Assembly: GCF_003627095.1 (NCBI RefSeq)
Contig: NZ_CP032627.1
Coordinates: 2,604,001 to 2,668,000, forward strand
Source: Lactococcus allomyrinae
GTDB lineage: Bacteria; Bacillota; Bacilli; Lactobacillales; Streptococcaceae
Length of the DNA stretch: 64,000 nt
Direction: 5' to 3'
Shown here: positions 1 through 64,000 of the stretch, piece after piece
How positions within the stretch are numbered: position 1 is the first letter of the stretch
Layout of the letters: every line of letters starts with the position of its first letter
Program-made: the position numbers and the translations under genes
Notes under the pieces: model-generated
The model's input: the letters and a program-made list of their open reading frames with translations, nothing else
Databases searched by the model: none
Told to the model about the DNA's origin: nothing

Positions 1-873
1 TCCGAGGAAGAAGAAGACAATGGAATTTAAAATAAAAGTGAGTGTGTCCCAAATGGTACTTTTTAATTTTGCGACTTGAGCATCGAAAAGTGTCGTTCGT
101 TTAAGTCCATTTGCTGACATTACCCCTGCTACAACAGCTGCGATGATACCAGAAACATGAAGCTCCTCGGCAATCAAAAAAGCGGAGAGTGGAATGGCTA
201 ATTCGAGTAAGAGGTAACCTGGAACATCTCTGGCATCAACATCTTCTAGAAGTCGTAGAATAAGGTTCTTCAGATAGATGAGAACAAAACCGATAGCACT
301 CCCTCCAATGGCAGAAAAGACAAGCTTCATCGTAGCATCTGGTAGAGAGAAATACCCCGTGACCAAAGCAACCATAGCGATTTGAAAGGCAATGATTCCA
401 GAAGCATCATTGAGTAGGCCCTCCCCCTTTAAGATGCTCATGACACGTTTAGGGAAACTAAAGTTCTTAGATAAAGCACCAACGGCGACAGCGTCTGTTG
501 GTGCAAGGCTGGCGCCAAGAGCAAAACAGGCAGCAAGTGGAATTCCAGCATAAATCCAATGAGAAATGAAGCCAAGTCCAAGCGCAGTAATAAAAACTAA
601 GGGAAAAATAAGAACAAGAATGACTTTACTGTGTTTTAAAATATGTTTGACATCTGCTTCCTCGCTCTCACGAAAGAGTAATGGCGCAATAATAAAGCCA
701 AGGAAAAATTCTGGAGCAACGTGTAGAATTTCATCAGCGCCAAAAAAACCCAAAATTAGTCCAAAAACCACTTGAATGAGTGGGAGGGCAAGTTTTGGGA
801 AAACTTTGTTAAGGACATTTGATAGGACGAGCGTCAGAAGGAACACGATGACATAAAAAATGGTATGGAGCAT
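1..873 (-). CDS. Na+/H+ antiporter, CPA1 (NhaP/NHE-like) family, C-terminus cut by the window edge
   Basis: The minus strand is open from an ATG at 871-873 to the left edge (291 codons, no stop), so the C-terminal part is missing. The product is hydrophobic throughout, with about eight predicted membrane helices. Residues 124-131 read APTDAVAV and residues 151-160 read EGLLNDASGI; these are the two signature motifs of the CPA1 exchangers, and the Asn-Asp pair (155-156) is the ion-binding site in this family. The expected role is Na+(K+)/H+ exchange at the cytoplasmic membrane for pH and sodium homeostasis. An AAAGGA ribosome-binding site precedes the ATG. Exact ion specificity cannot be told from sequence. 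Confidence 0.85.
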   Translation of the reverse strand, partial: MLHTIFYVIVFLLTLVLSNVLNKVFPKLALPLIQVVFGLILGFFGADEILHVAPEFFLGFIIAPLLFRESEEADVKHILKHSKVILVLIFPLVFITALGLGFISHWIYAGIPLAACFALGASLAPTDAVAVGALSKNFSFPKRVMSILKGEGLLNDASGIIAFQIAMVALVTGYFSLPDATMKLVFSAIGGSAIGFVLIYLKNLILRLLEDVDARDVPGYLLLELAIPLSAFLIAEELHVSGIIAAVVAGVMSANGLKRTTLFDAQVAKLKSTIWDTLTFILNSIVFFFLG

Positions 874-907
874 AGATTCCTTTCTTTTTATAAAGTTAAG
901 AATTGTT

Positions 908-1050
908 TATACTAGTTCACCCCTAAATCTTCGTAGCAGATTTGGTAGGTGAACTGCAAATATACTGCCTTGCGCTAGCGCAAGAAGTGGTTTGCGTGGG
1001 ACGTAAACTTTAATTTCTAAATGGAATATTTAGAAATTAAACAGTATTAG
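908..1050. repeat. MITE-like intergenic repeat (TATACTAG...CAGTATTAG), copy A
   Basis: Non-coding stretch between the antiporter and the next gene. It begins TATACTAGTTCACC, forms a strong hairpin (AGTTCACC...GGTGAACT, about 913-955), carries TATACTGC, and ends in a second hairpin (AATTTCTAAA...TTTAGAAATT, about 1013-1039) plus CAGTATTAG. The same order of blocks is seen at 6594-6763 and 7839-8054 with different cores. It has no coding capacity, so it would be a non-autonomous element. The family assignment is my own alignment by eye. Confidence 0.65.
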
Positions 1051-1177
1051 TAGGATAATGCGATATTTTACAGCCCAAATAACATCATGAATCACTGACA
1101 GAAATCTGTCAGTAGTTATTTCAAAAATTATAAGTTAAATTAACACCAAAAGAGCGAATTTCTTAGAACCAAATCGC

Positions 1178-1645
1178 TTATTTCGGACGTTTTTTAATTT
1201 GTTCTTTTTTCGCGGCAATTTTTTCTTCAATTTTTGAGTAATCTTTTTTTGTTAACAAAGCTTTGCAGCGTTTGAGCTCAAGCTCAGTTAATTGACGTTT
1301 AATCTTATCTTTACGAGCAGCATCAAATTCACCGCTTTGGATATAGTCTAATTTTTGCTCAAGAATTGATTTTTTATTTTTGACGACATCAATGTAGTAT
1401 TTAAGCTCAGAAATTTCTGTTTTTGAAGCATTTTTGGAACGCAGTTGACCAAGTTTCTCATCCAAATGAATTAATTTTTTAGAAATCATATCAATATGAG
1501 AAAGAAGTTTGTTCTCTTTTTCTTCAGTTGTAAGCGATGTGAAAGCATCAAGTTCTGGTGTACTTTCATCATCATTTTCAGAGCGTTTATCTAAATACAA
1601 TTCACGAAGAGTTTTTAATTTTTCTTCAATATCTTTATCTATCAT
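1178..1645 (-). CDS. Hypothetical coiled-coil protein
   Basis: I do not recognise a family. The 155-residue product is very rich in Lys, Glu and Leu and lacks signal peptide or membrane segment. Two long heptad-like stretches (about residues 35-100 and 110-145) suggest an elongated cytoplasmic coiled coil. The ATG at 1643-1645 is chosen because AGGTGA lies 6 nt upstream; a GTG nine bases earlier is in frame but overlaps that ribosome-binding site. An extended -10 (TGTTATAAT) lies upstream at 1676-1684. It stands alone between two minus-strand genes, so context gives no function. Confidence 0.7.
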   Translation of the reverse strand: MIDKDIEEKLKTLRELYLDKRSENDDESTPELDAFTSLTTEEKENKLLSHIDMISKKLIHLDEKLGQLRSKNASKTEISELKYYIDVVKNKKSILEQKLDYIQSGEFDAARKDKIKRQLTELELKRCKALLTKKDYSKIEEKIAAKKEQIKKRPK

Positions 1646-1675
1646 TTTTATCACCTAAAACTGTTCAATGATAAC

Positions 1676-1684
1676 ATTATAACA
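1676..1684 (-). promoter_or_regulatory. Extended -10 promoter of the coiled-coil gene
   Basis: On the minus strand the sequence reads TGTTATAAT, a complete extended -10. It lies about 30 nt before the ATG at 1645, which leaves a short leader that contains the AGGTGA ribosome-binding site. Confidence 0.55.
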
Positions 1685-1822
1685 TAAAGCTTTAACAAAA
1701 AAAATACAATGTCTTAAATTTTTATTAGGAATAATGCATAAGAAAAAAGAGCCATGAAGCTCTTTTTTAATTTTTCCAGAAGTTTTCACAGTATCAAGTC
1801 TATTGTGAAAAAATGATTTTAA

Positions 1823-3082
1823 TCAATAAGTGAGTACAAAATTTTTCTTTTTACCGCGACGAATCACAGTGACCTGTCCGTCAATTTTGTCAGCAGCTGA
1901 CAGAGTATAAGTTAGGTCTGTCAGGCGCTCACCATTGATGTAAATCGCACCGTTTGTAATATCTTCTCTAGCTTGACGTTTAGAGCTTTCAATACCAGCA
2001 GAAATCAGTAGTTCAACTAATGACAAATCTTGGTCAGCACTGACAGTATAGTGGGGAACAGCTTTCAAACCAGCCAAAATATCTTTGGCTTCTAAGGCTT
2101 TCAAATCTCCTCCACCAAAAAGAACTTGCGTAATTTCGACAGCGTGTTCATAAGCTTCTGTACCGTGAACTAATGTCACCACTTCTTTTGCTAAAGTTTT
2201 TTGAGCCAAACGTTCATGAGGTGCAGCTTCAAATTTGATACGGATTTCTTCGATTTCACCTAGTGTCAAAAAAGTAAAAATTTTGAGCATTTTGATTGCA
2301 TCAGCATCATCAACATTGAGCCAAAATTGGTACATTTCATAAGGTGAAGTTTTTTCAGCGTCAAGCCAAATTGCATTTCCTTCAGATTTACCAAATTTTT
2401 TACCGGTACTATCAGTGATAAGGGGAATGGTGATCACGTGTCCTTGTTTGTCAGCTTTCCGACGCAGCAATTCTGTTCCAGCGGTCATATTTCCCCATTG
2501 GTCAGAACCTCCAAGTTGTAACGTGACATTATGAAGTTGATTCAGTTCGTAAAAGTCATAACCTTGCATGATTTGATAAGCAAACTCGGTGTAAGAAATA
2601 CCCGTCTCCATCCGTTTTTTAACAGATTCTTTGCTAATCATATAATTTACGGTGAAATATTTACCAACATCACGCAAAAAATCAATGAAAGTTAAGTTTT
2701 CAAACCAATTATAGTTGTTGGTCATCTCGGCTTTATTTTCGCCATTTTCAAAATCAAGAAACCGTTCAAGTTGACTTCGTATTTTACCAGACCATTCTGT
2801 GACAGTTTCTTTAGTTTGAAGAGAACGTTCATCATCTTTAAAAGAAGGGTCTCCGATGAGCCCAGTTGCCCCACCAACAAGTGCATAGGGTTTATGCCCA
2901 GCGAGTTGCAAACGACGCATTGTCAAAATTAGAACAAGATTTCCTAAATGAAGAGAATCTGCAGTAGGGTCATAACCGACATAATAAGAAACCATTCCCT
3001 CCGTGAGCGCCTTACGGAGCAGCTCTTCGTCAGTTGTTTGGAAAATCAAACCACGTGCTTTAAGTTCGTCAAAAATGTTCAT
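1823..3082 (-). CDS. tyrS: Tyrosyl-tRNA synthetase
   Basis: A 419-residue class Ic aminoacyl-tRNA synthetase that charges tRNA-Tyr with tyrosine in the cytoplasm. The HIGH-like motif is seen as [10 protein letters not shown] near residue 40, the tyrosine-binding motif as GGSDQWGN near 192, and the KMSKS loop as KFGKS near 230. A C-terminal S4 RNA-binding domain follows (about 350-415, [10 protein letters not shown]). Length is normal for the family. It is divergent from the PBP gene. Its roughly 240-nt leader holds no T-box consensus that I can see and consists instead of two copies of a hairpin-promoter repeat. Confidence 0.97.
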
Positions 3083-3087
3083 TTGTT

Positions 3088-3342
3088 AAATCCTTTCGTT
3101 TAAGATGGGAGCAACACTGTCAAGAAGCGTAAAGAAATAAAAAAATGTGGCTCTACTCGTAGAACGGCTTCCATTTTGTTTTTTCTCAAGATTCTGGTGT
3201 TGCGAGCTCAGTTATACCGAGATGTGAATATGATTGGCAAGAAATGATGAAAAATAGGAAATGTCAAGGCTATTTGCATAGCAAAAATTATGGAATTTAT
3301 CTTTTTTCGCTCATTTTTAATCGTACGAATTCAATTATACCA
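3088..3342 (-). repeat. Tandem hairpin-promoter modules in the tyrS leader (copy R1)
   Basis: Read on the minus strand this is about two tandem modules. Each has an imperfect hairpin of about 75-90 nt followed by a promoter-like end. Module 1 ends TTGCCA-18 nt-TATAAC with CACATCTCGG in the spacer. Module 2 contains TTGACAGTGTTGCTCCCATCTT. The second module aligns over more than 100 nt with 24556-24670 upstream of mvaD, including AGTTCG, GAGTAGA and CTTGACGGTGTTGCTC. The stretch makes up nearly all of the tyrS leader. Confidence 0.7.
3334..3342 (-). promoter_or_regulatory. tyrS: Extended -10 promoter of tyrS
   Basis: TGGTATAAT on the minus strand. Transcription from here would give a leader of about 240 nt before the tyrS ATG, spanning the two hairpin modules. 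It lies only about 40 bp from the divergent PBP promoter. Confidence 0.55.
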
Positions 3343-3380
3343 AAAAAATTTCCGAAACGTGCGAAAATTTAGAGTAAATT

Positions 3381-3389
3381 TGGTATAAT
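3381..3389 (+). promoter_or_regulatory. pbp2A: Extended -10 of pbp2A, leaderless arrangement
   Basis: TGGTATAAT is followed by exactly six nucleotides and then the ATG at 3396. The transcription start would fall on or next to the start codon. The only purine-rich bases before the ATG (AGGGG) are too close to act as a Shine-Dalgarno. Confidence 0.6.
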
Positions 3390-3395
3390 AGGGGC

Positions 3396-5858
3396 ATGAA
3401 AAAAGACCCGATTGATTCTAAAGAAGAAATAGAGAATCGACTTCAAGATAAAATGGAGGCTAGAAGGCGTCAGAAAAAGGCGAATTCAGCTAAGATCACA
3501 AAGAAACAAGCAAAATCGGATGATACTGGTGATAGTAAAACAGCTTGGTCAACAACTTTTAGTGTTGTTCGTGGAGTAAGTGTCATTTTTGGTATCATTT
3601 TTGTCATGTTAGGAGTATTTGGTACTGCAGCTGGAATAGGCTATTTTGCACGTCTTGTTGAGACAACAAAAGTTCCCGCTAAGTCTGAGATGTTGGCTAA
3701 AATCAATGATATTCATGGTGTTTCAGTCATTAATTACTCAAATGGTCAGCCGATCTCTGATATTTCAAGTGACCTTGTACGAGTGACTGTGGCTGGAGAT
3801 GCAATCTCAAATAATGTCAAGAATGCACTGATTTCTACGGAAGACGATACGTTCAAAACAAATGATGGTGTTGTTCCAAAGGCTGTTGTTCGTGGAATAC
3901 TTGGTTCTGTTGGTGGTGGTACGAGTTCTGGCGGGTCAACGTTGACTCAGCAGCTCATCAAACAACAGATATTGGGAGATAGTGTCACTTTTCAACGGAA
4001 AGCGAGTGAAATTGTTTATGCCCGTGCATTGAATAATTATTTGACTAAAGATCAAATCTTAACAGATTACCTGAACGTTTCGCCTTTTGGTAGAAATAAT
4101 AAGGGACAAAATATTGCAGGGGTTCAAGAAGCTGCATTGGGGATTTTTGGTAAATCAGCAAAAGACTTATCCGTTCCAGAAGCTGCTTTTATTGCAGGAT
4201 TGCCTCAAAGTCCAATCGTTTATTCTCCGTATAACGCAGACGGTTCTTTGAAATCAAAAGAAATGCTGAGTTACGGGTTGTCTAGGCAGAAAGATGTCTT
4301 GTTTAATATGTATCGTGGTGGCTATATTACTAAAGCTGACTACGATAAGTACAAAGTTTATGATATTTCAAAGGAGTTTTTGCAACCTGCTGCTGCTCAA
4401 TCACAAGAGCATGGCTATCTCTATAATGTCGCTTACACTGAAGCGGTAAATCATATTTATGACTATCTTGTGCAGCGTGATAAGGTCTCGGCTACTGAGC
4501 TTGGAAATGACAGCACAAAGCAGCACTATCGCGATTTAGCTGAACAGGCTCTCCAAAATGATGGCTATGAAGTAACTACGACCATTAATCAAACGATTTA
4601 TAGCGCTATGCAAACTGCTGTTGCACAGCATGGGGGAGAGCTCCAAGATGGGACTGGTGAAGTTCAAACAGGGAATGTCTTGATGGACAATTCTACAGGA
4701 GCCGTAATTGGTTTTGTTGGCGGCTTGAACTATGCTCAAAATCAGAATAACCATGCGTTTGACACTCAACGTTCGCCAGGTTCCTCTATTAAGCCAGTAT
4801 TAGCGTATGGTCCTGCAATTGATATGGGCTTGATGGGGTCTGCCACAATGCTATCAAACTATCCTGCAAAATATTCTTCAGGTCAGGATATCATGCACGT
4901 TGGAGAAAAGGGTTCCAACACAATGATGCCATTGGGTGAAGCTTTAGATGTATCATGGAATATTCCGGCTTACTGGACTTACCAAGATATTTTGAAATCT
5001 GGAAGATCTTCAGAACCTTATATGAGCAAAATGGGTTATGATATTAAAGATTACTCAGTAGAATCATTACCATTGGGCGGAGGTGTTGACCCTACAGTAG
5101 TTCAGCATACCAATGGTTATCAAACTTTGGCAAATGGTGGTGTGTATGAGCCTTATTATGTTGTTCAAAGCATTAAAGATGATACAGGCAAGGTTATCTA
5201 TCAACACCAAAATAAACCAACACAAGTTTATTCTGAAGCAACATCAACGATTATGGAGTATCTGCTGAATAATGTCATCACATCTCAAAAAACGTCAACT
5301 TTTTATGGAGTGTTGTCACAAATTAATCCAAGTTTGGCACAAAATGTGCAATGGACAGGTAAAACTGGGACAACAGACGATTATACAGATGGTTGGTTGA
5401 TGCTCTCAACTCCTACTGTAACACTGGGAAGTTGGATTGGACATGACAATAATTCTCCAATGGGCTCGCTCACACCTTACTCCAAAAATGGAACTTATAT
5501 GGCCAATCTGGTTAATGCGATTAACGCAGCTGACCCAACAATCTTTGGACCAGGTAAAAAATTCCCAGATCCTAATAAAGATCCAAATGTCACAAAATCA
5601 AAAGTTCTTGTGTCCACAGGAGAAAAAGCAGGAAAAATCTCAGGAGGAGCTTTGAATGGAGTTAGCATAAGTGGTGCGACTACAACTAGTTTCTGGGCAA
5701 CAAAAGCTGGAGCACCAGTCACTCAGTATAACTTTGCAATTGGTGGATCAAGCTCAGATGTAGCTGATGCATGGAGTAAAATCTTGCCAAACTACAAGTC
5801 TGAAATCACCAAAAGCTCAACAACACCTTCCTCTTCTTCAAAAAAGGCAAATAATTGA
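3396..5858 (+). CDS. pbp2A: Class A penicillin-binding protein (transglycosylase/transpeptidase)
   Basis: An 820-residue bifunctional cell-wall synthase. A Lys-rich cytoplasmic N-terminus (1-50) is followed by one membrane anchor (about 58-88). The GT51 glycosyltransferase domain (about 115-290) has EDDTF, GGSTLTQQL, KASEIVYA and the FGRNNKGQNIAG motif. The transpeptidase domain (about 420-720) has the SPGSSIKP serine motif (SxxK), SWN (SxN) and KTGT. A Ser-rich tail closes the protein. It polymerises and cross-links peptidoglycan on the outer face of the membrane. Domain order fits PBP2A of streptococci and lactococci. The start is supported by the leaderless promoter and by family alignment. 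Confidence 0.95.
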   Translation: MKKDPIDSKEEIENRLQDKMEARRRQKKANSAKITKKQAKSDDTGDSKTAWSTTFSVVRGVSVIFGIIFVMLGVFGTAAGIGYFARLVETTKVPAKSEMLAKINDIHGVSVINYSNGQPISDISSDLVRVTVAGDAISNNVKNALISTEDDTFKTNDGVVPKAVVRGILGSVGGGTSSGGSTLTQQLIKQQILGDSVTFQRKASEIVYARALNNYLTKDQILTDYLNVSPFGRNNKGQNIAGVQEAALGIFGKSAKDLSVPEAAFIAGLPQSPIVYSPYNADGSLKSKEMLSYGLSRQKDVLFNMYRGGYITKADYDKYKVYDISKEFLQPAAAQSQEHGYLYNVAYTEAVNHIYDYLVQRDKVSATELGNDSTKQHYRDLAEQALQNDGYEVTTTINQTIYSAMQTAVAQHGGELQDGTGEVQTGNVLMDNSTGAVIGFVGGLNYAQNQNNHAFDTQRSPGSSIKPVLAYGPAIDMGLMGSATMLSNYPAKYSSGQDIMHVGEKGSNTMMPLGEALDVSWNIPAYWTYQDILKSGRSSEPYMSKMGYDIKDYSVESLPLGGGVDPTVVQHTNGYQTLANGGVYEPYYVVQSIKDDTGKVIYQHQNKPTQVYSEATSTIMEYLLNNVITSQKTSTFYGVLSQINPSLAQNVQWTGKTGTTDDYTDGWLMLSTPTVTLGSWIGHDNNSPMGSLTPYSKNGTYMANLVNAINAADPTIFGPGKKFPDPNKDPNVTKSKVLVSTGEKAGKISGGALNGVSISGATTTSFWATKAGAPVTQYNFAIGGSSSDVADAWSKILPNYKSEITKSSTTPSSSSKKANN

Positions 5859-5911
5859 ACGCTGATAAGTTAAAAGATTTTTGTCAGCATACTGACAGAA
5901 AAAATAAATTG

Positions 5912-5950
5912 AAAAAACTTCGAAGAAGGTAATATTCTTCGAAGTTTTTA
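5912..5950. terminator. Bidirectional terminator between pbp2A and the GNAT gene
   Basis: AAAAACTTCGAAGAA and TTCTTCGAAGTTTTT form a long perfect stem with A- and T-tracts on both sides. It can serve both convergent genes. A CTGTCAG-type palindrome lies just upstream (about 5881-5899). Confidence 0.85.
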
Positions 5951-6523
5951 TTATTTTGAAAGTTTTGTTAGCACTGACAAAGCATCAAGATAGTGTTCAT
6001 TTTTACAAGAGGCAATATTTTTTTCGTCAGTAATGTAGTAGCCAAATTTTTCATAGACTTTGACAGCACGTGAACTCCAAGTCTGAGTGTGGAGGTAAAA
6101 GTCTTGATCTTTGTCGAGCTCAACCATTCTCTTTGTAATAATGGTCAGTAAACTTTTACTGAGTCCCAAGCCTTGAAATTCTGGCAAAACAGCGACCCAG
6201 TGGAGCTTTGGAACTTTAGTATTATCCTTAAAGTCCCACCAAGCAGTTGCGGTTGCTACTTTTTGTCTGTCTGAATTTTCAAGGAAAATAGTACGTTTTT
6301 CTGTTTCTGTCAGCACTGACAAAAACTTATCAGTAAAATATTTAAGTGCCAAATCTTCGTCAGTAAATTCGCCAACTGCTGTTTCAATTTTTGCCCAATC
6401 TAGCTCATCTCCAGGCTGAAAATTAACAACATGAAAACCATTCAAAAGTGGATAATCAGGGATTGGTGAGCCTACTGGTCTTTTCATAATAAAGTCGAAA
6501 AAAGGAAGGGATTTATCTAACAA
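5951..6523 (-). CDS. GNAT-family N-acetyltransferase
   Basis: A 190-residue protein with the GNAT fold: the acetyl-CoA binding motif is visible at about 136-147 (LPEFQGLGLSKSLL) and a C-terminal YEKFGYY motif is typical. The substrate is unknown. I keep the TTG start at 6521-6523 because GGAG lies 6 nt before it; an internal ATG (MKRPVG, residue 13) has no ribosome-binding site. The gene is convergent with pbp2A and shares a terminator. A CTGTCAGCACTGACA copy lies inside the coding sequence near 6305 and is read as LSVLTE. Confidence 0.8.
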   Translation of the reverse strand: MLDKSLPFFDFIMKRPVGSPIPDYPLLNGFHVVNFQPGDELDWAKIETAVGEFTDEDLALKYFTDKFLSVLTETEKRTIFLENSDRQKVATATAWWDFKDNTKVPKLHWVAVLPEFQGLGLSKSLLTIITKRMVELDKDQDFYLHTQTWSSRAVKVYEKFGYYITDEKNIASCKNEHYLDALSVLTKLSK

Positions 6524-6593
6524 TAGTATCTCCGAGTTTAAATTTTGAAATTTTCTCTGTCCTCAACAAGCTAAACGTTTACCAATAGCAAAT

Positions 6594-6763
6594 TATACTA
6601 GCTCATCTTTAGTTTCTCCTAGAAATTTATTAGATGAACTGCGTATATACTGCCTTGCGACGTTTGGGAAAATCAAGGCTTTTCTTATCCGTAACTTTGA
6701 CAAAATGCGTCAAGCACAAACTTTAACTTTTGGGCGGTACGTTTGAAAGTTAAGCAGTATTAG
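6594..6763. repeat. MITE-like intergenic repeat, copy B
   Basis: It starts TATACTAGCTCATC, has a hairpin (CTCATCT...AGATGAAC), TATACTGCCTTGCG, and ends GAAAGTTAAGCAGTATTAG. The blocks are the same as in the copies at 908-1050 and 7839-8054, with a different core. Its right end overlaps the pepA stop codon (6760-6762), so the element abuts that gene with no spare base. Confidence 0.65.
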
Positions 6764-7827
6764 TAATTTTTGACTTGAGCAACTTTCTCAGCATCAAGAG
6801 ATTTTATGATAGCACGCAAAAAGTTTTGGGCCTGATTGAAGTCATCAAGGCTGAAAATCGTTTGGTGACTGTGAATATAGCGAGCAACAACACCGATTGT
6901 CGTTGAAGGAACACCAGCGTTTGCTAGGTGAGCAGCGCCAGCATCAGTTCCGCCTTTGGCGATGTAAACTTGTGTCTTGATATTTGCATCTTCAGCAGTA
7001 TCAAGCAGGAAATTTTTCATGCCGGGAAGCATGATATGACCTGGGTCAAAGAAGCGTAGCGTTGTACCAAGACCAAGGCGCCCATTGCTATCCCCAAAAG
7101 TATCACCTGCTGGTGAGCAATCTACAGCAAAGAATAAGTCAGGATTAAACTTTGTTGTTGCTACTTTTGCACCACGTAGTCCAACTTCTTCTTGGACATT
7201 TGCCCCAATAATCAGTGTAATCGGAAGTTCTTTATTTTCCAAAAATTCGAGTAATTCAAGAATCATCAAGCAGCCATAACGATTATCCCAAGCTTTAGAG
7301 ATGACATTTTTACCATTTGCGCTCAGGATTGTTTCTGTTTCTGGAATGATGATGTCGCCTTGAGCAACGCCATATTCAGCAAGTTCAGTGGCATTATCAA
7401 AACCAGCATCAAAAATGATATCTGAAATGGCTGGGATACTAGGAGTTGCACCTGTTCCACGAAGAAGATGTGGAGGTAAGCCACCGGTCACAACAGGGAT
7501 TTTTTTGCCTTGACGTGTGAAGAGGGTAAAGCGTTGTGCCGAAACGACAAGAGGGTTCCATCCACCAAGTGAAACAACACGTAAAGTTCCGTCAGACTTG
7601 ATTTCAGATACCATGAATCCTACTTCATCCATATGTGCAGCTACCATGATGCGCGGTGCATTTTCTTTTTTGCTTTCTTTGGTAACAAAAATACCACCAA
7701 GTCCATCAAATTCAGGAGTGTAGCCAAGTTCAATCATACGTTGTTTGAGGTATTCACGTACAGGTGCTTCAAATCCAGAGGTTGCTTGAAGCTCAGTGAG
7801 TGTTTTGATTTTGTCGAAAAGTTCCAT
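6760..7827 (-). CDS. pepA: Glutamyl aminopeptidase, M42 family
   Basis: A 355-residue cytoplasmic metallo-aminopeptidase that removes N-terminal Glu or Asp from peptides; it is part of the lactococcal proteolytic system. Metal ligands and catalytic residues are recognisable in AAHMDEVGF (near 68), AWDNRYG (near 180), QEEVG (near 213), AVDCSP (near 236) and RYIHSHQ (near 320). Length and end (KNY) match lactococcal PepA. AAGGAGAAAAA precedes the ATG. It is flanked on both sides by MITE-like repeats, so it is probably monocistronic. Confidence 0.95.
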   Translation of the reverse strand: MELFDKIKTLTELQATSGFEAPVREYLKQRMIELGYTPEFDGLGGIFVTKESKKENAPRIMVAAHMDEVGFMVSEIKSDGTLRVVSLGGWNPLVVSAQRFTLFTRQGKKIPVVTGGLPPHLLRGTGATPSIPAISDIIFDAGFDNATELAEYGVAQGDIIIPETETILSANGKNVISKAWDNRYGCLMILELLEFLENKELPITLIIGANVQEEVGLRGAKVATTKFNPDLFFAVDCSPAGDTFGDSNGRLGLGTTLRFFDPGHIMLPGMKNFLLDTAEDANIKTQVYIAKGGTDAGAAHLANAGVPSTTIGVVARYIHSHQTIFSLDDFNQAQNFLRAIIKSLDAEKVAQVKNY

Positions 7828-7838
7828 TTTTTCTCCTT

Positions 7839-8054
7839 TATACTAGTTCATCTCTGAAGCTGTGTTAGCAGATTTAGTAGTTGAACTGCAGATATACTGC
7901 TTTTAGTTTTGCTTGCTAAGCAAACGGATAGCGTAGACCATTCATAGAATGGTGCACAAAGTGTGTATCTTGTGACGATTGGAAAAAGCAATTTTTTGCT
8001 CATTCGTAAACTTTAATTTCTAAAAGAAACTTTTAGAAATTAAAATAGTATTAG
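7839..8054. repeat. MITE-like intergenic repeat, copy C
   Basis: This fills most of the 360-bp gap between pepA and the next gene. It starts TATACTAGTTCATC, with hairpin AGTTCATCTCTGAA...TTGAACT, then TATACTGC, a core with further small hairpins (CCATTCATAGAATGG), then the AATTTCTAAAAG...CTTTTAGAAATT hairpin and AGTATTAG. It is the longest of the three close copies because the core is larger. Confidence 0.65.
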
Positions 8055-8176
8055 ACAAGGTGTGAGGCGTTTGTTTAACTGCTAACTCACAGCACACCAT
8101 TATTATGTCAAAATTTACTGACAGACTTTTGTCAGTACGATTTTGAGGATTTACACTATAATTATAGCAGGATTTA

Positions 8177-8185
8177 TGGTAAAAT
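8177..8185 (+). promoter_or_regulatory. Extended -10, leaderless arrangement (8192 gene)
   Basis: TGGTAAAAT is followed by six nucleotides and the ATG at 8192. No ribosome-binding site precedes the ATG. Confidence 0.6.
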
Positions 8186-8191
8186 TTCACT

Positions 8192-8485
8192 ATGAAAAAA
8201 ATATTGAAGTTTGGTTTAGGTATTGTTGCGGGAGCAGCAACCGCTCATGTGGTCTATCATGGTTATAAATCTATGGAAGAAAATCTACTTCGTGAACTGA
8301 CTGATACAGCACGACAGCATTTTTCTGATGAGAAAATTGATGTTGTATGGATTTTTGAGGACCCAGACCACGGGGCATATTTCAAAGGAGGCGTTGTGAA
8401 TGGCAACAAAGCTATTTCTTTTGAAATTAATGCAGAAACCTTAGAAATATCAAGTGAGAAAAATACAAAAATTAAACTGATATAA
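8192..8485 (+). CDS. Small DUF4651-like protein
   Basis: A 97-residue protein with an N-terminal hydrophobic stretch (about 6-26, rich in Gly and Ala) that could be a membrane anchor. A compact domain follows with IDVVWIFEDPDHGAYFKGG. It resembles the uncharacterised DUF4651 proteins found in streptococci just before a thioredoxin gene, which is the arrangement here (33-nt gap to the thioredoxin start). Function is unknown; the neighbourhood suggests a redox or envelope role. The start codon sits six bases after an extended -10, so translation is probably leaderless. Confidence 0.65.
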   Translation: MKKILKFGLGIVAGAATAHVVYHGYKSMEENLLRELTDTARQHFSDEKIDVVWIFEDPDHGAYFKGGVVNGNKAISFEINAETLEISSEKNTKIKLI

Positions 8486-8518
8486 GTTTGTTTTTGATAA
8501 ATATTGGAGGAAAAAAAT

Positions 8519-8836
8519 ATGATTATCCCTAAAAATATTGAAAATTTGGCAGAACTTGTCAAAGCACCTGGAAAACACGTCTTCTTTTTTACAGCTGGTT
8601 GGTGTGGCGATTGTAACTTTATCAAGCCTAAAATGCCAGAAATTGAGGCTGAAAACTCAGAGTTTGAATTTATTGAAGTGGATCGAGATGAATACATGGA
8701 TGTAGCAGTCGAATGGGGGATTATGGGAATTCCAAGTTTTGTTGTTATTGAAGATGGCAAAGAAACAGCACGTTTGGTCAATAAACTTCGTAAAACAAAA
8801 GAAGAAGTTAATACATTTTTGGCAACAGCTAAATAA
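8519..8836 (+). CDS. Thioredoxin-family protein
   Basis: A 105-residue thioredoxin fold protein with active-site motif WCGDC (residues about 28-32) instead of the usual WCGPC, and the cis-proline as GIPS. The Asp variant is the usual form for this second streptococcal thioredoxin-like protein. Expected role: thiol-disulfide exchange in the cytoplasm. ATG at 8519 is chosen because GGAGG lies 8 nt upstream; an in-frame TTG at 8504 overlaps that site. It is probably cotranscribed with the DUF4651-like gene. Confidence 0.85.
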   Translation: MIIPKNIENLAELVKAPGKHVFFFTAGWCGDCNFIKPKMPEIEAENSEFEFIEVDRDEYMDVAVEWGIMGIPSFVVIEDGKETARLVNKLRKTKEEVNTFLATAK

Positions 8837-8837
8837 A

Positions 8838-8866
8838 AAACACTGTCAGTGCACTGACAGTGTTTC
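8838..8866 (+). terminator. Terminator built on the CTGTCAG palindrome
   Basis: AAACACTGTCAGTGCACTGACAGTGTTT is a perfect inverted repeat containing the complete palindrome CTGTCAG-TGCA-CTGACAG (8843-8860), just after the thioredoxin stop. The T-run is short, so termination may be partial. Confidence 0.5.
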
Positions 8867-8923
8867 TGATACAATGTCAAAGCTGTCAGCATACTGACAA
8901 AAACTAAAGAGGAAAATAATAAA

Positions 8924-9559
8924 ATGATTGCAACTTACAATACACATGTAGGTGATGTTTTGATGCTCATCGTAGCAAATGATGAAGGAAAAAAAGTCAA
9001 TTTCGAACGCAAAGGAAAAATTGCTCGCGTTTTTGTTGAAGAAACAGGAGCAACCGTTGCATGGAACATTTTTGAAGCAAAATCAATTCTGTCAGCACTG
9101 ACAGAGCTTGAACACAATGGACAACTTTTCTTGTCATCTGATGATGTTGAAATTCTTAATAAAGAATTTAGAAAATCAGGCTTTGATGAAGTACTTGTCT
9201 ACGATGCGCAACCAAAATTTGTTGTGGCTGAAATTGTTGAAATGGAAGAACATCCTGACTCTGACCATCTTCATGTTTGTAAAGTCAATGTTGGTTTTAA
9301 AGAACCTGTTCAAATTGTCTGTGGAGCACCAAATGCAATAGTTGGCTTAAAAACAGTAGCCGCTTTACCAGGAGCAATGATGCCAAATGGTGCGCTTATT
9401 TTTCCAGGTGCATTACGAGGAGTTTTATCTTTTGGAATGCTTTGCTCAGCGCGTGAGTTAGAACTTCCGAATGCTCCACAAGTCAGAGGAATCATCGAGC
9501 TTTCCCAAGCATTATCAGCGGGAGAAAAATTTGATTCTAAAACGATGTGGAAAGCATAA
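8924..9559 (+). CDS. ytpR: YtpR-family tRNA-binding domain protein
   Basis: A 211-residue protein with an N-terminal DUF4479-like region (1-85) and a C-terminal tRNA-binding EMAPII/OB-fold (about 95-205), with the pattern HPDSDHLHVCKV and QIVCGAPNA seen in PheT N-termini. It resembles B. subtilis YtpR, whose job is not settled. The order thioredoxin, ytpR, ssbB, groES, groEL is conserved with streptococci. GAGG precedes the ATG. A perfect CTGTCAGCACTGACAG lies inside the gene (9089-9104), read as LSALTE. Confidence 0.85.
   Translation: MIATYNTHVGDVLMLIVANDEGKKVNFERKGKIARVFVEETGATVAWNIFEAKSILSALTELEHNGQLFLSSDDVEILNKEFRKSGFDEVLVYDAQPKFVVAEIVEMEEHPDSDHLHVCKVNVGFKEPVQIVCGAPNAIVGLKTVAALPGAMMPNGALIFPGALRGVLSFGMLCSARELELPNAPQVRGIIELSQALSAGEKFDSKTMWKA
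9089..9104. repeat. CTGTCAG palindrome inside ytpR
   Basis: Perfect 16-bp palindrome CTGTCAGCACTGACAG, read in frame as leucine-serine-alanine-leucine-threonine. It is one of the intragenic copies of a motif that recurs through the window. Confidence 0.85.
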
Positions 9560-9583
9560 AAAATGTGACAAATTCCTTTTGTT

Positions 9584-9591
9584 TACGTATA
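9584..9591 (+). promoter_or_regulatory. ssbB: CIN-box (ComX-dependent promoter) candidate upstream of ssbB
   Basis: TACGTATA differs at one position from the streptococcal/lactococcal com-box TACGAATA. It follows a T-rich stretch and lies about 12 nt before the AGGAGG of ssbB, as expected for late competence promoters. It also sits inside an inverted repeat GTTTAC-GTATAA-GTAAAC (9581-9598). Confidence 0.5.
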
Positions 9592-9614
9592 AGTAAACAG
9601 GAGGAATTTTTTTA

Positions 9615-10004
9615 ATGAATAAAACAATGCTTATCGGCAGACTCACTAGCTCAGCCGAACTATCGAAAACGTCAAATGACAAATCCTACACTCGTATCAC
9701 ATTGGCAGTCAATCGCCGTTTTAAAAATGAAAATGGTGAACGAGAAGCAGATTTTATCTCAGTAGTATTCTGGGGAAAATTAGCAGAAACACTCTCTTCC
9801 TACTCCAAAAAAGGAACACTTATCTCCGTAGAAGGAGAAATAAGAACTCGAAACTATACAGATAAGTCCAATCAGAAACACTATGTCACTGAAATTTTGG
9901 GAATGAATTACGACCTACTTGAAAGTAGAGCAACGATTGCTTTAAGAGAAAACGCAGCAAAGACGGAAGAAATATTACTCGAAGCTGAAGAATTACCTTT
10001 CTAA
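9615..10004 (+). CDS. ssbB: Short single-stranded DNA-binding protein, SsbB type
   Basis: A 129-residue SSB: OB-fold at 1-105 (MLIGRLT, DFISVVFWGK, GEIRTRNY), then a very short tail ending EELPF. It lacks the long Gly/Gln linker of the main replicative SSB. Short length and position next to ytpR and groES match streptococcal ssbB (cilA), which coats incoming DNA during transformation. A near-consensus CIN box lies upstream, which supports the competence form. AGGAGG precedes the ATG by about 9 nt. The alternative is that this is the only SSB; the rest of the genome would tell. Confidence 0.8.
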   Translation: MNKTMLIGRLTSSAELSKTSNDKSYTRITLAVNRRFKNENGEREADFISVVFWGKLAETLSSYSKKGTLISVEGEIRTRNYTDKSNQKHYVTEILGMNYDLLESRATIALRENAAKTEEILLEAEELPF

Positions 10005-10178
10005 TACATCAGATGGATAAGAAATTATATTGAAACAGGTTTATATCTATAATCCTAAATAAATTGGCGTTGCTCCATCACTCCATCAATTGATAAAGAG
10101 ATACAGCAATTACAGTTAATCAATCTAATAATCAATTTAGTAGTGTCACATTGATACACAATAGAAAGAAGTTTTTTC

Positions 10179-10207
10179 TTGACTAAAACTGACCTTTGAG
10201 ATAAAAT
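10179..10207 (+). promoter_or_regulatory. groES: groESL promoter
   Basis: TTGACT at 10179-10184 and TAAAAT at 10202-10207 with a 17-nt spacer, directly upstream of the CIRCE operator. Confidence 0.8.
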
Positions 10208-10218
10208 AATAATCAGAG

Positions 10219-10245
10219 TTAGCACTCTTTATCTTAGAGTGCTAA
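10219..10245. promoter_or_regulatory. CIRCE operator (HrcA binding site)
   Basis: TTAGCACTC, nine bases, GAGTGCTAA: a perfect match to the CIRCE consensus. It lies just after the -10, so HrcA should repress groES-groEL until heat shock. The in-frame GTG inside the CIRCE is not the gene start. Confidence 0.97.
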
Positions 10246-10280
10246 CAAAAATAGAAAAATTAACTTACGGAGGTATTCTC

Positions 10281-10565
10281 ATGTTAAAACCTTTATTTGA
10301 CCGCGTAGTGTTACGTGTGAAAGAAGAGGAAGAAAAATCAATTGGTGGTATTGTACTTGCAGCTGCAGCTCAGGAAAAGCCGCAAATTGCTGAAGTTATT
10401 GCCGTAGGACCTGGAAAAACGACAAACCACGGCACGCTCGTTGCACCGACAGTAAAAGTAGGAGACACAGTTGTTTTTGAAAAATTTGCTGGAAGTCAAA
10501 TTAAAGTGGATGGAGAAAACTATCTTATCGCCCACGAAAGCGACTTACTTGCCATTCTTGATTAA
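10281..10565 (+). CDS. groES: Co-chaperonin GroES
   Basis: A 94-residue GroES that caps the GroEL cavity during protein folding. The family pattern is clear: MLKPLFDRVVLRVKEEEEKSIGG at the start, a mobile loop (about 16-35), and a C-terminal YLIAHESDLLAI. The start at 10281 is set by GGAGG at 10269-10273; the longer frame begins inside the CIRCE operator and is not plausible. It is followed after 179 nt by groEL, a wider gap than usual for this operon and filled by a hairpin sequence. Confidence 0.95.
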   Translation: MLKPLFDRVVLRVKEEEEKSIGGIVLAAAAQEKPQIAEVIAVGPGKTTNHGTLVAPTVKVGDTVVFEKFAGSQIKVDGENYLIAHESDLLAILD

Positions 10566-10589
10566 CATAAAACTGATTAAATAATAAGT

Positions 10590-12367
<1,778 letters not shown>

Positions 12368-12397
12368 AAACTCATTATAAAAGTAGAAGATTAAACT

Positions 12398-12430
12398 AAA
12401 AGTCTCTTGAACATTCAGGAGACTTTTATT
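12398..12430 (+). terminator. groESL terminator
   Basis: AAAAGTCTC...GAGACTTTT stem with a T-rich 3' side, about 30 nt after the groEL stop. Confidence 0.75.
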
Positions 12431-12560
12431 ATTATCAACACATATTAACAACCTAAAAAAATAAAATTAAAAAATATTCTTTATTGAGTTTCATTTAAGG
12501 AGATGCTGTTACAATTGGGTATACTCCTAAAAAATATCTTTTATACTAATCCAAAACTAA

Positions 12561-12594
12561 AAAAATGCTCGCTGGCAAACCGAGCATTTTTTTT
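12561..12594. terminator. Bidirectional terminator between groEL and walJ
   Basis: AAAAATGCTCG, nine-base loop, CGAGCATTTTT with T-runs on both strands. It separates the plus-strand groESL operon from the convergent walJ gene. Confidence 0.85.
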
Positions 12595-12615
12595 ATATAT
12601 TATTATAAGATAAGT

Positions 12616-13428
12616 TCAAATATCGAATAATTTACTTGCGTGTTCGTGACTTGTATCAATAATATTAACTTCACGCTTAGTATCAACATCATGTTGTTGG
12701 AGATATCCATCCATTGTGAGATGAGCAAGTTCTTTGATGTTATTATGAAGACTTAGATGCCCAAGAAAGATACGTTTTGTTTTGTTACCAAGTATGTTAA
12801 ACGCAGCTTCTGCACCATCTTCATTAGACAGATGACCTTGGTCGCTTAAAATACGCTGCTTTGTTTTCCAAGGATACCCACCCATACGGAGGATCTCTAT
12901 GTCGTGGTTGGATTCCATTAAATAACCATCTGCGTTTTCAATAGTTCCACGCATTCTATCAGAAACATATCCTGTATCAGTTAGCATGACGAAGCTTTTA
13001 TTGTCTTTCATGAAACGGTAAAACTGTGGCGAAATGGCATCGTGACTTACTCCAAAAGATTCAACATCTAAATCTCCAAAAGTCATTGTTTTTCCCATTT
13101 CAAAAATATGTTTTTGTTCAGAAGGAATCTTTCCTAATGCATTTTTTTCGTCTAGCTCAGACCAAGTGAGCGTATTGGCATAAAGATCAATTCCATATTT
13201 TCTAGCTAAAACACCAATTCCTTTAATATGGTCGCTATGCTCATGAGTAATCAAAAGTGCATCTATATCGTGGATATCACGGTCAATTTCTGCGAGTAAA
13301 CTTTCTATTTTTTTTCCTGAAAGTCCGGCATCAACGAGAAGTTTCTTTTTAGGAGTTTCAAGGTAAAAAGAATTTCCTGTTGAGCCAGAAGCCAAGATTG
13401 AGTATTTAAATCCATTTTGTTCAATCAT
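12616..13428 (-). CDS. walJ: WalJ/YycJ metallo-beta-lactamase fold hydrolase
   Basis: A 270-residue MBL-fold protein with the metal motif THEHSDHIKGI (HxHxDH, near residue 63) and further His/Asp ligands (LTDTGYVSDR). WalJ of the WalRK regulon is linked to coordination of cell division with DNA replication; it resembles 5' exonucleases. The start is placed at 13426-13428 (MIEQNGFKYSILASGS) because an extended -10 TGCTACAAT lies 7 nt before it; the longer frame would begin upstream of that promoter. It lies 200 nt downstream of walK and has its own promoter. Confidence 0.9.
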   Translation of the reverse strand: MIEQNGFKYSILASGSTGNSFYLETPKKKLLVDAGLSGKKIESLLAEIDRDIHDIDALLITHEHSDHIKGIGVLARKYGIDLYANTLTWSELDEKNALGKIPSEQKHIFEMGKTMTFGDLDVESFGVSHDAISPQFYRFMKDNKSFVMLTDTGYVSDRMRGTIENADGYLMESNHDIEILRMGGYPWKTKQRILSDQGHLSNEDGAEAAFNILGNKTKRIFLGHLSLHNNIKELAHLTMDGYLQQHDVDTKREVNIIDTSHEHASKLFDI

Positions 13429-13435
13429 AAACACT

Positions 13436-13444
13436 ATTGTAGCA
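13436..13444 (-). promoter_or_regulatory. walJ: Extended -10 of walJ, leaderless arrangement
   Basis: Minus strand reads TGCTACAAT, seven nucleotides, then ATG. No ribosome-binding site lies between. This also decides the walJ start. Confidence 0.6.
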
Positions 13445-13631
13445 GAAAATCCCAAGCAATGCATGGGATTTTTTTATTTTATCAAAGCTTAGCACACTAA
13501 GCTCCAAATTTCGCCTGACTGTCCTAGGGTGTTAGTGGATTAGCTGGGACAAGGTGACTTCATGTCAAAGATGTGAGCTTGTACCTTAAATTCAGTGATG
13601 AATTAAAATTCATATTGAATAAATCTTGGCT

Positions 13632-15065
13632 TCATTCTTCGCTAAATTCATCCCAATCATCGGAGGCAACATCATTATTTTCTGGTAAATAAGGAAGCGT
13701 GAAACTAAAAGTTGTTCCTTGTCCACTGCCTGGAGAAGTTGCAAAAATTGTCCCACCGTGCATTTTTACTATGTCATGAACGATGGAGAGTCCAAGACCA
13801 GTACCTCCAACCTTGGAGTTTCTTGATTCATTATCTACTCGGTAAAAACGGTCAAAAATTTTAGGAAGCGCGGATTTTGGAATCCCCATTCCTTGGTCAG
13901 AAATTGAAATTAAAACATCTTTTTCACGCGTTTCTACTGAAATTGTAATTTTTCCTCCATTTGGAGAGTATTTGAAAGCATTGTTGACAATGTTATCAAT
14001 GACTTGTGCAATCTTATCAGTATCAATCTCAACCCAAACAGGATTATCTGGGAAGTTGCGTATAATGGTAAAATCTGCTGTAAAAAAGTCGTTTGGGTCG
14101 GTTTCCAAAATTTTATCAAGGCGGTTAATCTGAAAATTCAAGAAAGCAACGAGGTTAATCATCTCTTTGTTTAGTATAATCTTATCTTGGTCCATTCTTG
14201 AGAGCGTCAGAAGGTCAGAAATCATACGAATCATTCGGTCAGTTTCGCTTAATGAAACATTGATAAATGAGGTTGCGATTTCTTTATCGTCAATCGCCCC
14301 ATCTTCAAGAGCCTCAAGGTATGCTTTGACTGAGGTAAGTGGAGTTCTAAGTTCATGCGAAACATTTGAAACGAATAAACGCCGTTCACGCTCAGCTTTA
14401 TCTTGTTCAGTCATATCATGTAAAACGGCGATAATACCAGAAATAAAACCAGATTCACGACGGAAAAGAGCAAATTTGATGCGCAAAGCAATAAATTCAT
14501 TACTTGAAATACGAGTTTCGATTGTGATTTCAGGCTCTTTTTCTAGCAAATCATAAAAACTATATTGATTGGCGATGTCAAGAATGTCAACAATATTTTT
14601 TTGCATCAACTCAGGTTCGGTTGTATTAAGATAATTTAGAGCGGACTTATTACACATGATGATATTTCCACGTCGATCAGTAGCAATAACGCCATCAATC
14701 ATATATGCCAAAATACTATCGAGTTGATTTCTTTGATTTTCTAAATTGTTCTGAGTTCGAGCAATATTTTCATCAAGACTTTGAATCTTGTTATAAAGTT
14801 CAGTAAATTCACTGTTTCCTTTTGGAGGATTATTCTTTGATAAGTTTCCATTTTTGATGTCATCCATTTGCTTAGAGACATTTTGGAGTGCTTGATGTTG
14901 TTGAATGACAAAAAATAATACGAAAAGTAAAGAAAAAAGATAGTAGCCAAAAAAAGAACCAAAATGAGCAATATTATACTCAGGTTGACTCACAAAAAGA
15001 ATGACAAAAAGAAGTAGATGAATAGCTACTCCTTTAAAGATGATTGAGTGAAAAAATTTAATCAT
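13632..15065 (-). CDS. walK: Sensor histidine kinase WalK (VicK)
   Basis: A 477-residue membrane kinase of the WalRK system that controls cell-wall turnover. Two N-terminal helices (about 9-26 and 37-54) are joined by a short outer loop, so it lacks the large extracellular sensor domain of Bacillus WalK. HAMP-like linker (55-105), PAS domain (about 113-220, [17 protein letters not shown]), HisKA with [12 protein letters not shown] carrying the phospho-His, and an HATPase with [11 protein letters not shown] and GGTGLGLSI follow. The start overlaps the end of walR by 8 nt. An acidic tail ends the protein. Confidence 0.95.
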
Positions 15066-15759
15066 GTGGGTTGCTCATGTAATAGCCGACACCACGACGT
15101 GTTGAAACGTATTGTGGGCGACTTGGTGTGTCTTCAACTTTTTCGCGTAAGCGACGAACGGTAACGTCAACAGTACGAACATCACCAAAGTAGTCATAAC
15201 CCCAAACGGTTTCGAGGAGGCTTTCACGAGTAATAACTTCACCAAGATGTTGCGCAAGGTAGTAAAGTAGCTCAAATTCGCGATGAGTAAGGTCAAGTTG
15301 TTTATCGTTTTTGTATGCAGCATAGTGAGTTGGGTTGATACGGAGGTTTCCGATTGTCAATTCTTTTTTGACGTTATCATTTGACTCAGCAGGGCTAGCA
15401 TTGACACGACGTAAGTTTGCTTTAATACGAGCTAAAAGTTCACGATTTGAAAATGGTTTTGTAACGTAATCATCTGCACCGAGTTCAAGACCAATGACTT
15501 TGTCAAATTCGCTATCTTTTGCTGAAACCATGATAATTGGTGTGTCAGAAGTTTTGCGAATTTCACGAGCAACATCAAGACCATCAATTTTTGGCAACAT
15601 AAGGTCAAGTAAGATGAGGTCAGGTTGAAATTCTTTGAAAGCTTCAAGCGCTGCTTCACCATCGAAAGCTGTAAAGACTTCAAAGCCTTCTTTAGTTAGA
15701 TTAAATTTTACGATGTCAGAGATTGGTTTTTCATCGTCAACAACAAGGATTTTTTTCAT
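15058..15759 (-). CDS. walR: Response regulator WalR (VicR)
   Basis: A 233-residue OmpR-family regulator. Receiver domain (1-120) with the acidic pair DD at 8-9, phospho-acceptor D52 in LLDLMLP and K at 102 in TKPF; winged-helix DNA-binding domain (about 135-230, ending RGVGYYM). It is usually essential in low-GC Gram-positives and controls murein hydrolases and wall synthesis. The start at 15757-15759 ([12 protein letters not shown]) fits the family and has AAAGGG upstream; an upstream in-frame extension lacks support. It is translationally coupled to walK and divergent from tmk. Confidence 0.97.
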
Positions 15760-15847
15760 AGTTGCCCTTTCAGAGAGGTTATTTTTTATTAGTGAATATT
15801 TCTTGCATTTATTTGTATTGACAAATAAAGAAAGCTGTTTCAGATAT

Positions 15848-15853
15848 ATTATA
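15848..15853 (-). promoter_or_regulatory. walR: walRK -10
   Basis: TATAAT on the minus strand, giving a leader of about 85 nt before walR. It lies about 75 bp from the divergent tmk -10. Confidence 0.5.
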
Positions 15854-15924
15854 CAATTTTTAGTAAAATTACGCAAAAAGTGATGCTTTTCGTTCAAAAA
15901 AAAGCGGATAAAATATTCGATTTT

Positions 15925-15933
15925 TGGTATAAT
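15925..15933 (+). promoter_or_regulatory. tmk: Extended -10 of tmk, leaderless arrangement
   Basis: TGGTATAAT, seven nucleotides (AAAGCCT), then ATG at 15941. No Shine-Dalgarno can be placed. Confidence 0.6.
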
Positions 15934-15940
15934 AAAGCCT

Positions 15941-16576
15941 ATGAATGGAATTTTAATCACCCTTGAGGGTCCAGATGGCGCTGGTAAAACAAGTGTTTTA
16001 AAAAATATCTTGCCTGAATTAGAGAAAATGAATCAAGAAGTTGTTGCCACACGCGAACCTGGTGGTGTTCGGATTGCTGAGGAGATTCGCCAAATCATCC
16101 TGAGCCCTGAAAATAGAGAGATTGACTCTAAAACAGAACTAATGTTATTTGCGGCTGCACGCCGTTTGCATATGCAGGAAAAAATGTTGCCTGCTTTGCG
16201 AGAGGGTAAATTGGTTATTGTTGACCGATTTATTGATTCATCAGTAGCTTACCAAGGCTATGGACGTGATTTAGGTGTTGAGGTGGTTCATTGGCTGAAT
16301 GAATTTGCGACAGATGGCTTGAAGCCTGATTTAACACTATATTTTGATATTGATACAGATATTGCTCTTGCGCGTATTATGAAAAATCGTTCAGAAGAAG
16401 TTAACCGATTGGATCTTGAGCGTGCAGAAATGCATCGTAAAGTTCGCCAGGGCTATCTTGAGATTGTAGCAAAAGAGCCTGAACGCTTTGTGAAGATTGA
16501 TGCAAGTCAGTCCCTTGAAAAAGTGACTGTTGATGCATTAATGGCAATAAAAGAAAGATTTAATAGCAAATTTTGA
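15941..16576 (+). CDS. tmk: Thymidylate kinase
   Basis: A 211-residue kinase that converts dTMP to dTDP for DNA synthesis. The P-loop GPDGAGKT lies at about residues 10-17, the DRFIDSS motif near 95, and the lid region with Arg residues near 145. Length is normal. It heads the tmk, holB, ricT, yabA, rsmI gene group common in Firmicutes, although here a 470-bp repeat-filled gap follows. Translation is probably leaderless. Confidence 0.96.
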
Positions 16577-16589
16577 GCTGTTTTGTTAA

Positions 16590-16900
16590 AATTCGATAGA
16601 ACTTTATACCACAGGTGTCCATACGCCAAGCGTCCACTCGTTCTAAGTTGCTGAAGCAACAAGACGAAATGGCTCGCTCTATCTCCGCTTCACTGCGCTG
16701 TCAATTTTCGCTATGACACAAAAGTGTAAAGTGTCTAGTTGAAGTCGCAACTCGCTGAAGCGATAAAGCGAGGTGACTAGTGGTAACTGCAATTTAGCGT
16801 AGGTGTGTGGTACTAGTTGTACGCTATAAGGTTTGTCAATCTGTTGTTGGCTTTTACGGCGGATTAGCTATAGTTAAGCAGCTCAAATTATTTCAGGTTT
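16590..16900. repeat. Intergenic repeat mosaic between tmk and holB (copy J)
   Basis: The 470-bp gap has no gene. From about 16590 it reads AAAATTCGATAGAACTTTATACC followed by CACAGGTGTCCATACGCC, which aligns with 39150-39190 (downstream of bglA). Further on, ATCTCCGCTTCACTGCGCTGTC aligns with 31824-31850 (downstream of the helicase gene). Palindromic bits such as GTTGCTGAAGCAAC and CTCGCTGAAGCGA are frequent. A CTGACAG half site lies near 16925. It looks like several decayed copies of the TACTAG-type element. Confidence 0.5.
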
Positions 16901-17045
16901 GAGCTGACCAATCCTGAAAAATACTGACAGAAAGTTGTTAGTTTAACACGACTGGATAGAAAGCGTTAAATCGGCAGATAAAAGTATTGTCAGTGAGCAT
17001 TTTTGATATTCACTGATGAGAAGAGTGGTAGTGAGAGAGGTTTTA

Positions 17046-17921
17046 ATGGAGATAGCTGAAATACAACCCCAACTTTTTGGTCAATTTTCTACGATATTGC
17101 GGCAGAAAAAATTGAGTCATGCCTACTTGTTTTCAGGTAGTTTTGGTTCTTTTGAAATGGCAATTTGGTTAAGTCAAGCGATATTTTGTGAAAATTTGAC
17201 AGATGGAATTCCTTGTGGGCGGTGCCGTCCTTGTAGACTTGTTGTTAAGCAGGAATTTGCGGATTTACATCTCATTGTGCCAGAAGGACAAACGATAAAA
17301 ACAGCACAGATTCGGGAGTTAACGCAAGTTTTTTCAGAAGCTGGTTATGAAGGAACAAGGCAGGTTGTTTTGATTCGTGATGCAGAAAAAATGCATCCGA
17401 ATGCAGCGAATGCTTTATTAAAATCTATCGAGGAGCCTGAGAGTGATGTCGTTGTATTTTTGTTAACAAATAATGAAAATATGATATTGCAAACGATAAA
17501 ATCTAGGACACAAGTGATTACATTTCCCAAAAATACCTTGTATTTACAGGAACTTTTGGAAAAAGAAGGAATTTTACGAACCCAAGCGGAGCTTCTTGCG
17601 GAAACTTCTGATTCATTAGAGACTGCCCTTAGCATTTCGCAACAAAGCTGGTTTATCGAGGGACTGAAGAAATTGCAGCAATTTGTAAAATTGTTAAAAA
17701 CATCAACTGATGAGACTTTTTTATATTTGTCAGAGCTGACAGATACTTTTGATGATAAAGAGAAGCAAGATCAGGCATTTGATTTACTTTTACAGCTGTT
17801 GGCTCAAGAAAAAATGAGTTCGCATCTTTTGAAAACGTTTAAAGCAGTAAGAATGTGGAGAAGTAACGTACGATTTGAGTCGTGTCTTGCTTTCGTGGTA
17901 ATTGATGTTTATGATAATTAA
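17046..17921 (+). CDS. holB: DNA polymerase III delta-prime subunit
   Basis: A 291-residue clamp-loader subunit that helps load the beta clamp during replication. The zinc module is clear: CENLTDGIPCGRCRPC (about residues 49-64). The Walker A region is degenerate (SGSFGSFEMA), as expected for delta-prime. MHPNAANALLKSIEEPE (about 116-132) is the conserved clamp-loader SRC-like region. Start 17046 is preferred because AGAGAGG lies 5 nt upstream; an in-frame ATG at 17016 is possible but lacks a site. It precedes ricT, yabA and rsmI. Confidence 0.92.
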   Translation: MEIAEIQPQLFGQFSTILRQKKLSHAYLFSGSFGSFEMAIWLSQAIFCENLTDGIPCGRCRPCRLVVKQEFADLHLIVPEGQTIKTAQIRELTQVFSEAGYEGTRQVVLIRDAEKMHPNAANALLKSIEEPESDVVVFLLTNNENMILQTIKSRTQVITFPKNTLYLQELLEKEGILRTQAELLAETSDSLETALSISQQSWFIEGLKKLQQFVKLLKTSTDETFLYLSELTDTFDDKEKQDQAFDLLLQLLAQEKMSSHLLKTFKAVRMWRSNVRFESCLAFVVIDVYDN

Positions 17922-17974
17922 GTTCACAGCACCAGCAGCTATGATACAACTTGATAGTTAAAGGGCAAGATTCT

Positions 17975-18174
17975 AGAGCATTAGAGAAAGTAAAGTGTAA
18001 GCTACTCTTTGAGTAGAATATTTCTTTATGCTTCTTGATGGTGAGACTCATAGCTTGTAATTGAGTTCTAAGCAGTCTTGCATCTTGATATAACTGAGTT
18101 CACATGATTAGAAATGAGTGAAAAAAGATAAACTTTATCATTGCTTACCAATCATGCTCACATCTTAGTATAAT
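17975..18174 (+). repeat. Tandem hairpin-promoter modules upstream of ricT (copy R2)
   Basis: This fills the 280-bp gap between holB and ricT. Module 1 has CTACTCTTTGAGTAGA, CTTCTTGATGGTGAGACTCATAGCTTG and TAATTGAGTTC. A partial unit GCATCTTGATATAACTGAGTTC follows. Module 2 has a hairpin (TTAGAAATGAGTGAAAAAAG...), then TTACCAATCATGCTCACATCTTAG and TATAAT at 18169-18174. Order and wording match the copies upstream of mvaD, tsaE and tyrS. The last TATAAT is the probable ricT promoter. Confidence 0.7.
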
Positions 18175-18200
18175 GGTGGCACAAAGCATCGGAGGATTAA

Positions 18201-18977
18201 ATGATTTATGAAGTGAAATTTGAACATGGTGAAGCAAACGCTTTTGCAGAATCAGCCCTTGAGCTTGTAGCTCAAATGGGGGTTATAATGCAATCAGATA
18301 AAGGATTATTTTATGGTAAAATTATCCGAAGAATTGATGCGAATGTAGAAGCTTGTTTCGATGTGTTAAAAGAAGTTTCAACAGAGGATAGGAAAGAGAT
18401 AAAATCACTTGAAGTGCAGTCTTTAGAAGCTAAGATAAAAGTTCGGGAACTGGTTAAAGCACAAGATTTGGACATGAAAGTGATTAATGTTGCTTATAAC
18501 TTTGATAAAACTCAGTTGTTCATTTCGTTTACTGCGGAAAATCGTGTTGATTTTCGTGTTTTGCTGAAGGAATTAGCAACGACTTTTAAGACACGAATTG
18601 AGTTGCGTCAGATTGGAACGAGAGATGCGGCTCAACTTTTGGGAGGCATTGGTCCTTGTGGGCGCCCTCTGTGTTGCGCTAATTTTATGTATGAGTTTCC
18701 CAATGTGTCCATTAAAATGGCGAAAAATCAAAATTTATCTTTGAAACAAAGTAAGTTGAATGGACTTTGTGGTCGTTTGATGTGCTGTTTAACCTACGAG
18801 GATAAGTTTTATCAGGAAGCACAGAAGTTTTTCCCTGATTTTGGTGAGGCCGTTGCTACTGAAGAAGGTCATGGGAAGGTAGTTGGACTTAATATCTTAA
18901 AAAATCGTGTGAAAATCAGATTTGAAGAGTATAGCAAGGAATTTGATCTTGCGGAAATTGAGGTGAATCGTGGCTGA
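18201..18977 (+). CDS. ricT: RicT (YaaT), PSP1-domain regulator of RNA processing
   Basis: A 258-residue PSP1-domain protein. Two Cys clusters, GPCGRPLCC (about 151-159) and GLCGRLMCC (about 191-199), are the RicT iron-sulfur ligands. In B. subtilis RicT works with RicA and RicF to help RNase Y process mRNAs. GGAGG lies 8 nt before the ATG, so this gene has a normal leader even though its promoter comes from the hairpin repeat. The stop overlaps the yabA start. Confidence 0.93.
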
Positions 18978-19296
18978 AAAATACGAAATTTTTGAACAAT
19001 TGGGTGAATTGGAAAATACGTTAAATGCGACGTTGGCACAAGTGTCTAATATTCGTCAGGTATTAGATGCATCAATGACAGAGAATGCAACTTTACGCAT
19101 GGAGCTTGAGAAATTACGTGAACGTTTGGCAGAATTTGAAAAGAAAGAAGTCAAAAAGAGTCAGACGAAAGACCAGCCCAATCCAAATTTGATTCAGATT
19201 TTTAACGAAGGTTTTCACGTCTGTCACTTGCATTATGCAGAGCGCTTGGCTGAGGGCGAGTCTTGCTTAGACTGCTTGGAGTTGCTATATCGATAA
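18970..19296 (+). CDS. yabA: Replication initiation control protein YabA
   Basis: A 108-residue protein that binds DnaA and the beta clamp to limit replication initiation. An N-terminal coiled coil (about 1-55, [20 protein letters not shown]) forms the tetramer; a C-terminal zinc domain has CHLHYAERL and CLDCLELL. The start is a GTG at 18970-18972 with GAGGTG just upstream, inside the 3' end of ricT (8-nt overlap). The stop TAA overlaps the rsmI ATG (TAATG). Confidence 0.93.
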
Positions 19297-20168
19297 TGGA
19301 AAAATTTAATATTCAGCGTTCATTTAAAGGTGAAAAAGTAGCAGGAAAGCTCTATCTAGTCCCTACTCCGATTGGAAATATGCAGGACATGACATTACGT
19401 TCGTTGGAAACGTTAAAAACTGTAGATTTAATCTGCTCGGAAGATACGAGAAATACGCTCCGTTTGCTCAATCATTTTGAAATCAAAGTGCCACAAGAGT
19501 CGTTTCATGAACATAATTCACACGAGAAGATTCCTAAGCTGCTTGAATTTTTGCATTCTGGAAAATCGATTGCACAGGTGTCTGACGCAGGAATGCCTTC
19601 AATTTCAGACCCTGGTCATGATTTGGTCAAGGCTGCGATTGCGGCTGAGATTGATGTGGTGGCCCTGCCCGGTGCTTCTGCTGGGATTACGGCTTTGATA
19701 GCGTCTGGATTGGTACCACAACCACATATTTTTTATGGCTTTTTACCACGAAAAAAAGGGGAACAACGGCAGTTTTTTGAGAGTAAGCTATACTATCCTG
19801 AAACTCAAATTTTTTATGAGAGTCCTTTTCGTGTGGCGGATACTTTGGAAAATATGAAGGAAAGTTACGGAAATCGGCACGTTGTTTTAGTGCGAGAATT
19901 GACAAAAATATATGAAGAATATCGGCGGGGGACGATTTCTGAAGTTTTGTCATCGCTGACAGACCAACCGATAAAAGGGGAATGTTTGATTATTGTATCG
20001 GGTGCTGATGAAAATGCTGTCAGTACTGACGAACTTGAATTGACTGCTTTAGAAGCTGTCAGTACACTGATTGCAGAAGGTTTGAAGACTAATGTTGCAA
20101 TTAAACAGGTTGCTAAAGAGCGTGGCTTGAATCGTCAGGAGCTGTATGCTCAATTTCATGATTTATAA
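19296..20168 (+). CDS. rsmI: 16S rRNA (cytidine-1402 2'-O) methyltransferase RsmI
   Basis: A 290-residue SAM-dependent tetrapyrrole-methylase-fold enzyme that 2'-O-methylates C1402 of 16S rRNA. Motifs: LYLVPTPIGNMQDMT near residue 20, SEDTRNT near 48, VSDAGMPSISDPG near 90 and LPGASAG near 120. The ATG at 19296 overlaps the yabA stop and has TTGGAG about 15 nt upstream; the longer frame starting within yabA is less likely. It is the last gene of the ricT operon and carries three CTGTCAG/CTGACAG-type motifs near its 3' end. Confidence 0.95.
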   Translation: MEKFNIQRSFKGEKVAGKLYLVPTPIGNMQDMTLRSLETLKTVDLICSEDTRNTLRLLNHFEIKVPQESFHEHNSHEKIPKLLEFLHSGKSIAQVSDAGMPSISDPGHDLVKAAIAAEIDVVALPGASAGITALIASGLVPQPHIFYGFLPRKKGEQRQFFESKLYYPETQIFYESPFRVADTLENMKESYGNRHVVLVRELTKIYEEYRRGTISEVLSSLTDQPIKGECLIIVSGADENAVSTDELELTALEAVSTLIAEGLKTNVAIKQVAKERGLNRQELYAQFHDL

Positions 20169-20174
20169 AAATAG

Positions 20175-20210
20175 AAACCGCCATAGTATTTTTTTATGGC
20201 GGCTTTTTTT
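20175..20210 (+). terminator. Terminator after rsmI
   Basis: CCGCCATA...TATGGCGG stem followed by seven T. It closes the ricT-yabA-rsmI operon. Confidence 0.9.
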
Positions 20211-20289
20211 AGTTTGTGTTAAGATAGTGTTTATATTAGCTTACGTTTGTGAGTGAACAGTAAGATGTAATATAATCGCTCAAATTTTT

Positions 20290-20305
20290 CTGTCAGTGCT
20301 GACAG
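20290..20305. repeat. CTGTCAG palindrome, intergenic
   Basis: CTGTCAGTGCTGACAG, perfect apart from the central pair, followed by five T. It lies between rsmI and the solute-binding protein gene. Confidence 0.85.
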
Positions 20306-20368
20306 TTTTTGATGATTATAACTTGAGTCACTGACAATACTTTGACTCAAATGTTGAAGGAGAAATGG

Positions 20369-21211
20369 ATGAAAAAAATAAAATTTATAGCTGTTGCAAC
20401 ACTTGGGCTTGCTTCTATCTCTCTGCTCGTGGCTTGCTCATCTCAAAAGAGTTCAGGCGCAGCTAAAGATAAGGTAACAACGATAACTGTGGCGACTTCA
20501 GGAGACTCAAATCCGTATGAGTATACAACAAGCAGTGGGAAAATGACGGGCTTTGAATACGACATTTTGAAGCAAGCAGACAAAGATTTGAAAGATTATC
20601 AATTCAAATTCAAGGTTTACGATGATAGTGCCATTTTAGCAGCTTTGGATGGTGGTCGTGCACAGATTGCTGCAAATAATTTTGGTAAAACAAAAGCGCG
20701 TGAAGAAAAATATTTATTTAGTTATCCAGTTCGTCAAGGGATTGATGCGATTTTCTCAACATCAAAAGAAAATATCACAAAAATTTCACAACTTGCGGGC
20801 AAAACAACAGAGATTCCGACAGGGACAAACTATGGAGATATGTTTGAAACGTGGAATAAGAATCATCCTGACAAAAAAATCAATGTTAAGTATAGTCAGC
20901 GTCCACTGACAGATCGGCTGTCAGCAATTGCATCTGGTCAGATTGATTTCTTATTTGCTTCAAAATCTGCTGCTGAAAATTTGGTAAAAGAACACGCCAT
21001 AACAGGTTTGGTGGATACTATTCCAACCGACTTGGACAAACAACCAGAATTTAAAACATATGATTATTTTGTGCTTGACAACAGTCAAACTAAACTTCAA
21101 AAAGCTTTAAACACAGAACTTAAAAAGCTTTACGAAAATGGCACGCTGAAAAAACTGTCAGAAAAATATTTCCATGACAGCCACATCCCAGCTGCTGACC
21201 AATTTCAATAA
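20369..21211 (+). CDS. Amino-acid ABC transporter substrate-binding lipoprotein
   Basis: A 280-residue family 3 solute-binding protein. Signal peptide at 1-24 ends in a lipobox LVAC with the lipidated Cys, so it is anchored outside the membrane. The mature domain shows TVATSGDSNPYEY, GKMTGFEYDIL and GRAQIAANNFGKTKAREEKY, typical of polar amino acid or cystine binding proteins. The start at 20369 is set by AAGGAGA 6 nt upstream. No permease or ATPase gene is adjacent: the gene is closed by a terminator and preceded by another. Its partners must lie elsewhere. Ligand unknown. Confidence 0.88.
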   Translation: MKKIKFIAVATLGLASISLLVACSSQKSSGAAKDKVTTITVATSGDSNPYEYTTSSGKMTGFEYDILKQADKDLKDYQFKFKVYDDSAILAALDGGRAQIAANNFGKTKAREEKYLFSYPVRQGIDAIFSTSKENITKISQLAGKTTEIPTGTNYGDMFETWNKNHPDKKINVKYSQRPLTDRLSAIASGQIDFLFASKSAAENLVKEHAITGLVDTIPTDLDKQPEFKTYDYFVLDNSQTKLQKALNTELKKLYENGTLKKLSEKYFHDSHIPAADQFQ

Positions 21212-21216
21212 GTTGA

Positions 21217-21249
21217 AAATTACTGACAGTTTTTTGTCAGTAATTTTTT
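21217..21249 (+). terminator. Terminator from inverted CTGACAG half sites
   Basis: AAAATTACTGACAG, TTTT loop, TTGTCAGTAATTTTTT. The half sites are in the outward order (CTGACAG then CTGTCAG). It follows the lipoprotein gene. Confidence 0.8.
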
Positions 21250-21268
21250 GTTTTGGAATATTTATTTT

Positions 21269-21467
21269 ATGCTAGTTTACCTTTAAATCTATGTAAACGG
21301 ATCTAGTGGTACTGTCTTTTCTTCTTATCATTTTGTCTTGATAACTTTGTTGGATTACCATTTCACCAAGCACCATAGCGAATCAAGTTGCAAGGCACTA
21401 AAGTACCGAATTTGTACCCTTCTAAGTAGGATGATTACTAAAACTTTTAGAAATCAAGCAGTATTAA
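21269..21467. repeat. MITE-like intergenic repeat, copy D
   Basis: It starts TGCTAGTTTACCTTTAAATCTATGTAAACGGAT (hairpin GTTTACC...GTAAAC) and ends AAAACTTTTAGAAATCAAGCAGTATTAA. The ends match the copies at 908 and 7839; the core differs. The right end overlaps the stop of the small minus-strand gene that follows. Confidence 0.55.
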
Positions 21468-21655
21468 CAATGACCATCTACATTCTCATTTATCCATTGA
21501 TTTTTCTCATCATCAAAAATACGTAAATGTTTGTCAGCGCAGACAAAGTTAATAATTTCTTTTCGATTTAACCCTGTTTTATCAATAGCTGAACGGATGG
21601 TAACGATTTCCATTTTTTCAAGTGCAAGACGTAATTCTTCTAATTTATTTTCCAT
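21464..21655 (-). CDS. Small hypothetical protein
   Basis: A 63-residue acidic protein that I do not recognise. Residues 15-45 (MEIVTIRSAIDKTGLNRKEIINFV) could form a small helix-turn-helix. The reading frame is supported by its promoter: on the minus strand TATAAT is followed by six nucleotides and the ATG (leaderless arrangement). A CTGTCAGTACTGACAG-type palindrome lies just upstream (21675-21690). Its 3' end runs into a MITE-like repeat, so the C-terminus may have been altered. Confidence 0.5.
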   Translation of the reverse strand: MENKLEELRLALEKMEIVTIRSAIDKTGLNRKEIINFVCADKHLRIFDDEKNQWINENVDGHC

Positions 21656-21661
21656 AATTTT

Positions 21662-21667
21662 ATTATA
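21662..21667 (-). promoter_or_regulatory. -10 of the 63-residue gene, leaderless arrangement
   Basis: TATAAT on the minus strand, six nucleotides (AAAATT), then ATG. No ribosome-binding site. Confidence 0.5.
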
Positions 21668-21674
21668 CTTTATT

Positions 21675-21690
21675 TTGTCAGTACTGACAG
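21675..21690. repeat. CTGTCAG palindrome, intergenic
   Basis: TTGTCAGTACTGACAG: fifteen of sixteen bases of the motif, just upstream of the -10 of the 63-residue gene. Confidence 0.75.
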
Positions 21691-21861
21691 AAATTTGTCA
21701 TTGACGAATTTCATGGTAAAAGCTTGATTTTCGTGAAGAAATTTTATAAAATTGTCAAGTACGTTTTCGTATCTAACAGGTTAAATGTGATGAGCTATGC
21801 TACAAGGCGAAGTATTTAATCGGTGAATAAAGCTTTGCGTAAGCAGAGTGTCGGAGGCAAA

Positions 21862-22794
21862 ATGACAATTAATAAAATGGGCATAGGAATTGCTCATTCC
21901 AAATTAATTTTGATTGGCGAGCACTCTGTTGTCTATGGACAGCCAGCGATTGCGCTTCCTGTCACAATCTTAAAGACAACAGTGACAATTACCGCTTCAA
22001 AATTTGGACAATACATTGAAAATAATGAATTTCGTAGAAGATTAGACTTGATGGGTGATGAGTTTGAAGGAATTCGTCAATTGATTATGCGTTTGCTTGC
22101 TAAATTTCATTCTTCAAGCATGCCATTTTCTTTAGAAATTGACTCAAATATTCCTCTAGGTCGTGGACTTGGTGCGTCAGCATCACTTGCGACAGCGATT
22201 ACAAGAGCAATCTATGATTTCTTCGATACTGAACTTTTAGAAAAAGATTTAATCTTTTATGCCAATTTTTCAGAAAATATTACTCATGGTAAATCTTCTG
22301 GAATTGATGTGGCAACAGTCAACTCTGAACATCCACTTTGGTTCATCAAAGATGAAGCTATTGAACCGTTTGAGCTAAATCTCCACGGTTTTATCGTCAT
22401 CGGAGATACAGGAGTTCATGGATTCACAAGCCAAGCGATAAATATTGTTAGAGAAAAACTAGTAGAAGAAAAGCAAGTGACACAAGCTTATATTGACCAA
22501 CTTGGTGACTTGGCGAAAGCTTCAAAAAGTTTCCTCATGACAAATAAATTATCAGAACTCGGACAGGTCATGAATAAAGCACACTCCGTCCTATCTAGTC
22601 TCGGTGTTTCTCATCCAAGATTGGAAACTTTGGTTGATGTGGCGCTGAAAAATGGAGCGCTCGGAGCAAAGCTTACAGGTTCAGGGCTGGGTGGTGTGAT
22701 GGTTGCCCTAGCTGAAAATGAAAAAGATGCGATTCGGATCAGCCAACGTTTGTTGAAAAGTGGTGCAAAAAACACATGGATTTACTCTTTTTAG
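21862..22794 (+). CDS. mvaK1: Mevalonate kinase
   Basis: A 310-residue GHMP kinase that phosphorylates mevalonate to 5-phosphomevalonate, the first kinase step to isopentenyl diphosphate. Motifs: GEHSVVYGQPAIALP (about residues 19-33), the GHMP loop GRGLGASASLATAI (about 101-114) and a C-terminal GSGLGGVMVAL. Start 21862 follows GGAGG by 6 nt. The other pathway genes (mvaD, mvaK2, fni) start 2 kb downstream; two unrelated genes and repeats lie between, so this gene is on a separate transcript. Confidence 0.94.
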   Translation: MTINKMGIGIAHSKLILIGEHSVVYGQPAIALPVTILKTTVTITASKFGQYIENNEFRRRLDLMGDEFEGIRQLIMRLLAKFHSSSMPFSLEIDSNIPLGRGLGASASLATAITRAIYDFFDTELLEKDLIFYANFSENITHGKSSGIDVATVNSEHPLWFIKDEAIEPFELNLHGFIVIGDTGVHGFTSQAINIVREKLVEEKQVTQAYIDQLGDLAKASKSFLMTNKLSELGQVMNKAHSVLSSLGVSHPRLETLVDVALKNGALGAKLTGSGLGGVMVALAENEKDAIRISQRLLKSGAKNTWIYSF

Positions 22795-22927
22795 CCAAGT
22801 GTTTAACAATTCAGAACTTATACTTAATGTTGCCTGTAAAGTAGTTTGTTTTAAATTTTTTATAAACAACTCAAAGATGAGTAGTATAAGAATTGGAATA
22901 TTTTGGGAAAAGCTTGGTTCAATAAGT

Positions 22928-22957
22928 AAAAAACATTGCTTGACAGCAATGCTTTTT
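22928..22957 (+). terminator. Terminator after mvaK1
   Basis: AAAAACATTGCTTGACAGCAATGCTTTTT. Stem CATTGCT/AGCAATG with a T-tract. Confidence 0.85.
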
Positions 22958-23153
22958 CATTCTAAGACATCATTGTATCAGTGAATCATCTGTTTCAAAG
23001 CTGTCGTTCAGTAAGCAGATTTAGCTAAAAAATAGTATGAATAATGTATAATTACAGAACTGATGCTGTTTAGCTTTTGAAATGTCCTAGTACATTTCTT
23101 GCGATACTGGAGAGCTAAGAAGAAAAGCAGATGTATTTACAAAGGAGAAAGTA
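22958..23153 (+). other. Leader region of the RibD-like gene
   Basis: The gap after mvaK1 holds the terminator above, a TGTATAAT -10 at about 23045-23052, and a leader of about 100 nt with a small hairpin (GAAATGTCCTAGTACATTTC, 23079-23098) nested inside TTTAGCT...AGCTAAG. I see no gene and no known riboswitch. Confidence 0.4.
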
Positions 23154-23729
23154 ATGCGTAAACTTGTTTTGTTTTTACACTCGTCATTGGACGGATTTGT
23201 TGAAGGCCCCAAGGGCGCGATGGATATTGGCTTTATATCTTACGATGCTGACTTGGAAAATGAGGCTAGAAATATTCTGAGTACAGTGGACACCGTGGTT
23301 TGGGGACGGCGTACCTACGAAATGATGTATAGTTATTGGCCAACCGTTCCGGAAAATCCTGATGCTTCGTCGTATGAGCGCAATCATGCAAAATGGATTG
23401 AACAAGTGGAGAAAATTGTCTTTTCAACTACTTTGGATGAAGTAAAATGGAATAATACACGCTTAGTGAAAGAAAATATTGTCGAGGAGATTCAAAAACT
23501 CAAATCAACATCAGGTGGTGACTTGCTGATTTTAGGGAGTCCGCGCTTAGCTCATTTTTTGATGGCACATGATTTGATTGACGAGTATAAAATTACAGTT
23601 TCTCCCGTCCTAGTAGGCGATGGTTTGAGACTGTTTGAAAAAGGAGTTCACCCTACAAAACTCAAATTAATATCACAGAAAACTTTTGATTCAGGTGCTA
23701 TGAGTCTTGATTATAAAGTCCTAAGATAA
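23154..23729 (+). CDS. Dihydrofolate reductase-like protein (RibD C-terminal domain family)
   Basis: A 191-residue stand-alone protein of the RibD_C/DHFR-like family: KLVLFLHSSLDGFVEGP at the start, DTVVWGRRTYEMM near 55, GGDLLILGSPRLAHFLMAHDLIDEY near 122-146 and VSPVLVGDGLRLF near 155. Members are NADPH-binding reductases of unknown substrate. AAAGGAGAAAGT precedes the ATG. It lies between mvaK1 and mvaD with its own terminator, and no link to isoprenoid synthesis is evident. Confidence 0.85.
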   Translation: MRKLVLFLHSSLDGFVEGPKGAMDIGFISYDADLENEARNILSTVDTVVWGRRTYEMMYSYWPTVPENPDASSYERNHAKWIEQVEKIVFSTTLDEVKWNNTRLVKENIVEEIQKLKSTSGGDLLILGSPRLAHFLMAHDLIDEYKITVSPVLVGDGLRLFEKGVHPTKLKLISQKTFDSGAMSLDYKVLR

Positions 23730-23731
23730 GT

Positions 23732-23757
23732 GATGCTCTGGTTATCAGAGCATTTTT
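23732..23757 (+). terminator. Terminator after the RibD-like gene
   Basis: ATGCTCTG, GTTAT loop, CAGAGCATTTTT. Confidence 0.85.
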
Positions 23758-23783
23758 AGGTTTTAAAAGAGTTATTTTTCAAA

Positions 23784-24133
23784 TTGACAAAACTTATTAC
23801 ATTTTTGTTATAATAAATTGGAAAACGCATTCACTAATAATTTGGTGAAAAGTAAATAACCCGAAATTTTCTATTTTTAGTTGGTAGGATAAGCATCATT
23901 TATAGATGATTCAGTGTACTTTAACGAATTTGCTAGTTGTCAACTAAGCATCTAGTTTATGGATATCTGTGGTATAAAATGCTCTTGGATTTTAAGGTGA
24001 GGCAGTATACTCACTATTTTGGTTTTTCGCAAGTATAGCTTCTGAATCATTAAACATGACGGAGAAAAATAGAGACATTGCTTTTGTTCTGCTGCAGAAA
24101 GAAAGTTTCTTGTATTTTGAAAAGGAGATTAAA
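23784..24133 (+). other. Promoter and long leader upstream of the 89-residue gene
   Basis: TTGACA at 23784-23789 and TATAAT at 23809-23814 with a long 19-nt spacer give a plausible promoter. About 300 nt then precede the next start codon. The stretch has AT-rich, weakly paired sequence (TTTGGT..., a second TGGTATAAAAT at about 23970) and no convincing ORF or RNA family that I recognise. A second promoter near 23970 is possible. Confidence 0.35.
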
Positions 24134-24403
24134 ATGAAACAATATTTTTTAACAGAGGTGGCTGGTGGAGTTGTTCAAGGACACGATTTTGGTTCGTCAA
24201 AAATGGCAACGGATTATTTTGACCAAGCACAAAAGATTTATCTACAAGCTGAATTTGTGAATTTAGTTCGTTTAAATATTGCTTTACAAAATAAAGAGGG
24301 AAGTGGAACAGAGATTGTTTTGAACAAGTATAATAACCAGCTCGAATCAGAATTAAAAATAAAATATCCAGAAGCAAAAATCAGTCATTTTGACCAGTTT
24401 TAA
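24134..24403 (+). CDS. Hypothetical protein
   Basis: An 89-residue soluble protein with no recognised family. It has no signal peptide or membrane segment; it is mildly basic and mixed alpha/beta in look. AAGGAGATTAAA directly before the ATG at 24134 supports this start over the longer frame beginning at 24056. It precedes the mvaD hairpin repeats and is not part of that operon. Function unknown. Confidence 0.6.
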   Translation: MKQYFLTEVAGGVVQGHDFGSSKMATDYFDQAQKIYLQAEFVNLVRLNIALQNKEGSGTEIVLNKYNNQLESELKIKYPEAKISHFDQF

Positions 24404-24439
24404 AAGGCTAATGCTATCATTAACTTTTTTATAATGTGG

Positions 24440-24786
24440 TTGTGTAAAAACTGAGTTTAATGTCTGAAAAAAGATAAATATTTCCAAGAAACTTCGTTTC
24501 TCTCCGAGCTTTTCTATTTTTCATCATTTCTTGCTAATCGTACTCACATCTTGCTATAACTGAGTTCGAAATACAAGTAGTTATGAGAAAAGATAAAATG
24601 GAATCTGTTCTTTGAGTAGAACCATATTTTTCTACACTTCTTGACGGTGTTGCTCACATCTTGTAATTGAGTTCGTCTGCTTAGAACTCAGGAAAATAGA
24701 CAAAAGTCTCCAATGAGCAAAGCTCATCTCCGTCTTTTCCTAATTTTCATGAGTTCTGGACAATCAGCCTCACATCTTGATATAAT
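24440..24786 (+). repeat. Tandem hairpin-promoter modules upstream of mvaD (copy R3)
   Basis: Three modules fill the 390-bp gap. Module 1 ends TTGCTAATCGTACTCACATCTTGC-TATAACTGAGTTCG (about 24530-24572). Module 2 has TTTGAGTAGA and ends TTGACGGTGTTGCTCACATCTTG (to about 24670). Module 3 (about 24677-24786) is an imperfect hairpin AGAACTCAGGAAAATAGAC...CTAATTTTCATGAGTTCT with an inner ATGAGC/GCTCAT stem, then TGGACA-18 nt-TATAAT. The final promoter drives mvaD. Module 3 is nearly the same as 62817-62927 upstream of tsaE. Confidence 0.75.
24755..24786 (+). promoter_or_regulatory. mvaD: mvaD promoter within the repeat, leaderless arrangement
   Basis: TGGACA, 18-nt spacer with CTCACATCTTGA, TATAAT (24781-24786), six nucleotides, ATG. 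The promoter is the terminal part of the repeat module and no Shine-Dalgarno is present. Confidence 0.65.
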
Positions 24787-24792
24787 AGTTTC

Positions 24793-25749
24793 ATGAAAAA
24801 TATTGTCACTGCTAGAGCGCATACGAATATTGCGCTAATTAAATATTGGGGAAAGTCAAATATTGACCTCAATCTTCCAACAACGAGTTCTTTGTCAATG
24901 ACGTTAGATTCTTTTTATACAACGACTTCAGTGGAGTTCACGGATAAAGCTACTGACAGCTTGATTTTAAATTCTGTCAGTGCTGACAGTACTCGTATCA
25001 GTAAGTTTTTGGATATGATGCGCACTCAATACGATGATTTTCCAAAAATTTCAGTGATTTCTAAAAATCATGTACCAACTGCTGCAGGTTTGGCTTCAAG
25101 TGCTTCAAGTTTTGCTGCCTTGACCGCAGCGATGTTCGAAATTTTGGAGCTGGAAAAAAACAAACAAGAGATGTCCAGAATTGCTAGACGAGGGTCTGGG
25201 TCAGCTTCACGTTCTATTTTTGGAAACTTCGCAGTGTGGAATAAAGGCTGGGATGATGTGTCGTCCTATGCTGAGTCTTTCTACAATCAAGATATCGGTT
25301 TATCTATGATTGTTGCTGAGATTTCGGCTAATCAGAAGAAAATGTCTTCAACAAAAGGAATGCAACTTGCTCAAACAGCTCCTACTTACAACTCATGGGT
25401 AAAAAAATCAGCGCTTCAACTTGAAGAGATGAAATCAGCAATTAGTCAAAAGGATATTGAAAAAATTGGTCTAATCGCCCAAGACAATGCGTTAGGGATG
25501 CATGAACAAAATCGCTTATGTCAAATACCATTTGATTATTTTACCAATCAAACAAGACGAATTATTGATTTTACTAATTACTGTTACAATAGCGGCTTGC
25601 TCGCATTTGTCACTATTGATGCAGGACCAAATGTAAAAATTATAACAGATAGAGCAACTGAGCAGAAACTCTTAACCCGATTTCGTGCTGAATTTCCAGA
25701 AATGACTTTTGATGTGGCTCACGCTGGAGGCGGCTATGAATATCTCTAA
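24793..25749 (+). CDS. mvaD: Diphosphomevalonate decarboxylase
   Basis: A 318-residue GHMP-superfamily enzyme that converts mevalonate 5-diphosphate to isopentenyl diphosphate with ATP. Motifs: NIALIKYWGK (about 12-21), AAGLASSASSFAALTAA (about 98-114) and RRGSGSASRS (about 137-146). Size is normal. It starts the mvaD-mvaK2-fni operon, whose genes overlap by 14 nt and 1 nt. A perfect CTGTCAGTGCTGACAG lies in the coding region (24974-24989), read as SVSADS. Confidence 0.96.
   Translation: MKNIVTARAHTNIALIKYWGKSNIDLNLPTTSSLSMTLDSFYTTTSVEFTDKATDSLILNSVSADSTRISKFLDMMRTQYDDFPKISVISKNHVPTAAGLASSASSFAALTAAMFEILELEKNKQEMSRIARRGSGSASRSIFGNFAVWNKGWDDVSSYAESFYNQDIGLSMIVAEISANQKKMSSTKGMQLAQTAPTYNSWVKKSALQLEEMKSAISQKDIEKIGLIAQDNALGMHEQNRLCQIPFDYFTNQTRRIIDFTNYCYNSGLLAFVTIDAGPNVKIITDRATEQKLLTRFRAEFPEMTFDVAHAGGGYEYL
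24974..24989. repeat. CTGTCAG palindrome inside mvaD
   Basis: CTGTCAGTGCTGACAG within the coding sequence, with a single CTGACAG half site about 20 nt upstream. Confidence 0.85.
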
Positions 25750-26704
25750 TAAATCTGTTACGGTAAGGGTACCAGGTAAGCTGTTCTTTGCGGGAGAATA
25801 TGCTGTGACACGTCCTAACGGACTTGCGCTTGTCACAACAATCGAAACAGATTTTGCTGTGAGGATTTCCAAAAGTGAAGGAAAATCGCGTTTGCACACT
25901 AATGTCAACCTTCATGATTTTGAATTTACGCTCTCTCATATAAGCTTTGACAAAGAAAATGCATGGAATTTTGCACTGACAGCTCTTTTAAAAACGTTGT
26001 CAGCGCAAATAAGAAATCTGTCAGCACTGACAGAAGAAATTTGTGTGGAAATACAAAGTGAAATGGGTTTTGGGGAGCAAAAAAAAGGCTACGGTTCAAG
26101 CGCGTCCGTTGTTTGCGGTATGGTCAATGCAGTAAACGAATATTTTGGTTTAGAGCTTGCTCTGGAGGAACGTTTTGAAATCGCAGCAGCCACGCACTTT
26201 GAGGTTCAAGGTAGTGGTTCAATGGGGGATATTGCAGCAATTATGTATGGTGGGAGTGTTTTTTATCAAAATCATCATCGAATTATTCCTGTAGAAATTC
26301 CGTGGAAAACTTATGTTCTCCAAACGGGAAAATCAGCTAAAACGAGTGAAAAGCTAAAAATTGAACTGTCAGAAGATTTTTTTGTAGCATCGGATGAATT
26401 AGTTATTGAGATTGCCACAGCAATTGATATCAACGATTTTGAGTTATTTAAAGAAAAATTACTAGAAAATCAGTTGCTTTTATTAAAAAATATTCCAGAT
26501 GGCTATATGACTTATAAATTGTCAGTAGGTTTAAACTTGGTAAATAGCCACCCTGAACTAGCTGGTAAGATTTCAGGAGCAGGATTCGGTGAGAATATTA
26601 TTATCTTTGCAAAAAGTGATGAAAACATTGATAAACTGCGCGAACGATTAAAGAATTATGAAATTGAATTGATAGAATCAAAGATTTCAATGAGAAATAA
26701 ATAA
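25736..26704 (+). CDS. mvaK2: Phosphomevalonate kinase
   Basis: A 322-residue GHMP kinase that makes mevalonate 5-diphosphate. Motifs: VPGKLFFAGEYAV (about 10-22), the ATP loop KGYGSSASVVCGMV (about 119-132) and C-terminal GAGFGENIIIFA. The start at 25736 has GGAGG 5-6 nt upstream and lies inside the end of mvaD (14-nt overlap), which implies coupled translation. A longer frame starting at 25709 is not supported. A CTGTCAGCACTGACAG copy lies at 26018-26033. Confidence 0.93.
   Translation: MNISNKSVTVRVPGKLFFAGEYAVTRPNGLALVTTIETDFAVRISKSEGKSRLHTNVNLHDFEFTLSHISFDKENAWNFALTALLKTLSAQIRNLSALTEEICVEIQSEMGFGEQKKGYGSSASVVCGMVNAVNEYFGLELALEERFEIAAATHFEVQGSGSMGDIAAIMYGGSVFYQNHHRIIPVEIPWKTYVLQTGKSAKTSEKLKIELSEDFFVASDELVIEIATAIDINDFELFKEKLLENQLLLLKNIPDGYMTYKLSVGLNLVNSHPELAGKISGAGFGENIIIFAKSDENIDKLRERLKNYEIELIESKISMRNK
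26018..26033. repeat. CTGTCAG palindrome inside mvaK2
   Basis: CTGTCAGCACTGACAG, read as LSALTE, the same peptide as in ytpR. Related half sites lie about 20-45 nt upstream. Confidence 0.85.
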
Positions 26705-27747
26705 TGAAAAACGAAAAAGACATTCACCAACATCGCAAAGATGAACATCTTTCATTGGCTATTAAATATTGGAGGGAGGGAAGGAATCAGACTTCTGGTC
26801 TGGCTTTTTCTGATCTGCGCCTGATTCCCAATACACTTCCAGAACTTGCAATAGATGATATTGACTTGACGACAGAACTTTTTGGTGTAAGATTTGATTT
26901 TCCGTTTTATATTGAAGCTGTGACAGGTGGTACTGAGCGAACGAATAAGATTAATCAACAGTTTGCGCAAGTGGCTAAAAACCAAAATCTTGCAATGGCG
27001 GTTGGCTCTCAGTCTATCGCACTAAAATTTCCAGAGCTTGCCAGCGGATTCAAAAAAGTTCGTGAAATTAATCCAAATGGTTTTTTATTTGCTAATCTTG
27101 GTGCGGGACATTCACTGGAAAATGCTAAACGAGCGGTTGATATGATTTCGGCTGATGCATTAGAAATTCATGTGAATACAGCGCAAGAACTACCAATGGA
27201 TGAAGGAGATCGAAGTTTCTATTGGTTAGAAAATATTAATGAGGTTGCTACAAGATTAGAAGTTCCTGTTGTTGTAAAAGAAGTTGGTTTTGGTATTTCT
27301 CAGAAAACATTTAGACAACTTTCTGAAACAGCTATTTCAGCAATTAATGTTGGTGGTAATGGCGGGACAAATTTTGCTTGGATTGAACGCAGGCGCGGAA
27401 AAAATGGATTTAACATTGATGAATTTGGCCTATCAACAGTGGAAAGCTTGTTTGAGGCAAAATTTGCTGACAATAAAAAACCATTGATTGCGACAGGAGG
27501 AATTTCCTGTGCGCAAGATATTCTGAAAAGCTTGATTTTGGGCGCAAAAATGACAAGTTCAGCCGGTTTCATCCTGTCAGTACTGATGGAATCAGGTTCT
27601 GAAGCTGTGGAACAGATGTTGAAAAATTGGAAGCAAGATTTGGAAAAGTTTTGTGTGCTGACAGGTTCGAAATCACTGACAGAGCTTCAAACAGTAGAGT
27701 TACTATACTCAACGAACACATTGAATTTCATTCAACAACGAAAATAA
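26704..27747 (+). CDS. fni: Isopentenyl-diphosphate delta-isomerase, type 2 (FMN)
   Basis: A 347-residue FMN- and NADPH-dependent enzyme that interconverts isopentenyl and dimethylallyl diphosphate. Motifs: RKDEHLSLA near the start, YIEAVTGGTERT (about 78-89), LEIHVNTAQE (about 152-161) and GGNGGTNFAWIE (about 217-228), all typical of type 2 isomerases. The ATG overlaps the mvaK2 stop by one base (TAATG). It ends the mevalonate operon. Confidence 0.95.
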   Translation: MKNEKDIHQHRKDEHLSLAIKYWREGRNQTSGLAFSDLRLIPNTLPELAIDDIDLTTELFGVRFDFPFYIEAVTGGTERTNKINQQFAQVAKNQNLAMAVGSQSIALKFPELASGFKKVREINPNGFLFANLGAGHSLENAKRAVDMISADALEIHVNTAQELPMDEGDRSFYWLENINEVATRLEVPVVVKEVGFGISQKTFRQLSETAISAINVGGNGGTNFAWIERRRGKNGFNIDEFGLSTVESLFEAKFADNKKPLIATGGISCAQDILKSLILGAKMTSSAGFILSVLMESGSEAVEQMLKNWKQDLEKFCVLTGSKSLTELQTVELLYSTNTLNFIQQRK

Positions 27748-27756
27748 GCAAATTAT

Positions 27757-27785
27757 TTGGAAATGGAAGCGAAATCAACTATAAT
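27757..27785 (+). promoter_or_regulatory. sodA: sodA promoter with an embedded cre site
   Basis: TTGGAA (27757-27762), 17-nt spacer, TATAAT (27780-27785). The spacer is occupied by ATGGAAGCGAAATCA (27763-27777), which fits every position of the cre consensus WTGNAARCGNWWWCA. CcpA bound here would block RNA polymerase. Confidence 0.65.
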
Positions 27786-27865
27786 GTGAATAGAATTAAA
27801 ATAAAATGAAGAGCTGAGATTCACAATAGAGTGAACAGTTCCCCATATTTTAAAGGAGAATGACC

Positions 27866-28474
27866 ATGGCATTTACATTACCTGAACTTCCATACGCACA
27901 CAATGCGCTTGAACCTTTCTTTGACGAAGAAACAATGCGTCTCCATCATGGAAAACACCATCAAACTTATGTGAATAATCTTAATGCAGCGATTGAAAAG
28001 CATAATGAACTTGATGACAAAACGCTCGAAGAATTGCTTACAAACTTAGACACGATTCCTGAAGACATTCGTACTGCTGTTCGTAACAATGGTGGTGGTC
28101 ACTTGAATCACTCAATGTTCTGGGAATGGCTCTCACCAAATGGTGGTGGTGTTGCAACAGCAGAAATCGGTGATGCGATTACAGCAAAATTTGGTTCATT
28201 TGAAGAGTTCAAACTTCAATTTAAGGCAGCTGCAACTGGCCGTTTCGGTTCTGGTTGGGCATGGCTTGTTGTTAAAGACGGTGAACTTGCGATTACATCA
28301 ACTGCAAATCAAGATAATCCAATTTCAGAAGGTGCGAAACCAATTTTGGGTCTTGATGTTTGGGAACATGCATACTATCTCAAATATCACAATGTTCGTC
28401 CTGACTACATTGAAGCATTCTTCAACCTTATCAATTGGGATAAAGTGAATGAACTTTATGCAGCAGCTAAATAA
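27866..28474 (+). CDS. sodA: Manganese superoxide dismutase
   Basis: A 202-residue Mn/Fe SOD that removes superoxide in the cytoplasm. Metal ligands are visible as the His in [11 protein letters not shown] (near 27), NHSMFWEWL (near 82) and DVWEHAYY (two ligands near 165). The [11 protein letters not shown] context and Gln-poor active site fit the manganese type. Start 27866 has AAAGGAG about 8 nt upstream; an ATG 6 nt earlier is too close to that site. It has its own promoter with a cre in the spacer and a strong terminator. Confidence 0.96.
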
Positions 28475-28481
28475 AGATAAA

Positions 28482-28512
28482 AAATACTGACAGAATTTCT
28501 GTCAGTATTTTT
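28482..28512. terminator. sodA terminator from inverted CTGACAG half sites
   Basis: AAAATACTGACAG, AATTT, CTGTCAGTATTTTTT. It probably works in both directions, serving sodA and the convergent azoreductase gene. Confidence 0.88.
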
Positions 28513-28526
28513 TGTTTTGTCAATAA

Positions 28527-29186
28527 TCATTTATCATAGAGACGCTTAAATGTAACGTCCAAATCATAACTAGCCCGCTCTAAAATCTCCTGTGCTGACA
28601 GAAAAGCAGTACCCTCTGCACGAACGATATCAAAAGAGTTATAACCCATTATCTCAGAAAAAATCGTTTTGAGGTACTGCGGTGCAAAGTCAAGATGTCG
28701 ATAAAAGTCGTTGTTGGTATAGATGGAACCACTAGCAAAAAGAAGTAGAGCGCGGTAGTCGTTAGTCATTAGACCAACCGAAACTTTGCCATTTGAGAGT
28801 GGCGTATCCAGATAACGAAAGGTTTCGCGTGCAATCATGAGATTGTCAATATAGTTTTTCATGCGTGAAGTCACATTGAAATTATGCAAAGGAGAAACTA
28901 GCACCAAGCGATGGTGTGCTTTGAGTTGTGTGAGCAGAGTTTCTGACTGTTTAGCAAGCGCTATTTCTTGCTCAGTGAGTGGCTCTTTTGTTGCTTGTTT
29001 GTTCCAAAGAGTTAGGAGATTTCCTTCTTCAATACGAGGAATATCAGTTTCGTAAAGATTGAGAACGGTCAAATCTTGCTCAGAAAAGTTTTCGAAAAAT
29101 TTCTTTTCAAATAAGTCTTGAAGCTGGTTTGAAAAATGACTGTGATTTTCAAAATCAGGATGGGCATTAATCAATAAAGTTTTCAT
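28527..29186 (-). CDS. FMN-dependent NAD(P)H azoreductase/quinone reductase-like protein
   Basis: A 219-residue Flavodoxin_2-fold protein: TLLINAHPDFENHSHF at the start and LVSPLHNFNVTSRMKNYIDNL (about 96-116) are typical of the AzoR/MdaB group, which use FMN for two-electron reduction of quinones or azo compounds. AGAGGA lies upstream of the ATG. It is divergent from a WYL-domain regulator across 230 bp, with a GTGCC...GGCAC palindrome between them, so the two are probably linked in regulation. Confidence 0.85.
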   Translation of the reverse strand: MKTLLINAHPDFENHSHFSNQLQDLFEKKFFENFSEQDLTVLNLYETDIPRIEEGNLLTLWNKQATKEPLTEQEIALAKQSETLLTQLKAHHRLVLVSPLHNFNVTSRMKNYIDNLMIARETFRYLDTPLSNGKVSVGLMTNDYRALLLFASGSIYTNNDFYRHLDFAPQYLKTIFSEIMGYNSFDIVRAEGTAFLSAQEILERASYDLDVTFKRLYDK

Positions 29187-29233
29187 CTAAAAAATCCTCT
29201 TTTCTTGTGATAAAATAAGTATAACTCTTAAAG

Positions 29234-29250
29234 GTGCCAAAATAAGGCAC
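29234..29250. promoter_or_regulatory. Palindromic operator candidate between azoreductase and WYL regulator
   Basis: GTGCC, AAAATAA, GGCAC: a 17-bp inverted repeat in the divergent intergenic region, about 50 bp from the azoreductase start. It has the size of a dimeric regulator site. No T-run follows, so it is not a terminator. Confidence 0.4.
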
Positions 29251-29417
29251 TAATAAAATGAAAGAGAAAATTTTGAAGGGAGCTTCGTTTGTTCCCCTTG
29301 AAGTCATGAAAAAGATCCTCTGTTGTCCATTCTTACTTCATTGCTAAAGCGATTAGTCGAATGATAACTGAAACTTGGGTTTTTCATAACTTCAAAACAG
29401 TCGAACTCACATTTTGT

Positions 29418-30350
29418 ATGAAAAAAGCAGAACGTCTTAACCAAGAACTTATTTTTTTGAGCAATAAACACAGCTTTCAGCTCAAAGATTTAATGAATGA
29501 ATTTCATATTTCCAAGCGCACGGCGCTCAGAGATGTAGAGGAGTTAGAGCGCATTGGATTACCGCTTTACACTGAGAGTGGACGTTATGGTGGTTATCGT
29601 CTGCTTAATCAAAAATTATGGATACCTGTCTATTTTAGCGATGAAGAGGTAGAGGCAATCTTTTTTGCACTTAATGCCTTGAAACTCCTGTCCAGTACAC
29701 CTTTTGAAAGGTCTTATCCTCATATCAGGCAAAAACTTTTGGCGACTTTACCGAAGAGCCAACAAGAAAATCTTGAACGATTGCTTGGAGTTGTTCATTA
29801 TTATGGTGTAGCTCCAGTCAAACATCCAGCCTATCTATCGCTGATTTTGCGGGCTATTTTGGAAGAAAAAGTGCTCCACATGATTTATCACCAGCACGGA
29901 AGAGAAATTGTTGACCTGCAAATTTATGAACTATTTTATCGGGATGGGATTTGGTTTTGTAGCGCCTATGAGATGAATCAAGGGAAATGGGGGACTTATC
30001 GTTGTGATGATATGGCAGATTGTGAGTGGGCTGAGGGTTTTCAGACTTACTCACTTGCAGAGTTGAAAGATTTTCAAGAGAAATATGAAAACAACTATCA
30101 CAACATCCCTTTTCGGTGTCGCTTGACAGAGTTTGGCCGAGAGTTATTCTTAAAGCATCATTATCCTAATATGTTTTTGGAAGAAAGAGAGGGGATTAGC
30201 TATCTCACGGGTGGATACAATGTGGAGGAACTTGATTACATGACGCACTATCTCTGTTCTTATGGTCAACATCTAGTCATCGAATTTCCCGAAAATCTAA
30301 AGGCAAGTTATCTGGAACAACTCCGAAAAATGCAGACATTGCAACAATAA
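29418..30350 (+). CDS. YafY-like transcriptional regulator (HTH-11 plus WYL domain)
   Basis: A 310-residue regulator. An N-terminal winged HTH (about 1-60) has FQLKDLMNEFHISKRTALRDVEELE; a central region carries LESGRYGGYR-like sequence, and a WYL-type domain (about 135-215) should sense a ligand. Start 29418 (MKKAERLNQEL) fits the family; an upstream ATG at 29361 is possible, and neither has a clear ribosome-binding site. It is divergent from the azoreductase gene, which it may control. Confidence 0.8.
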   Translation: MKKAERLNQELIFLSNKHSFQLKDLMNEFHISKRTALRDVEELERIGLPLYTESGRYGGYRLLNQKLWIPVYFSDEEVEAIFFALNALKLLSSTPFERSYPHIRQKLLATLPKSQQENLERLLGVVHYYGVAPVKHPAYLSLILRAILEEKVLHMIYHQHGREIVDLQIYELFYRDGIWFCSAYEMNQGKWGTYRCDDMADCEWAEGFQTYSLAELKDFQEKYENNYHNIPFRCRLTEFGRELFLKHHYPNMFLEEREGISYLTGGYNVEELDYMTHYLCSYGQHLVIEFPENLKASYLEQLRKMQTLQQ

Positions 30351-30445
30351 AAACAAGTATCTTAAAAGTTTATTTTCTGTTATAATAGGTTGAAGTCCCT
30401 TCCATGGATAAAATAAGGCATAAAGCCGATGAATGAAAGAAAAAA

Positions 30446-31786
30446 ATGAATTTTACAGACTTTAATTTTAAAAAAGAAATCAATCAAACATTGGAAAGCA
30501 TTAATTTTCAAAAACCGACAGAAGTACAGGAAAAATTAATTCCGATTGTGCTTTCTGGACGTGACCTTGTAGGTGAATCAAAGACAGGTTCAGGAAAAAC
30601 GCATACTTTCTTGCTTCCAATTTTTCAAAATTTAGACGTGACATTAAACGAAGTTCAGGCAGTCATTACAGCACCATCAAGAGAACTTGCAACTCAAATT
30701 TATAAAGCAGCTCAAGAATTTGTAAAAATCAATCCATCAATTCGAGTATCAAACTTCGTGGGCGGGACAGACAAAGCTAGACAAATCAAGAAATTAGAAA
30801 ATGGTCAGCCACATATTGTTATTGGTACACCTGGACGAATTCATGACCTTATCAAGTCTGGAGCTTTGATTGTCTATACAGCAAATACTTTTGTCGTGGA
30901 CGAAGCAGATATGACGCTTGATATGGGCTTTTTATCAGATGTTGATAATATTGCATCAGCCTTTGGCAAGAAGGTTCAAATGCTAGTTTTCTCAGCAACA
31001 ATTCCTCAAAAATTACAACCTTTTCTTAAAAAATATTTGCATAATCCAGTGATGCAAACGATTGCAAATAAAACAGTGATTTCAGATACTATTGAGAACT
31101 GGCTTATTTCAACAAAAGGAGCCTCTCATAATCAACTTTTGTTACAAATTTCCCAAGCGATTAATCCTTATATGGCAATGATTTTTGCCAATACGAAAGG
31201 TCGGGTTGATGATATTCATCATTTCCTAGTGAGCAATGGACTTAAAGTGGCAAAAATTCATGGTGATATTCCTCCACGGGAACGCAAACGTATCATGAAT
31301 AGTATCAAAAATCTTGATTATCAATATGTTGTTGCAACGGATATTGCAGCGCGTGGTATTGATATCGAAGGAGTCAGTCATATCATCAATGATGAGATTC
31401 CAAAAGATCTTACTTTCTTCGTGCACCGTGTTGGACGTTCAGGACGTAATGGACTGACAGGAACAGCGATTACTCTATACAGTCCATCCGATGATTCAGC
31501 GATTCGTGAAATAGAAAAAATGGGTGTCACTTTCCAACCTAAAGCCGTAAAAAACGGTGAGATTGTTGACAGTTATGACCGTGACCGCCGTGAAAAGCGT
31601 GAGAAAAAACGGGACGAAATCTCGTTGGCTACCAGAGGTGCATTAGCCAAAGGTAAAAAGAAAGTTAAGCCTGGCTACAAAAGAGCTATCAAATGGCAAA
31701 TCGAAGAAGAAAATAAGAAAAAACGTCGTGCAGAACGTAATAAAAATGCACGTAAACAACGTGAAGGTCGTAAACAAAGTTTTTAA
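30446..31786 (+). CDS. cshB: DEAD-box RNA helicase, CshB-like
   Basis: A 446-residue ATP-dependent RNA helicase. Motifs in order: Q motif region PTEVQEKLIP (about 21), I SKTGSGKTH (about 45-53), Ia PSRELA, II VDEADMTLDMG (about 151), III SAT, V ATDIAARGIDIEG and VI HRVGRSGRNG. A very basic C-terminal tail (about 375-446) should bind RNA. Such helicases help ribosome assembly and cold adaptation. Length and motif context resemble B. subtilis CshB. No strong ribosome-binding site: GAATGAAAGAAAAAA precedes the ATG. Confidence 0.92.
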   Translation: MNFTDFNFKKEINQTLESINFQKPTEVQEKLIPIVLSGRDLVGESKTGSGKTHTFLLPIFQNLDVTLNEVQAVITAPSRELATQIYKAAQEFVKINPSIRVSNFVGGTDKARQIKKLENGQPHIVIGTPGRIHDLIKSGALIVYTANTFVVDEADMTLDMGFLSDVDNIASAFGKKVQMLVFSATIPQKLQPFLKKYLHNPVMQTIANKTVISDTIENWLISTKGASHNQLLLQISQAINPYMAMIFANTKGRVDDIHHFLVSNGLKVAKIHGDIPPRERKRIMNSIKNLDYQYVVATDIAARGIDIEGVSHIINDEIPKDLTFFVHRVGRSGRNGLTGTAITLYSPSDDSAIREIEKMGVTFQPKAVKNGEIVDSYDRDRREKREKKRDEISLATRGALAKGKKKVKPGYKRAIKWQIEEENKKKRRAERNKNARKQREGRKQSF

Positions 31787-32060
31787 CCCATCAAATGGAG
31801 GAATTAGCAGCACTATCTCCGCTTTACTGCACTGTCGATTCTAGCTATGGCACGAGAGAAGTGCCTAGTCCGAAGTCGCAACTCGCGACGTGCTTTGCAC
31901 GTCGTTCTACGAACGTTCTCATTCATATACAAGCAGAGCTTGCAACGGTAGATGCAAAGCGATAAGGCAAAATGGCATTCTACTGCCTTAGGCTTTTGTG
32001 CTTTATTGCTTGGTCGTCATACCTAGAGGTTGTACTCTAACATTGGTAGAGGGAGAAAGA
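31787..32060. repeat. Intergenic repeat mosaic between cshB and ydcF (copy K)
   Basis: The 300-bp gap has no gene. ATCTCCGCTTTACTGCACTGTCGATT and GTGCCTAGTCCGAAGTCGCAACTCGC align with 16690-16755 (downstream of tmk). It contains the palindrome CGACGTGCTTTGCACGTCG (about 31897-31915) and GTTCTACGAACGTTC. It looks like a decayed TACTAG-type element. Confidence 0.5.
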
Positions 32061-32091
32061 GCTATTATCAATAAAGTAATCACTTTAATTT

Positions 32092-32688
32092 ATGATGAAA
32101 AAAATATTAAAAATTTTAGTTGTTGTCATTAGTTTAGGGATTATCTATGCAGTGGTTTGTTTCGGATTAGTGCTGACAAAAATCAATACTCGTCCGTCAG
32201 TGCTGACAGGATATCAGACCATTCTAATCTTAGGAAGCAAAATTGATGGAAACGACTTACAACATTCTAAACCAGCTCAGATGACTAGAGATCGATTAGA
32301 TGCAGGGATAAAGCTAGCAAAACTTAATCCGGAAGCTAAAATCATTGTTACAGGTTATAAAGCTTCAAGTGAAAATGTCAATGAGTCTGCTGGTATGGCA
32401 AAGTATTTGGAAGATAATTCTGTCAGTGCTGACAGAATCATAAAAGAGCCAAAAGCACGTAATACCTACGAAAATTTACGCTATTCAAGTCATTATTTTA
32501 AAGGTAAAGTTATCTTAGTGACCAGCGATTTTCATTTAGAACGAAGTTTAGTTTTAGCTGAAAAACAACATTTGATTCATGTTTCAGGATTTGCCGCAAA
32601 GACGACATTAAAAAATAAGTTGGAGATTTTAAGTGCTTATTTTCATGAAACGTTAGGACTAGGTCGAGCTTTGATTTTTGGTCATTAA
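32092..32688 (+). CDS. YdcF-like membrane-anchored DUF218 protein
   Basis: A 198-residue protein with one N-terminal membrane helix (about 5-27) and an outer DUF218 (ElyC/SanA/YdcF) domain: TILILGSKIDGNDL, EAKIIVTGYKASSENVNESAG, EPKARNTYENL and VTSDFHLERS. The family is linked with envelope or peptidoglycan precursor metabolism, but activity is not settled. Start could be either of two adjacent ATGs (32092 or 32095); no ribosome-binding site is obvious. It contains palindrome copies at about 32195 and 32420-32435. Confidence 0.82.
   Translation: MMKKILKILVVVISLGIIYAVVCFGLVLTKINTRPSVLTGYQTILILGSKIDGNDLQHSKPAQMTRDRLDAGIKLAKLNPEAKIIVTGYKASSENVNESAGMAKYLEDNSVSADRIIKEPKARNTYENLRYSSHYFKGKVILVTSDFHLERSLVLAEKQHLIHVSGFAAKTTLKNKLEILSAYFHETLGLGRALIFGH
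32420..32435. repeat. CTGTCAG palindrome inside ydcF
   Basis: CTGTCAGTGCTGACAG, read as SVSADR, the same frame use as in mvaD. Confidence 0.85.
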
Positions 32689-32750
32689 CATGAGCTAACT
32701 TACTTAATAAGTATTATTTAATTTCATATATTCTACACGAGAGGAAAAAT

Positions 32751-33500
32751 ATGTTTCAGCCTGAACAAATAAGTAAATTAAACGATCTCGAAACGCTTGT
32801 ATTTGATTTTATTATTAAATCACCTGAACAAGTACAGCAGATGACTATTCGAGATTTAGCAAATCATGTTCATGTTTCAACTTCGACAATTGTTCGTCTT
32901 TGTACTAAGCTTGGCTTTGAAGGTTGGGCAGATTTAAAATTTTATCTAAAAAATCAGACGCGTGAGAAAACACCAGAGGAACAGCATTACGATAATATGC
33001 TTGAGTTCAATATGTTTCTCAGGAGAATGAATACAGATGCTTACCAATCTCGATTAAACAAAGCCGCACAAATGATTTCAGAAGCGGACTATACTGTATT
33101 TTTAGGATTAGGCACGTCAGGATCTTTGAGCGATTATGCAACAAAATATTTTGTTAATACAGGACTTAGGAGCTTTGTGATAACAGACCCATTTCAAGCG
33201 ATTCAAGTAAAAGGGATTGGAAATATTGTAGCGGTTATTTTGTCCGTATCTGGTGAAACAGAGCAAGTAGTTAACAAAGAACTCGAATTTAAAGCGAGCG
33301 GAGCAAAAATTATTTCAATCACAAATCATGAAGATTGTACGGTCGCTAAATTAGCAGACCATCAACTTTCATACCATTTGATTAATGAATGGTCGAAACA
33401 ATATCCTCTGGGTAATCTAACGACTCAACTTCCTGTATTAGCGATATTAGAGATTCTTGCTCATAAATCAATTGACTATCTTGTTAATAAAGACAAATAA
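32751..33500 (+). CDS. MurR/RpiR-family transcriptional regulator (first)
   Basis: A 249-residue regulator: N-terminal HTH_6 domain (about 1-77, MTIRDLANHVHVSTSTIVRLCTKLGFEGW) and C-terminal SIS domain for phosphosugars (about 105-235, FLGLGTSGSLSDYA and ILSVSGETEQVV). GAGAGGAAAAAT precedes the ATG. It lies directly upstream of ptcB and may control the cellobiose PTS. A second regulator of the same family lies 1.6 kb downstream. A terminator separates this gene from ptcB. Confidence 0.88.
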   Translation: MFQPEQISKLNDLETLVFDFIIKSPEQVQQMTIRDLANHVHVSTSTIVRLCTKLGFEGWADLKFYLKNQTREKTPEEQHYDNMLEFNMFLRRMNTDAYQSRLNKAAQMISEADYTVFLGLGTSGSLSDYATKYFVNTGLRSFVITDPFQAIQVKGIGNIVAVILSVSGETEQVVNKELEFKASGAKIISITNHEDCTVAKLADHQLSYHLINEWSKQYPLGNLTTQLPVLAILEILAHKSIDYLVNKDK

Positions 33501-33554
33501 GTATTTGAATTGTAGCAGTAAAATTCTGTTTCAAAATTAGAAACATATTTTAAG

Positions 33555-33585
33555 AAAATTTCTGCTTTATGCAGGAATTTTTTTT
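33555..33585 (+). terminator. Terminator after the first RpiR gene
   Basis: AAATTTCTGC, TTTAT loop, GCAGGAATTTTTTTT. Confidence 0.85.
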
Positions 33586-33673
33586 GCAAAAATGTGAAAA
33601 AGCTTAAAAGAATAAGAATTCTGAAGGATCATATTTTGTTTTTTTATTGGTTGAATTCCTAGTTTAATCAATT

Positions 33674-33732
33674 AGGTAACGCTTGCATTTCTAAAATGAA
33701 AACGTTATAATAATTTCATGGAAACGTTAATA
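33674..33732 (+). promoter_or_regulatory. ptcB: ptcB promoter with several cre-like sites
   Basis: TTGCAT (33683-33688), 17-nt spacer, TATAAT (33706-33711). Cre-like boxes: ATGAAAACGTTATAA (33696-33710, 14 of 15 positions of WTGNAARCGNWWWCA, on top of the -10), ATGGAAACGTTAATA (33718-33732, 14 of 15) and a minus-strand ATGCAAGCGTTACCT (33674-33688, 13 of 15, over the -35). A shorter ATGAAACGTTAAG follows. Strong CcpA control is expected. Confidence 0.7.
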
Positions 33733-33760
33733 TGAAACGTTAAGAAAAGGAGAAATAATT

Positions 33761-34087
33761 ATGGCAGAAAAAGTTATCGCACTCGCATGTGCCGCTGGTA
33801 TGTCTACTTCATTGTTGGTTTCTAAAATGCAAAAAGCAGCAGCAGAGGGAGGAAAAGATTACGAAATTTTCGCTAAATCAACTGCAGATATTGATAATAT
33901 GCTCGCTGGAACAGGTTCGCCAAAACCAGATGTATTGTTGTTAGGACCACAAGTTGCATTCATGAAGGGTGAAGTTGCCAAAAAAGCAGAAGCTGCAGGT
34001 GTTCCTATGGACGTTATCAAAATGCAAGACTACGGTATGATGCGTGGAGATAAGGTTCTTGCAGCAGCAGAAGCAATTATGAAATAG
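33761..34087 (+). CDS. ptcB: PTS cellobiose/lactose-family IIB component
   Basis: A 108-residue cytoplasmic IIB of the lactose/cellobiose PTS family. The phosphorylated cysteine is C10 in IALACAAGMSTSLLV. It receives phosphate from PtcA and passes it to the sugar entering through the IIC. AAAGGAGAAATA precedes the ATG. In L. lactis the equivalent ptcB-ptcA pair serves cellobiose, glucose and, with a suitable IIC, lactose; that breadth is inferred here by synteny. Multiple cre sites precede the gene. Confidence 0.94.
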   Translation: MAEKVIALACAAGMSTSLLVSKMQKAAAEGGKDYEIFAKSTADIDNMLAGTGSPKPDVLLLGPQVAFMKGEVAKKAEAAGVPMDVIKMQDYGMMRGDKVLAAAEAIMK

Positions 34088-34413
34088 GATTCAATTTAAC
34101 AGTTAAAAGTGAGGAGCGTTAAGCTCCTTTGCTATATCTTGGGTTTTGTAATTTGTTTTGACTTTTGAAACAAAAAATCCAAGTGATATACAATCAAAAA
34201 TGAGCGATTTATTGCAGATATTCTGTAATGGATTGACTAAAATGTAGCAAATAATAAAGTTTTGAGCGTCTGAAGTTGTGGAGAACCTAATACCAAAATA
34301 TTAGTGTCTGAATTCTAAACATGATATCTTAAATAACGAAAGTATAAGAATAGGAGTCAAGTTGAGATTTTATAATTTCAAAATAAGCGCTCTCACATTT
34401 TAAAGGAGAAATT
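34088..34413 (+). other. Gap between ptcB and ptcA with hairpins
   Basis: A weak hairpin GGAGC/GCTCC (34112-34126) is followed by a long imperfect stem ATATCTTGGGTTTT...AAAAATCCAAGTGATAT (about 34135-34185). The rest is AT-rich. Just before the ptcA ribosome-binding site the sequence reads GCGCTCTCACATTTTAAAGGAG, close to the CTCACATCTT end of the hairpin-promoter repeats. No gene. The gap may attenuate or stabilise the ptcB message. Confidence 0.4.
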
Positions 34414-34764
34414 ATGAGTGATAAATACGAAAATCCAACCAGTGATGAATACATGGGAGTAGTAATGGGAATTATCATGAGTGGTGGTAATGCCAAAGGG
34501 TTGGCTTTTCAAGCGATTCAACAAGCTAAAGATGGTGATTTTGAAGCAGCTGAAAATTCATTGAACGATGCAGGAGAACAACTTCGCGAAGCTCATGATG
34601 TCCAGACAGACCTTTTGACACGTTTAGCTCAAGGGGAAAAAATTGGTTGGAATCTTTATATGGTTCATGCTCAGGACCATTTGATGAATGCGATTACTTT
34701 TAAAGACCTTGCGGTTGAAGTGGTTAACCAAGAAAAACGCATCCAAGCCTTGGAAAATAAATAA
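34414..34764 (+). CDS. ptcA: PTS cellobiose/lactose-family IIA component
   Basis: A 116-residue IIA of the lactose/cellobiose family, an all-helical trimer. The phospho-His is H85 in MVHAQDHLM, with D88 matching the metal-binding Asp of lactococcal IIA-Lac. It takes phosphate from HPr and passes it to PtcB. AAAGGAGAAATT precedes the ATG. The gene is followed by a terminator and is 327 nt from ptcB. Confidence 0.94.
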   Translation: MSDKYENPTSDEYMGVVMGIIMSGGNAKGLAFQAIQQAKDGDFEAAENSLNDAGEQLREAHDVQTDLLTRLAQGEKIGWNLYMVHAQDHLMNAITFKDLAVEVVNQEKRIQALENK

Positions 34765-34769
34765 TTCTT

Positions 34770-34796
34770 AAAAGTTGCGTCTAACGCAGCTTTTTT
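34770..34796 (+). terminator. Terminator after ptcA
   Basis: AAAGTTGCG, TCTAA, CGCAGCTTTTTT, imperfect stem with a T-run. Confidence 0.7.
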
Positions 34797-35012
34797 ATAC
34801 TAGCTCTACTTAAAATCCAAAAGGATATTATATCACAACTATTCATACGCCAGTATCCATTCAATCTATCTCGCTGCCCATGATAAAGTACCTAGTTGTT
34901 AAAGCAGCAAGGCGAATTTGTTCGATATATGAGTCGCAATCGCAATCTGCTGGAGCAATAATCTAAGAAAGGACTCGCTCATACTCATAAGGTGAAGGAG
35001 CTAACGTTAAAT
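34797..35012. repeat. MITE-like intergenic repeat (TACTAGCTCTACTT), copy F
   Basis: It begins TATACTAGCTCTACTTAAAATCCAAAAGGATATTATATCAC and continues TTCATACGCCAGTATCCATTC, matching the 39135 and (reversed) 42608 copies. It ends near GGAGCTAACGTTAAATG. It fills most of the 370-bp gap before the second RpiR gene. The rest of the gap has the promoter of that gene (TATAGT near 35094). Confidence 0.55.
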
Positions 35013-35132
35013 GATTAATATATCATTAATTATAGTTTTCGAGATGAGATAAATTGTTAGTGTGAAAAAATTTTTATCTTGTTTTTAAATAATTTATAGT
35101 AAATTTTATTCAAATCATAAAAGGAGGAAAAT

Positions 35133-35861
35133 ATGAGTTTTTTTGGGAATGTTGATTTTCAAAAACTAACCTACACCGAGCGTATAATTTATAGTTACCT
35201 ACGTGATAATGTTGATAAAATTCCATACTTGCACGTTCGAGACGTTGCATCGGAAGCTCATGCTGGAACTTCTAGTGTTATGCGGTTAGTACATAAGATG
35301 GGTTATAATTCTTATACTGAATTTAAAGAGTATGTGACTAAGAAAAAACAGCTTGAAGAAGTAGAACCTAGTGCCTCAACACAATTTTCTTTAGATATTT
35401 TTCCAGAAAACTTCGAGCAACGTTTGGGTGAATTAGCACATCGAATCATAGAGAGCGATAATATTATATTTACAGGAGTAGGCTCCAGTGGTCTGATTTG
35501 TGACTATGCAGCCAGAAGACTCGCAGGAGTTGGAATTAATACTTTTTCATTTAGTGATGTGACTTATCCTATCACTTCAAAACTTCGTAACACGACAAAT
35601 ACATTAGTGATTGCATTATCTATTTCAGGAGAAACTAATGAGGTTATTGAGGTATTAAACAGTTTACGACCAAATAAAGATGTCTATATCTCGTGCATTA
35701 CGCCAAAACTAAGTTCAACTATTGCCGAGCTGAGTGATTTTGTGCTTAATTATCGTGTCACTGAGCGTAGAATTAATACACATTATGATTTGACAAGTCA
35801 GCTCCCAACGGTATATCTTGCTGAAAGACTTACTGATTTGGTATATGAATTATCCGAGTAA
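35133..35861 (+). CDS. MurR/RpiR-family transcriptional regulator (second, YecA position)
   Basis: A 242-residue HTH_6 (about 1-75, HVRDVASEAHAGTSSVMRLVHKMG) plus SIS (about 95-230, FTGVGSSGLICDYAARRLAG, ALSISGETNEV) regulator. Its place between ptcA and ptcC is that of yecA in L. lactis. It probably senses a sugar phosphate and controls the ptc genes. AAAGGAGGAAAAT precedes the ATG. A terminator follows the gene. Confidence 0.88.
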   Translation: MSFFGNVDFQKLTYTERIIYSYLRDNVDKIPYLHVRDVASEAHAGTSSVMRLVHKMGYNSYTEFKEYVTKKKQLEEVEPSASTQFSLDIFPENFEQRLGELAHRIIESDNIIFTGVGSSGLICDYAARRLAGVGINTFSFSDVTYPITSKLRNTTNTLVIALSISGETNEVIEVLNSLRPNKDVYISCITPKLSSTIAELSDFVLNYRVTERRINTHYDLTSQLPTVYLAERLTDLVYELSE

Positions 35862-35881
35862 AAGCCAAGCATGGCTTTTTC
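35860..35881 (+). terminator. Terminator after the second RpiR gene
   Basis: AAAAGCCA, AGCA, TGGCTTTTT, immediately at the stop codon. Confidence 0.8.
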
Positions 35882-36098
35882 ATTTTGGCTAATAAGCTAG
35901 CAATAATTTGTAGAAAAATTGAATGAAACGAGGATTTTAGTAAAAATATCTGTTCCAAAAACTTAGAATCATAAAACAAAATAACATTAAAAATAGATGA
36001 CAAAAATAACACAAAGTTCTAAGAAGGCGAGTTTAAGAATAGTTTAAGATGACATTTTTTGGTACAAGATAATTCAAGTTTGGTACGAAACCTAATTG

Positions 36099-36158
36099 AT
36101 GAAAACGCTTTGAATTTAATGGGAAACACTTGATAAGAAAGCGTTTTAATAATACAAT
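36099..36158 (+). promoter_or_regulatory. ptcC: ptcC promoter with two cre-like sites
   Basis: TTGATA (36130-36135), 17-nt spacer, TACAAT (36153-36158). AAGAAAGCGTTTTAA (36135-36149, 13 of 15 cre positions) sits in the spacer and ATGAAAACGCTTTGA (36099-36113, 14 of 15) sits upstream. The rest of the 385-bp gap (35882-36098) is AT-rich and holds no gene I can see. Confidence 0.65.
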
Positions 36159-36246
36159 GAAGATGTGAAAAATATGAGTGGAATATAAATATTGTTTGCT
36201 GGACAAGATTTATAGACCATTTAAAAGTAAAGGAGACTGTTCTAAT

Positions 36247-37583
36247 ATGAACAATTTTATTCAAACAAAAATCATGCCTCCAATGATGAAATTTTTGAAT
36301 ACACGTGCTGTTACAGCAATCAAAAATGGTATGATTTATCCAATTCCATTTATCATCATTGGTTCGGTATTCTTGATTCTTGGACAATTACCATTCCAAG
36401 CAGGTCAAGATTTCATGAACAAAATCAAGCTTGGCCCCTATTCTTACAAATTAATAATGCTTCATTCGGTATTATGGCGTTACTTGCCGTATTTGGGATT
36501 GCCTATGCTTGGGTACGCGATGCAGGATATGAAGGTGTGCCTGCTGGTTTGACTGGTGTGATTGTTCACATCTTGCTTCAACCAGATACTGTCCATCAAG
36601 TAACAAGTGTTACTGACCCAACAAAAACTTCAACTGCTTATCAAGTCGGAGGTGTTATTGACCGTGCCTGGCTTGGTGGTAAAGGGATGGTTCTTTCAAT
36701 CATCGTAGGGCTTTTAGTAGGTTGGATTTACACAGGATTTATGCGTCGTAACATCACAATCAAGATGCCAGAGCAAGTACCAGCAAACGTTGCGGCATCA
36801 TTTACAGCCCTTGTTCCTGCGGGAGCAATTATTACTTTGGCCGGTGTCGTTCATGGTATCACAACAATTGGCTTTAATACAACTTTTGTCGAATTGGTTT
36901 ATAAATGGATTCAAACACCATTGCAACACGTAACTGACGGTCCTGTCGGAGTGTTTGTTATTGCTTTTATGCCAGTATTTATCTGGTGGTTCGGTGTGCA
37001 TGGTGCTACAATCATCGGTGGTATCATGGGCCCATTGCTTCAAGCAAATGCTGCTGATAACGCTGCACTTAATAAAGCGGGTCATCTTGATCTCGCTCAT
37101 GGTGCGCATATCGTTACTCAATCATTCATGGACCAATACTTGACAGTTACTGGTTCTGGGTTGACCATTGGTCTTGTTGTATTCTTACTTATTGGTGCAA
37201 AATCTGTTCAAGGTAAGACACTTGGTAAGATGGAAATTGGACCTGCGGTCTTTAACATTAATGAGCCTGTGTTATTTGGTCTTCCGATCGTTTTGAACCC
37301 AATCCTAGGTATTCCATTTATCTTGGCACCTTTGATTTCAGGTATCTTGACATATCTAGTTATCTATCTTGGTATTATTCCTCCGTTTAATGGGGCAGTA
37401 ATTCCTTGGACAACACCTGCTATCTTATCTGGTTTACTTGTCGGTGGATGGCAAGGTATGGTATGGCAAATTATTATGCTTGCAATGACAGTTGTCCTTT
37501 ATTGGCCATTTGCCCGTGCTTACGATAATGTCTTACTTAAAGAAGAAGCTGAAACAGAATCAGAACTTCATGCTGCAGAATAG
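36247..37583 (+). pseudogene. ptcC: PTS cellobiose-family IIC permease with a one-base frameshift
   Basis: The membrane IIC of the cellobiose PTS, expected at 445 residues. The first frame runs from ATG 36247 (MNNFIQTKIMPPMMKF, AAGGAG upstream) to about 36434 and the second from about 36438 to the stop. The break is in GGCCCCTATT: four C (36435-36438) where five would restore GPLFLQINNASFGIMALLA. The total length is one short of a multiple of three. Both parts are otherwise intact, with about ten membrane helices. Either a recent mutation or a sequencing error in the C run. Confidence 0.85.
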
Positions 37584-37602
37584 TTTTTAAGGTAAAAAAG
37601 AG

Positions 37603-37626
37603 ATGAGCTCAAGTATATCTTGAGCT
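37603..37626 (+). terminator. Hairpin after ptcC
   Basis: GAGCTCAAG, TATAT, CTTGAGC. No strong T-run follows, so it may protect the message rather than terminate it before bglA. Confidence 0.4.
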
Positions 37627-37680
37627 TGTCTTGTTAAGAAACAAAAATTTAATAATTCTAAAAAATACAAGGGAGAAAAT

Positions 37681-39116
<1,436 letters not shown>

Positions 39117-39134
39117 AATTGATGTGACTTTTTT

Positions 39135-39365
39135 GTACTAGTTCTACTTTAAAATCTGATAGGAGCTTATACTCACAGGTGTCCATTCGCTCTAAGTCGC
39201 TGAAACGACAAGGCGAAGTGGCTAGTGTCAGCTGGCGTGTCATAGTGATGTTTTTGTGTCATGAAGTTATGGAGTAAAATCAATCCCTTGTTGATTTTTA
39301 CGATGGATTTATCAGTAGCAGTAGAATTTGAGTCAAGATTTACTTTTGAGATATAAGAATATTCC
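39135..39365. repeat. MITE-like intergenic repeat, copy G
   Basis: It begins GTACTAGTTCTACTTTAAAATCTGATAGGAGCTTATAC and CACAGGTGTCCATTCGCTC, followed by the palindromic GTCGCTGAAACGAC. It aligns with 16600-16665, 34797-34880 and (reversed) 42416-42608. The rest of the 600-bp gap (39366-39650) is AT-rich with no gene evident. Confidence 0.55.
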
Positions 39366-39654
39366 ATACGAGAAATTTAGTGATTAGTAGGGTAAAAGAG
39401 ATAGAAACGATATTAATAAATTAAAAAGACGCTTGTTCGTATTTTTAATTTTAATTTTATTAAATTGTAATAAAACAATTCTTTTGAAAAACAAAAGAAG
39501 CTACACATAATCCAAAGAATACGTTGTAAATAGTTTTGGTTTTTAATTGGATGGAGAGATAAAGATTTTAATGCTTAAATGAAAAAAATGAAATTTAGAT
39601 GTTACTTTTTTATCATTATATTTCAAAAGTGCGTAGGATGGAGTTGAGGAGGCT

Positions 39655-39682
39655 TTGACATATTTTTTCATTTTGCTAAAAT
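39655..39682 (+). promoter_or_regulatory. Promoter of the 85-residue gene
   Basis: TTGACA (39655-39660), 16-nt spacer, TAAAAT (39677-39682) with TG at the extended -10 position. Confidence 0.6.
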
Positions 39683-39723
39683 GAGTTTACTAAAAGTGCT
39701 TGATGTACTGGAAAGGAAACGCT

Positions 39724-39981
39724 ATGCAGGCAAAATTTAAAGGTAAGCTTGTGGATGTTTGGAAAATTTCTCACAGGCCAGTCTATGAAAATTGGGTAAA
39801 GCAAGCTTTTGAGAAGTCAATACTTTCTTGGAATGAGAGAAATCAAAATGTGCTGAATTTTGAATCGGGTGATTTGGCGCTTGTTGGTGATTTTCTAGTG
39901 AGAGAGCAGTCTGGAGAATTTCAAGTTGTGAGCAAGGAACGTGTAAGCCAAAAACTTGATATTTTGGAATTCAATATGTGA
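39724..39981 (+). CDS. Hypothetical protein
   Basis: An 85-residue soluble protein with no recognised family. It is mixed in charge, with aromatic-rich KISHRPVYENWVKQAF near the N-terminus. A good promoter and GGAAAGGAAA before the ATG at 39724 support that it is real; a longer frame from 39700 lacks a site. It stands upstream of tRNA-Cys and ligA with no operon link. Function unknown. Confidence 0.6.
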   Translation: MQAKFKGKLVDVWKISHRPVYENWVKQAFEKSILSWNERNQNVLNFESGDLALVGDFLVREQSGEFQVVSKERVSQKLDILEFNM

Positions 39982-40090
39982 CGGTGATTGTCGTTAGGGA
40001 CAAATTAGGGTCAAATTTTGGATTTTGGTTATGGTAATTTAAAAATGTTTTTGAAAAAAATTTATTGAGGTTGCTAGTTGTAGTTCATGC

Positions 40091-40119
40091 TTGCCTTAAA
40101 CTTAATTTTCCGCTATAAT
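40091..40119 (+). promoter_or_regulatory. tRNA-Cys promoter
   Basis: TTGCCT (40091-40096), 17-nt spacer, TATAAT (40114-40119), 12 nt before the mature tRNA. Confidence 0.75.
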
Positions 40120-40131
40120 AGTTAATGTTGT

Positions 40132-40202
40132 GGCGGCGTAGTGAAGTGGTAACACATGGCTCTGCAAAAGCTTAATCGTCGGTTCAAATCCGATCGCCGC
40201 CT
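40132..40202 (+). tRNA. tRNA-Cys (GCA)
   Basis: A cloverleaf of 71 nt: acceptor GGCGGCG/CGCCGCC with T discriminator, D arm GTG/CAC with GG in the loop, anticodon loop CTGCAAA (anticodon GCA), T loop TTCAAAT with stem GTCGG/CCGAT. CCA is not encoded. The outermost anticodon-stem pair is a T-T mismatch. It stands alone between a small gene and ligA, with its own promoter and terminator. Confidence 0.95.
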
Positions 40203-40207
40203 TAATA

Positions 40208-40237
40208 AAGCATACTCTCTTGGGTATGCTTTTTTTG
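40208..40237 (+). terminator. tRNA-Cys terminator
   Basis: AAGCATACT...GGTATGCTT followed by a T-run. Confidence 0.9.
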
Positions 40238-40246
40238 ATGAATTTG

Positions 40247-42322
<2,076 letters not shown>

Positions 42323-42323
42323 T

Positions 42324-42352
42324 CTGTCAGTATACTGACAGAAGGTTTTTTC
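42324..42352 (+). terminator. ligA terminator containing the CTGTCAG palindrome
   Basis: CTGTCAG-TATA-CTGACAG (42324-42341) directly after the stop, followed by AAGGTTTTTT. Confidence 0.75.
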
Positions 42353-42415
42353 TATAACTCATCTGTTGTAAAAGTCATGACATTATTTTAACTTTATGGA
42401 GTAAAAATGTTGTTA

Positions 42416-42608
42416 TGACAGGCGACTTACGCGTCGTTTTGCGAAATGGAGCTAGAGCGAGTGATTTCGTATTGTTGCTTTAGCAGATTGCCACTGCGCC
42501 TAAGACTTTAATGCTGTAGCGCGTATGGACAGCGGAGCGATGAAGTTGCAGAGGGAATCCATGGTATGACATCCTTCGGATTATAAAGTGGAATTAACTA
42601 GTATAATA
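42416..42608. repeat. MITE-like intergenic repeat, copy L, inverted orientation
   Basis: The reverse complement reads GTATTATACTAGTTAATTCCACTTTATAATCCGAAGGATG then TCATACC...TCCATACGCGC, the same blocks as the copies at 34797 and 39135. It fills the gap between ligA and dgkB. The remaining 42609-42746 holds no other structure that I can identify. Confidence 0.55.
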
Positions 42609-42746
42609 CTGTTTTATTTCTGAGTGTTTTTAAGAAGTGAAAAGCTTGTGTAGAATGCTTTCATAATGTAAGGGTTCAGCACGCGCTCCTACTCAGCTCG
42701 TTTTGTTGGGGAAGGCAGTAGAAAAAGAATGAGAAAGAGTGGGAAA

Positions 42747-43763
42747 ATGAAGGCAAGATTGATTTATAATCCGACGTCGGGTCAAGAAATCATCAAAAAA
42801 CATATTGCAGATATTCTTAATCGACTTGAAGAATATGGTTATGAAACGAGTGCGTATCAAACGACGCCAGAGCCTAAATCAGCAGAAATTGAAGCTGCAC
42901 GAGCAACAGAGGCTGGTTTTGATTTGATTATTGCGGCTGGTGGTGATGGAACGATTAATGAAGTAGTTTCAGGTCTTGCTCCCTTTGAAAAGCGCCCAAG
43001 ACTTGCTATTGTGCCGACTGGGACGACGAATGATTTTGCTAGAGCTTTGAAAATTCCACGAGGGAAACCGCTTGAAGCGATAGAAATTATTGGTAAGAAT
43101 CAGGTATTGAGTATTGATGTTGGTCATTCCACGCGTGGTCTTGCTGAAGAGGATAAATACTTTATCAACATTGCGGCTGGCGGTGGGCTTACTGAGCTGA
43201 CATACAGTGTACCTAGTCATCTGAAAACAGCTTTTGGTTATCTTGCTTATTTGGCAAAAGGGGCAGAACTTTTGCCACGAGTCAGAAAAGCTCCTGTGCG
43301 TATTACACACGATAATGGTGTTTTTGAAGGTGATATTTCAATGTTTTTCGCAGCATTGACTAATTCTGTAGGTGGTTTTGAGAAAATTGCACCAGATGCA
43401 AAGTTGGATGATGGACTATTTACCTTGATTTTGGTCAAAACAGATAATCTTTTTGAGCTGATGGCTTTGCTTGCGATTGTTGCAAATGGGAAACATTTGG
43501 ATGATATCAATATTGAGTATATCAAGACGAGCATGATTGAGATTGAGCCGATGGCGGGTCAGCGGATGTTACTTAATTTGGATGGTGAGTATGGTGGAGA
43601 TGCGCCTGTGAGATTTGACAACCTCAAGGGACATATTGATATGTATGTCAATCTTGATGAAATTAATGATGACCATTATATTGGCGATGAAGACACACTA
43701 GCACTTGAAGCTGTGGCGCAACGGTTTGCAGAAGAAACGAGTAAAATCAAAGATGAAGATTAA
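42747..43763 (+). CDS. dgkB: Diacylglycerol kinase DgkB
   Basis: A 338-residue soluble DAG kinase (DAGK catalytic fold) that returns diacylglycerol from lipoteichoic acid synthesis to phosphatidic acid. Motifs: RLIYNPTSGQE near the start, AAGGDGTINEVVSGL (about 62-76), VPTGTTNDFARAL (about 91-103) and a C-terminal NLDGEYGGDAPVRF. It follows ligA, as in streptococci. Start 42747 (MKARLIYNP) follows AAGAGTGGG; an upstream ATG at 42729 is also in frame. An acidic C-terminal tail of about 40 residues is present. Confidence 0.92.
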   Translation: MKARLIYNPTSGQEIIKKHIADILNRLEEYGYETSAYQTTPEPKSAEIEAARATEAGFDLIIAAGGDGTINEVVSGLAPFEKRPRLAIVPTGTTNDFARALKIPRGKPLEAIEIIGKNQVLSIDVGHSTRGLAEEDKYFINIAAGGGLTELTYSVPSHLKTAFGYLAYLAKGAELLPRVRKAPVRITHDNGVFEGDISMFFAALTNSVGGFEKIAPDAKLDDGLFTLILVKTDNLFELMALLAIVANGKHLDDINIEYIKTSMIEIEPMAGQRMLLNLDGEYGGDAPVRFDNLKGHIDMYVNLDEINDDHYIGDEDTLALEAVAQRFAEETSKIKDED

Positions 43764-44167
43764 TACTTTTGTATTAGGCTAACTTTGAAGTGATTTCTTC
43801 ATTGGTGGGAGATTCTTTCTCATCCCCCAATTGTCAGAGTACACTAACAACTAAGCGACCTGTATGAACAGTCTGCTTAGTTCGCGGAGACTTGCTAGGT
43901 TAAAAATTCAATAGAATTTTTTAGTGATCATATAAAAAGGATAACTGTGATGTGAAATAATTCCTCGTAAAAATGATGAGCTAACGCAAGTGTCAGTGTA
44001 GAAAAGCATGAATTCTGTCAGTGTACTGACAGTTTTTCTTTTTGCTGACAGAAGTTTTTTCTATAAAATGTGCAACTTGTATAAAGAAAATGGGCAGTTC
44101 AATGCTTGTCAGGAGAAACCGTTTGCATTAAAATGGATAGTATAAAAAGTGAATACAGGAGAAAAAA
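43764..44167 (+). other. Gap between dgkB and msmK: repeat remnants, palindrome and -10
   Basis: ATTAGGCTAACTTTGAAGTGATTTC at the left (about 43773) looks like a fragment of the TACTAG element in reverse. CTGTCAG-TGTA-CTGACAG (44015-44032) followed by TTTTTCTTTTT could terminate dgkB, with a further half site at about 44045. The msmK -10 is probably TATAAA (44141-44146); a weak cre-like AGAAACCGTTTGCA precedes it. No gene. Confidence 0.45.
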
Positions 44168-45304
44168 ATGACAACACTTAGCTTAGACAAGATTTACAAA
44201 AAATATCCTAATGCAACTCAGTATGCAGTAGAAGATTTTAACTTAGATGTTAAAGATAAAGAATTTATCGTCTTTGTAGGGCCTTCAGGATGTGGTAAAT
44301 CAACTACTTTGCGTATGATTGCTGGTTTGGAAGATATTTCAGAAGGTGAATTCAAAATTGATGATAAAGTCATGAATGATGTGGCACCAAAGGATCGTGA
44401 TATTGCGATGGTTTTCCAAAACTATGCCCTTTATCCACATATGACTGTTTTTGATAACATGGCTTTCGGGCTTAAATTACGTAAATATAAAAAAGATGAA
44501 ATTAAAAAACGTGTCGATGAAGCAGCTGCAATTCTTGGATTGACAGATATGCTCGACCGTAAACCTGCCGACTTGTCTGGTGGTCAACGTCAACGTGTGG
44601 CGATGGGACGTGCTATTGTGCGTGACGCTAAAGTCTTCCTTATGGATGAACCTTTGTCAAACTTAGATGCGAAACTTCGTGTATCCATGCGTACTGAAAT
44701 CGCAAAAATTCACCGTCGTATTGGTGCAACAACAATTTATGTTACCCATGACCAAACAGAAGCGATGACACTTGCAGACCGTATCGTTATCATGTCTTCA
44801 TCGCCAAATGTAGATAAGACTGGTACTGTTGGACGTATTGAACAAGTCGGTTCACCTCAAGAACTTTATAATGAACCTGCATCAAAATTTGTCGCAGGAT
44901 TTATCGGAAGTCCAGCGATGAACTTTTTTGAAGTGACGGTCAATGGCAATAAATTATCTAATGGTGAAGGTCTCAGCATCGAAATGCCAGAAGGTAAAGA
45001 AAAATTACTTAAAGATCAAGGATACAATGGCAAAAAAGTATGGCTCGGTGTTCGTCCAGAAGATATTTCTGCAGGTGAGCTTCAAGCGCAAGCTTATCCT
45101 GATTCACGTGTAGATGCTGAAGTTGTCGTATCAGAGCTTCTCGGCGCAGAAACAATGCTCTATCTCAAGACAGGTTCAACTGAATTTGTTTCTCGTGTTG
45201 AAGCACGTGATTTCAGAAACCCAGGTGAAAAACTGACAGTAACATTGAACTTGAATAAAGCACATTTCTTTGATGTTGATACTGAAAAACGTATCACCGA
45301 ATAA
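44168..45304 (+). CDS. msmK: Sugar ABC transporter ATP-binding protein, MsmK/MalK type
   Basis: A 378-residue ATPase that powers CUT1-family sugar importers. Walker A GPSGCGKST (about 38-46), signature LSGGQRQRVAMGRAI (about 137), Walker B VFLMDEPLSNLD (about 157) and a C-terminal TOBE/MalK regulatory region (about 240-375). No permease or binding-protein gene is adjacent, which fits the MsmK/MsmX class that serves several importers. CAGGAGAAAAA precedes the ATG. The gene is closed by a terminator. Confidence 0.93.
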   Translation: MTTLSLDKIYKKYPNATQYAVEDFNLDVKDKEFIVFVGPSGCGKSTTLRMIAGLEDISEGEFKIDDKVMNDVAPKDRDIAMVFQNYALYPHMTVFDNMAFGLKLRKYKKDEIKKRVDEAAAILGLTDMLDRKPADLSGGQRQRVAMGRAIVRDAKVFLMDEPLSNLDAKLRVSMRTEIAKIHRRIGATTIYVTHDQTEAMTLADRIVIMSSSPNVDKTGTVGRIEQVGSPQELYNEPASKFVAGFIGSPAMNFFEVTVNGNKLSNGEGLSIEMPEGKEKLLKDQGYNGKKVWLGVRPEDISAGELQAQAYPDSRVDAEVVVSELLGAETMLYLKTGSTEFVSRVEARDFRNPGEKLTVTLNLNKAHFFDVDTEKRITE

Positions 45305-45333
45305 TCTTAATTACGGTTTTCCTCTTAAAAATA

Positions 45334-45360
45334 ACTCTGTCAGTACTGACAGGGTTTTTT
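45334..45360 (+). terminator. msmK terminator containing the CTGTCAG palindrome
   Basis: CTGTCAGTACTGACAG (45337-45352, perfect) followed by GGTTTTTT. Confidence 0.8.
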
Positions 45361-45520
45361 GTCAGTAAAAATAATAATTGACAGAAAATTATAAAAATAT
45401 TATACTGTTTTAAATGATGATTTTGAATAGTGAAATTTATATACATCAATAAAATCTGAGCAAAAATTTGCTGACTAAACTGTCAGTGATTTTTGCGGTT
45501 TTAGAGTTGAGGAGGAGAAG

Positions 45521-45973
45521 ATGAAAGGAGTAAAAAAGAAATATCCATGCTGGATAAGATGGAGTTTGTTGATTTATAGTTTTATAGCATTTTTGGTTAC
45601 AGTGATTTATACTGCTTTTCATCTATATTTTTTCAATATAGATTGGGAACGCTATCAAGATGACAATGCTTATTGGACTAAGGCTAATAAAATTTTGCAA
45701 CATGGCGTTTTTAGGATAAAAGGTCAAGAACTTGCGTTACATTCATTTTTATTGATCGGTCTTTTATTTCTTGGGATTTTAGTTTCTGTTGGCCTTTTTG
45801 TCTTTGCTCGGAGGACTTATTATGCTCGCACATGGACACCATTGATTGCTACGGTTGGATTTATGCTTCCTTTAATTCCTTTCGGGACAAATGTTCTGTT
45901 GACATTGATTATTGCTTATCTATTTATTTTAGTAGGAAGTGCCTTGTCTGTGAGTGCTTTAAAATTACTTTAA
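45521..45973 (+). CDS. Hypothetical membrane protein
   Basis: A 150-residue integral membrane protein with about four helices (about 12-36, 68-90, 100-120, 124-146) and a basic N-terminus (KGVKKK). The loop between helices 1 and 2 (about 37-65, NIDWERYQDDNAYW) is probably outside. No family recognised. GAGGAGGAGAAG precedes the ATG. It stands alone between two terminators. Function unknown. Confidence 0.7.
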   Translation: MKGVKKKYPCWIRWSLLIYSFIAFLVTVIYTAFHLYFFNIDWERYQDDNAYWTKANKILQHGVFRIKGQELALHSFLLIGLLFLGILVSVGLFVFARRTYYARTWTPLIATVGFMLPLIPFGTNVLLTLIIAYLFILVGSALSVSALKLL

Positions 45974-45997
45974 AACAGCCAAATGTAAAAGAAAATT

Positions 45998-46022
45998 GAC
46001 AACATACCGTTGTCCTTTTTTT
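45998..46022 (+). terminator. Terminator after the 150-residue membrane protein gene
   Basis: GACAAC, ATACC, GTTGTC, then a run of eight T. Confidence 0.88.
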
Positions 46023-46031
46023 CTTGTAAAA

Positions 46032-46040
46032 TGCTAAAAT
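46032..46040 (+). promoter_or_regulatory. nifJ: nifJ extended -10
   Basis: TGCTAAAAT, about 140 nt before the chosen start. The leader contains no riboswitch that I recognise. Confidence 0.45.
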
Positions 46041-46177
46041 AAATTTAGTCGAAATTTAATATCACGGGAAAGCTCTCGATTTTTTCTGATTTATATTTAA
46101 GTCACGTAAAGAACACCGACACCGCTCTTTATGCAGAGAAAAGGTTGAATAAATGCTCTCTCAAAGAAAGTTTGAAA

Positions 46178-49100
46178 ATGAAAAAAACAATGGATGGAAA
46201 CATGGCGGCGGCACATATTGCCTACGCTTTTTCAGAAATTGCTGTAATTTATCCGATTACTCCAAGTTCACCGATGGCAGATTACACGGATGCGTGGTCT
46301 GTGGCTGGGCGCAAAAACATTTGGGGACAAACGGTAAAAATTACAGAAATGCAATCAGAAGCCGGTGCAGCAGGTGCCATGCACGGTGTTCTCAAAGCAG
46401 GGGGAATTGCGACAACATATACGGCTTCACAAGGGCTGCTTTTGATGTTACCCAATATGTATAAAATGGCGGGCGAACTTTTACCAACGGTGATTCATGT
46501 GGCAGCGCGTGCGGTAGCAACGGGGGCGCTCAACATTTTTGGAGACCAGTCGGATGTAATGTCTGCACGTTCCACAGGGTTCGCCATGTTAGCTGAGTCA
46601 AGTGTACAAGAAGTGATGGATTTATCAGCCGTCGCACATTTAGCTACGATTGAGGGCTCAGTTCCTTTCATGAATTTCTTTGACGGTTTCAGGACGAGTC
46701 ATGAGATTCAAAAAATTGATGTCATTGATTACGAGGATTTAGCGCCACTTATCAATACTGACAAACTGACAGCTTTTCGCAATCGTGCGATGAACCCTGA
46801 TCATCCAACAGTTTCAGGAACCAATCAGAACGCTGATATTTATTTTCAACAACGAGAAACAGTCAATGCCTATTATGATGTGTTACCAAGCATTGTTCAA
46901 AAATACATGAACAAAATCAATGCGCTGCGTGGGACGGATTATGATTTAGTCAATTATTACGGTGCTTGTGATGCGACTGAGGTCATTGTCAGCATGGGGT
47001 CAGTCGCTGGGACGATTGAGCAGACAGTAGACTATCTGAATAGTAGAGGACGCAAAGTTGGATTTTTGAACATTCACTTGTATCGTCCATTTCCAACAGT
47101 AAATTTCCTTGATAAATTGCCGAAAAGTGTGCAAAATATTGCAGTGCTTGACCGTACAAAAGAGTCAGGTTCAAATGGTGAACCACTCTTTCTTGATGTG
47201 CAGTCTGCATTGTTTGACGAAAATGTAAAAGTCATCGGCGGACGCTACGGTGTGGGCGGAAAAGATACGCGTCCAGAGCATATTGTTGCAGTTTTTGATG
47301 AGCTTCTAAAGGCAAAATCTCGTCGGCAATTTACCATCGGAATCACTGATGACGTGACAAATTTGTCGCTGTCAGTGAATTCTAAACTTGATTTGACACC
47401 GTCAGATACTTTCCAAGCGAAATTTTGGGGCTTTGGCTCTGATGGAACAGTCGGGGCAAACAAAGCTGCCATCAAAATCATTGGTGATAACACAGATAAG
47501 TATGTGCAAGCAGCATTTGAGTACGATTCCAAAAAGTCAGGAGGGCTGACTATCAGCCATCTGCGCTTTGGCGACAGCCCCATCAAGTCAGAATACATGA
47601 CTGCAACGCTTGATTTTGTCGCGTGCCACAATACGACTTATGTCAGAAAATATGATTTGACGAAAGATTTGAAAGTAGGTGGAACCCTTCTTTTAAATAC
47701 CTCTTGGGATGATGAACATCTTTCAAAAAATTTGCCAAGCAAGTTGAAACGCTATATTGGCGAAAACCAGATTAAATTTTACACGATAGATGCGGCAAAA
47801 ATCGCGAGAGAAACGGGATTAGACCGACGTATTAATACCATCATGCAAGTCGCATTTTTCAAACTGGCTGAGGTTATGCCTTTTGACATAGCTTATGAAA
47901 TTCTGAAAAATGATGCACAAAAATACGCACGCAAATCGCCAAAAATTGTGGAGCAAAACCTAAATGCGATGGAAATGGCACTCGATTCTCTCCACGAAGT
48001 CCATGTTCCAGCAGATTGGGCAAGCGCACAGGAACGCGAATTAAAGCCAATTTTAGCCGCAAGTGCAACGAAAAAATACGTTTTCGAGATTGTCAACAAA
48101 ACCAATGCTTTCGAGGGCGACGAGCTTTCTGTGCAAGATTTGGTGGATAATGGCATGACGAGAGGCAGCAGTCCGCTTGGGACGGCGAGTTACGAGAAGC
48201 GCGGCATTGCGCTTGAAGTCCCAGAGTGGAATGCAGATGCCTGCATTCAATGCAATGAGTGCGCTTTCGTCTGCCCGCACGCAGCGATACGCCCATTTCT
48301 CGTCGATGAAGATGAGTGGAATGTTGCACCAGAAGGCTTCCAAGTCATGGATTATAAGGGAAATGATGGTCTGAAATATCGGATACAAGTTTCTGTCGAA
48401 GACTGCACGGGATGTGGTTTATGTGTTGAAGCTTGTCCCAAAAAAGGTGAAGCGTTAAAAATGGTTCCTTATGAATCACAGCAGGAACAAGCGGTTAATT
48501 GGGCTTTTACGCAAACTTTGAAAACAAAAGAAAATCCAATGGCTGGGCGACTCACAGCTGCAAGTACGCAGTTTGAAAAACCTTTGTTTGAGTTTTCAGG
48601 TGCTTGTTCAGGTTGTGGCGAAACACCTTATATCAAACTTTTGACGCAAATGTTTGGTGATCGGATGATGATTTCAAATGCGACAGGTTGCTCATCAATT
48701 TATGGAGGAACGCAAGCGACGCCTTATACCACAAATGATGAGGGACAAGGACCCGCTTGGTCAAATTCACTTTTTGAAGATAATGCTGAATACGGTTATG
48801 GGATGCATATGGCATCAGTAACTCGCCGCCAAAAACTTGCTGATGAAGTTCTGTCAGTACTGACAGAAATGTCAGAGGACTTACAACTCCTTGCTAAAGA
48901 TTGGGCAACGCATCTTTTTGATAGTGAAGGAACCAGAGCGCGTGCTGAGAAGTTCAAGGCACTGCTCAAAGAAGAACTGACGGCTTTAGTGGACCAAGAA
49001 AAAACAGATGAAGTCGCTGATAGAAAGCTGTCAGTATTAAATGCAATCTATAAGCAAAAAGATCAATTTGTCAAACCGACCCAATGGATTTTCGGTGGCG

Positions 49101-49873
49101 ATGGTTGGGCTTATGATATCGGATTTGGAGGTTTAGACCATGTCATTGCCTCAGGTGCTGATGTAAATATTCTCGTGATGGATAATGAAGTCTATGCCAA
49201 TACAGGCGGACAAGTTTCAAAAGCTACACCAGCTTCTGCTATTGCTCAATTTGCTGCAGGAGGTAAAGGTGGAGCGAAGAAAGACTTAGGTGCTATGGCG
49301 ATGACTTATGACGATGTGTATGTCGCTCAAATTGCTTCAGGAGCGAATATGATGCAAACCATTAAAGCATTTGATGAGGCAGAAAAGCATAAAGGACCAA
49401 GCCTTATCATTGCGTATACACCATGTATCAGTCACGGTGTGTACGAAGGAATGCACATGGTACTCGACGAAGCTGAGCACGCTGTAAAAAGTGGCTATTG
49501 GCAACTTTACCGCTATAATCCAGAACTTGAATCAAAAGGAAAAAATCCAATGACTCTTGACTTCAAGAAGCCAGATTTTTCAGAAGTACGTGGATTTTTA
49601 CTCAAACAATCTCGTTTTGGAAATCTTTTAAAAATTAACAAAGCGCACGCAGAAGCCTTGTATGATAAAGCAACTACAGACTCAAGAAAACGATTTATTC
49701 GTTACGCACGTTTATCAGGAGATTTAGAAAAATTCTTAGAGCGTGAAGCAAAAGCAAAAGGTGAAACAGTAGAAATCAATCAAAAACCTAGAAGAGAACG
49801 AACAATCGATCCCGAACGTGAGGCCAGACGTGCAGCAAGAAAAGCTCAAAAGCTTGCAGATAAGAACAAATAG
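46178..49873 (+). CDS. nifJ: Pyruvate:ferredoxin (flavodoxin) oxidoreductase
   Basis: A 1231-residue one-chain PFOR that makes acetyl-CoA from pyruvate and reduces ferredoxin or flavodoxin. N-terminal pyruvate/TPP domain with YPITPSSPMADY (about 24-35); two 4Fe-4S motifs CIQCNECAFVCPHAA and CTGCGLCVEACPK (about 690 and 745); proximal cluster GACSGCGETPYIKL (about 817); and TPP motif GGDGWAYDIGFGGLDHV (about 977). The tail is very basic. The enzyme is oxygen-sensitive and unusual for lactic acid bacteria that rely on PFL/PDH. Start 46178 (MKKTMDGNMA) follows AAAGAAAG; the longer frame from TTG 46145 is less likely. Confidence 0.95.
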   Translation: MKKTMDGNMAAAHIAYAFSEIAVIYPITPSSPMADYTDAWSVAGRKNIWGQTVKITEMQSEAGAAGAMHGVLKAGGIATTYTASQGLLLMLPNMYKMAGELLPTVIHVAARAVATGALNIFGDQSDVMSARSTGFAMLAESSVQEVMDLSAVAHLATIEGSVPFMNFFDGFRTSHEIQKIDVIDYEDLAPLINTDKLTAFRNRAMNPDHPTVSGTNQNADIYFQQRETVNAYYDVLPSIVQKYMNKINALRGTDYDLVNYYGACDATEVIVSMGSVAGTIEQTVDYLNSRGRKVGFLNIHLYRPFPTVNFLDKLPKSVQNIAVLDRTKESGSNGEPLFLDVQSALFDENVKVIGGRYGVGGKDTRPEHIVAVFDELLKAKSRRQFTIGITDDVTNLSLSVNSKLDLTPSDTFQAKFWGFGSDGTVGANKAAIKIIGDNTDKYVQAAFEYDSKKSGGLTISHLRFGDSPIKSEYMTATLDFVACHNTTYVRKYDLTKDLKVGGTLLLNTSWDDEHLSKNLPSKLKRYIGENQIKFYTIDAAKIARETGLDRRINTIMQVAFFKLAEVMPFDIAYEILKNDAQKYARKSPKIVEQNLNAMEMALDSLHEVHVPADWASAQERELKPILAASATKKYVFEIVNKTNAFEGDELSVQDLVDNGMTRGSSPLGTASYEKRGIALEVPEWNADACIQCNECAFVCPHAAIRPFLVDEDEWNVAPEGFQVMDYKGNDGLKYRIQVSVEDCTGCGLCVEACPKKGEALKMVPYESQQEQAVNWAFTQTLKTKENPMAGRLTAASTQFEKPLFEFSGACSGCGETPYIKLLTQMFGDRMMISNATGCSSIYGGTQATPYTTNDEGQGPAWSNSLFEDNAEYGYGMHMASVTRRQKLADEVLSVLTEMSEDLQLLAKDWATHLFDSEGTRARAEKFKALLKEELTALVDQEKTDEVADRKLSVLNAIYKQKDQFVKPTQWIFGGDGWAYDIGFGGLDHVIASGADVNILVMDNEVYANTGGQVSKATPASAIAQFAAGGKGGAKKDLGAMAMTYDDVYVAQIASGANMMQTIKAFDEAEKHKGPSLIIAYTPCISHGVYEGMHMVLDEAEHAVKSGYWQLYRYNPELESKGKNPMTLDFKKPDFSEVRGFLLKQSRFGNLLKINKAHAEALYDKATTDSRKRFIRYARLSGDLEKFLEREAKAKGETVEINQKPRRERTIDPEREARRAARKAQKLADKNK
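48851..48866. repeat. CTGTCAG palindrome inside nifJ
   Basis: CTGTCAGTACTGACAG, a perfect 16-bp palindrome read as LSVLTE. Confidence 0.85.
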
Positions 49874-50485
49874 AACCAACAGGGAACTCTTTTTGCAATA
49901 GATTAATTTCACTTTAAAAGCAACGAGATTTTATATTATAACGAACCATGCTCTCTATAATACTGATTTTGCGCCAATAAGTTATGAAACAATGTCAATG
50001 CGCTGTTATTTTTTACAATGAATCAGCCAAAAAATAAACAAAATTTACTGACAGAATTTCTGTCAGTTCAAAATGAATAAAACCTTACTGACAGTTTTTA
50101 TCAGTAAGGTTCTATTGTGTAAGTGACAATATTTTCAGTGAAGCATTTATCATTTATCAGCAGGGAACATAAAATTTTGGTATAATTAAACTAATTAATT
50201 ATGGATATTGTCAGATTTTTGACCACTCTGTTGTATTGTGCGTAATGCCAGTAAGTGGTAAAAATTCTCATACAAACCAGTATCTCTACAGTTCAATATT
50301 TAATTACTATTTCGTTTCTAATTGACCCATTACATCAAAGTGAAGATATGGAAATTTGCAATTATCTCTGTAATCTTGTTGTTTTCATTGTTTAGCCACA
50401 CCAATCAACAAGATGAATAGTTTGCACGAGCCAAGTAAACAAATAGTATAACTGACATTGGACGAGTATATAAGGAGGAAAAAAT
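49874..50485 (+). other. 612-bp gap: half-site hairpins, promoter and long cdaA leader
   Basis: Two hairpins from CTGACAG half sites lie at 50044-50068 (TTTACTGACAGAATTTCTGTCAG) and 50082-50111 (ACCTTACTGA...TCAGTAAGGT), the latter the likely nifJ terminator. An extended -10 TGGTATAAT lies at 50178-50186, about 300 nt before cdaA; a second possible -10 (AGTATAAC) is near 50447. The leader between them has no ORF or known riboswitch that I can recognise. Confidence 0.45.
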
Positions 50486-51369
50486 TTGAGCGATTTTAAT
50501 CAATTTTTTAACCTTGAATTTTGGCAAAAGATTTTTGAGCTGAATGAATCACCGCTACGTATCATGATTGCGGTATTAGACATTGCTATTGTAAGTTTTT
50601 TCCTTTATAACGCGATAAGATTTGTCCAAGGAACAAAATTAATGACGCTAGTGCGCGGAGTAATTATTTTCCTTTTCATAAAAATTGTTGCAGGACTCAT
50701 TGGTTTAACCACAGTAGAGTGGTTGCTTAACCAAGTGATTACTTATGGGGTGATTGCAGGGGTCATCATCTTCCAGCCTGAGATTAGACGGGCGCTTGAA
50801 AGTTTGGGACGTACCACAACTTTATTTACACCGACAAAAAAAGCTTCTAAAGATGGGCACATCACAGCCTATGAGAAATCATTTGCCTATATGTCTGAGC
50901 GTAAGATTGGTGCTTTGATTGCCATTGAGCAGTCTCAAAATCTTAATGAATTTGTGTCCACAGGAATTCGATTGGATGCGGATATCACGAGCGAACTAAT
51001 TATCAACATCTTCATTCCGAATACCCCTTGCATGATGGTGCAGTCATCGTTCAAGGAGATAAGATTGCCGTGACAAGTGCTTACCTGCCCTTGACTGAAC
51101 GTAGAGGAATTTCCAAAGAATTTGGTACGCGACATCGCGCAGCTATTGGACTTTCAGAAGTTTCAGATGCTCTAATTCTTGTCGTATCTGAAGAAACAGG
51201 AGGTATTTCGATAGCACATAACGGTGAGTTTTTTGCCGATATTTCTAAGGAAAGATTTCATGATATATTAGTCAGCATTTTAACTCCAAAAGTGGAAAAA
51301 TCACTCCCGCGTTTAGGCAAAAACTCAGGGAAATCTAATAAAGATTCGGAGGATAAAAATGGGAAATAA
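50486..51369 (+). pseudogene. cdaA: Diadenylate cyclase CdaA with a one-base frameshift (probable sequencing error)
   Basis: Membrane cyclase that makes c-di-AMP from two ATP. TTG start at 50486 with AAGGAGGAAAAA. Three N-terminal helices (about 20-95) precede the DAC domain. The first frame runs to about 51026 and the second from about 51028. The break is in AATACCCCTTGC: four C (51024-51027) where five restore NTPLHDGAVIV. It falls just before the catalytic DGA motif; RHRAAIG follows in the second frame. The gene overlaps cdaR. Total length is one short of a multiple of three. Because c-di-AMP is normally essential, an error in the C run is likely. Confidence 0.9.
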
Positions 51370-52315
51370 ATTTTTTACTTCAAAAATATTTTATATCTTG
51401 ACTTCCGTGTTTTTTGCAATTGTTCTCTTCTTTAATGCCAATGCAACCTCTATCCGAAATCAAGGAACGAACCAATCAGGAGAGGTTTACACAGCTACAA
51501 TTAATAGCGTACCAGTTGAGTTAAAATACGATACAAACAAATACTTTGTTAGTGGTTACAATAGTAGCGCAACGGTACATTTATCAGGTTACAATCGAAT
51601 CTCGATTACCAATGAAGAAAATCCCGATACAAGAAATTTTTTCCTGAGTATTGATTTGACCAGTGTTAAATCTGGGAAAGTTGACGTTCCCGTACGAATC
51701 GAACAGCTTCCAGGCGGGGTCAATGCATCAATTGAACCAAAGACGATGAATGTAACGGTAGAAAAAAGAGCTTCTCGAGAATTCGAAGTGACTCCAAAAG
51801 TAGACTCAACACAGATTCCAACAGGATTTAGTATTGATACGATTGATTTGAGCGATGAAAAAGTCAACGTCATTGCTGGTGAAGAAGGCATCAAAAAAAT
51901 TCACGCCATTGAAGCAGCTCTTCCTAGTGATGTGAATCTCACAGATAATTATTCAGGAACGGTTACTTTACATGCTGTAGATAGTACAGGCAAAATTCTT
52001 CCCGCACAAATCACACCTTCGACAGTTCACATCAAAGTGTCTGTAAACAAACCAAGTAAACAAGTGCCAGTTAAACTAAAAGTTACAGGCACACTTGATA
52101 CAACACTCTCTAGCATGAAAACAAAACTATCTGATGAAAAAGTTACCATATATGGCGAGCAAAGTAAGTTAGATGAGGTGAGTAGTGTCGAAGCAAATGT
52201 AAGCATTACAGGGATAACTAAAGAAACAAAAGTTTCTGTACCATTGCAACAATCAGGTATAAGCATCCGTCCGCGAACAATAGATGTGACATTGACACCA
52301 GTTAAAAAGAAGTAA
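51359..52315 (+). CDS. cdaR: CdaA regulatory protein CdaR (YbbR-domain protein)
   Basis: A 318-residue exported regulator. One N-terminal membrane anchor (about 7-24) is followed by an outer part of about four YbbR repeats, each ending with a pattern such as PKTMNVTVEK or PSTVHIKVSV. It binds and modulates CdaA. Its ATG lies inside the 3' end of cdaA (11-nt overlap) after GGAGGATAAA, so translation is coupled. glmM follows, giving the conserved cdaA-cdaR-glmM order. Confidence 0.93.
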   Translation: MGNKFFTSKIFYILTSVFFAIVLFFNANATSIRNQGTNQSGEVYTATINSVPVELKYDTNKYFVSGYNSSATVHLSGYNRISITNEENPDTRNFFLSIDLTSVKSGKVDVPVRIEQLPGGVNASIEPKTMNVTVEKRASREFEVTPKVDSTQIPTGFSIDTIDLSDEKVNVIAGEEGIKKIHAIEAALPSDVNLTDNYSGTVTLHAVDSTGKILPAQITPSTVHIKVSVNKPSKQVPVKLKVTGTLDTTLSSMKTKLSDEKVTIYGEQSKLDEVSSVEANVSITGITKETKVSVPLQQSGISIRPRTIDVTLTPVKKK

Positions 52316-52334
52316 TTTTGTAAAGACGATTCTG

Positions 52335-52480
52335 ATTATATTGGTTCCACATTAAAAACTTAAAGGCTGTTACCATACGAGCTCTGGTAGAGCTTGGACA
52401 CAATATCATATCAAGGATTATGATTCGGGTGTAGTAAGCTGTAAGAATAGAGCTATCAGCTACACGTGATGGGGTGTGGC
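52335..52480. repeat. Intergenic structured repeat between cdaR and glmM
   Basis: GGTTCCACATTAAAAACTTAAAGGCTGTTACCATAC resembles the left end of the TACTAG-type element (copies at 42608 reversed and 39135). It holds hairpins GAGCTCTGGTAGAGCTTG and GTGTAG...AGCT...AGCT...CTACAC (about 52430-52465). It separates glmM from cdaR by 300 bp, unlike the tight spacing of the operon in relatives. The remaining sequence up to glmM is AT-rich. Confidence 0.45.
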
Positions 52481-52616
52481 ACAGATTCTGCATTATGGGT
52501 AGAAAAGCAAGTTATTTTTGAAACATTAAGAGAATTTTGAGATAGATTTAGTAAATTAAGGAAAATGAGATAAATCATGATAAATATCATGAAAAAATAA
52601 ATTGGAGACTAAAAAA

Positions 52617-53975
52617 ATGGGTAAATATTTTGGAACTGACGGTGTGCGTGGAGAAGCAAATGTTGAACTTACACCAGAAATGGCTTTTAAGTTAGGACGT
52701 TTTGGTGGCTATGTTTTAAGTCAACATGAAACTGATACACCGAAAGTTTATGTCGCCCGAGATACACGTATTTCAGGACAAATGCTTGCAACAAGCCTCA
52801 TTTCAGGACTTTTGTCCGTTGGGATTGAAGTTTATGACCTTGGTGTTATTGCAACACCGGGTGTTGCTTATCTCGTGAAAAAGGATGGAGCATCCGCAGG
52901 GGTTATGATTTCAGCCAGCCACAATCCAGCCCTTGACAACGGCATCAAATTCTTTGGGAGTGATGGCTATAAACTTGAAGATGCTAAAGAATTAGAGATT
53001 GAAGCTTTGATTGATGCACCTGAGGACACGCTACCTCGCCCATCTGCAGAAGGGCTTGGAATATTACATGATTACATTGAAGGTGTTCGTAAATATCAAG
53101 CTTTCCTCAAGACCACAGCAGAGGGTGATTTTGAAGGATACAAGGTTGTTCTTGACACCGCAAACGGAGCTGCTCATACTTCAGCGCGTGCGGTGTTTGC
53201 AGATCTTAATGCAGAATTGACTGTTATTGGTGAAAACCCTAATGGACTTAATATTAATGTCAATGTTGGTTCAACTCATCCAGAGCAAATGGCTGAGAAA
53301 GTCCTTGAAGTGGGAGCAAATATTGGATTGGCATTCGATGGAGATGCTGACCGTCTAATCGCAGTAGATGAGTTAGGACATATTGTAGATGGTGATAAAA
53401 TCATGTTTATTGTTGGTAAATATCTACTTAGCCAAGGCAAATTAGCCCAAAATACAGTAGTTACAACAGTAATGTCAAATCTTGGCTTCCATCTTGCGCT
53501 TGAAGAAACAGGGATTAATTCAGTTGTGACAGCAGTAGGTGATCGATACGTTGTCGAAGAAATGAAAAAAAATCACTATAACTTCGGTGGGGAACAATCT
53601 GGTCATATGATTTTCCTTGATTATAATACAACAGGAGATGGACAACTTTCCGCTATTCAATTGTTGAAAGTCATGAGAGAAACAGGAAAAACCTTGTCTG
53701 AACTTGCAGGTGAAGTAACAATTTATCCACAAAAATTAGTCAATGTCCGTGTGAAGGACAATGCTGCTAAAAAATCTGCAATGGAAGTACCAGAAATTCA
53801 AAAAGTAATTTCTGACATGGAAGAAAAAATGGATGGAAAAGGCCGTATCCTTGTTCGCCCTTCTGGTACAGAGCCACTCTTACGCGTAATGGCTGAAGCA
53901 CCAACTCATAATGAAGTCAATGAAGTTGTTGATAGTATAGTAGAAGTCGTGGAAGAAGAAATTGGGGTAAAATAA
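52617..53975 (+). CDS. glmM: Phosphoglucosamine mutase
   Basis: A 452-residue alpha-D-phosphohexomutase that converts glucosamine 6-phosphate to glucosamine 1-phosphate for peptidoglycan precursors. The phosphoserine is S101 in [13 protein letters not shown]; the metal loop is DGDADR (near 242); the sugar loop GGEQSGH is near 325; and the phosphate loop [12 protein letters not shown] is near 415. Start 52617 ([12 protein letters not shown]) follows GGAG by 9 nt. GlmM also restrains CdaA in lactococci, which explains the cluster. Confidence 0.97.
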
Positions 53976-54001
53976 AAAAGAGAGTATATACTCTCTTTTT
54001 T
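53973..54001. terminator. Bidirectional terminator between glmM and treR
   Basis: AAAAAAGAGAGTATATACTCTCTTTTTT, a perfect palindrome with A- and T-tracts. Confidence 0.95.
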
Positions 54002-54055
54002 ATTCACAAGATTTGAATTTGGTACAACAAATTAGCCATGATATGGCTTTTTTGT

Positions 54056-54772
54056 TTATCTTTTTTGGCGTCTTGCAAATTCTGTGAATCTAAAACGGTC
54101 AACTTGGTGTCTAGATTCTGTATATTGAAACAATGTGTTATCAGCAAGGTAAACTCTGGATTTAACAGAAACAATATGGCGGTCTTTGGGATTTAAGTCC
54201 AATAAATCAAAATCTTCTTCACTTGCGAAATCAATTGTAATTTCTTTTTGAGCATAAGCGATGTCCAGTCCAAGTTTTCCTTCTAAATACTCATAAGTTG
54301 AATTTTTAGCATCTTCTGGAGTTAGGTGAATGGCATAATCCTTTAAGAAAAAATCACGGTCTAAGATTGAGTATTTTCCTTCGACTTTCCGACGTCTAAG
54401 GATATGAAGGGCTTTGCTTCCGACAGGAAAACCTGTTAATTCTGACAGTTCAGCTTCAATATCAATTGAACCAAATATGACAACCTCAGTCTCGCTCTCA
54501 AATCCCATAGAAGTTTGCAGTTCTTTGTATGATGTTAGACCTGAAATGGGGAAGAGTAATTTATCATGAGCGATAACAATACTACCAAATCCATGACGAC
54601 GTTGAATTACACCATTTTCTTCTAATATTTTTAAAGCTTGTCTAACGGTTGAACGGCTGCTATTATAAATTTTTGAAAGTTCGTTTTCACTAGGTAAAAC
54701 ATCATTTTCTTTATAGATATCATCGAAAATTTTCTTCTCTAAATCTTGTAAAATCACTTCATATTTCTTCAT
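54056..54772 (-). CDS. treR: Trehalose operon regulator TreR (GntR family)
   Basis: A 238-residue GntR/HutC regulator: winged HTH (about 1-68, ENELSKIYNSSRSTVRQALKILEENGVIQRRHGFGS) and UTRA ligand domain (about 90-230). In the B. subtilis model trehalose 6-phosphate lifts repression. It is divergent from the PTS IIA gene. A palindrome CTTGTACGTACAAG lies between the two genes and matches the known TreR operator type (TTGTATATACAA). Confidence 0.9.
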   Translation of the reverse strand: MKKYEVILQDLEKKIFDDIYKENDVLPSENELSKIYNSSRSTVRQALKILEENGVIQRRHGFGSIVIAHDKLLFPISGLTSYKELQTSMGFESETEVVIFGSIDIEAELSELTGFPVGSKALHILRRRKVEGKYSILDRDFFLKDYAIHLTPEDAKNSTYEYLEGKLGLDIAYAQKEITIDFASEEDFDLLDLNPKDRHIVSVKSRVYLADNTLFQYTESRHQVDRFRFTEFARRQKR

Positions 54773-54806
54773 TCCTATATTTTATCATAAAAATAGATGC
54801 TAACGC

Positions 54807-54835
54807 TTGCTGAAAATGCTTTCATGTGGTACAAT
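54807..54835 (+). promoter_or_regulatory. Trehalose operon promoter with cre site
   Basis: TTGCTG (54807-54812), 17-nt spacer, TACAAT (54830-54835) preceded by TGG. The minus strand of 54811-54825 reads ATGAAAGCATTTTCA, 14 of 15 cre positions, in the spacer. A weaker box AGCAAGCGTTAGCA lies just upstream. Confidence 0.65.
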
Positions 54836-54846
54836 GTTTTTGTTAA

Positions 54847-54860
54847 CTTGTACGTACAAG
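54847..54860. promoter_or_regulatory. TreR operator
   Basis: CTTGTACGTACAAG, a perfect 14-bp palindrome about 12 bp after the -10 and in the transcribed leader of the IIA gene. The core TTGTACGTACAA differs from the Bacillus tre operator only in the centre. Confidence 0.7.
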
Positions 54861-54883
54861 CTGCGAAATGATAGGAGGTTCAT

Positions 54884-55366
54884 ATGTTTGGACTAGGAAA
54901 AAAGAAAGAACTTCAGGATGATAAAGCGCTTTATGCACCGATTTCTGGAGAGGTCATTGAGATTTCAGCTGTTCATGACCCAGTTTTTTCAAAAAAGATT
55001 ATGGGTGATGGTTTTGCCGTTGAACCTGCGGGAAACAAGATTTATTCGCCCGTAGCTTCCACAGTGACTTTGGTTCAGGGTCATGCGGTTGGCTTCACTC
55101 GAGCAGATGGTCTTGAGGTATTACTCCATATTGGGATTGATACTGTTTCACTCAATGGTTCACCATTTAAACTCAAAGTTAAAGTTGGTGATATAGTCAA
55201 TGGTGGAGATGAAGTTGGAAGTGTTGATTGGACCGAAGTTGAAGCAGCAGGTCTTGAAAAGACAACAATGGTCATTTTTACCAACTCTGATAAATTAGAT
55301 TCTTTTGATGTTCGCTATGAAAAAGTTGAAGCAAAAGAAATAGTTGGAAAAGCTCAAACAAAATAA
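54884..55366 (+). CDS. PTS glucose-type IIA component (trehalose operon)
   Basis: A 160-residue IIA-Glc-type protein (Crr-like). The phospho-His is H82 in VLLHIGIDTVSLNG; the N-terminal APISGEVIEIS is typical. It takes phosphate from HPr and passes it to the IIB of TreB. As a separate gene it complements the IIBC permease encoded next, which lacks a IIA domain. AGGAGG precedes the ATG. It is the first gene after the TreR operator. Confidence 0.92.
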   Translation: MFGLGKKKELQDDKALYAPISGEVIEISAVHDPVFSKKIMGDGFAVEPAGNKIYSPVASTVTLVQGHAVGFTRADGLEVLLHIGIDTVSLNGSPFKLKVKVGDIVNGGDEVGSVDWTEVEAAGLEKTTMVIFTNSDKLDSFDVRYEKVEAKEIVGKAQTK

Positions 55367-55445
55367 TTGGAATTTTTGAAATGCTAAGACTCTAACATTT
55401 TATAGATGTTGGAAGTTAAATGTCACGAAAATGTTTTTATGCGGT

Positions 55446-55545
55446 TATACTAGTTAAACTTTATACAGTATTAGGCTAGTACAAAAATGGATGTAAACAT
55501 CCTTTAATTTCTGAGAGAAATGTTGGGAATTAAATATTATTGGAT
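55446..55545. repeat. Short repeat derivative between IIA and treB (copy E)
   Basis: TATACTAGTTAAACTTTATACAGTATTAG (55446-55474) is both ends of the MITE-like element joined with no core. It is followed by GGATGTAAACATCC (hairpin) and TTTAATTTCTGAGAGAAAT, like the element's inner right hairpin. It lies within the trehalose operon. Confidence 0.55.
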
Positions 55546-55595
55546 AAAAGTTAATAAAATAATTTTCCTTTTTAAGAGGGAAAGCAGGAGGTCTT

Positions 55596-57140
55596 ATGGC
55601 AAATTATTCACAACTTGCGACAGATATTATCGCAAAAGTCGGTGGCGCAGAAAACGTCACAAAAGTTATTCACTGTATTACCCGTCTTCGTTTTACTTTA
55701 AAAGATAAAAATAAAGCTGATACTGCGGGGATAGAAGCATTACCTGGGGTTGCAGGTGCTGTATATAATGCAAATCTCAACCAATACCAAGTGGTTATCG
55801 GTCAAGCTGTTGAAGATGTCTATGACGAAGTGATTGCACAGCTCCCCGATGGATTAGCAGGCGGGGAAACAGAAGCTGATGATGCAGGTGGTGCACCTGC
55901 AAGTGGAAGTAAAAATCCTATTGTCCGTGGCTTTCAAGTTGTTATCGGTACAATCACGGGGTCTATGATTCCAATCATCGGATTACTTGCTGGTGGTGGT
56001 ATGATTAATGGACTTTTGGCTATGTTTGTTAAGGGTAACCATATCTTCAATGTAATTGATCCAACAAGTTCGACTTACATTATCATTTCAACAATGGCAA
56101 TGGCACCTTTCTATTTCTTACCTGTGTTAGTTGGTTTCTCAGCTGCACGGCAATTAGCTCCAAAAGATGGAAGCTTACAATTTGTTGGGGCAGCCGTTGG
56201 TGGATTTATGATTGCTCCTGGTTTGAATCCTTTGACTCAGGCAACAATCAGTGGGACAAGTGTTGTACCTGCACCTAATGCAGTAGCACATTTATTAGGC
56301 GTTACTTTCAATACGAGTTATTTTGGGATTCCTGTGGCATTACCTAGTTATGCTTACACGATTTTCCCAATCATTGCTGCAGTCGCAATCGCAAAACCTT
56401 TGAATGCTTGGTTGAAGAAAGTTTTACCTTTGGCTTTGCGTCCGATTTTCCAACCTATGATTACTTTCTTTATCACATCTTCTATTGTGCTTTTAATCGT
56501 AGGACCAGTGATTTCTACACTTTCTTCACTTCTGTCAAATGTTATCAGTTTCTTTCTTGGACTTAACTTGGGTATTGCAGGACTTGTCATTGGTGGCTTC
56601 TATCAATGTTTGGTTATCTTTGGTTTGCACTGGCTCATTGTTCCTATCATTTCGCAACAAATCGCGGCAACTGGTGAATCTTCACTTAACATGATTGTGT
56701 CATTTACGATGTTGGCACAAGGTGCAGGGGCGCTTGCAGTCTTCCTGAAGACTCGCAAATCAGATATGAAAGGTCTTGCTCTTCCCGCTGCAATCTCTGC
56801 ATTTTGTGGGGTTACTGAACCTGCAATGTATGGGATTAATTTGAAATATATGCGTGTCTTCATTATGAGTTCTATTGGTGCCGCTGCTGGTGGTTTGGTT
56901 GCTGGATTGATGAATCTGCGTATGTTTGGTTTCTCTGGTTCATTGATTGGTTTCCCTAACTTTATCTCTAATCCTAAAACGCATGAAGCTCCAGCTGGTA
57001 ACTTGGCTACATTTTGGATTGCATCTATTGTATGTATTGTAGTAGCGATGGTCTTAGTGTGGTTCTTTGGGTATAAAGATACTGACGAAATGGGTACTGG
57101 CGTTGAAAAGAAAAATGCTTTCAAAGATGCAGTTAAATAA
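55596..57140 (+). CDS. treB: PTS trehalose-specific IIBC permease
   Basis: A 514-residue membrane permease. The IIB domain (1-85) has the phospho-Cys C27 in KVIHCITRLRF. The IIC domain (about 105-490) has about ten helices, with GLHWLIVPI and FCGVTEPAMYGINLKY near the sugar site. It imports trehalose as trehalose 6-phosphate. AGCAGGAGG precedes the ATG. Assignment to trehalose rests on the treR and trePP neighbours; the fold alone fits the glucoside/sucrose/trehalose group. Confidence 0.92.
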   Translation: MANYSQLATDIIAKVGGAENVTKVIHCITRLRFTLKDKNKADTAGIEALPGVAGAVYNANLNQYQVVIGQAVEDVYDEVIAQLPDGLAGGETEADDAGGAPASGSKNPIVRGFQVVIGTITGSMIPIIGLLAGGGMINGLLAMFVKGNHIFNVIDPTSSTYIIISTMAMAPFYFLPVLVGFSAARQLAPKDGSLQFVGAAVGGFMIAPGLNPLTQATISGTSVVPAPNAVAHLLGVTFNTSYFGIPVALPSYAYTIFPIIAAVAIAKPLNAWLKKVLPLALRPIFQPMITFFITSSIVLLIVGPVISTLSSLLSNVISFFLGLNLGIAGLVIGGFYQCLVIFGLHWLIVPIISQQIAATGESSLNMIVSFTMLAQGAGALAVFLKTRKSDMKGLALPAAISAFCGVTEPAMYGINLKYMRVFIMSSIGAAAGGLVAGLMNLRMFGFSGSLIGFPNFISNPKTHEAPAGNLATFWIASIVCIVVAMVLVWFFGYKDTDEMGTGVEKKNAFKDAVK

Positions 57141-57159
57141 TTTATAAATTTCATTTGGA

Positions 57160-57192
57160 GTCAGAGCCAGTGGCTTCTGGCTTCTTTATTTT
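57160..57192 (+). terminator. Weak hairpin between treB and trePP
   Basis: AGAGCCAGTGGCTTCTGGCTTCTTTATTTTT: AGCCAG/CTGGCT stem with an imperfect T-tract. It may lower readthrough into trePP. Confidence 0.4.
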
Positions 57193-57213
57193 TGAGAGAA
57201 AGAAAGGCAAAAA

Positions 57214-59547
57214 ATGACGGAAACGGATAAAGACTGGATGATTCAATATGATAAATACGAAGTAGGAAAACGTTCGTATGGACAAGAATCATTAATGACT
57301 TTAGGAAATGGGTATCTAGGTTGGCGTGGTGCTCCTGTGTGGTCATCTTTTTCAGAACATCATTATCCTGGACTTTATGTAGCTGGTGTGTTTAATCGGA
57401 CAACGACTGAAGTTGTTGGTCATGATGTTGTCAATGAAGATATGGTAAATTTACCTAATCCACAGTTGATAAAAATTTTTATTGGTAATCAATTGGTTAA
57501 GTTTACTGAACAGACGATAATTAGTCGTCAGTCAGCAATTAATTTTAAGAATGGCACTCAGAGGGATAAATATGTCGTGAAAGTTGATGAGGGTAAGTTG
57601 ACTTTGACAACGACAAAATATGTTGATCCAATTGATTTCCATTGTTTAGGATTTGAAGGAGAAATCCTTACAGATTTTGATGCAACACTTCGTTTGGAAA
57701 GCTTGGTCGACGGTTCGGTTTTAAATCAAAATGTAGAACGTTACCGTGCTTTTGATAGCAAAGAGTTTGATGTGCTTTCTATTTCTGAAAATATTTTAGT
57801 GGCAAAAACAAGGACAACGGATATTGAGTTTGCGGTTGCTGTGAAGACAACTTTGGCAGGTAGTTCGGTTGTTTCAGCTGAGTCAGGGCATCAAGAGGTT
57901 TTATTAGAAACTGGACAAGTTGAACTGCATAAAAATGTTCCTGTTCATTTTGAGAAAGTCATTGTATTAGCGACGAGTGCTGAAGAGAAGCAGCCTGTTG
58001 ATTTTGTGAGAAATGAATTGGCAAAGTTATCAGTAAGTAAAATCAGAGAAAACAGCACAACATATTGGTCAAAAGTTTGTGAAACAGCTGATATTGTGAT
58101 TAAATCTGATGATAAAGATTTACAACGGATGGTGCGGATGAATGTTTTTCATATTCGTCAGGCGGCACAACATTTGGCAAATCAATATTTGGATGCTTCT
58201 GTTGGTTCACGTGGTTTAACTGGTGAAGGTTATCGTGGTCATATTTTTTGGGATGAAATTTTTGTTGTGCCGTATTATGCGGCAAATGAACCTGAAACAG
58301 CGCGTGATATTTTGCTTTATCGCTTGAATCGTTTGTATGCAGCGCAAGATAATGCAAAGGTTGACGGAGAAATCGGTGCAATGTTTCCTTGGCAATCAGG
58401 GCTTATTGGAGATGAACAATCGCAGTTTGTTCATTTGAATACGGTCAATAATGAATGGGAGCCTGATAATTCGCGACGTCAACGTCATGTTTCACTTGCG
58501 ATTGTCTATAATTTATGGATTTATACTCAGTTGACAGGAGATTTGAGTATCTTACATGAGGGAGGGCTGGAACTTTTACTTGAAACAACGAAGTTCTGGT
58601 TGAATAAGGCTGTTCTTGGAGAAGATGGTCGCTATCATATTTCTGGTGTGATGGGTCCAGATGAGTACCATGAAGCTTATCCTGGAAAAGAGGGAGGAAT
58701 TACGGATAATGCGTATACTAATCTCATGCTTGTCTGGCAGTTGAATTGGTTGACTGAGTTACAAACTAAAAATACGTTTGATTTTTCAAGTGTTGATGTG
58801 GAATGGCTAGAAAAAGCTCAAGATGTCGCCCATAAGTTGTATTTGGATATTGATGAAAATGGAGTCATTGCTCAATATGCAGGTTATTTCGATTTGAAAG
58901 AGGTTGACTTTACGGCTTATGAAGCAAAATATGGTGATATTCATCGGATTGACCGCTTGATGAAAGCAGAGGGTATTTCGCCAGATGAATATAAGGTTGC
59001 TAAGCAAGCAGATACACTGATGTTGCTTTATAATTTAGGGGCTAACCATACAGAAAAACTTGTAAGACAGCTTGGTTATAGGCTTCCAGAAGATTGGCTC
59101 AGAGTAAACCGAGATTATTATCTTGCGCGTACGGTACATGGCTCAACAACGTCACGTCCAGTTTTTGCAGGAATTGATGTGACGATTAATCAGATGGATG
59201 AAGCAGTGGAGTTTTTGACTGAGGCAATTGGTTCAGATTATTACGACATTCAGGGCGGAACGACGGCTGAGGGAATCCACATTGGAGTGATGGGAGAGAC
59301 ACTTGAAGTCATTCAAAATGAATTTGCTGGGGTAACTTTACGTGATGGTGAATTTGGAATTGCACCGCGATTGCCAAGACATTGGTCTTATTTGAAATTT
59401 ACCCAGCTTTTCCGAGGAAATAGAGTGACGGTTGAGATTTCTGACAAGAAACTTTTACTGACAGCTGATAGAAAGATGGTAGTTAGAGTGTATGACACAT
59501 TATTCCAGCTAGAGTCAGGAGAAACAGCTACTTTTGAAGTAAAGTAA
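57214..59547 (+). CDS. trePP: Trehalose 6-phosphate phosphorylase (GH65)
   Basis: A 777-residue GH65 phosphorylase. In L. lactis this enzyme splits trehalose 6-phosphate with inorganic phosphate into beta-glucose 1-phosphate and glucose 6-phosphate. N-terminal beta-sandwich (about 1-270), (alpha/alpha)6 barrel (about 320-690) and C-terminal beta-sheet domain. The catalytic acid is probably E487 in MGPDEYHEAY; HGSTTSRP (near 645) is the phosphate site. GAAAGAAAGG precedes the ATG. It works with PgmB, encoded next. Close GH65 relatives (maltose phosphorylase) are possible but the operon argues for TrePP. Confidence 0.92.
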   Translation: MTETDKDWMIQYDKYEVGKRSYGQESLMTLGNGYLGWRGAPVWSSFSEHHYPGLYVAGVFNRTTTEVVGHDVVNEDMVNLPNPQLIKIFIGNQLVKFTEQTIISRQSAINFKNGTQRDKYVVKVDEGKLTLTTTKYVDPIDFHCLGFEGEILTDFDATLRLESLVDGSVLNQNVERYRAFDSKEFDVLSISENILVAKTRTTDIEFAVAVKTTLAGSSVVSAESGHQEVLLETGQVELHKNVPVHFEKVIVLATSAEEKQPVDFVRNELAKLSVSKIRENSTTYWSKVCETADIVIKSDDKDLQRMVRMNVFHIRQAAQHLANQYLDASVGSRGLTGEGYRGHIFWDEIFVVPYYAANEPETARDILLYRLNRLYAAQDNAKVDGEIGAMFPWQSGLIGDEQSQFVHLNTVNNEWEPDNSRRQRHVSLAIVYNLWIYTQLTGDLSILHEGGLELLLETTKFWLNKAVLGEDGRYHISGVMGPDEYHEAYPGKEGGITDNAYTNLMLVWQLNWLTELQTKNTFDFSSVDVEWLEKAQDVAHKLYLDIDENGVIAQYAGYFDLKEVDFTAYEAKYGDIHRIDRLMKAEGISPDEYKVAKQADTLMLLYNLGANHTEKLVRQLGYRLPEDWLRVNRDYYLARTVHGSTTSRPVFAGIDVTINQMDEAVEFLTEAIGSDYYDIQGGTTAEGIHIGVMGETLEVIQNEFAGVTLRDGEFGIAPRLPRHWSYLKFTQLFRGNRVTVEISDKKLLLTADRKMVVRVYDTLFQLESGETATFEVK

Positions 59548-59610
59548 TAAGGAAATAAATTAAAAAGTTACTGACAAAATTACTATCAGTAACTCGTTGA
59601 TTAACAACTA

Positions 59611-59648
59611 ATGCAAACGATTGCGTTAAATGATATTATTTGATAAAA
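59611..59648 (+). promoter_or_regulatory. pgmB: pgmB promoter with cre-like site
   Basis: ATGCAAACGATTGCG (59611-59625) matches 13 of 15 cre positions. TGATAAAAT with TAAAAT at 59643-59648 is a good extended -10. The 5' leader then runs about 210 nt through a repeat before pgmB. Confidence 0.55.
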
Positions 59649-59649
59649 T

Positions 59650-59847
59650 ATACTAGTTCCACTTTAAAATTCAACAGGATTTTATTAATTTTAGTGGTAA
59701 GATAAAACAGACAACAAGCATCGGCCGTGTAGCGTGATATCATGGAGATAATGGGTTTAACGTATGGTGTATGAAGTCTACCAGTACCATGAAGTTAGAC
59801 TCTATAGGATTTAATTGAGTTTGTCCGCTTAAAGTTGGGCTAATAAT
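59650..59847. repeat. MITE-like repeat in the pgmB leader (copy H), with one arm of a long inverted repeat
   Basis: It begins TATACTAGTTCCACTTTAAAATTC and ends CTTAAAGTTGGGCTAATA. Positions 59692-59757 (TAGTGGTAAGATAAAACAGA...TGGAGATAATGG) are repeated in reverse at 61751-61819 with few differences, including ACACGGCCGATG versus its partner. The two arms enclose pgmB and the esterase gene. Confidence 0.65.
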
Positions 59848-59862
59848 TGATGGAGGAATGTA

Positions 59863-60528
59863 ATGTTTAAAGCAGTTTTATTTGACTTAGATGGTGTAAT
59901 TACAGACACAGCAGAATACCATTTTCGAGCATGGAAAGCATTGGCAGAAGAAATAGGAATTGCCGGTGTGGATCGTGCCTTTAATGAACAATTGAAAGGT
60001 GTTTCCAGAGAAGATTCTCTGAAGAAAATTTTGGCGTTGGGAAATAAAACAGTGTCAGATGAATCATTTGCAGCACTTGCGAAACGTAAAAATGATAACT
60101 ACGTTGAAATGATTCAAGATGTATCTCCTCAGGATGTTTATCCAGGTATTTTGACTTTGTTGAAAGAGTTGCGGAGTCATGGGGTTAAAATTGCCTTGGC
60201 TTCGGCGTCTAAAAATGGTCCCTTTTTGTTGGAGAGAATGGGCTTGACAGATTATTTTGATGCGATTGCAGATCCATCAGAAGTTGCGGCTTCAAAACCA
60301 GCTCCAGATATTTTCATTGCGGCAGCGCACGCAGTAGGCGTTACTCCTGAGGATTCCATTGGCTTAGAGGACTCACAAGCTGGGATTCAAGCGATTAAGG
60401 ATTCTGGAGCCTTGGCGATTGGAGTTGGTCGTCCGGAAGATTTGGGAGAGGACATTGTTGTTGTCCCAGACACTTCACATTATACGTTTGAGTTTTTGGT
60501 TAAAGTTTGGTCTGAAAATAAAGACTGA
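59863..60528 (+). CDS. pgmB: Beta-phosphoglucomutase
   Basis: A 221-residue HAD-superfamily mutase that converts beta-glucose 1-phosphate from TrePP into glucose 6-phosphate. The nucleophile is D8 and the acid/base D10 in [10 protein letters not shown]; the cap has [15 protein letters not shown] (near 115), K145 in ASKPAPDIF and EDSQAG (near 169) complete the active site. GGAGGAATGTA precedes the ATG. Size matches the L. lactis enzyme. It has its own cre-bearing promoter after trePP. Confidence 0.96.
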
Positions 60529-60830
60529 GTAAAAGCTGTCAGTGCTGACAAAAGCTAATTTATAAGTGAAACAGACCAACTCTATTTTAAAATTGAGTAA
60601 GATTTTATACCAAAGTGTCTGTCTGTCTGTTCCAAGTTGATACAGTGGCAAAATGAAGTGGTTGATTAGTAGCTACAAATGATGTGCTTTTTTATCAGTT
60701 GTTTTGGCGATAGATAAAAAGTTTAGCGAACAGAGAAAGTTCGTAAAGCCATGTATCACGGAGGCTATGCTATGGAGGTCAATTCATTGTTGTTTTTTAC
60801 AACAAATTAGTTATAGTTTTACAAAAATAA
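60529..60830. repeat. Repeat remnants between pgmB and the esterase gene (copy I)
   Basis: A CTGTCAGTGCTGACA copy lies at 60536-60550, right after pgmB. ACCAACTCTATTTTAAAATTGAGTAAGATTTTATACC then CAAAGTGTCTGTCTG (about 60572-60625) resembles the left part of the 39135 and 16590 copies. The rest, to 60830, has no gene. Confidence 0.45.
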
Positions 60831-60860
60831 AAACCTGTCAGTATACTGACAGGTTTTTTT
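60831..60860. terminator. Bidirectional terminator containing the CTGTCAG palindrome
   Basis: AAAACCTGTCAG-TATA-CTGACAGGTTTTTTT (palindrome 60835-60852) between the convergent pgmB and esterase genes. Confidence 0.9.
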
Positions 60861-61635
60861 AACTTTCATTAGTGAGTTGGATTTGTTTTTCAAGCCATTG
60901 TATTGCCCAGAGCAACCAACGCTGAACAGATGGTTTAATATAGTTGTCATCAGGTGCTGTAACTCTGTTAGCTAAAGACAGTCCATGAGGACCATCATCA
61001 AAAAAATGCGCTTCAAAAGGAATATGGTACTTAGCAAGGCGGTCACAGTATTTTAAACTGTTATAAATCGGAACGCTGCAATCATTTCCTGTATGCCAGA
61101 TAAAAGTTGGAGGAGTTGATGAAGTTACCATTTCTGCTGTATTATATTCGGCAGAGCTAGGTAGAGTAAAGTTGAAATGAGTCATATTATTTGGCCAACC
61201 AAAAGTGAAAGAGGTTACGGGGTAGCAGAGAATGATACCTTTGGGTTTATAAAATTGATACTGGTTACTATACCAAGAGGCAAGATGCCCGCCTGCTGAA
61301 CAACCAAGTAAAAAGATTTGTTCAAGGTTAATATTCCACGCTTCATAGTTTTCGTGGATGAGTTCAAAAACATGATGAAGTTCAAGCAATGTTTCAGAGA
61401 GAAAATTATGAGTTGTTCCTTTATTCATGACTGTATAATTAAGAACGAAAACTTGATAGCCTTGTGCGAGAAAAGCAAAGGCAAGAGGTTCTGATTCACG
61501 TTTGGAAATATGTTCATAGCCACCGCCGGGACAGATGATGATAGACGGGAGGGAATATTGAGTCGGTCTAGGATTCTCCTGTTGATAGAAGTCCACCCAA
61601 GCTGTATCGTTAATTGTATGTCTTGATTTGTTCAT
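60859..61635 (-). CDS. Alpha/beta hydrolase (acetyl esterase/lipase-like)
   Basis: A 258-residue alpha/beta hydrolase of the BD-FAE/esterase group. The oxyanion loop ICPGGGYEHIS lies near residues 33-43 and the nucleophile elbow is GCSAGG (near 129). The Asp (HTGNDCSVP) and His (DDGPHGLSLA) of the triad follow near 196 and 228. It has no signal peptide. Such enzymes deacetylate sugars or split small esters; the substrate is unknown. Start at 61633-61635 is six bases after TGATACAAT and lacks a ribosome-binding site. It lies beside the trehalose genes but faces them. Confidence 0.85.
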   Translation of the reverse strand: MNKSRHTINDTAWVDFYQQENPRPTQYSLPSIIICPGGGYEHISKRESEPLAFAFLAQGYQVFVLNYTVMNKGTTHNFLSETLLELHHVFELIHENYEAWNINLEQIFLLGCSAGGHLASWYSNQYQFYKPKGIILCYPVTSFTFGWPNNMTHFNFTLPSSAEYNTAEMVTSSTPPTFIWHTGNDCSVPIYNSLKYCDRLAKYHIPFEAHFFDDGPHGLSLANRVTAPDDNYIKPSVQRWLLWAIQWLEKQIQLTNES

Positions 61636-61641
61636 GCTTTT

Positions 61642-61650
61642 ATTGTATCA
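61642..61650 (-). promoter_or_regulatory. Extended -10 of the esterase gene, leaderless arrangement
   Basis: Minus strand: TGATACAAT, six nucleotides, ATG. Confidence 0.6.
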
Positions 61651-61750
61651 AAAAGGGGTATTATTTTGCAAAAACAATGAAAACGAATACAGATAATCTA
61701 CTGGCATTTAGTATGTTGAAAGATATTTAATATTGGAGTTGAGCTAAACT

Positions 61751-61819
61751 AACCATCATTATCTCCATGATATCGCGCTACACGGACGATGGTCGTTGTC
61801 TGTTTTATCTTACCACTTA
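61751..61819. repeat. Second arm of the long inverted repeat (partner of 59692-59757)
   Basis: AACCATCATTATCTCCATGATATCG...GTCTGTTTTATCTTACCACTTA is the reverse complement of 59692-59757 with few mismatches. The surrounding 300-bp gap (61651-61939) otherwise holds only AT-rich sequence and a possible -10 (TAGAAT, 61927-61932) for the next gene. Confidence 0.75.
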
Positions 61820-61939
61820 GTGAAGAAATGTATGAACCAGCACAGAGTTTTCATCTCATGATAATTGTAATTTATAAAGAAAACGCTGAAAAGTGTTATT
61901 TTTAAGTTAGCTTAAGGAAAATGACATAGAATTTTCTGT

Positions 61940-62623
61940 ATGAAGAAATTGATTTATAGTATTACTTTATTTACGATGGTAAGTTTTCCAATCGGGATAC
62001 ATGCGGACACCGCTACCAGTGGGCAAGAGACACAGACTGCTACAAGTGCTGCAAATGAAAATACTCAGTCATCACAATCAAGCACATCATCAAGTTCGAC
62101 GTCAAGCAGCTCTAATTCGAGTGATTCAACTGGTACGGCAGAATCTACTCAAACGCCAGCAAGTACAACGACTGCGCAGCAAAATGTTACAGAAAATTCT
62201 CAAGCACAAAATAACCAAACTCAGAGAGAAAATAACGCACAGGCGACTACCCGGAATACAACAACACAAGAACCTACAAAGGGTTCAACAACCATCATCA
62301 ATGAAACAGTCAACAACACAGGAAAAAATTCAGCGAATATTTGGACAATTATATTAACGAGTCTGTCAGCAACAGTTACGATTATTGGAGGAGTTACAGC
62401 GCTCGTTCGGCATTTCCATAAAAAAATAAAAGGTAAAAATGCTCTGGATAATAAATCATTGACAAAAACCGCGAAAAAATCACAAGTGTCAGTTTTCACT
62501 GAAGACACGGCTGTACTGACAGCTTCTCCATCACTGACAGAAACTCAAAAAATGAACTTACAAGCTGACAGAATTCTAAAAAACCAGAGAAATCAATCTG
62601 ATTTCCGGAGAAGAAGGAGATAA
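61940..62623 (+). CDS. Ser/Thr-rich membrane-anchored protein
   Basis: A 227-residue protein with four parts: a signal peptide (1-22, ending HADT), an outer Ser/Thr/Gln/Asn-rich stretch of low complexity (about 23-130), one membrane helix (about 133-155) and a basic cytoplasmic tail (about 156-227, ending in five Arg). There is no LPXTG. No family recognised. It may be a surface stalk or a regulator anchored in the membrane. No ribosome-binding site: TAGAAT lies seven bases before the ATG, so it may be leaderless. Confidence 0.7.
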   Translation: MKKLIYSITLFTMVSFPIGIHADTATSGQETQTATSAANENTQSSQSSTSSSSTSSSSNSSDSTGTAESTQTPASTTTAQQNVTENSQAQNNQTQRENNAQATTRNTTTQEPTKGSTTIINETVNNTGKNSANIWTIILTSLSATVTIIGGVTALVRHFHKKIKGKNALDNKSLTKTAKKSQVSVFTEDTAVLTASPSLTETQKMNLQADRILKNQRNQSDFRRRRR

Positions 62624-62639
62624 CTGGCGGGAGCTAAGT

Positions 62640-62927
62640 TTGCGTTGGAAAGTACAGAATTAAAATATCATCAGAAAAGAAGTGGAAAAAGATAAACTTT
62701 TCCGAGATTTCCTATCTCCGCGCTTTCGCTACTACGCTGTCCGTTTGCTTAGCAAGAGCCAACTGGCATTTCTCTACGCTTCTTGGTAGTGTCGTTCACA
62801 TCTTATAATTGAGTTTAACTGCTTAGAACCCGTGAAAATAGATAAAAGTATTCAATGAGTAAAGCTCATCTCCATCTTTTCCTAATTTTCTGAGTTCTGG
62901 ACAATCATCCTCACATCTTGGTATAAT
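62640..62927 (+). repeat. Tandem hairpin-promoter modules upstream of tsaE (copy R4)
   Basis: This fills the 310-bp gap. Module 1 (about 62690-62815) ends CTACGCTTCTTGGTAGTGTCGTTCACATCTTATAATTGAGTTTAACTG. Module 2 (about 62817-62927) has TTAGAACCCGTGAAAATAGA...TCTTTTCCTAATTTTCTGAGTTCT (hairpin), inner ATGAGT/GCTCAT, then TGGACA-18 nt-TATAAT. It is nearly the same as the last module before mvaD (24677-24786). Confidence 0.75.
62898..62927 (+). promoter_or_regulatory. tsaE: tsaE promoter within the repeat, leaderless arrangement
   Basis: TGGACA, spacer of 18 nt with CTCACATCTTGG, TATAAT (62922-62927), six nucleotides, ATG at 62934. Confidence 0.65.
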
Positions 62928-62933
62928 AAAATC

Positions 62934-63380
62934 ATGAAATTTAACGAAGAAGAAATGCTGAAATTTGCAGAGAAATTGGGACGTTTATTGAAAGCACAGG
63001 ATGTGATTGTGTTGACGGGTGAATTGGGTGCAGGGAAAACAACATTTACTAAAGGATTAGCTTTAGGGCTTGATATTCATCAAATGGTGAAAAGTCCGAC
63101 TTATACAATTGTTCGCGAACTTGAGGGACGTTTGCCGCTGTATCACATGGATGTTTATAGAATTGGTGATGATCCTGATAGTTTTGACTTAGATGATTAT
63201 TTGTTTGGTGAGGGAGTATCTGTCATCGAATGGGGTGAAATGTTAGGAACGGATTTACCTCAAAATTATTTGGAAGTTGTTTTTGACAAGTATTCTCCTG
63301 AAATTGTTAATGACAAAGAACGCGAAATTGTGTTAAAAGCTCATGGTAAACGCTACGAAGAACTCATAGAAAAATTATAA
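62934..63380 (+). CDS. tsaE: tRNA threonylcarbamoyladenosine biosynthesis ATPase TsaE
   Basis: A 148-residue P-loop ATPase that, with TsaB and TsaD, makes t6A37 in ANN-decoding tRNAs. Walker A GELGAGKTTFTKGLA lies at about 30-44; SPTYTIVREL (about 58) and YHMDVYRI (about 73) with VIEWGEML are typical. The start has no ribosome-binding site and lies six bases after the -10 of the upstream repeat module. The LCP gene follows after 137 nt with its own promoter. Confidence 0.95.
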   Translation: MKFNEEEMLKFAEKLGRLLKAQDVIVLTGELGAGKTTFTKGLALGLDIHQMVKSPTYTIVRELEGRLPLYHMDVYRIGDDPDSFDLDDYLFGEGVSVIEWGEMLGTDLPQNYLEVVFDKYSPEIVNDKEREIVLKAHGKRYEELIEKL

Positions 63381-63502
63381 GTAAATGTTGTAATCTTTAT
63401 TTTTCAAAATAATCCTAACACTAAGAGCAGTCAAAATTTATGATAATGAACAAGATTGATTTGTCTAAATTTTTTCTTTCATATTGTTAAATATAAAAAA
63501 TT

Positions 63503-63511
63503 TGGTATAAT
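63503..63511 (+). promoter_or_regulatory. Extended -10 of the LCP gene, leaderless arrangement
   Basis: TGGTATAAT, six nucleotides (GCTAAT), ATG at 63518. No ribosome-binding site. Confidence 0.6.
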
Positions 63512-63517
63512 GCTAAT

Positions 63518-64000
63518 ATGAAACTATGGATAAAAACGCTCCTAATGTTAGGGAGTATCATTTTGGTGACAGGTGCTGCTGCCGCTGCTTATACACTTAC
63601 AGTGTTAAACAGTACCACTCAGGCATTTAAAATGACTTATACGAATGCAGGAAGTAAGCAAACAGAAAAAATCATCAAAGCAACGAAACCTCTAACGATT
63701 TTGATAATGGGGATTGACACAGGTGGAGCGGGACGCGGGACCGCAGATTCATGGAATGGAAATTCAGATTCACAAATTCTTATCACACTTGACCCGACCA
63801 AAAAGACAACGACTATGGTTTCGGTTGAGAGAGATACTATGACGAATATCCTCGATGGCTCTGGAAATATTGTCTCTAAAGAAAAGTTGAACGCTGCTTA
63901 TCCGCTAGGTTATAATGCTGGTGGAGGAAGTAAAGGGTTAGAAACAGGTGTTTCCTATGCAATGAAAACAATTGGGGAACAAACTGGGATTAATATTGAT
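63518..64000 (+). CDS. LytR-CpsA-Psr (LCP) family protein, N-terminal part
   Basis: The frame is open to the right edge (161 codons). A short cytoplasmic start and one membrane helix (about 5-27) are followed by an outer LCP domain: TILIMGIDTG (near 60), SDSQILITLDPTKKTTTMVSVERDT (about 84-108) with the conserved Asp and Arg residues, and KLNAAYPLGYNAGG (about 122). LCP enzymes attach teichoic acids or wall polysaccharides to peptidoglycan. The gene follows tsaE, an order common in streptococci. Confidence 0.9.
   Translation, partial: MKLWIKTLLMLGSIILVTGAAAAAYTLTVLNSTTQAFKMTYTNAGSKQTEKIIKATKPLTILIMGIDTGGAGRGTADSWNGNSDSQILITLDPTKKTTTMVSVERDTMTNILDGSGNIVSKEKLNAAYPLGYNAGGGSKGLETGVSYAMKTIGEQTGINID

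Follow-up and report, generated by a model that had tools for sequence, protein, structure and literature searches.

We describe a family of hairpin-shaped repeats that are probably non-autonomous mobile elements, targeting the -10 boxes of promoters and rebuilding the promoter that they interrupt. The stretch of DNA analyzed (hereafter the window; 64 kb, G000:C1:2604001-2668000) belongs to a genome of 2.76 Mb (G000) and hosts 15 matches, with antisense echoes counted in, to a covariance model (R1) that was built from 25 short units (alignment A1). The units fall into three sequence types (A, B, and C) and, by the site that follows their right end, into class 1 (an extended -10 box) and class 2 (a Shine-Dalgarno sequence or start codon).

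Hairpin units in the window and across the genus

A preliminary description had claimed hairpin units before mvaD, tyrS, ricT, and tsaE, and both the sequence and the R1 matches place units at all four loci. Three of them follow one another on the + strand ahead of mvaD (24793..25749, +), which encodes diphosphomevalonate decarboxylase (Pfam MVD-like_N, 5e-57; MDD_C, 7.1e-14). Unit 1 (type A, 24451..24553, 81.2 bits) has a degenerate left flank, GTAAAAACTGAGTT, and the right end CTCACATCTTGCTATAAC, and unit 2 (type B, 24560..24663, 68.0 bits) is joined by CTCACATCTTGTAATTGAGTTCG to unit 3, a TGTAA junction that is also found ahead of several type C units. The mvaD-proximal unit 3 (type C, 24667..24779, 119.7 bits) carries a -35-like TGGACA in its right arm and is followed by the predicted -10 of mvaD, TATAAT at 24781..24786, which lies 6 nt before the ATG at 24793. 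The arrangement before tsaE (62934..63380, +; Pfam TsaE, 2.4e-35) is similar, with a degraded long unit whose right arm is B-like (62660..62805, +; a weak match of 23.7 bits, E 0.0025), a tsaE-proximal type C unit (62809..62920, +; 104.5 bits), and a predicted -10, TATAAT at 62922..62927 (+), again 6 nt before the ATG (62934).

On the minus strand, tyrS (1823..3082; Pfam tRNA-synt_1b, 2.4e-83, and SYY_C-terminal) is preceded by a type A unit (3218..3334, 95.5 bits; left flank TGGTATAAT, right end ..CTCGGTATAAC) and by a gene-proximal type B unit (3101..3211, 65.6 bits). The latter, assigned to class 2a, ends directly before the tyrS Shine-Dalgarno (CATCTTAAACGAAAGGA) and not at a TATAAT; the preliminary description, too, had left tyrS out of its TATAAT cases. 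In arrays of this kind, transcription from the upstream promoter would run through the next hairpin and make it a leader, as at tyrS. The fourth locus, on the + strand, contains a degraded type B-like unit (17918..18057; a weak match of 17.4 bits, E 0.085) and a short type A unit (18094..18167, 50.5 bits); the TATAAT at 18169..18174 is preceded by TAG rather than TGN, and the start codon follows 26 nt later. Pfam confirms the gene here as encoding a PSP1-domain protein, the name RicT being that of the preliminary description.

Three further places on the + strand may hold units. A weak unit (29283..29416, 24.5 bits) ends 1 nt before the ATG (29418) of a WYL-domain regulator. In addition, a loose scan with the right-end motif pointed to a possible class 2 right-half remnant before groEL (approximately 10640..10723, motif at about 10713; the downstream groEL is supported by a Cpn60 Pfam match) and to what may be a right-end remnant ahead of the Shine-Dalgarno that belongs to a PTS IIA gene at 34414 (approximately 34370..34402, motif at about 34392; Pfam PTS_IIA), neither of which is an R1 match.

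The window also contains repeats of other kinds. A dispersed repeat, GAACTGC..ATATACTGCC .. AAACTTTAATTTCTAAA..AGAAATTAAACAGTATTAGTA, is present in three copies (940-1052, 6625-6765, and 7872-8055; families D7 and D12), and a terminator-like palindrome, CTGTCAGTACTGACAG / ACTGACAGAAATTTCTGTCAGT, recurs, for example, at 21676-21700, 42324-42357, 48852-48876, and 60835-60852 (families D2, D4, and D8-D10). An inverted repeat (59693-59753 / 61757-61817) has 61-nt arms that are 93% complementary and 2003 nt apart.

The hairpin units are not restricted to the four loci. A BLAST search of G000 with the 353-nt segment before mvaD (24440-24792) returned 70 matches at E<=10 and 52 at E<=0.001, and when as many as 3 mismatches were allowed, the right end CTCACATCTTGNTATAA occurred 111 times versus 34 for the reversed pattern. 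For CTCACATCTTG taken alone, allowing at most 2 mismatches, the enrichment in the window is only mild (36 versus a mean of 23; 1 of 100 shuffles as high). Among 150 candidates scored per genome, some antisense echoes included, R1 matches at E<=0.01 numbered 105 in G000, which bears out the proposal of a dispersed element with many copies genome-wide, 96 in G011, and 30 in G015. Lower numbers were obtained for G001, G012, and G016 (8 each), G007 (7), G005 and G017 (5 each), and G008 and G009 (1 each), those of G005 and G009 being close to the threshold, and there were no such matches among the 150 candidates scored in each of the other 7 of the 18 genus genomes.

In the G000 stretches examined, 131 R1 matches, some of them weak, were reduced to 106 units after overlap removal, the weakest of which may be chance. 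By site, 43 are labelled nested (including three without a following unit: L146, L163, and L038:2011), 31 are class 1 (including two doubtful cases, L032:3146 and L145:753), and 13 lie before a Shine-Dalgarno. A further 5 are within 8 nt of a start codon, and the rest have (n = 10) or lack (n = 4) a start within 110 nt.

Unit anatomy and the two classes of right end

A unit extends from YTGAGTTCG to CTCACATCTTG, with a core of about 113 nt; some copies contain a long central segment, and others have shrunk to about 37 nt. The arms are CACGATTAG../..TTGCCAATCGT in type A, CAACACC../..TTGACGGTGTTG in type B, and GGCTGCTTAG../..TGGACAAGCAGCC in type C. They are complementary within each type, and consensus folding gives one common fold for the three unlike arm sequences. 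The outermost ends, YTGAGTTC and CTCACATCTTG, have only TGAG/CTCA in common and are not mutual inverted repeats. Both arms belong to the same type in 58 of 69 units, and degraded, composite, and chance units are among the 11 discordant ones, which were kept in the set. An Rfam scan at the gathering threshold returned one tRNA only and no family for the hairpin repeat.

Stem covariation, which the preliminary description had proposed as a check, is present above both shuffled and slid controls; given this and the copy number, neither of the outcomes that the preliminary description had named as refuting its reading was seen. The 19 consensus pairs on alignment A1 are 94.7% paired versus 82.7% in shuffled alignments, and 60 cells are changed on both sides of a pair versus 21.8 (0 of 500 shuffles as high), with partner-slid controls giving at most 18. 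Two of the five measures do not support covariation: neither the count of doubly changed pairs (8 versus 6.8; 58 of 500) nor that of further pair types (17 versus 20.0; 499 of 500) exceeded the shuffles. The A1 sequences form three related groups and thus represent few independent covariation events.

Class 1 units end in CTCACATCTTGN-TATAAT, i.e., an extended -10 of the form CTCACATCTTG-N-TATAAT. Of 97 class 1 right ends from G000 and G011, 92 have a -35-like hexamer (at least 4 of 6 positions as in TTGACA) 18 nt before the TATAAT; this set was picked partly by likeness to hexamer-bearing arm templates and includes many copies, nested units, and orthologues rather than 97 independent cases. 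At every other spacer from 12 to 25 nt, the same ends gave 0 of 97, and among 46 other right ends, the hexamer was found at spacer 18 in 17. Given the template-based choice, the 92 of 97 reflects a fixed geometry in a copied family and not independent selection. The hexamers themselves differ by type (TTGCCA/TTGCAA, TTGACG, and TGGACA), with the position the same. An outward promoter had been proposed for the element, and the promoter-like end, TATAAT with a hexamer 18 nt upstream, agrees with this; judged by its consensus, the class 1 end would act as a promoter. The imperfect hairpin of the originally described design likewise stands, whereas the -35-like hexamer does not follow the hairpin but overlaps a bulge in its right arm in the predicted fold.

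Class 2 units end in CTCACATCTTA or similar, before a Shine-Dalgarno or start codon. Among 20 stretches from 7 other genomes, G015 contributes five, which are class 1; those from G001, G007, G008, G012, G016, and G017 belong to class 2 or are of unclear class. Some class 2 sites are common to several species, with units at the same gene starts in G001, G007, and G016 and in G012 and G016. Class 2, found at Shine-Dalgarno sites across the genus, is probably older than class 1. For one class 2 unit, comparison with an empty counterpart suggests a duplication of about 5 bp, TTAAA.

In four G000 units (L143:2567-, L143:10557-, which scores only 35 bits, L146, where the gene may instead start later, after a GGAG of its own, and L163), a Shine-Dalgarno-like (A)AGGA ends at the left end of the unit and an ATG follows 1-3 nt after the right end. 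This arrangement is kept in G011 for L143:2567-. An example of a class 2 unit between Shine-Dalgarno and ATG is G000 1129269-1129434, kept in G011. A closed hairpin would set the two signals roughly 11 nt apart (counted by hand). For the gene at G000 1129239, an 80-residue query yielded only 41-52% identical matches outside G000 and G011, and hence there is no empty site for this case.

Proposed insertion at -10 boxes and competing explanations

We propose that the target of a class 1 unit would be a promoter's extended -10 box (TGNTATAAT), that an enzyme presumably acting in trans would carry out the insertion, and that the insertion would duplicate at least NTATAA. The gene-facing right arm would supply a -35-like hexamer whose distance to the duplicated TATAAT is exactly 18 nt, leaving the gene with a complete promoter and a predicted start site that is unchanged, with the native -35 displaced. 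The rebuilt -10 would itself be a target, and therefore units would stack head to tail in one orientation, the contents of arrays would turn over while the flanks stay, and copies would be retained by tolerance rather than benefit.

Comparison with relatives that lack units at the same genes is consistent with a -10 that was there before the unit. At mvaD, unit-free G001, G007, and G016 read GATATAATAGTTTC-ATG, and G000 (C unit) and G011 (B unit) both read CTTGATATAATAGTTTC-ATG; the MvaD proteins of the relatives quoted are 78-79% identical. Upstream of mvaD, G016 has the same sequence as L. taiwanensis (L046), and G005 agrees with L. hircilactis (L047); the assignment of G000 to the genus Lactococcus is based on these named near relatives. 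At tsaE, TATAATAAAATC-ATG is found in unit-free G001 and G007, as in G000 and G011. At nadD, G016 (TTGATATAATCAAAAC-ATG) and G009 (TGTTATAATCAACTC-ATG) match filled G000 in the -10 and its spacing. Read by eye, TATAAT is exactly 6 nt before the ATG in 9 of 15 other genomes for mvaD, 8 of 16 for tsaE, and 4 of 16 for nadD; in the remaining relatives, the gene has a Shine-Dalgarno leader, lacks such a box, or starts at an unclear position. Relatives in which the -10 is lacking, such as G001, G007, and G012 with a Shine-Dalgarno leader at nadD, count against the proposal. Between G000 and G011, most aligned stretches of which are 89-97% identical, one site filled in G000 is empty in G011 (..TTGATAAAAATGATTTTGGTATAATATAAACATG) and has a plausible native -35. 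A unit at G000 330698-330824 is absent from G011, and GGTATAA flanks it on both sides.

It is possible, if somewhat doubtful, that the elements do not actively target the -10 and insert instead at any AT-rich 5-6-mer, with only those insertions surviving that rebuild a promoter or lie at a Shine-Dalgarno and all others being purged. The left flanks of class 2 copies are indeed varied and AT-rich, and the bases after CATCTT are not the same in the two classes, so what is seen could be the outcome of selection. Yet of the 63 non-nested G000 units in the stretches examined, 31 (two doubtful) are at an extended -10 and 13 near a Shine-Dalgarno; within 110 nt of the 4 others noted above and of 5 of the 31, there is no start in the same direction that opens a long frame; and harmless places, such as convergent gaps, should have retained copies.

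The contents of arrays differ between G000 and G011 within flanks that are kept. From 29 paired gene-proximal right ends, three were dropped (one class 2, two not orthologous), and at 17 of the remaining 26 orthologous sites, the proximal unit type, judged by the right arm, differs between the two genomes. The gene-side N is kept at 17 of these 26 sites, 11 of which are among the 17 type-switched ones, and a left outer flank is recognizably common at 8 of 12 sites (by eye). Identity of units to their type consensus, taken as a measure of age within arrays, revealed no clear gradient.

If NTATAA is duplicated upon insertion, the base before TATAA should agree on the left and right of a unit. 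It does so in 22 of 31 nested units versus a shuffle mean of 9.4 (0 of 2000 as high); by genome, these are 10 of the 15 nested units from G000 and 12 of the 16 from G011. The match persists where the neighbor belongs to a different type or, twice, has no type assigned (17 of 24 versus a mean of 7.1), which is not what tandem duplication would give. Outer, non-nested units, a group that includes TGTAA-joined units and a few chance rows, showed no excess (10 of 38 versus a mean of 10.0), and the duplication is therefore not visible at the oldest sites. These units may be old and decayed, or they may be evidence against the duplication model.

The latter result is also what would be seen if promoter-and-leader modules were copied by recombination (tandem duplication or gene conversion) and not transposed, NTATAA simply belonging to what is copied. 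At G000 1047418-1047779, three nearly identical A units in tandem have the appearance of a tandem duplication, array contents reshuffle between kept flanks, and no mobilizing enzyme was found among the Y1 and UPF0236 transposases searched. We nevertheless consider such copying unlikely, since the N match extends to neighbors of unlike type, copies occur at many unrelated loci, and unit-free relatives hold a -10 with the same gene-side bases.

The preliminary description had also raised the possibility that the units wire unrelated housekeeping genes to one signal, which is very improbable: although housekeeping genes do carry them, covarying pairs imply that structure matters, and some class 2 sites are common to several species, the genes (mvaD, tsaE, tyrS, PSP1/ricT, nadD, and others) form no coherent set by eye, the proximal type differs at 17 of 26 sites, the gene-proximal hairpin would lie upstream of the predicted start and so outside the mRNA, and Rfam holds no matching family at the gathering threshold. 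Because of this gene mix and the type switching, a regulon is unlikely, and a selfish, tolerated element fits better. Most likely, the repeat is such an element that lands where the parts it breaks can be rebuilt.

The distance from class 1 ends to start codons was considered as a sign that leaderless genes are targeted. It is exactly 6 nt for 13 of 28 ends in G000 and 14 of 30 in G011 and 6-7 nt for 14 of 28 and 15 of 30, respectively (a class 2 site at distance -5 and a site with a degraded unit after it are counted in each set). Among native extended -10 boxes, a start lies at 6-7 nt for 10 of 32 boxes of the G000 stretches and for 11 of 29 boxes of G011; the differences (Fisher p 0.19 and 0.43) do not support such targeting, and the leaderless link looks like a property of the genus. 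That native boxes of both genomes so commonly have a start at this distance suggests that leaderless mRNAs are frequent in this genus.

Candidate mobilizers and known systems

Mobility of the IS200/IS605 (REP-type) kind was rejected, as G000 has no match to the Y1 (HuH) transposase PF01797, for which 5 of 14 control genomes were positive. A single PF06782/UPF0236 transposase gene is present in G000 (L207, G000:C1:1827936-1829021), which we take to be ISLre2-type. It has possible 17-nt inverted repeats (GACAAGAACACTATTTT type) that do not resemble the unit ends, and an ISLre2-type donor was likewise rejected. Thus, neither of these two transposase families in G000 provided an enzyme with matching ends. 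A left-end pattern gave 159 matches versus 121 for the reversed control, and five further stretches inspected, from 100 of the left-end matches, contained units or solitary left ends only and no long element.

The preliminary description had compared the repeat to the pneumococcal BOX elements in concept, with a different sequence, and the likeness in concept is supported; the sequence relation was compared through Rfam only. According to the parts of PMC3049150 considered here, BOX (boxA/B/C), RUP, and SPRITE are, like the present units, short modular intergenic repeats with predicted RNA stem-loops and mutual insertion. They are judged parasitic there, and boxA and boxC can stimulate downstream expression. 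The same parts describe over-representation between convergent genes and no -10 targeting (PMC3049150), whereas our units lie upstream of genes in one orientation and with a fixed -35/-10 geometry. BOX is modular, A-B-C with a variable middle; here, some copies have long central segments, and each part of a tandem is a complete unit that has a promoter-like end of its own. The Correia elements of Neisseria, likewise MITE-like, can generate an outward promoter at an end (parts of PMC2649163 and PMC3049150), but they carry 26-bp inverted repeats at their ends (PMC3049150, in part), and the units described here have unlike ends and a whole -10 as their putative target. The literature considered also includes PMC10969869 and PMC3942029.

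In the portion of the literature considered, the nearest precedent found for promoter-directed insertion is that of TnGBS, ISLre2, and ISKra4, prokaryotic Mutator-like transposase systems that insert 15-17 bp upstream of the -35. The present unit differs in that it abuts the -10, at a position other than that 15-17-bp interval, and brings its own -35-like hexamer. For their part, Correia elements insert at TA. In hybrid promoters formed by insertion sequences, the mobile element gives the -35 and the host the -10, at junctions that happen to fit; the units described here differ in having an 18-nt spacing in 92 of 97 ends and an apparent duplication of the -10. A literature search with subscription papers and preprints outside its scope found no description of this hairpin repeat.

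Mobile DNA must avoid harming its host, and the promoter-aware elements that we found described insert beside a promoter, whereas this repeat seems to enter one and restore it. Tentatively, and a little short of an even chance, we suggest that the full scheme has the -10 itself as target and an end pre-built with a -35, so that the promoter is regenerated to the nucleotide, leaderless genes included, and the new -10 becomes the next landing site; a sister class would land at Shine-Dalgarno sequences, where a hairpin between Shine-Dalgarno and ATG may rejoin them. If true, this would amount to natural promoter swapping, in which the promoter strength of essential genes could change without moving the start site, and would explain how approximately 100 insertions are tolerated beside housekeeping genes. 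It would also make recognition of the -10 box by a transposition machinery testable and offer compact, interchangeable promoter cassettes.

In being short (a core of about 113 nt) and having many dispersed copies (105 model matches among 150 scored), the units resemble MITEs. Other MITE-like repeats (AACTTAGCAAGTGCGTGCTA.. and GAAGTCAAGACTTATTCAGTGGGAG..) differ between G000 and G011 by clean insertion, for example at L130, L116, L125, and L127 of G011 and at 128459-128577 of G000, and some of them have central hairpin segments in common with the long units.
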